26,387 nt of DNA from a virus. The stretch is taken from positions 1-26,387 of IMG/VR virus record IMGVR_UViG_3300046313_000544. One strand, 5' to 3'. Below are positions 1-26,387 of this stretch, piece after piece. Position 1 is the stretch's first letter, and every line of letters starts with the position of its first letter. A model generated the notes under the pieces. It did not search any database and was not told where the DNA came from. It saw nothing but the letters and a program-made list of their open reading frames with translations. A program made the position numbers and the translations under genes.

Positions 1-252
1 TCAGGATTGATATTCAGTACATCATTCAGATACCTTTTTTCTGATATATTCTCTATAATCATCATCAAATGATATAGAGTATTTTTTTACAAGTACCTCT
101 ATGAACTCAGGAGATAGGAGATAGTAGAAGAATTTAGGATAGGAGAATCTACTTGTTCAATCGTGTCTTATCATAGGATAATTCATATCCTCCATTATCT
201 TCCCTGTAAGGGCTAGGGCTTTTTCAATGAGTTCTTGTGGTATATGAGTCAT
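1..252 (-). CDS. Hypothetical protein, 3' end cut by window edge
   Basis: Open under UGA=Gly from ATG at 252 to the window edge, so at least 84 residues. It starts MTHIPQELIEKALALTGKIM and contains two UGA-glycines in the first 80 codons, plus a third at the last visible codon. The product is aromatic- and charge-rich (FSYPKFFYYLLSPEF, then VLVKKYSISFDDDYREYIRKK). I recognise no family. It is the last visible gene of the leftward operon, 13 bp after the gene ending at 266. The stop lies outside the window. Confidence 0.7.
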
Positions 253-265
253 AGGAGTTTGGTTA

Positions 266-511
266 TTAGAATTTTATTCACGGAATTTCGTATCCTCCGA
301 TATAAATAGTTGTATAAGGGATAGACCAAGTACAATCAAAGCAATCTTCATCGACAATCCCTATATTTACAATAGTGTAATCGTATATATTTATAAAAAC
401 CAGTCTGTCTGGTATTTTATTAAAGTCATATTTTACTGTATATATTTCAAGTCTTGATATAAAAAATAGAAAAACCGATAATGTTAAAATAATTCAAAGG
501 AGGTATTTCAT
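266..511 (-). CDS. Small membrane-anchored hypothetical protein (81 aa)
   Basis: ATG at 511 to TAA at 266-268. The first ~18 residues (MKYLLGIILTLSVFLFFIS) form one hydrophobic segment that could be a signal anchor. The rest is a small soluble domain with a C-x-x-C (DCFDCTW) and a C-terminal YIGGYEIPGIKF. Two glycines are UGA. Topology suggests a short N-terminal anchor with the domain outside the membrane. It is 6 bp downstream of the YopX-like gene. No known family recognised. Confidence 0.7.
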
Positions 512-517
512 AGGGAG

Positions 518-928
518 TTAGTTAGAGAGTAGTTCTGGGGATTCGTAGATGTTTCAGACGATTTCGATTTCTGATAGGTCACAGAGGTGGATATTCATAT
601 CTGTTTCTGATTGTAAAAACCAGGCGAGGACTTCCTGGTGAAAATACACGGAATATATGGTATTGCGTTTCTCATTGAATAATCATTTTACCTTGTCTCA
701 CTCAAAAATTTCTTTTCAGTTCTTATCGAGGAGTCAGGTGAATTGTGAAAGTGTACCGTTGAGTATTGGTGCATTTGCTGTTCATCCATTTTCGTGATGC
801 CAATGTATCCTACAGCTAAACTTATCATAGTAAGCAGTAGAATTTGGTAAATCTTGCGTTGGGAATCCATACACAAAATAATCTCCATTTTTATCAGGAT
901 GTAGTCATCTGAATTTTATAGGTCGCAT
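518..928 (-). CDS. YopX-like phage protein
   Basis: A 136-aa protein with the hallmarks of the YopX family: N-terminus MRPIKFRG, a central LLDKNGKEIFEGDKVKG block, and C-terminal IEIVGNIYESPELLSN. The last two correspond to the family's D-K-N-G-K-E-I-Y-E-G-D and I-G-N-I-Y-E-N-P-E-L-L signatures. Length and motif order fit the family. At least six glycines are UGA, including those in KFRG, DKNGKE, FEGDK and IVGNI, so the gene is only visible with UGA=Gly. YopX proteins are common small phage accessory proteins of unknown biochemical role. It lies 30 bp after the 959-1192 gene. Confidence 0.9.
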
Positions 929-958
929 ATTCTATAGGGTTAATGGGGAGATAAGGGG

Positions 959-1192
959 CTATTTGATTTCAGATATTCTTGATCGCAGATCCTCGATGTC
1001 ACGAATCTCAATATCAGATCCATTCATCTTCCATGTTTTCTGTCCTCATAATTTTTCGTAGGTCAGCCCTGAATCGTGTGAAGCATAGAAAGATCATTTT
1101 CTATACTCATCTACTATACTGAATCATTCATCGGCAAGAGATTGTTGTGTTGGATTATACATATCTGTAAAAGGTAAGGGGTAAAGGTTCAT
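959..1192 (-). CDS. Small hypothetical protein following RNA element A
   Basis: Two in-frame starts exist. ATG at 1192 gives 77 aa (MNLYPLPFTDMYNPTQ...); ATG at 1162 gives 67 aa (MYNPTQQSLADEG...). The region between the two starts is nearly identical, in sequence and frame, to the start of the gene at 1469-1714, so the upstream start may be real or the stretch may be part of the RNA leader. The body (FSIVDEYRKGSFYASHDSG...GSDIEIRDIEDLRSRISEIK) has no recognised family. Four glycines are UGA. Confidence 0.65.
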
Positions 1193-1196
1193 AGAC

Positions 1197-1330
1197 AGGA
1201 TCTAGCGTGGCAAGGTTTGATACTTGCAAGACTTTGGGTGCATTGATGATGGATACACTAATCGGCTGTGACGTAACGGTCTAACATACTCCTCGTATGT
1301 GCTGTACTTTTGAGCCACACGCTAGATCCT
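1197..1330 (-). ncRNA. Structured RNA element A (copy 1 of a repeated element)
   Basis: The ends pair as a 15-bp helix, 1314-1330 with 1197-1211, interrupted only by a 2-nt TG bulge. Inside are a 6-bp hairpin (ACATAC/GTATGT), a GTGTAT/ATGCAC stem and GCAAG/CTTGC next to the closing helix. The same core (GCGTGTGGC at the 5' side, CCTTGCCACGC at the 3' side) occurs in copy B at 1716-1858, with a different but still paired outer helix. It lies between the tRNA and the 959-1192 gene and abuts that gene's start, which suggests a leader or processed RNA. No known RNA family recognised. Confidence 0.75.
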
Positions 1331-1341
1331 ACCTATGAAAT

Positions 1342-1417
1342 TGGAGCAGTGACCGAGGTTCGAACTCGGGAATAGTGGTTTTGAAAACCACGCCCTTACC
1401 ACTAGGGTTACCACTGC
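1342..1417 (-). tRNA. tRNA-Gly with anticodon UCA, reading UGA
   Basis: Complete cloverleaf. The acceptor stem is GCAGTGG/TCACTGC with one G-U pair. The D arm is 3 bp plus a mismatch. The anticodon stem is GTGGT/ACCAC with loop TTTCAAA, giving anticodon TCA at 34-36. The variable region is 5 nt. The T arm is CCGAG/CTCGG with canonical loop TTCGAAC. The 3' CCA is encoded. G1-C72, C2-G71, discriminator U73 and C35 are the features bacterial glycyl-tRNA synthetase uses, so glycine charging is expected. This matches the UGA=Gly decoding seen throughout the window. Trp or Sec identity is less likely given the conserved glycines encoded by UGA. Confidence 0.95.
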
Positions 1418-1468
1418 GGATACCAAGATTGCTCTCGGAGAGATACCGATATTGCTATTGGGATGGGG

Positions 1469-1714
1469 CTAGTCTGCGAAACAATCAGGATTTGCTAGCC
1501 ACTCTTTGCAATTTTCTACTATCGTATCTGCTTGCTCTTCTGAGTCGTACCCCTTTCAGATAGTCCCTCACATCCAATATAGCAGTTGCTGTACTTGGAA
1601 TTTATCATATCGCCCAGTGAGCGTATTTATTATCTCAGATAGTGCAGGTAGTAATGCTTCATTTGGGAGTTTGTCGGTAGTCATAATAGTAAAAGGTAAA
1701 AAATAAAGTTTCAT
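1469..1714 (-). CDS. Small hypothetical protein following RNA element B
   Basis: ATG at 1714 gives 81 aa (MKLYFLPFTIMTTDKLPNEA...); the internal ATG at 1684 gives 71 aa. The first ten residues match those of the 959-1192 gene (M-K/N-L-Y-x-L-P-F-T), and both follow a copy of the same RNA element. The body is acidic and helical, with YDKFQVQQLLYWMGGTIGKG and a C-terminal ENCKEWLANPDCFAD. Two glycines are UGA. No family recognised. Confidence 0.65.
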
Positions 1715-1715
1715 A

Positions 1716-1858
1716 GAGAAGAAAGAGCGTGGCAAGGAATAGGGCTTCCAGTCCTCATAATGAGTTTACACACCGCACCTTGCATTGGTATAGCCTATGG
1801 TTTAGTTGCTATACCGTATTTCTACTGCGTATTAGTCCGCCACACGCTCTCTCCTCTC
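1716..1858 (-). ncRNA. Structured RNA element B (copy 2 of a repeated element)
   Basis: The ends form an 18-bp helix (1839-1858 with 1716-1733) that includes two G-U wobbles and has the same 2-nt TG bulge as copy A. The helix bases differ from A but pairing is kept, which is compensatory change. The interior has a perfect 8-bp hairpin, GGTATAGC/GCTATACC, and a GCAAGG/CCTTGC stem next to the closing helix. It abuts the ATG at 1714. A competing hairpin, CTCCTC/GAGGAG (1851-1867), uses part of its 5' strand, which could act as a switch. Confidence 0.75.
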
Positions 1859-2132
1859 GACGAGGAGTGCCAATCATATACTTTTAAATATGCTTTGGTC
1901 TTGGTTATCTCGTTCGCACCTTGAGTGCAGTGTGTTTCTTGAGAACACCAGAGCTGTCAGTTTTTACTTCCGTGCAGGGGAAGTCTCACAAGGAGAATCA
2001 GGCGCAATATCTGTCACATGAGTAACACTCAATCGTTTTACTGTTCACCCGATCCTCACTATGAAAAAATCCCTAATTTCAGCCACTAGTTGCGTAGTGA
2101 CTAAAAACAGAGATCTACTTCCGCAACGAAGT
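1859..2132 (-). other. Gene-free, highly structured stretch upstream of RNA element B
   Basis: No convincing reading frame in either code. On the minus strand it opens with a hairpin GATC-ACTTC/GAAGT-A-GATC (2112-2136), then AGTCACTA/TAGTGGCT (2081-2102), then ACTTCC/GGAAGT (1966-1984), then shorter stems. A promoter at 2139-2166 would start transcription at its upstream end. Together with elements A and B and the tRNA this may be one long, processed RNA transcript. No match to tmRNA, RNase P or SRP RNA signatures was seen. Confidence 0.5.
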
Positions 2133-2138
2133 GATCAG

Positions 2139-2166
2139 AGTATATCTATTTATTTATTTTAATCAA
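2139..2166 (-). promoter_or_regulatory. Promoter for the RNA/tRNA block
   Basis: Minus-strand TTGATT (2161-2166), 16-bp spacer, TATACT (2139-2144). It lies at the very end of the ninG-like gene and points into the RNA-rich block. The same TTGxxx-16-TATACT form recurs at the other operon heads. Confidence 0.7.
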
Positions 2167-2785
2167 GTGTTTTTATAAGATTATTATAATGTTCTATCTT
2201 CTCAGATAGCCAAGCAGTTGTTGTTTTTATTGGTTTACCATGCCATCTTTGTTCAAGATCTTCATACATAGCTTCTCAATAGTTTTTATTAAACCAATCT
2301 ATATAAGGATGGGGGTTCGCTTCATGTAAGATATTGCATTTTGCGCATTGACAATTACAATTTATTTCATCCCAACGAGTAGAAGTATTTACGCATGAAA
2401 ATAAGTGTCAATTATTCGGATTTTCTGTACTTCCACAAATAACACAAGTATTATTATCACGTAGGCGGATATATTTAGCAAAAACTACATCAAGTCTATC
2501 CTTTAGCTTCTGATAATCTGTCCTTACCTTTCCCCTTCACACTTTTATAGTGAGTTTTTTGTTCTTTAAATAAGGTTCTATAACTTTTATTATGTCTTCC
2601 CGAGCAAGTTCTCGTACATCTTCCTCAATACCTTTTATGGACACATTTATCCTATCCTTTGCTTTGTCTCGTTTATCTTCGTACTTTTGTTTCTCGTATT
2701 TATTCTGACATTTTGGTCAACAACATTTACTCATAGAGTTTGTATGTTCTTTTCAACAAATAATACACGTTTTTGATCGAGGCAT
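2159..2785 (-). CDS. ninG: NinG/Rap-like recombination protein
   Basis: A 208-aa protein resembling phage lambda NinG (Rap), a structure-specific DNA nuclease that acts on recombination intermediates. It starts with a zinc-finger-like region (C7, C10, C21, C22, C26) and has a basic, coiled middle. The C-terminal module carries the family pattern KYIRLRDNNTCVICG, then GHLFSC, then RWDEINCNCQCAKCNILHE and YIDWF. Four glycines are UGA, including those in CGKEH and NGHLF. It lies in the recombination/replication operon with a DUF1071-like annealing protein, which fits a phage recombination pathway. The family assignment is firm; the symbol is by family. Confidence 0.88.
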
Positions 2786-2792
2786 AGTTACT

Positions 2793-2930
2793 TTACTTTT
2801 TATTAAAATATTCATTCAGTATTCTCATTTTATTATACTCACTCACACCTAAAAAGTAAAGGCATTTTTCATTTACAGAGCCATCATCGTGGAAGTATTT
2901 TTCTCACCAACAGTCTATAAGAGTGTACAT
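2793..2930 (-). CDS. Small hypothetical protein (45 aa)
   Basis: ATG at 2930 to TAA at 2793-2795, ending 7 bp before the ninG-like start. Sequence begins MYTLIDCWGEKYFHDDGSVN and ends RILNEYFNKK; one UGA-glycine. Compact, charged, two cysteines. No family recognised. Supported by tight packing and the in-frame UGA-glycine rather than by homology. Confidence 0.6.
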
Positions 2931-2933
2931 ATT

Positions 2934-3062
2934 TTAGTTATTAAGAAATACTAAAATGAATGTAAATACTCCTATCCAAATTTTATCAGCTCATGAGTCA
3001 CCAATTTGCGATGCAATCAAAGAAAGCATTATAATTATTGAACTTACTTGTAAGTTTGACAT
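2934..3062 (-). CDS. Small membrane protein (42 aa)
   Basis: ATG at 3062 to TAA at 2934-2936. Two hydrophobic stretches (IIIMLSLIAS and IWIGVFTFILVFL) are separated by a short polar turn containing a UGA-glycine (QIGDSGADK). It is likely a small inner-membrane protein. Spacing to the next gene is 3 bp. No family recognised. Confidence 0.6.
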
Positions 3063-3080
3063 ATAGTGTATGGTTATTAT

Positions 3081-3410
3081 TTATTCAATGAAAATGCTTG
3101 CGTTCTTTACCCATTGTGGCTTTACAACCTTTTCACTTCATACATAGTGTACTGAGATGCAAGAAATAGGAGTTTTTGAGTCGATACAGCCTTTGTATCA
3201 ATACCTTATTCAGTTTACTTTGCTTGTCCAGTATTCCTCTATTGATTCAAAAGGGTATAGATTGCATCAGAATTGATCTATAGGATACTTATATGAAAAT
3301 CAGTTGATTTCTCGTTTGTATACTCTAGTATTATTATCAAGTATCTGATACTTAGCACCTCACCAGTTATTCCTTCCATGACAGAACCCTCATACATTAT
3401 CTTTTGCCAT
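3081..3410 (-). CDS. Hypothetical protein, aromatic/cysteine-rich (109 aa)
   Basis: ATG at 3410 to TAA at 3081-3083. At least nine glycines are UGA, so the gene is invisible in the standard code. Composition is rich in Trp, Tyr, Cys and Asn: MAKDNVGGFCHGRNNWGG at the start, then GFSYKYPIDQFGC and IEEYWTSKVNGIRYGYKGC. Four cysteines and two early histidines could bind metal or form disulfides. No known family recognised. It sits between the methyltransferase and two tiny genes. Confidence 0.75.
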
Positions 3411-3449
3411 TTACACGAACAGCTGGAAAGGGTCGCATTGGTATTTCGA

Positions 3450-3533
3450 TTATCATAGGTGTTTCAAATAAGTAATACAGTCTTCCCGATAGTTATTCCC
3501 TCGTTTTATTTTTGTTAGTTTTGGAAAGAGCAT
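3450..3533 (-). CDS. Possible very short protein overlapping the methyltransferase end
   Basis: ATG at 3533 to TAA at 3450-3452 gives 27 aa (MLFPKLTKIKRGNNYREDC...). It overlaps the methyltransferase 3' end by 19 bp. Another 19-codon frame (3397-3456; MIIEIPMRPFPAVRVNGKR) follows. The latter resembles the first residues of RusA-type resolvases but stops at once. Either could be a relic or a real tiny gene. Confidence 0.3.
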
Positions 3534-4279
3534 ATTCGATTGTTTATTATTTCTATATATTCTTCGCTTATCTCTATCCCTAAGTAATCTCTATTATTTT
3601 TCTTAGCCATCTTTAGTGTTGTTCAGCTTCATGCAAATGGATCAAGTATAATATCTCATTCATTACTCCAAGATAAGATATGATCTTCAGCAAGTTGTTC
3701 AGGAAATACTGCTGGATGATCTATAGTTTTATTCCCAGATGGATAACTCCAAACATTACTTGCATCTTTTGTTTCTCTTAGATTTTCAATGAGTATTTTG
3801 TGTACTTTACTTCAATCAGGTTTTCTAAAACAAGTTTTTCATGCTCTATGTTCAATTTTCTTCTTTTGTATTGGATTAAATGTTTTTGGCTTCCCTTTAC
3901 TAAAAACAAACATATATTCAAACTGATTAGCATATCTTCTCAATGTAGGATATGCAGGTGCATAATTCTGCTTGTAATATATCATTGTATCAAGAAGATT
4001 AAATCAACATTCTCGAAAAAACAATGCTTGTCTAAAGCTAGTAATAGATTCACAAAATTTACTTGTCTGGTCTCACACTACCCATACAACTACACCACAT
4101 GATTTTGTAACTCTATATAATTCTTTTGCTATTCACTCAAAATCAAAAGAGTATCCATTATAAGACCTAAGATTATCGTAAGGTGGTGAAGTAACAGTTA
4201 AATCAATAATTTCATCTTTCATTTCTTTTAATACTTCTAAGCAGTCTCATTGTATAACTTGGTTTCTATCAATTAACAT
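3515..4279 (-). CDS. DNA methyltransferase, beta class (N4-cytosine or N6-adenine)
   Basis: A 254-aa S-adenosylmethionine-dependent DNA methyltransferase. Catalytic motif IV TSPPY is at residues 30-34, preceded by VIQGDCLEVLKEM. The SAM-binding motif I DPFAGSGTT is at 213-221, near the C-terminus. The order IV then I is the beta class, and TSPPY is more typical of N4-cytosine enzymes than N6-adenine DPPY. Glycines 217 and 219 of the SAM motif are UGA codons, strong evidence for UGA=Gly. The middle (residues ~90-190) is probably the target-recognition region. No restriction enzyme is nearby, so it is likely an orphan phage methylase protecting or marking phage DNA. Confidence 0.93.
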
Positions 4280-4280
4280 A

Positions 4281-5000
4281 TTATTGGATTATTAGAATTT
4301 TATCTGCGACAAGTTGTGAGATGTACCCTGGAGTTTCTTTTTTGAGCTGTTGCACGAAAAGTTCCATAAATTCGCCATCTGATAGCTCCTCTATGCGTTT
4401 TTCTTTATCAAACGATAGAGTTATCGAGTCAGTACCCCATCACGCTAGGAAGTGCGCTACAGTAGCTTTTCCCCATCTGATACGAACAGAGATCATTTTT
4501 GCCATGAGTCCATCCTCGACAGAATCAAAAAGTATGTAGTTACCTCACTCATTTGCTGGACGAAGAGTTCCTTTTTGATATCCTATTCCTGCATCGTTCC
4601 ATAATCACTTGAGAGTATGCGATACTCACCATGTCAAACCGCTTGGATTATTATTTTTCCATCCTGCACCCTTGCGAGCGGAGTATTGGCGATAGTCATG
4701 AGATCCAGTGAGTATTAGCGAGTGTTTTGTAGTATATCACTTGCGTTCGGGTTCTGGGATTACACTCCCAGTCGTGGCTTTCGCATCAATAATACTTACA
4801 AGTCCAATCTTCGAACACTTTTCTATCTGTTTTTGCAATACCCTTGCGGTTCATGTTGAGGAGTGTACATCTTCCATACAAGCGATGACTTTTTCACGAT
4901 TCTCTCTTTCGATGAGAACTTTTGGGTCAGTTTCAATATTAAAAGCATAAATAGTGGACGAAATCGCAATAAGCGAGATAATAGGGAGAGCATAGTTCAT
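4281..5000 (-). CDS. Secreted lysozyme-like protein (NNNP motif), candidate endolysin
   Basis: A 239-aa protein whose first ~19 residues (MNYALPIISLIAISSTIYA) form a signal peptide or anchor. A lysine-rich linker follows. Residues 116-125 (NNNPSGLTWG) start a domain resembling the NNPGN-type virion or muralytic proteins: GIGYQKGTLRPANEGGNYILF, DSVEDGLMAKMISVRIRWG, HFLAGWG. In that family the domain is lysozyme-like and degrades peptidoglycan in lysis or entry. Several glycines are UGA. It lies next to small membrane proteins, one holin-like, which fits a lysis role. The catalytic residue is not certain from sequence alone. Confidence 0.6.
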
Positions 5001-5050
5001 AGTAAAATATTTATTCCGAGTAACTGCGACTCGTGGCGGATTATTTGTTT

Positions 5051-5266
5051 TTATATTGAGAAAATATTATATTTTGCTTGTAGATATAGTAATATTGTAA
5101 CCCAAGCCAAAATTAGGATTGTTTTAAAAATCGTATATTGAGAGCGTATATCATATTCATCATATACAAAGTCTTCTTCGATTGCATTGAGAATCTTATT
5201 ACTATTTGAAGATGGATATTCACCAAATACATTTTGTAGGTGTTCTAGTGATACATATTTTCACAT
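5051..5266 (-). CDS. Small membrane protein with C-terminal transmembrane segment (71 aa)
   Basis: ATG at 5266 (its second codon is a UGA-glycine) to TAA at 5051-5053. The N-terminal ~45 residues are soluble and acidic (IEEDFVYDEYDIRSQY); residues ~48-62 (FKTILILAWVTILLYL) are a transmembrane helix with a short basic tail. Topology is that of a tail-anchored protein. It follows the lysozyme-like gene's upstream side and may belong to a lysis or membrane module. No family recognised. The gap 5001-5050 holds no other feature. Confidence 0.6.
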
Positions 5267-5270
5267 ATTT

Positions 5271-5447
5271 TTAATTGTTAGATTGTAAACGTCATTTTCC
5301 TATCGCATACAAGTCTATCTGCTTGTACGCAGTATCTATCATCTAGGAAAAGACAGATGATAGACCTATATTACGACTCCAACAGGATTGTATAGTACAT
5401 TGTCTTATGTACGCTTCGAGTTTCTTGATTGCTAGTTTAGAGTTCAT
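5271..5447 (-). CDS. Small gene with an in-frame TAG inside a hairpin
   Basis: ATG at 5447 reads 34 codons (MNSKLAIKKLEAYIRQC...), then TAG at 5343-5345. It is followed immediately and in the same frame by ATG-ATA-GAT..., 23 more codons to TAA at 5271-5273. The whole is 58 codons if the TAG is read through, or two tiny proteins if not. The TAG-ATG lies in the 3' arm of a perfect 10-bp hairpin (5335-5344 with 5355-5364). The second half contains one UGA-glycine. It could be readthrough, coupled reinitiation, or a nonsense mutation. Confidence 0.5.
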
Positions 5448-5450
5448 ACG

Positions 5451-5606
5451 TTAGTTGATTATAAAATATATTGAAAGTGATATAAAAATTCAATCTAGTA
5501 TTGCTTCTAAGTGTGATTTTGGACTTCTGTCCTTTCAGATAATATATATATTCCATATTATGTTAAGGAACAGAAGTGTCACCATAATAAATTTAATTAT
5601 TTCCAT
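5451..5606 (-). CDS. Two-helix membrane protein, holin candidate (51 aa)
   Basis: ATG at 5606 to TAA at 5451-5453. Two transmembrane segments (FIMVTLLFLNIIWNIYII and ILDGIFISLSIYFIIN) flank a charged turn, GKDRSPKSHLE; two glycines are UGA. Size and helix-turn-helix topology match small class II-like holins, and a lysozyme-like gene lies 450 bp downstream. Holins have no sequence signature, so the role is an inference from topology and context. Confidence 0.5.
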
Positions 5607-5609
5607 TTG

Positions 5610-5714
5610 TTATTTATTAAAAAATATAAAAGCGGATACATCTGAGTTACTTGTGTGTACGAGTATCCCATGAGGAGATTGTGCTAGGTATTGTCTGAGT
5701 TTTTCGATTTTCAT
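5610..5714 (-). CDS. Small hypothetical protein (34 aa)
   Basis: ATG at 5714 to TAA at 5610-5612, 3 bp before the holin-like gene. Sequence starts MKIEKLRQYLAQSPHGILVH; no UGA. No family recognised. Supported only by packing in the operon. Confidence 0.45.
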   Translation of the reverse strand: MKIEKLRQYLAQSPHGILVHTSNSDVSAFIFFNK

Positions 5715-5718
5715 AATA

Positions 5719-6039
5719 TTATTTGTAGTTACTCAATAAGTTTTCTTTGTCAGATGATGGAAACTCGATATGTAAACCTATCATAGCGAGTGCATCCATG
5801 TAAACATCGAGGCAGTTAGTCATTTCCTCTCTCGACATTCAGGTTGTAGAGCTTTTATTGTACATTTTCTGTAGAATAGCTTTGAATATCGAGTGGAGAT
5901 TGTCTTTTGTTGCCTTTGGTTTTACTTCCATAACTAGTGGAGCAAGTCCGATACCTTGTGAGTTCATCTCCGAGGCTATCCAATCTTGAAAAAGAAAGTA
6001 TGAGTTATTCTGAGTCGGCGATCGTGTATCTGTCTTCAT
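5719..6039 (-). CDS. Hypothetical protein (106 aa)
   Basis: ATG at 6039 to TAA at 5719-5721. It reads through one UGA-glycine (SSTTGMSREEM), so the standard-code frame ends too early. Mostly helical, with FLFQDWIASEMNSQGIG early and a C-terminal MTNCLDVYMDALAMIGLHIEF. Its start overlaps the preceding gene by 35 bp. No family recognised; position suggests a replication or recombination accessory role. Confidence 0.7.
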
Positions 6040-6325
6040 AGCTAGTGGAATTAAAATTTGGATTTTTCAGGACGTATTTTGTGATAGTATGCTTATCCTT
6101 CTGAGATACAACAGTTTCTATATCATATCCCATCTTACGGAGTTTTTCAAATGCTTTTCCGTAACTCCCAAGGAGTCGGAATCAGTTTACAAGCATATTA
6201 CCAATCTGAGGGAGTGTTATAATATTGCCACGATAGCGCATCTCAGCGAGAAGTGCATCTTTTATCTGACAGTCACTGTATTTTGTATAACAAACTATTG
6301 TTGGGAATGAGGTTGATCTTTTCAT
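6005..6325 (-). CDS. Hypothetical protein with a winged-helix-like core (106 aa)
   Basis: ATG at 6325 to TAA at 6005-6007; its end overlaps the next gene. The core, DALLAEMRYRGNIITLPQIG followed by MLVNGFRLLGSYGKAFEKLR and ending in a strand KHTITKYVL, looks like helix-turn-helix plus wing, so DNA binding is plausible. One UGA-glycine, in VNGFR. The N-terminus has two cysteines. Family not recognised; function is an inference. Confidence 0.65.
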
Positions 6326-6364
6326 AAAATGAAAATTAAGAATAATGTTTTATAATGATTTATG

Positions 6365-6380
6365 AGCGTTAGCTCATGTA
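6365..6380 (-). other. Short hairpin between two leftward genes
   Basis: A perfect 5-bp stem TGAGC/GCTCA (6-bp with flanking A-T) with loop TAAC, just after the stop of the 6384-6593 gene. No U-run follows on the minus strand, so it is more likely an mRNA end-stabilising or weak termination element than a full terminator. Confidence 0.35.
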
Positions 6381-6383
6381 CTA

Positions 6384-6593
6384 TTAAATTATAGATATAT
6401 CTTTTAGGGAAAATATTACGTCATTCTTATAATTACTAGGAATATCCATAATAATTGTTCTTATTTTTTTTGCCTCGTATTGCTTTCTAGCTTCTTCGAG
6501 TGATTCAGCTTCAAATATATCACATACATCTTGTACTTTATTATAAAAGAATCACTTTATAGTTATTGTAGTAATGAATTTATATGTTTTCAT
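6384..6593 (-). CDS. Small hypothetical protein (69 aa)
   Basis: ATG at 6593 to TAA at 6384-6386. Starts MKTYKFITTITIKGFFYNKV, followed by an acidic helix EAESLEEARKQYEAKKI and a hydrophobic C-terminus. The beta-strand/helix pattern resembles small phage proteins of the type K-Y-x-F-x-V plus an E-A-R helix, but I cannot name a family. One UGA-glycine. The C-terminus IPSNYKNDVIFSLKDISII is AT-rich coding. Confidence 0.6.
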
Positions 6594-6611
6594 ATTTTTT
6601 AAGTTAGGTAT

Positions 6612-6785
6612 TTAGAACTGGGAATAATGTTTAGTGAGCGAATTTATACGTTCCTTGATAGCACGTCTCTTCTTGCGAAGAGTTGCAATATTCGCCAACG
6701 TAGGTCAATACAATGCTATCTGTTCGTCTATCAGTGCGAGTTCTGCAAGGTTCTTTTTGTAGGCTGTTGATTCTGTGAGTGTCAT
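6612..6785 (-). CDS. Small basic hypothetical protein (57 aa)
   Basis: ATG at 6785 to TAA at 6612-6614. Helical, with an acidic N-half (STAYKKNLAELALIDEQIAL) and a very basic C-half (TLRKKRRAIKERINSLTKHY). One UGA-glycine. Starts inside the preceding gene (58-bp overlap). Could be a DNA-binding or coiled-coil accessory protein; no family recognised. Confidence 0.6.
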
Positions 6786-6934
6786 ACGATAATAGTTTCA
6801 TGTCAGAGATAAAGTTCAGGGTCAAATTCGGGATCTGATTCTCAGGAAAGGATGAAGTTGATATATTTGGCATAGTCAGCTCGTTCACTAGGCGGGAGTA
6901 AGTCTATTTGAGAGGTATATGTAGGGAGTTCCAT
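6728..6934 (-). CDS. Small hypothetical protein (68 aa)
   Basis: ATG at 6934 to TAG at 6728-6730. Starts MELPTYTSQIDLLPPSERAD, then YAKYINFILSGESDPEFDPE and a His/Gln-rich end. Four glycines are UGA. It overlaps the next gene by 58 bp, which supports translational coupling. The pattern resembles a short phage regulator or adaptor, but I cannot name one. Confidence 0.6.
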
Positions 6935-6949
6935 ATTTTTATAAGTAAA

Positions 6950-6967
6950 GCCAGAGACCAATCTGGC
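6950..6967 (-). other. Intergenic hairpin after the annealing-protein gene
   Basis: Perfect 6-bp stem GCCAGA/TCTGGC with a 6-nt loop, followed on the minus strand by TTTACTTAT. It sits between the stop at 6979 and the ATG at 6934. Likely a partial terminator or mRNA stability element. Confidence 0.4.
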
Positions 6968-6978
6968 GGAGGTTAAAG

Positions 6979-7665
6979 CTATAATCCGAGTTCTTTCTTT
7001 CGTTTGTCTTTCACGCTAGAAAAGAATGCTGTTTGTTTTTCTGTAGTACAGAGCTTTAGTCATCGCTCGAAGTATACCTTTACAGTATCGATATTATCTT
7101 CCATGTTGATATTATCAATGTAGTCATCGAGAGTGAGTCCATGTTCATCAGTTTTGCGAGCGTATGTTGTATTAGGCTCTACAGTTGTTTTTGGTGCAAT
7201 CTTTTTCTGTATAGGATTTCAGTCTTCGTCTATAAGTGGCAAGTCTTCTCATGCGTAGATATTTATACCAAGTCCGAAAAGAGCAAGATTTTTTGTGAGA
7301 CAGCGCATAATTGCGGTATTTATCTCAAACATTGTTGCTTTCTCTACTGTCTTTTCTCCGAACTTTGTTGTGTACTTATAACTATGATTTGTCATGGCGT
7401 TATTCGCACCATCCATAACAAAAAGTTGCATTGTACGGATATTTCCTTCGATAGTTACACGAGTCTCTACATAGTACCCGAGAGATTCATCAAAAAAGTA
7501 AGGTTTTCAGTCGAATCGGACTACCTCATAGCTTGCATCATACTTAGAAGCAACAGCATTCCAAGCATGACTCCATGATAAGTAAGTAAGGTCTTTCTTC
7601 TTCTCAGTGAATGTAGAACAATCAGTAGAGGCAAGAGCTTTGTAAATTTCTATAAAAGTTGTCAT
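6979..7665 (-). CDS. Single-strand annealing protein, DUF1071/Sak3-like
   Basis: A 228-aa phage recombination protein that anneals single-stranded DNA. Motifs match the DUF1071 (Sak3) group: KDLTYLSWSHAWNAVASKYD near residue 25, VETRVTIEGNIRTMQLFVMD in the middle, and MFEINTAIMRCLTKNLALFG-LGINIYAGEDLPL around 112-142. The C-terminal part (KTTVEPNTTYARK onward) is a variable, charged tail. Four glycines are UGA, including the one in YAGEDLP. It works with the NinG-like nuclease and Gp157-like protein in the same operon. TAG stop at 6979-6981. Confidence 0.88.
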
Positions 7666-7667
7666 GA

Positions 7668-7838
7668 TTAGGAAAGTGAGTTGTTAAATATTTTTTCTTC
7701 GCATGAAGCGATTATTAAAGTAAGCATAATGCTTACTTTTTCGGAATTACGAATAGCATATTCTCAATTATGTACACGTTTTATTTTGTTTTCGCAATCA
7801 TGTATTCGAGCTTGTAAAAGGCGTTTTGTATCGTTCAT
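7668..7838 (-). CDS. Small hypothetical protein (56 aa)
   Basis: ATG at 7838 to TAA at 7668-7670, 2 bp before the annealing-protein start. Sequence starts MNDTKRLLQARIHDCENKIK; one UGA-glycine (HNGEY). The N-half is a basic helix, the C-half is hydrophobic (SIMLTLIIASCEEKIF). A 23-bp palindrome lies inside the coding region. No family recognised. Confidence 0.6.
7717..7739. repeat. Perfect 23-bp palindrome inside a small gene
   Basis: AAAGTAAGCAT - A - ATGCTTACTTT: 11-bp arms around one base. It lies within the 56-aa gene just upstream of the annealing-protein gene. Could be a protein-binding operator, an mRNA hairpin affecting the downstream gene, or a recombination site. Confidence 0.7.
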
Positions 7839-7840
7839 AT

Positions 7841-8125
7841 TTATTTTTTTATAATGTAAAATCTTTCGTTCTGCGCCATCTCTCGAATAATCTGTCGAGT
7901 ATAAAACTCAAACTTTTTTCAGCATTGTTTTCTTACACTTGGTTCGATTCGTTGAAAAAATCCATCTTCCCAAGCTGTTCGACAATCGACCTTATAAGTT
8001 GTCGCTGAGGCATCAATCGCTCCGTATATCGCAAGCAATAGAAGAATAGGAGCTATTAGGAGTGTATGGAAGCAAAGGTTAACGAAAAATGGAGTTCGGA
8101 TAGTGGTTTTTTGTATTTGTGACAT
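7841..8125 (-). CDS. Single-pass membrane protein (94 aa)
   Basis: ATG at 8125 to TAA at 7841-7843; one UGA-glycine (QCGKKF) extends it 25 residues past a standard-code stop. Residues ~20-36 (LLIAPILLLLAIYGAI) are a transmembrane helix, preceded by a basic N-terminus. The C-terminal domain is basic with three cysteines in the visible part (e.g. VDCRTAWEDGFFQR). No family recognised. Confidence 0.65.
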
Positions 8126-8136
8126 ATATTTATTGG

Positions 8137-8595
8137 TTACTTGTTTTTAATATTGAGCTTGCAGTCTTTTTGGATATAGACCTTGTCGCTGTGGAATTCG
8201 CCTGCTGTTATTGCCTTTTTAAGTGAAGTCTTGTCGAGGTCTCGTGTAGTTTTTACTTTGTAGAATTCGTCAGGTACTTCTGCACCATCTTCTACTACCA
8301 AAGCTCACGGAGTAAATTGGATTGATACTACTGTTCCGTCAAGTGTTGTAAACTCTTTGAGATTATTCATCATCATGAGTTCCTTACCTTGTTCCCTAAG
8401 GTCTGATTCGTTCTTTTGTACTTCTCGGAGTTTTGTTTTCTCTGCAAGTATCTCTGCATTTATTCTTATTACTTCTGGAAGGCTTGCAAGTTCTGATTCA
8501 AGAGTTGCGATAGCTCCAGTTATCTTTATGGATTCAAGTGAGAGATTCTGAATTGAAGGGATAAGTCCTTCTACATTTGTTTGTACTGAGTTCAT
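8137..8595 (-). CDS. Gp157-like phage protein
   Basis: A 152-aa protein. An N-terminal coiled coil covers residues ~10-85 (LESELASLPEVIRINAEILA, then LREVQKNESDLREQGKELMM). The C-terminal segment matches the Siphovirus Gp157 family: PDEFYKVKTTRDLDKTSLKK followed by AITAGEF and ending LNIK. One UGA-glycine, in FTPGALVV. Gp157 proteins are found next to single-strand annealing or binding proteins in phage recombination operons, as here; biochemical role is not well defined. Confidence 0.8.
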
Positions 8596-8605
8596 AAAAT
8601 TATGG

Positions 8606-8746
8606 TTATTGATAATAGCGAGTTATTTGGAATATATCTTGTAGCTTTTCTTTTAGTTCCTCAATTTCTCATTCTAATTTTTCTATTTTTGTATTTTTTT
8701 CTTCAATTTCTAGATTTAGATTGTCTATAGTATCTTGTGTGTCCAT
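8606..8746 (-). CDS. Short coiled-coil protein (46 aa)
   Basis: ATG at 8746 to TAA at 8606-8608. Almost entirely one heptad-patterned helix (NLNLEIEEKNTKIEKLEGEI...), with one UGA-glycine. The start overlaps the upstream stop (TAATG). No family recognised. Confidence 0.6.
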
Positions 8747-8904
8747 TATTTAGCAGTGTTATAAGAATAAATAGCGTTCTGAATAATATCGGTGTCTTCT
8801 TTTGAAGTTCCGTTATTATGGAGTATGTCTAGGATAAGTTGCATATACTGAGATTTTTCTCAGTTGTTGTTGTCGAGATGTTCGAGTGTTTCTTGGAAGT
8901 TCAT
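8746..8904 (-). CDS. Small hypothetical protein (52 aa)
   Basis: ATG at 8904 to TAA at 8746-8748, overlapping the next ATG. Acidic, helical: MNFQETLEHLDNNNGEKSQY then MQLILDILHNNGTSKEDTD. One UGA-glycine. No family recognised. Confidence 0.6.
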
Positions 8905-8906
8905 AT

Positions 8907-9056
8907 TTAGAAAGTTTTAGAGAGTACAAGAAAGATATACTTGATAGTTACGATACCTATAATGATCCAGCAGAAAGCGAATCATGCGTTGCAAAAGGTT
9001 TTCATAAGTGAGAGTAAAAAGTAAAAGTATCTCTTATATTCGGTTTCTGCGATCAT
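8907..9056 (-). CDS. Small membrane protein (49 aa)
   Basis: ATG at 9056 to TAA at 8907-8909. A polar N-terminus (MIAETEYKRYF) is followed by a long hydrophobic stretch (NAGFAFCWIIIGIVTIKYIF), with one UGA-glycine. One or two transmembrane helices. No family recognised. Confidence 0.55.
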
Positions 9057-9062
9057 ACTGAG

Positions 9063-9215
9063 TTAATAACTCGATCCATAATAGTGAATAGAAAAGATTG
9101 TTTTAATTTCTGTTGAGTTCCTAGCTACCGATTTGGCTTCATAGTCATTTGCGGATTTGGTGTAGGTATCACTAAGCGATGTTGTTTTGCGTTGTGATAG
9201 AGACAGTATACGCAT
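9063..9215 (-). CDS. Small hypothetical protein (50 aa), start uncertain
   Basis: ATG at 9215 to TAA at 9063-9065: MRILSLSQRKTTSLSDTYTK then SANDYEAKSVARNSTEIK. No UGA. The ATG lies in the spacer of the promoter at 9205-9233, so that promoter cannot supply its start codon; only transcripts from further upstream could. This lowers confidence. Confidence 0.4.
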   Translation of the reverse strand: MRILSLSQRKTTSLSDTYTKSANDYEAKSVARNSTEIKTIFSIHYYGSSY

Positions 9216-9378
9216 TTTGTGTGTATACTGCAAATTTAAATGATATTTTCTTTATCTTTTCCTCATGTATCCGCATCACATAGCTATTATGATTTTTGTT
9301 AATATCTTGCATCATGCACACAAATTGTGTACAATCTAGCCTAGAACCTGTGAAAAGCAAAGGAAAACCTACCTTCAT
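9172..9378 (-). CDS. Possible small protein (68 aa)
   Basis: ATG at 9378 to TAG at 9172-9174; overlaps the end of the upstream 120-aa gene by 38 bp. Middle is basic (MRIHEEKIKKISFKF). It has no UGA-glycine, and a promoter with inverted repeat lies inside its 3' end, so it may be spurious. It competes with the 9063-9215 frame for the same DNA. Confidence 0.35.
   Translation of the reverse strand: MKVGFPLLFTGSRLDCTQFVCMMQDINKNHNSYVMRIHEEKIKKISFKFAVYTQNAYTVSITTQNNIA
9204..9233 (-). promoter_or_regulatory. Promoter with overlapping inverted repeat
   Basis: Minus-strand TTGCAG (9228-9233), 17-bp spacer, TATACT (9205-9210). A perfect 8-bp inverted repeat CAGTATAC/GTATACTG (9204-9211 and 9223-9230) covers both the -10 and the -35 region, as expected for a repressor operator. 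It would drive the genes from 9056 leftward, including the Gp157-like and annealing-protein genes. Confidence 0.65.
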
Positions 9379-9703
9379 ACTTCTCAGGCGCTACATAAGT
9401 TTCCTTGAATCTCTCCACCTTCTGCACAGTATCCTCACGTACCCACTCCATACGCTCTTCCTTCGTTCTCCCACCTCTTCGTACTGGCGTGAGTCCAGTG
9501 ATCCTATAGAACTTCTCTCTGCGATCCTGTACGGACGAACCATCAAGTACAAATTCAGGATATACACGTGATCGAGTCCATCACTGTTGTCAGGATTGTC
9601 CAAATGCTTCATATACCTTCGATACTCAGATCCCATAATAGTCTCTGAATCGTGTGAGTCCGTATTTTTCATACTCATCTCTGAGTGTTTCTAGTTCTGT
9701 CAT
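9341..9703 (-). CDS. Hypothetical protein (120 aa)
   Basis: ATG at 9703 to TAG at 9341-9343. Starts MTELETLRDEYEKYGLTRFR, then DYYGIGVSKVYEAFGQSGQQ, and a basic second half (LTPVRRGGRTKEERMEWV). Three UGA-glycines. A long GC-richer standard-code frame in another register (9391-9678) is a shadow of it. The N-terminus MTELE repeats the start of the gene at 10224-10343. No family recognised. Confidence 0.7.
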
Positions 9704-9705
9704 AT

Positions 9706-10212
9706 TTAATTGTTTAAGAATATTTTAAGTGAGTGAGACTGTACAGTAATGAACTTGTGTTTTTTCATATACTGTTTTTCTATTTTTTCATCTGTGATTA
9801 CAGTTATTACTTCTCATCATTTTCAGATGATATATTTTGCGAGGTTTCAGCGAGTAAGAATCGTATCTGATTCTGTAGAGTATACATAGCTAATAAAAGA
9901 GTGCCTGATATCCGCTATTACTGATCTCAGTAACTTTGGAGTTATCCATCATACAGAGCGAGTATATCATAGGTTCTGATTATTTATTACAACATATGAT
10001 TTATCTATTGTTTTTGGCGCTAGACGTTCAGATATTCTCTGTAGAGAGTGATACGAGAAGTTTGGAGTCCATCAAGATTGTATGTCTGCTATTATGTTTT
10101 TATTTATTATCTTCTGTCTTTTAACATCTCGTGTCTTCTTTCACTTTGCTATTCTTACCTTTTTTTCTACTCATCAGGACATTGTATAACAATGACGTAT
10201 ACTTATTTTCAT
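9706..10212 (-). CDS. Hypothetical protein with two similar internal blocks (168 aa)
   Basis: ATG at 10212 (an in-frame ATG at 10182 is an alternative) to TAA at 9706-9708. At least ten UGA-glycines, including MSGGVEKK and IIGKGGEV, so nothing is visible in the standard code. The N-terminus is very basic (KKVRIAKGKKTRDVKRQ), consistent with nucleic-acid binding. Two blocks resemble each other: NIIADIQSGWTP and SVIADIRHSFIS. No family recognised. Previously hidden by the code, so worth a profile search. Confidence 0.7.
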
Positions 10213-10223
10213 AGGTTATAGTG

Positions 10224-10343
10224 TTATGGAGTGCATTTTTCTAGGTCAATATGGTGCAGTCAGCAGAATCAGCAAAAAGGAGGATTATCATGTTGATACT
10301 GTTTGTGTTCCGATAATGCTTTTGAAAATTCTAGTTCTGTCAT
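10224..10343 (-). CDS. Small zinc-finger-like protein (39 aa)
   Basis: ATG at 10343 to TAA at 10224-10226. Contains PPFCGFCGLHHIDLEKC: a C-x-x-C with two histidines and another cysteine, enough ligands for a zinc site. Both glycines of the C-G-F-C-G knuckle are UGA. The first residues MTELE match the 9341-9703 gene. No family recognised. Confidence 0.55.
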
Positions 10344-10346
10344 AAT

Positions 10347-10856
10347 TTATTTGTTAAATATTTGATAAAATGGTTTCTTGTACTTATTATGAATTTCCTG
10401 TGCCTCTCTAGTTATTTCTTGTAAACGCTTTGTGTCTTTCATTACTTCATTAAATTCTTTCGTTCATTCTACCTTTTTAGTTCATTCTAATTCTGATATA
10501 TATTGTGAGTATTGATTCAATAATTCCTGTGCTTGCATTTCTTCTTTTAATTTTTTACATTTTTCTCTATTCTTTTTATTTTGGTCATTCTTTTTTCAAA
10601 TTATTTTTGATACTTTAATAAAAAAATCTTCAGCATTTTCTTTATCAAATAATTTTATTCAGTCCTTAAAACACGTATTTTTATCTGCATATAGTTGCGA
10701 TCTATACGTATTAGATTCAATTGAGTATCAATCAATATTAATCCTATAAACATACGATGTATTATCTAATTCAATATGTTCTGGGATATCATGACTCTCT
10801 TCTATCCTTTTTAAAAGTAATTCTAATAGAAAATCCTTTGGTGTTTTAAAAAACAT
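10347..10856 (-). CDS. Hypothetical coiled-coil protein (169 aa)
   Basis: ATG at 10856 to TAA at 10347-10349. N-terminal ~85 residues form a folded domain (FLLELLLKRIEESHDIPEHI, SYVYRINIDGYSIESNTY). Residues ~95-165 form a long, lysine/glutamate-rich coiled coil (NKKNREKCKKLKEEMQAQEL). Five UGA-glycines. Very AT-rich (lysine, asparagine and isoleucine codons), poorer in GC than its neighbours, hinting at separate acquisition. No family recognised. Confidence 0.7.
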
Positions 10857-10877
10857 AGCATTATTGGTTATAGGTTT

Positions 10878-11246
10878 TTACAATGGTTTTCAATCTTTTC
10901 ATACTGAATAGTATATTTCATCATGCTTCCACATATCTATTCTTAGTTTTATCGCCTCATACGTCAATGCTTTCTTTTGATCTCTTCCCATATTCGCAAT
11001 AGCTATTTTAAACTTATCACGGATATACTTTGGTTGACTTGGAAGTGAAAAATACATAAATCTATCAATTGTATCCGCTTCTCCATATCGAGCAATCTGA
11101 TAGTCAGTAAGTATCTCTTTACCTACAGATATATCTATTTTCTTATCTCTTGCTCGTTTCATCTCTTCGAGAGTACATTCCTTGTAGAATCGCTCTCAGA
11201 GTTTGTCTTCGATCCAAATAAGTGGTTGTGTTGTAGTGAGTTCCAT
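10878..11246 (-). CDS. Hypothetical protein downstream of the replication initiator (122 aa)
   Basis: ATG at 11246 to TAA at 10878-10880; three UGA-glycines, two near the C-terminus (YYSVGKDGKPL) and one at LGERF. Mostly helical and charged: LEEMKRARDKKIDISVGKEI, then LPSQPKYIRDKFKIAIANMG. It sits where phages often carry a helicase loader or similar replication partner, but no Walker motif is present and I do not recognise the family. Confidence 0.65.
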
Positions 11247-11255
11247 AAATAAAAG

Positions 11256-12047
11256 TTAAAAAGTACGTGATTCTATTGGTTTTACAGACTGCTTCATCGA
11301 GTTCGCCACCTTCTTCCATTTTTCGTGAAAGTCTTTAGCACTTCGTATCTTAGCAGAATACTCATTTTGATTCGAGTACGCTATAATGCTTCTGATAGCT
11401 TTTTCTTCGTATTCCTCCGATGAGTCTTTTATAAACTCTCACCAGTCTGCCTGTCTCTTAGCTATGATCGTGGCACGTCTTCGTTCCTCCGAGTTATTGT
11501 CGTATAGGAATCCTTCTTGTTTCACTTGGTCTTTTATGATATCTACGATTCTCTGTGTTCCAACGTTTCTTTTATCTAGGATAATATCTGTATTTTCTAA
11601 AACAAGAGCTTGCTCTATTACCGTAGGTAATGTATCTGTAGTATATTCATTATTCTCCTTATATTCCTTATTGTTTTTATTAGTTGTTGTTGTTCGTTTG
11701 TTGTTCGTTTGTTGTTCGTTTGTTGTTCGTTTGTTATCTTGCGTGTTGTATGACTCCCAGTTATTCAATGCCAGAGTGGTATACTCGTTTGTTGAATAGT
11801 GTGTTATCTCTCAAGTTTCTTTTAATTTTTGTATAGCAGTCCGTATTTGTTGCCTAGAAAGTCAGGTTTCTAAAGATAAATGTTCAATAGATGTAATAAA
11901 CTCTCAAGGCTTTACTACCTTTCCTCTCCATTTCGCTTCTTTAAAATTACATTTCAGAAGTATATGAAAAAAAAGTACCTTTGTAGGTATATGTGTATAC
12001 CACTCCCAATCGCATATCTTCTTATGCAGTTGTATAAATCATTCCAT
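11256..12047 (-). CDS. Replication initiator, phage replisome-organizer type
   Basis: A 263-aa protein with the layout of phage replisome organizers (DnaD-like pathway). An N-terminal winged-helix domain covers residues 1-~100 (LHKKICDWEWYTHIPTKVLF, KWRGKVVKPGEFITSIEHLS, LETGLSRQQIRTAIQKLKET). An Asn/Thr/Gln-rich linker (~102-125) follows, then a C-terminal helical domain (QRIVDIIKDQVKQEGFLYDN to IRSAKDFHEKWKKV). Such proteins bind repeats in or near their own gene and load the replicative helicase. Five UGA-glycines. It is the first gene of the leftward operon, behind a structured leader and promoter. Confidence 0.85.
11692..11735. repeat. Four tandem 11-bp repeats (candidate origin iterons)
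   Basis: Four perfect copies of GTTCGTTTGTT head to tail (plus-strand reading). They encode the low-complexity linker of the replication initiator (NNKRTTTT region). Phage initiator genes of this type often carry their binding iterons internally, so this is a candidate origin. The unit is not a multiple of three, so loss or gain of a copy would shift the frame. Confidence 0.75.
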
Positions 12048-12059
12048 ATTTTATATATT

Positions 12060-12190
12060 AAAAATCCCCTAGTTGCGACCTTGCGAGTTGACTAGGGGAC
12101 GTACACTTCATAGCATCGAGGCTATGTTTCATTTTCCTTTCGGAGATTTTCAAACTAAAGTGTTATGTAGGGATTGCAAGGTCGCTACTT
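12060..12190 (-). promoter_or_regulatory. Structured leader of the replication operon (pseudoknot and terminator-like hairpin)
   Basis: Minus-strand transcript. An 8-bp stem CCCCTAGT/ACTAGGGG (12091-12098 with 12066-12073) is followed by ATTTTT, like an intrinsic terminator. Its loop holds GCAAGGTCGC, perfectly complementary over 10 bp to GCGACCTTGC near the 5' end (12176-12185 with 12075-12084). This gives an H-type pseudoknot or a switch between pairings. Between them is a hairpin CATAGC/GCTATG inside ACACTT/AAGTGT. A 24-codon frame (12061-12135), ATG behind GAAAGGAAA, ends TTT-TAA in the U-run, so it may be a leader peptide. Confidence 0.75.
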
Positions 12191-12197
12191 ACAACAA

Positions 12198-12225
12198 AGT
12201 ATATCACTTCTCTCACAAAATGCAA
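12198..12225 (-). promoter_or_regulatory. Main leftward promoter (replication operon)
   Basis: Minus-strand TTGCAT (12220-12225), 16-bp spacer, TATACT (12198-12203). Transcription would begin near 12190, right at the start of the structured leader. The twin of the rightward promoter at 12770-12797. Confidence 0.8.
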
Positions 12226-12252
12226 ATAAAAAATAAGAAAAGTATTTTTATC

Positions 12253-12280
12253 TTGCTATATCGTGTGATATAAATATAAT
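12253..12280 (+). promoter_or_regulatory. Rightward promoter for structured RNA 1
   Basis: TTGCTA (12253-12258), 16-bp spacer, TATAAT (12275-12280). Divergent from the leftward promoter, with 27 bp between the -35 boxes. It has the consensus -10, unlike the TATACT of the other main promoters. Confidence 0.7.
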
Positions 12281-12286
12281 ACTCAT

Positions 12287-12562
12287 GTCTTTCCGACTGA
12301 ATATTCGTATTCAAAATTATTTGCTTTTCTATTCACTCTAATGGGTAGATAATAAGGCTGGCATACAGTATAAGTAGACCACCTGCTGTATGTGAGAGAT
12401 CACCTGAAATGGGGGTTAGTCCTGATTGATCATCGTCTGCCATCGTGTACTGATAGCTTAGAGGCTGGGTACATGGTGATTATAAACTACTTACTACTGA
12501 AAGGGCTAATAGTAAGATTACACCAATATACTCCGCTCGAAAGAGGACTGGAGTATTTTTTT
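12287..12562 (+). ncRNA. Structured RNA 1 of the control region
   Basis: About 275 nt from promoter to terminator with no credible gene. Hairpins in order: GAATA-TTCG-TATTC (12299-12312), CATACAG/CTGTATG (12362-12368 with 12386-12392), a bulged CCAT..GTAC/GTACATGG stem, CTTACTA/TAGTAAG (12490-12496 with 12510-12516), then the terminator. An 18-codon frame (12284-12340, MSFRLNIRIQNYLLFYSL) near the 5' end could be a leader peptide. No family recognised; a regulatory RNA or antisense-type control RNA is plausible. Confidence 0.65.
12528..12562 (+). terminator. Intrinsic terminator of RNA 1
   Basis: 7-bp stem ATACTCC/GGAGTAT capped by CTC-GAAA-GAG (a GNRA tetraloop), followed by seven T. Confidence 0.85.
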
Positions 12563-12590
12563 ATTGATTTTTCTATAGAATAGATATAAT
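12561..12590 (+). promoter_or_regulatory. Rightward promoter for structured RNA 2
   Basis: TATAAT at 12585-12590; the -35 is either TTATTG (18-bp spacer) or TTGATT (15-bp spacer). It directly follows the RNA 1 terminator. Confidence 0.5.
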
Positions 12591-12596
12591 ACTTAC

Positions 12597-12760
12597 GAGC
12601 CTATGAAAAGTGGCGTGGAGATCCTTCCCATGGAAGAGTCTATGAAGCGCCCTTTAGTAGTAACTCTACTCCTCGGAAGGCACAGCTCTCGGAGTGTAGC
12701 CGATCGAAAGAATAAGCGAGGTAAGATAATTCTCCACTGCGGATGCGGGGGAGTTTTTTT
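12597..12760 (+). ncRNA. Structured RNA 2, riboswitch-like layout
   Basis: About 165 nt ending in a terminator. A 7-bp helix GTGGAGA/TCTCCAC (12615-12621 with 12731-12737) closes a multi-branched fold with CTTCC-CAT-GGAAG, AGTAG/CTACT and CCTCG/CGAGG stems. The 3' strand of this closing helix is also the 5' strand of the terminator, so the two are mutually exclusive, as in transcriptional riboswitches or antitermination leaders. The next gene begins at 12872. A 66-codon frame on this strand (from 12603) runs through the terminator and is not believed. Confidence 0.65.
12732..12760 (+). terminator. Intrinsic terminator of RNA 2
   Basis: GC-rich hairpin CTCC-A-CTGC/GCGG-G-GGAG with GGAT loop, followed by seven T. 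Confidence 0.85.
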
Positions 12761-12769
12761 ATTTATCTT

Positions 12770-12797
12770 TTGCATTTTACAAATAAATTCATATACT
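12770..12797 (+). promoter_or_regulatory. Main rightward promoter
   Basis: TTGCAT (12770-12775), 16-bp spacer, TATACT (12792-12797). Boxes and spacing identical to the leftward promoter at 12198-12225. It would drive the small-gene block and terminase genes. Confidence 0.8.
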
Positions 12798-12805
12798 AAA
12801 TAACA

Positions 12806-12853
12806 GAAGCAAGTAACCGTGAACATTTGCTTTTGCCTTTTACTTCTTCACGG
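12806..12853 (+). promoter_or_regulatory. Pseudoknot-capable leader of the rightward operon
   Basis: GAAG-c-AAGTAA (12806-12816) pairs with TTACTTCTTC (12840-12849), and CCGTGAA (12817-12823) with TTCACGG (12847-12853). The order a-b-a'-b' gives an H-type pseudoknot, or two competing hairpins, at the very 5' end of the transcript. Confidence 0.55.
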
Positions 12854-12871
12854 GATTAAAAGGCTTTTTAT

Positions 12872-13309
12872 ATGTTTTCTACTTCCCTTCTCTCACTTAT
12901 CGTTATCCATACGATACCAGTCGGACTCATGCTTCCTTGACTCTGAACAGCTTGCGGTACATGACCATACGGCGGATACTACGACAACGTAAACAAAGTA
13001 GTATATGTCTGTGAACTTAAAGATAAATCCGATGTATCTAATCAGATGATAGTCGATCACGAAATTTCTCACTTTATCCAAGATAATCTCCTCACAGAGA
13101 AGGACTGGGCAGACTATCAAAAGGAATGGGCAAAGTCTATGACTAAAGGCAAGACACAGTTTCTCAGAGACTATGGAATGACGAATGCAAAGGAGGGGTT
13201 CGCAGAGGATGCAATGTACCTACAGACAGGCCAGTATAAGAACCCTAGAGATCCACAGGTAAGAAAACGAGTCGCTATAGTCCGAAAAGCACTTAACCGT
13301 CTTAAATAA
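12872..13309 (+). CDS. Small secreted HExxH metallopeptidase-like protein
   Basis: A 145-aa protein (ATG 12872, TAA 13307-13309). An N-terminal hydrophobic segment (residues ~4-21) suggests export. HEISH at 63-67, in a VDHEISHF context, is the zinc-protease motif. Glutamates at 108 and 112 (KEGFAEDAM) could be the third zinc ligand, as in gluzincin-type minimal proteases. Three UGA-glycines fall between residues 23 and 31, so the standard code would lose the N-terminal half. It is the first gene of the rightward operon. Substrate unknown: host envelope or phage protein processing are options. A weak AAAAGG lies 9 bp before the ATG. Confidence 0.7.
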
Positions 13310-13310
13310 T

Positions 13311-13580
13311 ATGAAACTCTCACAATCTAATATCTATAACATATACTATCTATTCTCAATTTGATTCTCTCAGAGATCAATAGCTAGGCACTTATGAAAT
13401 AGTAGAAGCACAATAGCAAGATACTTGGAACCAAAAGCAATTGCAGAAAATTTTTGTAATCTATGAGAAACAGAATACGATAAGGCAGAAGTAGTGTCAG
13501 TAGCTACATTTTACATGAAGGTTTCTATTATTCTCGGTATAGCTTTTATTATACAAACCATTTTAACAATTATATACTAA
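13311..13580 (+). CDS. Helix-turn-helix protein with C-terminal membrane helix (89 aa)
   Basis: Starts 1 bp after the previous stop. Residues ~15-40 (FSIGFSQRSIARHLGNSRST then IARYLEP) are a resolvase/transposase-type helix-turn-helix. The last ~20 residues (VSIILGIAFIIQTILTIIY) are a transmembrane segment. Three UGA-glycines. A DNA-binding domain tethered to the membrane is unusual for a phage protein; it could sense or localise phage DNA at the membrane. Family not named. Confidence 0.7.
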
Positions 13581-13744
13581 TGTCAGAAACAAACACAAAG
13601 TTCACTAAGAAACAAATAGAAACATACTGAGAAATCCATAATCTTATCCCAAGCAATAATGAGGCTATGATAGCCAATATGATGCGACTAGAGGGAATGA
13701 TCCAAGAGTTAGCAATTAAACAAACTATAGATCTTAACAAGTAA
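13580..13744 (+). CDS. Small hypothetical protein (54 aa)
   Basis: ATG overlaps the previous TAA (TAATG). Helical, with methionines (EAMIANMMRLEGMIQELAIK). One UGA-glycine. No family recognised. Confidence 0.6.
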
Positions 13745-13746
13745 TC

Positions 13747-13818
13747 ATGATCTACTACTGATTACTCATCCGTGATACTCAGGAGAAAGGAGATAGAGAA
13801 AATAGAATCACTAACTAA
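13747..13818 (+). CDS. Possible 23-residue protein
   Basis: ATG 13747 to TAA 13816-13818: MIYYGLLIRDTQEKGDRENR. One UGA-glycine. Fits exactly between neighbours, but too short for independent support. Confidence 0.35.
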
Positions 13819-13824
13819 TAACTT

Positions 13825-14172
13825 ATGTTCTGATACACACTCATAAAAACATCTGAACTGCAGAGATTAAGAATCAATCTCGAAATATATATAAAGCAAT
13901 TTGAAGAACAAGTAGATAAAGTAGGACATTTGTTATATATAAGAGATAAGCATATTGAGCATAATGCTAATCTATGAAAAAAAATAGAGGAACTTACAAA
14001 TGATATTCCTCACTGGGGATATCTCACCGCACCAATATCTAATAAGAACAGATCAGATGCATTTATAAAGAAAGAGGCTTTGAAATATCTTCCAGTTGAG
14101 TATACTGAGGATATGATATATGATTTCCTGATTGATAGGAAACAGGGGAAGATGGTAATCTTAATCAAATAG
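13825..14172 (+). CDS. Hypothetical protein (115 aa)
   Basis: ATG 13825 to TAG 14170-14172. N-terminal coiled coil (LQRLRINLEIYIKQFEEQVD) followed by a small domain (HWGYLTAPISNKNRSDAFIK then YLPVEYTEDMIYDFLIDRK). Two UGA-glycines. Ends with a short hydrophobic strand (KMVILIK). No family recognised; part of the small-gene block between the promoter and terminase. Confidence 0.65.
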
Positions 14173-14173
14173 T

Positions 14174-14365
14174 ATGATAATTAAAACTAAACACCAAGAC
14201 ATAGACATTACAGACTGAGAACTTGATAGAGTATTCGGAATAACTGCAAAATGAGACAATGTCATATTTGAAGAAAATTGTGAATGATACTACTATATAG
14301 AGATGCCAAAGGAAGAAGCTATCAAGACACTCGAATACTTTATTGAATTTATTAAAACTAACTAA
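14174..14365 (+). CDS. Small hypothetical protein (63 aa)
   Basis: Starts 2 bp after the previous stop. Strand-rich start (MIIKTKHQDIDITDGELDRV) and an amphipathic C-terminal helix (PKEEAIKTLEYFIEFIK). Three UGA-glycines. No family recognised. Confidence 0.6.
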
Positions 14366-14367
14366 TT

Positions 14368-14574
14368 ATGCGAGTAGATAAAGAAAACATAAAACAACCT
14401 CAAATAGACATGATGAAACGATATTTTCTCAAAGCTATGAGAGAGAAGAAAATAGAATTTGAAAAACAAAGCGGAAATACTAATAGCCTGCTTATACCAA
14501 ATACATTTTGTGAAATTGTCATAAAATGAGATTATGTATATGTTGATTGAGAACTATTCTGAGATATTATCTAA
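14368..14574 (+). CDS. Small hypothetical protein (68 aa)
   Basis: ATG 14368 to TAA 14572-14574. Basic N-terminus (MKRYFLKAMREKKIEFEKQ), C-terminus YVYVDGELFGDII; three UGA-glycines. No family recognised. Its AT-rich start context (ACTAATT-ATG) is typical of this operon. Confidence 0.6.
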
Positions 14575-14584
14575 TTTTTAAATT

Positions 14585-14992
14585 ATGAGAGCAGATAAAG
14601 CAACAAACATAGCTAACTGAACAAAAGCATTAGTAGAAAATCCCCTTCAGACAGAAAGAGATCTTGCTGATTCTATTTGAGTTAGCAACTGAACAGCACA
14701 CAATATCAAGAAAGAAATTGAGCAAAATTGAGCAAAGGACGATCGGATCATTGGTATAACGGATACAGACCTATCTATCTTGACGATAGGACAACGAGAG
14801 ATCGAAAGACGACTCAATGATAAGGAAGAGGTAGAAAAGATGCGTACGGTCGAAATATCGCAGGTTATCAAAGAATCAACTGCAAGATATTCTCTTTTCC
14901 GTTGAAATGCTACTGATAGTGAGTGAGGATTGAAAGAAAACAATATTAGAAATCTTAGTGATGATGCTCTATTAAATATCGTATGACAATAA
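14585..14992 (+). CDS. terS: Terminase small subunit (probable)
   Basis: A 135-aa protein immediately before and overlapping (10 bp) the large terminase. Residues ~22-44 (QTERDLADSIGVSNGTAHNI) form a helix-turn-helix, as in small terminases that recognise packaging sites. A charged coiled middle (REIERRLNDKEEVEKM) fits the oligomerisation region. Eight UGA-glycines. The name rests on the HTH, the size and the position; the family is highly diverse in sequence. Confidence 0.75.
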
Positions 14993-16434
14993 CTCCAGAA
15001 GAAGCAAAGAAAGAACTTGCAATACGAGAGCTTGCAAGAAGAAGGTTAGCATATTTTACTACATATGTTGACCCTTTTTTCTGACATGAATCCAAGTGAT
15101 ATGTATTCAAACATTTTCACTGAGTTATAACATCCGCAATAGAAAGACTCATAAAATGAGAAATTAAGAAACTAATGATTTCAGTCCCACCACAACACTG
15201 AAAGAGTACAATATCGTCACAGAGAGCCCCTGCATTCGTACATATGCAAGACCCTACACTTAACATTGCACTTGCAAGCTATTCACAAGAACTATCTAAG
15301 TCTCATTTATCGAAACTCAGGCAGATATTGAACTGAGACAGATTTGAGAAGCTCGCAAAAGTAAACCTAATATCAGATACATCTACAAGTTATGAACTCA
15401 AAGAATGAGGCACTTTCCATGCTGTATGAGTATGATGAAGCCTTACAGGAAGACCAGTAGATTTTGGAATCATAGATGATGTACACAAAGACAGAGCAGA
15501 GTATGAATCAGATACAATAAGGAACTGAGTTTGGGATTGGTACACTTCTGTTTGGCTTTCTCGTCTACATAAAGACTCTAAACAATTAGCAGTAATGACG
15601 AGATGGTGAGAAGATGACCTATTCGGGAGAATACTACAATTAGAGCCAAATGAGTGGGAAGTTATCAACATTCCAGTAATTGACTGAGATACAACAATAT
15701 TTCCTGAGAGATTCCCCCTGGACTTCATACAGCAGAAACGATGAGTAATGTGAGAGAGAGACTTCCAAGCTCTTTATATGTGAGACCCGATAAATGAATG
15801 ATGAGGAGATTTTAGAAGTGATTATTTTCAGTATTACGATGAATTACCAAAGATAGAAAAAACCTATATGTTTATCGATCCTGCTATCAGTCAAAAAGAA
15901 TCTGCAGATTATACAGCAATTATAACTGTATGAATAACAAATGATAATAGAATCTATGTTCTTGATATATTCAGGGAAAGAGTTTTACCTGATGAGATTA
16001 TAGATAATGCTATCCGAATAGCCGAAACATACTCAGTGAATGCCATAGGTATAGAAATAGTACAGTATCAGAAGATGTTATCAATAGAACTAAAGAAACA
16101 ACTCATTCTCAGGAATAAGTTTTTTAGAGTATTTGAGATGAGACCATCAGGAGAAAAGGTAGCTCGAATCCGTTCAGTATTACAGCCGAGATATTCACTA
16201 ATGACCATCTTCCATAAAAGATACTGAAAGAATGTCGCTGATATGGAAACAGAAGCGTTAAAGTTTCCAAACTGAAAGCATGATGATATGATAGATGCTC
16301 TTGCAAGTGCTGTGAGTATCGCAAGTATAGAATACTGAGATAAAGTTGAAGTAAAGAAAGTAAATGAAGACGATCCTCTCTGATTATTTGAGGATGAGAT
16401 AGATGAGGTGGAAATAGATTTTTCTCCTTATTAG
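14983..16434 (+). CDS. terL: Terminase large subunit
   Basis: A 483-aa ATP-driven DNA packaging motor with nuclease. Walker A PPQHGKS is at residues 69-75, Walker B FGIIDD at 161-166, and the coupling motif TRWGEDD at 206-212. The RNase H-like nuclease carries D299 (FIDPA), E358 (GIEIVQ) and D438 (HDDMIDAL). Glycine 73 of Walker A, glycine 209 of TRWG and glycine 431 are UGA codons; over twenty glycines in all use UGA. Length and motif order are standard, so it is likely functional. It is followed by the portal promoter. This is the strongest single proof of the UGA=Gly code in the window. Confidence 0.97.
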
Positions 16435-16442
16435 AAATAAAT

Positions 16443-16470
16443 TTGCAAGTGAGACTAATTCTCATATACT
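16443..16470 (+). promoter_or_regulatory. Late promoter before the portal gene, with operator-like box
   Basis: TTGCAA (16443-16448), 16-bp spacer, TATACT (16465-16470). The spacer contains the inverted repeat TGAGA-n5-TCTCA (16450-16464). The same box in the same phase occurs in the promoter at 23731-23758. Confidence 0.75.
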
Positions 16471-16491
16471 GTATACATAACTCACAAAACT

Positions 16492-18288
16492 ATGGATGAA
16501 ATGGATATCCTAGCACGAATCAGAGAACAAAAGGAGCAATGAGAACAGAATGTCGATACTATGAAAATGGAAATCGAAGCTGACATTGCTCTTATTCGCT
16601 GAAAGAAAAAGAAAGGAAAAGAGGAACTTATAGGAGATTTTTCTATGAGTGCAAAGGTATATAATTTTGTTGCTCGCTCGTATCGTAACAAGACTCCTAT
16701 CTATATCCGCTCTACTCAGAATGGAAGTGAAAGGATCGCAAAGGCTCAAAACAAGCTGTATCAGGAAGATCGTGATACTCCGATGACAAAGGCCCTAAGA
16801 TACTATAAGGATGTAGACAAATACACAACAGGAGTCGGAATATTAGCAAAAGTAGGATGGGATGGTAAAAAGAAATGCCCTATTTGGACTCGTGTGAATC
16901 CTCTTCTTGCAGTTCCTGACCCTTATGGTGATTATTTTACAGGAGATTATAGATATATTGGTTTTTACTCAGTCAAGACTCGCTCAGAGATGGAATCTCT
17001 GGGATGGGATACAGATGTAGGACAAGATGCAATCAATGGAGAGAAACAGACAAAAAAGGATGAGCAAATGAACGCATGAGTTGTTCCACAAGAAGACAGG
17101 GATATATTCGACATATACCAACACTTCGAGTATCAGGATGATGGAAGTGTACTCCTGACAATAACAGATGGAAACTGTCACATTGTACACACTACAAAAA
17201 AGCTCAAGGAAATGCCTTTTGCATTCTACTACTGGAGACCAAACGGAACATTCTTCTGAGATCGTCCAGCTAATTTCATACGAGACACTCAAAAGTGGAA
17301 AGCCGAGATGAGAAACTTGCAAGCTGACAAGGTAAGACAAGAAGTCTACACACAATGGCTCTATAACTCTGATTATGTAAGTGGAAAGGATATAGGATTC
17401 GGACTCAATAAAAAAATCCCTATAAAGTCTGGACTCGATGGTGCAAATATCCCTCTCTCGAATATCGTCTCACCGATACAAAGAGATGTACGAATCGACA
17501 ACTCTAATCAGTTCATACAAGAACTAGAGAACGATGTGAACAATGCTCTAGCTCTCAATGATATTGCCGGTGGAAGTACACCAGATCGTCGTGAGACAGC
17601 GAAGACAAATAGTCTAATGATGGATGCTACTGATATACTACTCTCTCTCAACGAGGAAATGGATGCAGTAGGAGAACAACAATATGTTATCTTATGGTAT
17701 GCTTCATATCACGAAAAGTTCACAGATGCAGATAAAAAGGTAATCTATGCAGGAAGCTCAACAGGGCAATCGCCAATTATTCTCACTCGTAAAGACTTCA
17801 TAATAGAAGGTAATCTCTCACTCCAGATAGAGACAAGCCAAGAAAGAGAGAATCGTCTACAAAAAGAAACAGCATGGAGAACTCAGAATAGTCCTCTTAT
17901 ACTACAGGATCCTGAGATCAACCAATCTAGCAAGAGAATCGTAATGAGAAAACTATTGCTTGCATGAGGTGCTGATATGGAAGATGTAGAGGAAGAGATC
18001 CCTATGACAGCTCAATGGCTCCTACAACAAGAGGAAAACACTATCCTAAAAGCAGGAGAATGGATAGATATCAATCCAAACGATGACGATGATCAACACC
18101 TCGTATCTATGTGAGATATAAATCCTACTGACATATATATGATTGCTCATCAAGCAGCTCATATCCAACAGAAGATCAGTAAATCGCAAGAACAACCAAT
18201 AGAACAAGACAATGGAATGCTCAATGGTGCAATGTCTCAGGCTATGAGTCAGGCAGGGTCACAAACAGCTAAACTTAACCAACAATAA
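16492..18288 (+). CDS. Portal protein
   Basis: A 598-aa protein in the portal position between the large terminase and the scaffold/capsid genes. The portal forms the ring at the capsid vertex through which DNA enters. Typical features: an N-terminal helical part, a mid-region with VNPLLAVPDPYGDYFTGDYR and PFAFYYWRPNG, a long stem helix (FIRDTQKWKAEMRNLQADKV), a post-stem NALALNDIAGGSTPDRRETA, and a Gln-rich C-terminus. Seven UGA-glycines. The first ~45 residues (MDEMDILARIREQKEQGEQN) are a charged coil. Assignment rests on position, length and domain pattern. Confidence 0.85.
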
Positions 18289-18291
18289 TCT

Positions 18292-18792
18292 ATGTCAACA
18301 GAACAGCTCGAAGAAATCGAATGAATCCATGCACAGGATATTGCAGAGGAGGAACAAAGAAAGCTCGAAAGAGAACAATATAAGTCTCTCACTAAGTATC
18401 AGGTATCTAAATCATTCAAAGACTTACAAGCCTACCTGAATGGGGCTATTGAGTCACTACTTGAAGATATACGAGCAGAGATGGATAGTCGAGATGGATC
18501 AGTCGTCAAATGGTCTGGAATGAAAGAAAGGTCTATTTATAAACTCTCCATTGATGCTATAATCGACAAGGTAACTTGTAAAGAATACAAGGAATATCTA
18601 CTTGAACGAGCTGACAAGTACCAGAGCTATCTAGACAATCATGTAGGGGATGATGAGCCAATCTATACAGACTGCGACCTCATAAAGTTCAACCGACAAG
18701 AATACTTTAACATCTGTAATCACTACCTAGAGTTCGCTATCGAAAGAGTAAACCAAAAGGTAGAGAAAGATGAGGACAAATCAGTATACTAA
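18292..18792 (+). CDS. Virion-module hypothetical protein (166 aa)
   Basis: ATG 18292, 3 bp after the portal stop, to TAA at 18790-18792. N-terminal coiled coil (AEEEQRKLEREQYKSLTKYQ), then a helical domain with cysteines (DKVTCKEYKEYLLERADKYQ, IYTDCDLIKFNRQEYFNIC). One UGA-glycine (IEGIHA). Lies between portal and scaffold-like genes; a head-assembly accessory role is inferred. No family recognised. Confidence 0.65.
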
Positions 18793-18799
18793 AGTCTCG

Positions 18800-18866
18800 A
18801 ATTGGTGCAATCTAAGGATTGTATCATTTGGCACTTTAGCCAAGCTAGCAATAGCACTAACCAATT
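18800..18866 (+). ncRNA. Four-way-junction RNA element before the scaffold-like gene
   Basis: A 67-nt cloverleaf-like fold. P1 AATTGGT/ACCAATT is 7 bp. P2 GCAATC/GATTGT has a TAAG loop. P3 TTGGC/GCCAA has a 6-nt loop. P4 GCTA-GCAA-TAGC has a GNRA tetraloop. It ends 7 nt before the ATG at 18874. It has no T-loop, anticodon loop or CCA, so it is not a tRNA. It could control translation or RNA processing of the capsid-gene transcript. Confidence 0.7.
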
Positions 18867-18873
18867 TTATTCT

Positions 18874-19425
18874 ATGTCTAACGATACAGAAGAGTTCGAT
18901 CTTGACGATGACTCAGTCAGTAATGACGAAACAAACAACGAGACAGGAGATGACGAAACTCCTGAGGAATCTACCAAGAGGAACAAGTCCAACTTCAAAG
19001 AGCTTTACAAGAAAACAAAGACACTTGAAAAGCAACTCTCAGAGGAACGAGCTGATAAAGCACGACTCGCAAGAGAAAATGAAGCATGGCGTTCTGAAAA
19101 TCCAGACCTTGTTACTAAGACATTCTCTAGTAATGATATGGAGGCTATAAACGAGAAAATCTTTATAGTTGCTAATCCAGAGGCAAAAGCTCACTTCGAC
19201 AAAGTCAAAGAACGAGCAACCAAGTATGGTATGCCACTAGAGGAAGCGTGGGAAGATGTCCAACTTAGACTCCCAAAAGAAAGCACTACTTCGGTAGACT
19301 TTGAAATAAAAGGGAAATCCAAATCTGATAAAATCGACCTGAAAAAAGTCTCTGCAGAAGACTCAGCGTCACTATCAAAAGAAGAACGAGCCAAATGGCG
19401 AGAGATTCACGGATGGAATAAGTAA
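18874..19425 (+). CDS. Scaffolding-like capsid assembly protein
   Basis: A 183-aa protein just before the major capsid gene, the usual scaffold position. Very acidic N-terminus (DTEEFDLDDDSVSNDETNNE), a coiled coil at ~45-70 (LYKKTKTLEKQLSEERADKA), then a region with PEAKAHFDKVKERATKYGMP and a basic C-terminal helix (SLSKEERAKWREIHGWNK), as in scaffolds that touch the capsid through a basic tail. No UGA codons, unlike most neighbours. The ATG at 18874 is preferred; upstream in-frame non-ATG codons would overlap the junction RNA. Confidence 0.75.
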   Translation: MSNDTEEFDLDDDSVSNDETNNETGDDETPEESTKRNKSNFKELYKKTKTLEKQLSEERADKARLARENEAWRSENPDLVTKTFSSNDMEAINEKIFIVANPEAKAHFDKVKERATKYGMPLEEAWEDVQLRLPKESTTSVDFEIKGKSKSDKIDLKKVSAEDSASLSKEERAKWREIHGWNK

Positions 19426-19433
19426 AAAATATC

Positions 19434-19463
19434 GTCAAAAACTTTAACACTAATTTTTTTGAC
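19434..19463 (+). promoter_or_regulatory. Hairpin directly upstream of the capsid gene
   Basis: Perfect 8-bp stem GTCAAAAA/TTTTTGAC ending 2 nt before the capsid ATG. Likely an mRNA stability or translation element; not a terminator. Confidence 0.5.
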
Positions 19464-19465
19464 TT

Positions 19466-20650
19466 ATGGCTAATAATCTCACTTCTGCTGTAAAACAGCA
19501 TTGGGCTGATATGTTCGAGGATAACCTTGAAAAAGACCTTCTCGCAACAGAACTCGTTCGTATGGAATCTATCCCAAACGGAACAACTAAGAATATCCCT
19601 CGTGTAAATATGCAACGAGCGGTATCGTACACAAAGTACACTCCTGTCACATCTAAGGATATCGTAACAGGTAACGACCAGCTCGTTATCAATGAGACTC
19701 CTATGATTCCATTTGAAATCGACCAGATTGATATGGATGACAACTTCCTTGATGTAACTCCTGAGCTTATCAGCGATGCTGGATATATGCTCAAGAGCAT
19801 TATCGATGGTGATGTAATGGGTGAAGCTCTCCAGGCTAACCTCACTTACTCTTCAGTAGGACTTGGAACTGGTACAACTCCAGTTGCCCTCACTCTTACT
19901 GCTGGTACAGGTTACATTCCTACAGTATTCGGAAAATCTCGTGCAAGACTCGTTGCAGCAGGTGTAAACCCAGCTAAGCTCTGTCTCGTAGTTGATTCTG
20001 ATACAGTAGATGAAATCGGAAACCTCGGAATCGAAAAGGGATTCAATGTTGCAGATGAAAGTATCCAGCGTGGATACCGTGGTATGTTTAAGGGAATGAA
20101 GCTCTACGAGTCTAATAACCTTACAGCTACTCGTATTCTCCAGTTTGGAACAGTAGCAAATGCAGGAGGCACAGTAACGATTCTCGGTGTAACATTTACA
20201 TTTGTGGCAACAATCGGTACAACTCCAGGTAATGTACTTATCGGTGCCAATGTAGCTGCTTCTATCGCAAACCTCGTGTCTGCGGTAAATGGAACAGCTG
20301 GTGCAGGAACTACATATATTGCAGTTGAGGATGATTCGGCTCTCGCAGGCGTAACAGCTACAAATCAGACTACAGCTATTCTCTTCACTTCAACAGTTGG
20401 ACGAATGTATGCAAGTTCTAACCTTGCAGCTGTTGCTGATGACTTCGATGCTGAGACAGTCAATCAATGGATTACTGAAAAGGGTGCAGTTCGTCTCGCT
20501 CTTCGTAATTCAGTGAATATCAAGCAGGATTCAGACCCAGATTCTCTCGTTGAGAAATTCAAGGTATGGTCTCGCTATGGTATCAAGACTACAGTTCGCG
20601 GAAAGGCTCGTATGGTTCGTGTTATCACAACTGGTGCAGATGCTGAATAG
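19466..20650 (+). CDS. Major capsid protein, HK97 fold
   Basis: A 394-aa shell protein. N-terminal helical start (MANNLTSAVKQHWADMFEDN); then the capsid pattern TKNIPRVNMQRAVSYTKYTP, IDQIDMDDNFLDVTPELISD and AGYMLKSIIDGDVMGEAL. A P-domain-like part follows (VFGKSRARLVAAGVNPAKLC, GYRGMFKGMKLYESNN). Residues ~235-310 (GTVTILGVTFTFVATIGTTP onward) look like an inserted surface domain of the kind seen in several phage capsid proteins. The end (KFKVWSRYGIKTTVRGKARM) returns to the core fold. No UGA codons; all glycines are GGN, suggesting selection for fast translation. Confidence 0.92.
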   Translation: MANNLTSAVKQHWADMFEDNLEKDLLATELVRMESIPNGTTKNIPRVNMQRAVSYTKYTPVTSKDIVTGNDQLVINETPMIPFEIDQIDMDDNFLDVTPELISDAGYMLKSIIDGDVMGEALQANLTYSSVGLGTGTTPVALTLTAGTGYIPTVFGKSRARLVAAGVNPAKLCLVVDSDTVDEIGNLGIEKGFNVADESIQRGYRGMFKGMKLYESNNLTATRILQFGTVANAGGTVTILGVTFTFVATIGTTPGNVLIGANVAASIANLVSAVNGTAGAGTTYIAVEDDSALAGVTATNQTTAILFTSTVGRMYASSNLAAVADDFDAETVNQWITEKGAVRLALRNSVNIKQDSDPDSLVEKFKVWSRYGIKTTVRGKARMVRVITTGADAE

Positions 20651-20662
20651 TCGATTGATATA

Positions 20663-20682
20663 TTCCCCATTTCGGTGGGGAG
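20663..20682 (+). terminator. Hairpin after the capsid gene (partial terminator)
   Basis: CCCCAT-TTCG-GTGGGG, a stable 6-bp stem with a UUCG tetraloop, but without a clean U-run after it. Probably lowers downstream transcription or protects the capsid mRNA 3' end. Confidence 0.55.
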
Positions 20683-20710
20683 TTATCAGTTTATTACTAA
20701 TTTATAAAAT

Positions 20711-20896
20711 ATGGGAAGACCTAAAAAGATACAAGAAGTAGAAATAGTAGAAACTCCTATTGAAAAAACAGAAAAAGAGGTATACTTGATTCGTGTAATG
20801 GATAAAGACGGAACTATCAAGAAAATAGACCCAACAGCTGAGCTAAATTGGAGATCAAAGTATAAACATGTATCAGGACAACCCTTTCATTTCTAA
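20711..20896 (+). CDS. Small virion-module protein (61 aa)
   Basis: ATG 20711 to TAA 20894-20896. Charged N-terminus (MGRPKKIQEVEIVETPIEKT), then YLIRVMDKDGTIKKIDPTAE and an aromatic end. No UGA. Small proteins at this spot between capsid and connector genes are common in phages. No family recognised. Confidence 0.65.
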   Translation: MGRPKKIQEVEIVETPIEKTEKEVYLIRVMDKDGTIKKIDPTAELNWRSKYKHVSGQPFHF

Positions 20897-20899
20897 AAT

Positions 20900-21637
20900 A
20901 TGGCAAACATCTCTCTCTCATCAATGAAAGCTCGTGTAGTACAAGCGAATTTCACTGATTCCACCTATACAGATCCATTATACCTAGAACAAGCAAGTGT
21001 AATCGCTCAGGATATATGGTCTGATATTATCTATGCACGAAAAGGTAATAAAAACTGGGATATATGGCTCGCTGATACAGTTGCATTACAAGACGAATAC
21101 ACTCGACCTACAGTCACAAGTACAAATGTAGGGGCTGATATGATAGAAAGCATCTCTATAGCATATACAAGTGATACCTACACGAATACACTTGGAAAAG
21201 TGTATATTCCTTGTACTCAAGCAACACAGGAGCAGATAAAGGACTGGAATAGATTATTGGAGGAGCAAGATAGAGATAATCCTATCTATTTCTACTCTGA
21301 TGACTCTATATTCATAGCTCCAGATCCACGAAGTACAGAAGTAGGTACAGGAAGACTACAAATAACAGGAGTGAGAAGTATCGCAAGTGGATCGTGGACT
21401 ACTGCAACTACCGAAACAGATATAAAGCTCCCTATATTCATGTTTGAGGCTCTATTCTACGGACTTATGTGGAAGTCTAGTGAATTTATGAGACGAGATG
21501 ACTCTATCATAATGTCCAAGTACAACTTCTATGAAGCATTCAAGGCACGGCAGATAAAAAAGATGAACATAGAGACAAGCGAATCATACGACTCTCACAA
21601 TCTCCGAAATTCTACTTCTGATGACTTTCTCGAATAA
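20900..21637 (+). CDS. Head-tail connector/neck protein (probable)
   Basis: A 245-aa protein after the capsid gene. It begins MANISLSSMKARVVQANFTD, then DIWSDIIYARKGNKNWDIWL and FMFEALFYGLMWKSSEFMRR. Position and helix-rich ends fit an adaptor or neck protein that joins portal and tail. No UGA codons. Stop overlaps the next ATG (TAATG), so the two are translationally coupled. The exact family is not certain. Confidence 0.6.
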   Translation: MANISLSSMKARVVQANFTDSTYTDPLYLEQASVIAQDIWSDIIYARKGNKNWDIWLADTVALQDEYTRPTVTSTNVGADMIESISIAYTSDTYTNTLGKVYIPCTQATQEQIKDWNRLLEEQDRDNPIYFYSDDSIFIAPDPRSTEVGTGRLQITGVRSIASGSWTTATTETDIKLPIFMFEALFYGLMWKSSEFMRRDDSIIMSKYNFYEAFKARQIKKMNIETSESYDSHNLRNSTSDDFLE

Positions 21638-23175
21638 TGGCAACAAACAAAATAGAAATCACATCTTTTCAATGAGGACTTGCTAACGATAGAAATGTCG
21701 GACAGAAAGGGGCTTTTTGGAATAGTAAAAACATAAACTATAGAGAAAATAGTTCTTATTGCGAACTTTCTAAATGAGAGTCTGAAGGATTCAATCTAAG
21801 CCATACTACACTCGGTTGATCTCCAACTTGTATGACATTTTGGTGATCAGGATGACTATGACCAATGAGTGATATAGTAGTATTCTTAAATACTGGGAAA
21901 ATAGTAGTAAATTCAGGAGGTAACGGAACAGTAACGCATACATCAGGTTCAGCATCGTATGTAAATACAATAGAGGCAAATTCAAAGAAATATTTGATAT
22001 CGCAAGGAAATCTTAAAGAATTCGTAAGTACTACTAGCGTAACAGATCTTGTAACATTTTGAAACTCTACAACTACTCGTCCAGCAATAAACTTCTACGG
22101 AGATATAATAATTTGATCAGGAACATCAGTCCTTCGCTATAATAAAGACGGCACTCTAATAGAGTATTCTTCTACACAAGAAAATCCTGTTATTGGATGA
22201 CTAGAGTGACTTGTAAAAGCCATAACACAAATATGACCGAATGTATACGTATGGACTACTGATGGGACTAACACTATACTATATATATGGGATGGTGTAT
22301 CAAGTAGACCAAGCCAATCAATAAAATACACTGACGTAGCAGTACGAAATGTAGCAGTAGTTTGAAATAAGCACTATTGGTGGACTACTAAGTGACAAGC
22401 ATCACAAGGTGAGTATTCTGTAAGGGAGGTTTTTATCGGAGATTCTTATGAGCCAGCTACAATAGCAAAGTCTGTATTCCCAGATTCATCACTTAGCTCT
22501 AATGCTGATGCAGATAACAATAGGCTAGCGATAACACAGCAAGCATTTGGGTATATATCAGATATAGAGACTATAAATTGATTTGTTTTACTACCTTGAG
22601 TAGGCTCTATATATACGCTTGGTAAGCAATTCCCAGAAAGTCCATATTCTATATGTAGAGAGTTCTCATATCCATTTTCTGGATCTGACTATAGTGTTAT
22701 AACTATGGCTGCATGATGAACATCTAGTACTGGAGATATTGGTGGTCTATTTGCATTCGTATATACAAGTGGAAGTAATCAGACTCGTGTATCAATGATA
22801 AATCTCTGACAAAAATGATTCTGAGCATTAGCACCGATAAAATACCAGTCATCTGGATATATAGAAACAATGGAGTATCTTGCTCCTCAAATTAGTTCAT
22901 GAGAGGATAACTCTAAAATAGTAGTCCCTTTCAACTTACCACATTCGTCTACAAGTATCGAAGTATATGGGAAAATAAATAGGTGAAGCTATGTACTCCT
23001 CAAGACAATGAATACCACAACATACTGAACAGGATACAATGTAGCAGAAATACAATACACAGGAAAATGGAAACTCCTACAGTATAAGTTCAATCTGATT
23101 ACTTCAAATACAACATATTCCCCTCAATTATATACTGGAATAACTAACTTCTCTACTACTACATGACAGAAATAA
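21637..23175 (+). CDS. Tail/neck structural protein, beta-rich (512 aa)
   Basis: ATG 21637 to TAA 23173-23175. More than twenty-five UGA-glycines; without UGA=Gly only fragments are seen. Sequence is a series of beta-strand repeats rich in Gly, Ser, Thr and Trp (FWGSGGLGPM, VYVWTTDGTNTILYIWDGVS, HYWWTTKGQASQGEYSVREV), resembling a beta-propeller. Such proteins in this gene position are phage neck or tail-associated structural proteins. Family not identified. It shares 13 bp with the next gene. Confidence 0.65.
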
Positions 23176-23729
23176 AGTATCAAGAACTTCCAAGAATAGA
23201 GCTGATTGTCGATGAGTATAGTGCTCGTGGGCAAAAGGCTCCTTTAGAGGATGCTCAGATAAAGGTAGGAAGCAATAGGGATATATCTACGATGCAATAT
23301 TTTGCATTTGCTATAACAGGAACAGCATGAAACAGCTGAGATGCTACATTCCGAGACTTAAACCTAGTATGATTCAAATATGATCAAGAAAAATCATATA
23401 ATCAGAACATAATAGTATGACTTGGGAATACTACAGCAACGATATCTAAGAGGTTTACAATAGATACGCCATCCGCAAATACAATAAAACTGCTCCCATG
23501 AAAAGTATTTGAAGCAAGCGCATACTTTTGATCAGCAACACAAAATATAAAATTCGTATTCGGGACTTGATCATATAAGTTCATGGAATGATGATCCTTA
23601 ACACTGTCTAATGCAAATCAAAATGTAACTCTAATGAATACTGGCAATACTGATCTAAAGGTAAAAATACAATTCAATACTACTGCTGCAGAAAGACCAA
23701 GCTTCGGTGTATTTATTAAAATATTTTAA
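23163..23729 (+). CDS. Virion-module hypothetical protein (188 aa)
   Basis: ATG 23163, overlapping the previous gene, to TAA 23727-23729. Starts MTEIKYQELPRIELIVDEYS; the rest is beta-rich (VGLGNTTATISKRFTIDTPS, ASAYFGSATQNIKFVFGTGS). Eleven UGA-glycines. It probably forms part of the tail or neck. No family recognised. Confidence 0.6.
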
Positions 23730-23730
23730 C

Positions 23731-23758
23731 TTGATAATGAGACAGATTCCCATATACT
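23731..23758 (+). promoter_or_regulatory. Late promoter before a tail gene, with operator-like box
   Basis: TTGATA (23731-23736), 16-bp spacer, TATACT (23753-23758). Spacer holds TGAGA-n5-TCCCA (23738-23752), an imperfect copy of the box at 16450-16464 in the same phase. Confidence 0.75.
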
Positions 23759-23784
23759 AAATACAATAATTAACTTTTACAATT

Positions 23785-24195
23785 ATGTCTAAATCAAACA
23801 CATCGGAGAATGCTACTCTCGATTGTCTCCTTCGAGGAGTTGATCCTTCTTTTCGTGCGAATGCTAACCGATACATCGCTCTCCATGTAGGTGATCCAGG
23901 CGAAGCAGGAACAGCTATCACAAATGAGGCTACTTATGGAGGATATGCTCGTGTATCAGTCACAGCATCATCAGGATTTAGTGCAGCAGCAAGTGGATCT
24001 AGCTCTAATACAGCTCAGATTACATTCGCAGAGTGTCTATCAGGCTCTAATCTCATTGACTATGTATCTATTGTAGATACTGCATCAGGAGCTGGAACTA
24101 TCATCTACTCAGGATCACTCACCGCTTCTCGTACCATCTCAGCAGGTATCACTCCGTTCTTTGCTATCTCCGCTCTTACTGTAACTGAAGACTAA
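23785..24195 (+). CDS. Small tail/virion protein (136 aa)
   Basis: Begins MSKSNTSENATLDCLLRGVD, then the widely seen phage pattern RYIALHVGDPGEAG...EATYGGYARVSV, a serine/alanine-rich stretch and ISAGITPFFAISALTVTED. Homologous proteins occur as phage tail-tip, fibre-associated or structural proteins. No UGA codons. It has its own promoter, so strong late expression is likely. The start follows an AT-rich leader without a Shine-Dalgarno. Confidence 0.75.
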   Translation: MSKSNTSENATLDCLLRGVDPSFRANANRYIALHVGDPGEAGTAITNEATYGGYARVSVTASSGFSAAASGSSSNTAQITFAECLSGSNLIDYVSIVDTASGAGTIIYSGSLTASRTISAGITPFFAISALTVTED

Positions 24196-24196
24196 T

Positions 24197-24502
24197 ATGT
24201 ATAACTGTTCTATCTGTTGAAAATCTGTAATAGTAGACCATATCACAAAGCCAAAATGCTGTGATGGTGGCACTATTCTTGCTGGAATATCTGGACAAGC
24301 TCACTGATCTGGAAATCTCAATGCTACTACTACGAACAATAATGTATCCGAAGTATCAGCACAGCTTATACAGCAGATGATTACTTTTCTCATAGCTAAC
24401 GAAGTATTCAAGCTCGGAAAAGACTCAGTATTTGTAAAAGACTCTGAGATAGTAGATCGAGACACAGGACGGAAGTTTACATTTTCACTCGATATAAAGT
24501 AA
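24197..24502 (+). CDS. Hypothetical protein with zinc-ribbon-like start (101 aa)
   Basis: ATG 24197 to TAA 24500-24502. Cysteines at 4, 7, 21 and 22 (CSIC...CC) could hold zinc. A glycine/asparagine-rich linker follows, then a helix (SAQLIQQMITFLIANEVFKL) and a strand-rich end. Two UGA-glycines, at CGKS and AHGSG. Stop overlaps the next ATG. No family recognised. Confidence 0.6.
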
Positions 24503-25347
24503 TGTTTACTGGAATCAAAGCACTCGTGGATGCAGACTTAGAGGGTAGGACTAATACCTACTCTTTTCGTAAAAATCCAAGTCAAGTGACTGCACAATGA
24601 CTCTGGTTCGATCTTGCACTCTCTCCTTGAAATCCTGTACCAAAATACTGGTTCTGAACTCCTCTCCAGTCTACAATAATCTCACAGTCACTCGATGGAT
24701 GATTCTATCACGGAAGTGGAACACAAAGTAAATACTTACTTAAAACTACAATCACAGCAACAGTCGCAACAGCTCTACCTTTGACTCTGACTATGCTAGA
24801 CTACCTAATGTACTACCCACTTATTGACGAAGGAACAACAGACGAGCAATTCATGGTAAATAGTACACCACTCCCGAGATATACGGATGGAAAATGAGTA
24901 AAAATAATGGCAGTATCTGTAGCAGGTCGTACAGGTGGCTCACAATTCTTCGTAAATTACACCAATTCAGATTGAGTATCAGGAAGAATATCAAAAACAG
25001 TCACAGAAAACAATAATGCAGCACTCGGAGTAATAGTCACTTCGGCAGTCAATACGAATGGTGCAACTTGCCTCTATATACCACTACAAGACTGAGACAC
25101 AGGTGTACGGTCAATAGAATCAGTCACGATGCTAACCCCAGATGTATGACTCTTCTCTCTTGTACTCGTCCGACCTCTCTGTAATACAGATGTTCGTACA
25201 ATAGATGCTCCAGTAGAGATGAATTACGTTCGAGACTCGAACGTAATTCCCGAAATCAAGCCAGATGCTTTCCTAAACTTTGTCTGTATACCAAATTGAA
25301 CACTTAACTCAACTTGACTTCTCATAGATATGAAAGTAGCTTGGTAA
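24502..25347 (+). CDS. Tail/virion protein (281 aa), paralogue of the next gene
   Basis: ATG 24502 (TAATG overlap) to TAA 25345-25347. Beta-rich. Key segments: TPLPRYTDGKGVKIMAVSVA, a middle TAALG-type strand region, and PLQDGDTGVRSIESVTML with VLVRPL near the end. The same layout (LPRYTNG..., then a DSG...IDSI-like end and ALYKELARVPL) occurs in the next gene, so the two arose by duplication. Ten UGA-glycines, including the one in QDGDTG. A phage-wide pattern for tail or fibre-associated proteins. Contains a 29-bp palindrome near its 3' end. Confidence 0.7.
25221..25249. repeat. Perfect 29-bp palindrome inside a tail gene
   Basis: GAATTACGTTCGA-GAC-TCGAACGTAATTC: 13-bp arms around 3 bases (14 counting the outer G and C of the centre). 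It lies in coding sequence (MNYVRDSNVI). The length and perfection are unexpected for coding DNA; could be a recombination or processing site, or an mRNA hairpin. Confidence 0.8.
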
Positions 25348-25365
25348 ATTCTAACCTTTTCACTT

Positions 25366-26387
25366 ATGTTCTCATCAAACGACCAAATCATACAAGCTCT
25401 CACAAGCGGACAAAGCTGGCGAGCTGACTTTACTAAGAATATGAATCCTACCGCAGCGGCAGTAGCGAATGAGTGTCACTTACTCGCTCGTGGAAATGGT
25501 AATCCATCTCCAGATGCTATATTCGATGCAGGAACAAATCTCGCATTCCAACCTGTAAAAGATACTACAACCAATGCGGGGTGCATCTTACACGGTGGGA
25601 ACGTACAGGGAACAGGCGTAACAAAGCATATTGCAAATCTCCATGCAGTAACGAGTGCAGCAACAGTTGCTCCATGCTCTCTTGTACTCGTGGATATAGT
25701 AGGATTCTATCGTACTACTACAGTAACTACAGTCACAGCACAAGCAACAACCAATACTCTTGCTCAGTCTGATACTTTCACAGCAGATGCAGGAACAGAT
25801 ACATTGACATACACTTCTTTCGTCAATCTCCCATCTAATATCCTGACTGGTACTCGTGTACAGCTTACAACGACAACAACTCTTCCAGCTGGACTTGCAA
25901 CAGCAACAAACTACTATGTAATCCGACTCACGGACGGAACTTGCAAGCTCGCTACTTCTTATGCGAACTCTGTACTTGGTACAGCTATAGATATAACATC
26001 AGCAGGTACTGGTACACACACAATCACTTGGCTACTTCCTAGATATACGAATGGTGCAGGACTGAATGCAATGATATTCAACCCGTCAGCTACAGCTCTT
26101 GGTGCAGGTACTCCGAATATGTCACTTGTCTATACAAACTCAGCAGGAACAGGATCAAAAGCCACTCCAACAGTATTGCCAGTCGGGAAGACAGGAGCAT
26201 CTAATTCTCATATCATATACACAGGTGCAACCGCAGCAGGTAAGTATAACTTTGCTATGCCTCGTGCAAATGGACTCTGGGATCGCTCAAATCGACTCGA
26301 TACAAAACTCTACTTCGTATGTATCAGGATCATACACAACAGCTCTCTATAAAGAACTCGCTCGTGTTCCTCTCACAACTCTCGGAG
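25366..26387 (+). pseudogene. Tail/virion protein with frameshift near the right edge
   Basis: ATG 25366. The frame stays open to a TAA at 26350-26352, but the homologous frame switches at ~26269-26275. Up to NFAMPRANG the reading matches the upstream paralogue; then the frame shifts by two bases and continues DSGIAQIDSIQNSTSYVSGS, ALYKELARVPLTTLG to the window edge. That continuation matches the paralogue's DGDTGVRSIESV...LVLVRPL. Relative to it, two bases seem missing (AAT-GGAC). Inserted at ~128-220 is an Ig-like domain (DTFTADAGTDTLTYTSFVNL, TATNYYVIRLTDGTCKLATS). No UGA in the main frame. Sequencing error, true mutation or programmed shift cannot be told apart here. Confidence 0.6.

Follow-up and report, generated by a model that had tools for sequence, protein, structure and literature searches.

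Leader hairpins with loops complementary to earlier RNA recur in code-25 phages and may act as transcription attenuators

How are two operons that diverge from one control region regulated in a phage with a recoded stop codon? The virus record analysed here, referred to at its full length of 26387 bases as the window, gives a sensible reading only when TGA is taken as glycine (code 25), and its positions 12048-12871 form the divergent control region. The left operon encodes a DnaD-like loader, a Sak-type annealing protein and a DNA methylase, and the right operon begins with a small HExxH protein and includes the terminase and the major head protein (Table 1). Gene control in the phages of Gracilibacteria and Absconditabacteria is largely unexplored, most of the hosts being uncultured, and promoters, terminators and riboswitches go unmentioned in the one paper examined on their genetic code (PMC10746230). 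The window terminase shares 43% identity with one from a Gracilibacteria genome, a similarity that is compatible with a host in that group and no proof of it.

Searches of annotated phages with the region, at the DNA and the protein level, returned no match. A single IMG/VR contig, L017 (genome G001, 39830 bases), carries a close relative of the HExxH gene, at 77-81% identity, and further code-25 contigs (G002 to G011) were added through a terminase alignment and a DnaD alignment. Two other features of the window may be recorded here. A tRNA with anticodon TCA at 1342-1417 (-) is labelled selenocysteine by ARAGORN; the U before CCA and the D-loop suggest that it is a tRNA-Gly(UCA) for the recoded TGA, and no tRNA was found in the other code-25 contigs examined. 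Within the DnaD-like gene a tandem GTTCGTTTGTT repeat (11690-11735) reads as a Gln/Thr/Asn-rich linker.

A first-pass annotation had placed four promoters and two structured RNAs, each ending in a good terminator, between the operons. Promoter-like sites are indeed present at the four places, and those on the left and right recur at matching places in G001, although the 8 sites that a scan returned are within chance expectation (6.8). The left site, in the form TTTGCA..TGTGAGA..TGATATACT, is also found at the matching place in L017, and on the right the pattern common to the window and G001 is TTTGC...CATATAMT. The terminators of the two predicted transcripts, RNA1 and RNA2, are good by eye, but the RNAs are no more stable than shuffled sequences (fold z-scores of -1.22 and -1.18, respectively), and neither has an Rfam match above chance or similar DNA in annotated phages. 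Their similarity to G001 is confined to the RNA2 terminator, which matches L017 1579-1611 with 97% identity over 33 nt, between dissimilar flanks. A role for RNA1 and RNA2 as regulators that pair with the leaders was rejected, their complementarity to the leaders being not above chance. RNA1 and RNA2 may be real transcripts; the label of structured RNAs is not supported. At the position of RNA2 in the relative, upstream of a short open frame, L017 1640-1770 is structured, closed by CTGTCATCA/TGATGACAG and with a fold z-score of -3.77.

Table 1. Features of the divergent control region and of its flanking operons, in window coordinates
Feature	Position	Strand	Details
DnaD-like helicase loader gene	11256-12047	-	left operon gene 1; 263 aa, code 25; PHROG 2514, E 1.1e-21
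Left leader of the DnaD-like operon	12051-12192	-	predicted start to ATG; start placed from the promoter-like site
Terminator-like hairpin, left leader	12064-12100	-	loop CAACTCGCAAGGTCGCA, then TTTT(T); hairpin alone -15.2 kcal/mol
P1, left leader	12176-12185	-	GCGACCTTGC, near transcript 5' end; exact 10-nt complement of terminator loop
Left promoter-like site	12198-12226	-	TTTGCA, 17 nt, TATACT; TG before TATACT; scan; counterpart in G001
RNA1 promoter-like site	12253-12280	+	TTGCTA, 16 nt, TATAAT; scan, 10/12 matches
RNA1, predicted free-standing transcript	12287-12567	+	terminator 12529-12562; from sequence
RNA2 promoter-like site	12564-12590	+	TTGATT...TATAAT; pattern search
RNA2, predicted transcript	12597-12760	+	terminator 12732-12760; from sequence
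Right promoter-like site	12769-12797	+	TTTGCA, 17 nt, TATACT; scan; aligns with TTTGCT..TATAAT in G001
Hairpin A, right leader	12805-12834	+	at predicted transcript start; loop holds CCGTGAA (12817-12823)
Hairpin B, right leader, terminator-like	12835-12864	+	loop holds TTCACGG (12847-12853); then TTTTT 12865-12869
Small HExxH-motif protein gene	12872-13309	+	right operon gene 1; 145 aa, code 25; motif read from sequence
Terminase gene	14983-16434		right operon
Major head protein gene	19466-20650		right operon

The right leader (12805-12871) is kept in one relative, G001. Its two hairpins, A and B, are followed by the ATG of the right operon, 7 nt past the stem of hairpin B. Between the predicted start and the ATG the window and G001 differ at 6 of 75 positions, all of which lie in three paired positions of the two hairpins. 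In alignment columns counted from 12765 as column 1, the G45-C66 pair of hairpin A is T-A in G001 and the T76-A95 pair of hairpin B is C-G, both of them compensatory changes, and at the top of hairpin A A51/C60 is replaced by G/T (A.C to G.T). Random placement of the six changes would put them on three of the 19 stem pairs with a P of 4.8e-6, and would yield at least two such pairs with a P of 0.0019. The stems thus covary at two pairs, and the 7-nt complementarity between the loops, CCGTGAA/TTCACGG, is exact and, like the rest of the loops, identical in both sequences available; the covariation data come from this leader and these two sequences, in which the kissing helix never varies. The comparison with G001 divides what the first-pass annotation had drawn on this side: the loop pair is kept in G001, whereas the helix GAAGcAAGTAA/TTACTTCTTC loses 2 of its 10 pairs there without compensation. 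Two putative hairpins at 12805-12834 and 12835-12864 are supported in its place. In nested folds the loop pair is not favoured (0.02 in the window and 0.26 in the G001 ortholog) because hairpin A forms first, and loop pairing in the right leader would have to take the form of a true kissing complex in order to act. An IMG/VR search with the loop-pair pattern gave the known relative as its only genuine match, the rest being chance. The HExxH homologue in a Gracilibacteria-class genome (L281) was considered as a further bearer of the leader and set aside; it lies inside an operon and has no leader there.

On the left, the pairing GCGACCTTGC/GCAAGGTCGC is exact over ten loop bases (P about 0.001 against dinucleotide shuffles), and the hairpin stem CCCCTAGT/ACTAGGGG is present with T5 after its 3' arm. 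Both helices of the H-type pseudoknot proposed earlier can be drawn as pairings, but a single nucleotide would have to span 10 bp between the long-range helix and the 3' arm. Judged from the sequence, the complete helices are unlikely to coexist, and for this reason they are read as alternatives. For an RNA truncated where the loop ends, folding gives the long-range helix a probability of 1.00, and in the full-length leader the hairpin beats it by about 2.6 kcal/mol in nested folds (-33.4 versus -30.8). The left leader of G001 is different and has an H-type pseudoknot-like element of its own, GGCTAGAC-ACCACAGAGATC-GTCTAGCC-CTCTGTG, so that the left pairing is read from the window. Both left leaders, otherwise unlike, hold an ATCT..CCGAAAGGAA..AT element (window 12120-12145 (-); L017 1170-1215 (-)), possibly a GNRA hairpin.

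The same plan, a 5' segment followed by a T-tract hairpin whose loop is complementary to that segment, occurs in nine leaders of four code-25 phages. These are the left and right leaders of the window, five leaders of G001 (right, 3681, 6844, 9279 and 10929), and one each of G002 and G007. The right leaders of the window and G001 are orthologous; otherwise the sequences are unrelated (eight of the nine mutually so). The loop complementarity measures 7-10 nt, the hairpin ends 5-18 nt upstream of the ATG in eight leaders, and 5-6 T stand at the hairpin end in every leader except that of G007, directly at the stem in seven of nine. Fold z-scores lie between -3.0 and -6.0 for eight leaders; that of the window left leader, computed over a longer stretch, is -2.18. 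The G001 leaders 3681, 6844 and 9279 precede HNH-type endonuclease genes, the G002 leader precedes the DnaD operon and the G007 leader a DnaD-like gene. The leader at 10929, with 7-nt loops TTCGAGG and CCTCGAA, is followed by a stretch that has no start codon for about its first 250 nt. Four of these leaders (G001 3681, 6844 and 9279, and G007) have two upstream segments, P1 and P2, complementary to halves of the loop that overlap, with one match of 9-10 nt and a second of 8-9 nt, and P1 begins about at the predicted +1, at position 6-9 after the -10 hexamer. The G002 match is weak (7 nt, P 0.10 taken alone), and its P1 lies some 30 nt from the predicted start. When the RNA is cut at the loop end, loop pairing is predicted to dominate in four of the nine leaders (window left and G001 3681, 6844 and 9279; mean pair probability of P1 with the loop 0.97-1.00) and reaches 0.76 in 10929; at full length the terminator is predicted to win over the P1:loop helix in the same leaders. 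As far as the open-access literature goes, subscription journals lying mostly outside the search, loop-paired terminators in phage leaders were not found described, and their recurrence across code-25 phages appears to be new.

Two neighbouring observations concern other kinds of element. Between the 10929 leader and a hairpin with a T-rich tail, L038 10990-11290 comprises about 260 nt mostly without a start codon; its beginning resembles by eye the 5' half of a tRNA-Leu, an Rfam scan gave no match, and the stretch is a possible non-coding RNA. In a further code-25 phage, G008, two leaders (L174 15292-15394 and 19389-19512) share a TTTGCAATTTAAGGATTAATTAATATAAT-like promoter sequence and a ACTTGCAAA...AAGCAAA motif between GTTAAG and TTAAC ends, which is a different kind of repeated leader.

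With confidence that is about even, we propose that each leader is a cis-acting transcription attenuator in which the loop of the terminator is complementary to earlier RNA of the same transcript. P1, the 5' segment, would exit the polymerase first, either by itself or as part of a first hairpin's loop, and the emerging terminator loop would pair with it before the 3' arm of the terminator exists. This pairing would delay the closing of the terminator hairpin or prevent it, and so lead to read-through into the gene; with P1 occupied, or the hairpin given time to close, the gene would be shut. What the computation shows is the architecture, its recurrence, the covariation of the right leader and the dominance of loop pairing in the predicted folds of four leaders at loop-end length; from these we infer termination at the hairpins, an effect of loop pairing against them and not in their favour, and some regulation of the outcome. 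We favour read-through as the direction, since the loop can be paired at a time when the 3' arm does not yet exist, although loop pairing could equally stabilise the hairpin instead. A promoter-proximal T-tract hairpin before the first gene, as an attenuator should have, is found in both window leaders and in six of the seven others, and a predicted structure that competes with the terminator is found in the window left leader and three G001 leaders, not in the window right leader. The earlier suggestion that both operons are under RNA-based control by pseudoknot-capable leaders thus survives in outline: on both sides the first gene is preceded by a terminator-like hairpin whose loop can pair with a 5' segment, the right-hand arrangement is conserved with covariation, and the plan recurs in code-25 phages. 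Its particulars fared less well, since the right helix is not conserved, the left leader is unlikely to be a complete H-type pseudoknot, and RNA1 and RNA2 have no unusual structure.

Hairpins and short complementarities are common in the AT-rich intergenic DNA of phages, and the nine leaders might owe their resemblance to chance and selection bias, with only the right leader real, as two ordinary hairpins. Seven-nt matches are frequent, and the scan, which looked for terminator-like hairpins whose loops have a complement upstream, was not blind; its criteria were tuned on the sequences in which the leaders were counted, and the P values are for that reason a guide only. At 8 nt a permutation test whose candidates overlapped and were rich in repeats failed to distinguish the sets (5 observed, 4.6 expected), and another at 7 nt, with loosely chosen hairpins, was not decisive (6 observed, 3.0 expected). 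These early tests were uninformative because their candidates overlapped genes and repeats, and they were superseded by shuffles of each leader and by comparison with other phages. In each two-segment leader none of 5000 dinucleotide shuffles reached two matches of at least 8 nt. Across all the sequence analysed, two-segment loop matches occur at 5 of 944 hairpins in code-25 phages as against 14 of 23369 hairpins in the other phages (Fisher P 6e-4); four of the five are judged genuine, the fifth (L174) being of low complexity, and the 14 are mostly repeats or within genes. No loop match of at least 8 nt was present in the 255 comparable hairpins taken from prophage and host loci of the Gracilibacteria class. 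These counts, together with the covariation in the right leader, make chance a quite unlikely explanation. The architecture was not found in code-11 relatives, nor is there such a leader upstream of the HNH genes of other phages that are related to those behind the G001 leaders. On the code-11 phage contigs L124 (485-520 (+), with a T-tract after the hairpin) and L060 (2705-2669 (-)), loops match two upstream segments in the opposite order.

A pseudoknot or kissing structure just upstream of the gene might instead hide or present the AUG, or bind an autorepressing phage protein. Leader pseudoknots with an action on translation are established in other phages, T4 gene 32 being an example. The short distance from hairpin to ATG in eight of nine leaders would suit such translational control, as would AAAAGG in the 3' arm of hairpin B, 8 nt before the ATG. 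However, Shine-Dalgarno-like motifs before genes are not above shuffles (in the window one of its 32 genes has such a motif, against 0.7 expected), and sequestration of a Shine-Dalgarno sequence was rejected for the absence of its use in these phages. The start codons lie outside the stems in an open T/A-rich stretch; in the window and G002 a T directly precedes the ATG in 75-79% of genes, and the sequence upstream is T/A-rich. Moreover, the T-tracts are left unexplained, and at G001 10929, where the downstream stretch is non-coding, a translational device makes little sense. For these three reasons (no Shine-Dalgarno use, the T-tracts and the leader before non-coding sequence) attenuation is preferred, and control of translation is considered unlikely. 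It is also known that 5' hairpins stabilise bacterial mRNAs, and a 5' end tied into a pseudoknot with a strong hairpin might protect the message from 5'-end-dependent decay, with no switching at all. That P1 begins close to the predicted +1 in all four two-segment leaders agrees with this, but the T-tracts and the two competing segments would have no explanation and P1 of G002 lies well inside the transcript; we regard protection as the least likely of these alternatives.

If attenuation by loop pairing holds, the leaders might represent a modular RNA gate that is independent of sequence, in which the 5' end pairs with the loop of a terminator close to the start codon, in a sequence private to each operon, and in which P1 and P2 of the two-segment leaders exchange on the loop by strand displacement. 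Each operon would then have a self-timed or individually addressable switch, a generalisation that we hold as doubtful. RNA family searches based on sequence would be blind to a leader that keeps its topology while its sequence changes from operon to operon, and other phages may hold candidate gates of this sort that have escaped notice. Because the element is short and can be tested by cell-free transcription, there is no need for host culture.

Several known systems resemble parts of this plan. In the kissing-loop pair of ColE1, RNA I and RNA II, two hairpins are joined through their loops by a helix of about 7 bp, as is proposed for the right leader, whereas the phage hairpins are adjacent within a single transcript and the second resembles a terminator. 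Riboswitches that have a pseudoknot on a terminator platform likewise combine a pseudoknot in the 5' leader with a terminator, but the nine phage leaders have no conserved core sequence and no Rfam match (among covariance models run on the region and its relative nothing exceeded chance, the best E of 2.9 being far below gathering scores), and a metabolite riboswitch is not supported. The put RNA of HK022 is also a phage leader RNA of about 70 nt, and its two stem-loops lie near the start of the transcript; putL and putR resemble each other in sequence and exert their effect on polymerase at distant terminators (PMC9378689). The phage leaders described here, the left and right leaders of the window included, share no sequence, and their second hairpin is itself terminator-like and carries a T-tract, so that the proposed analogy with put-type antitermination is not upheld. 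Attenuators whose antiterminator and terminator exclude each other, such as the rplJL leader of B. subtilis (PMC4538822), also have a promoter-proximal, terminator-like T-tract hairpin before the first gene and an earlier RNA segment that can pair first and compete with it. In the phage leaders the early segment matches the loop of the terminator rather than its arm, often as two segments that match overlapping halves of that loop.
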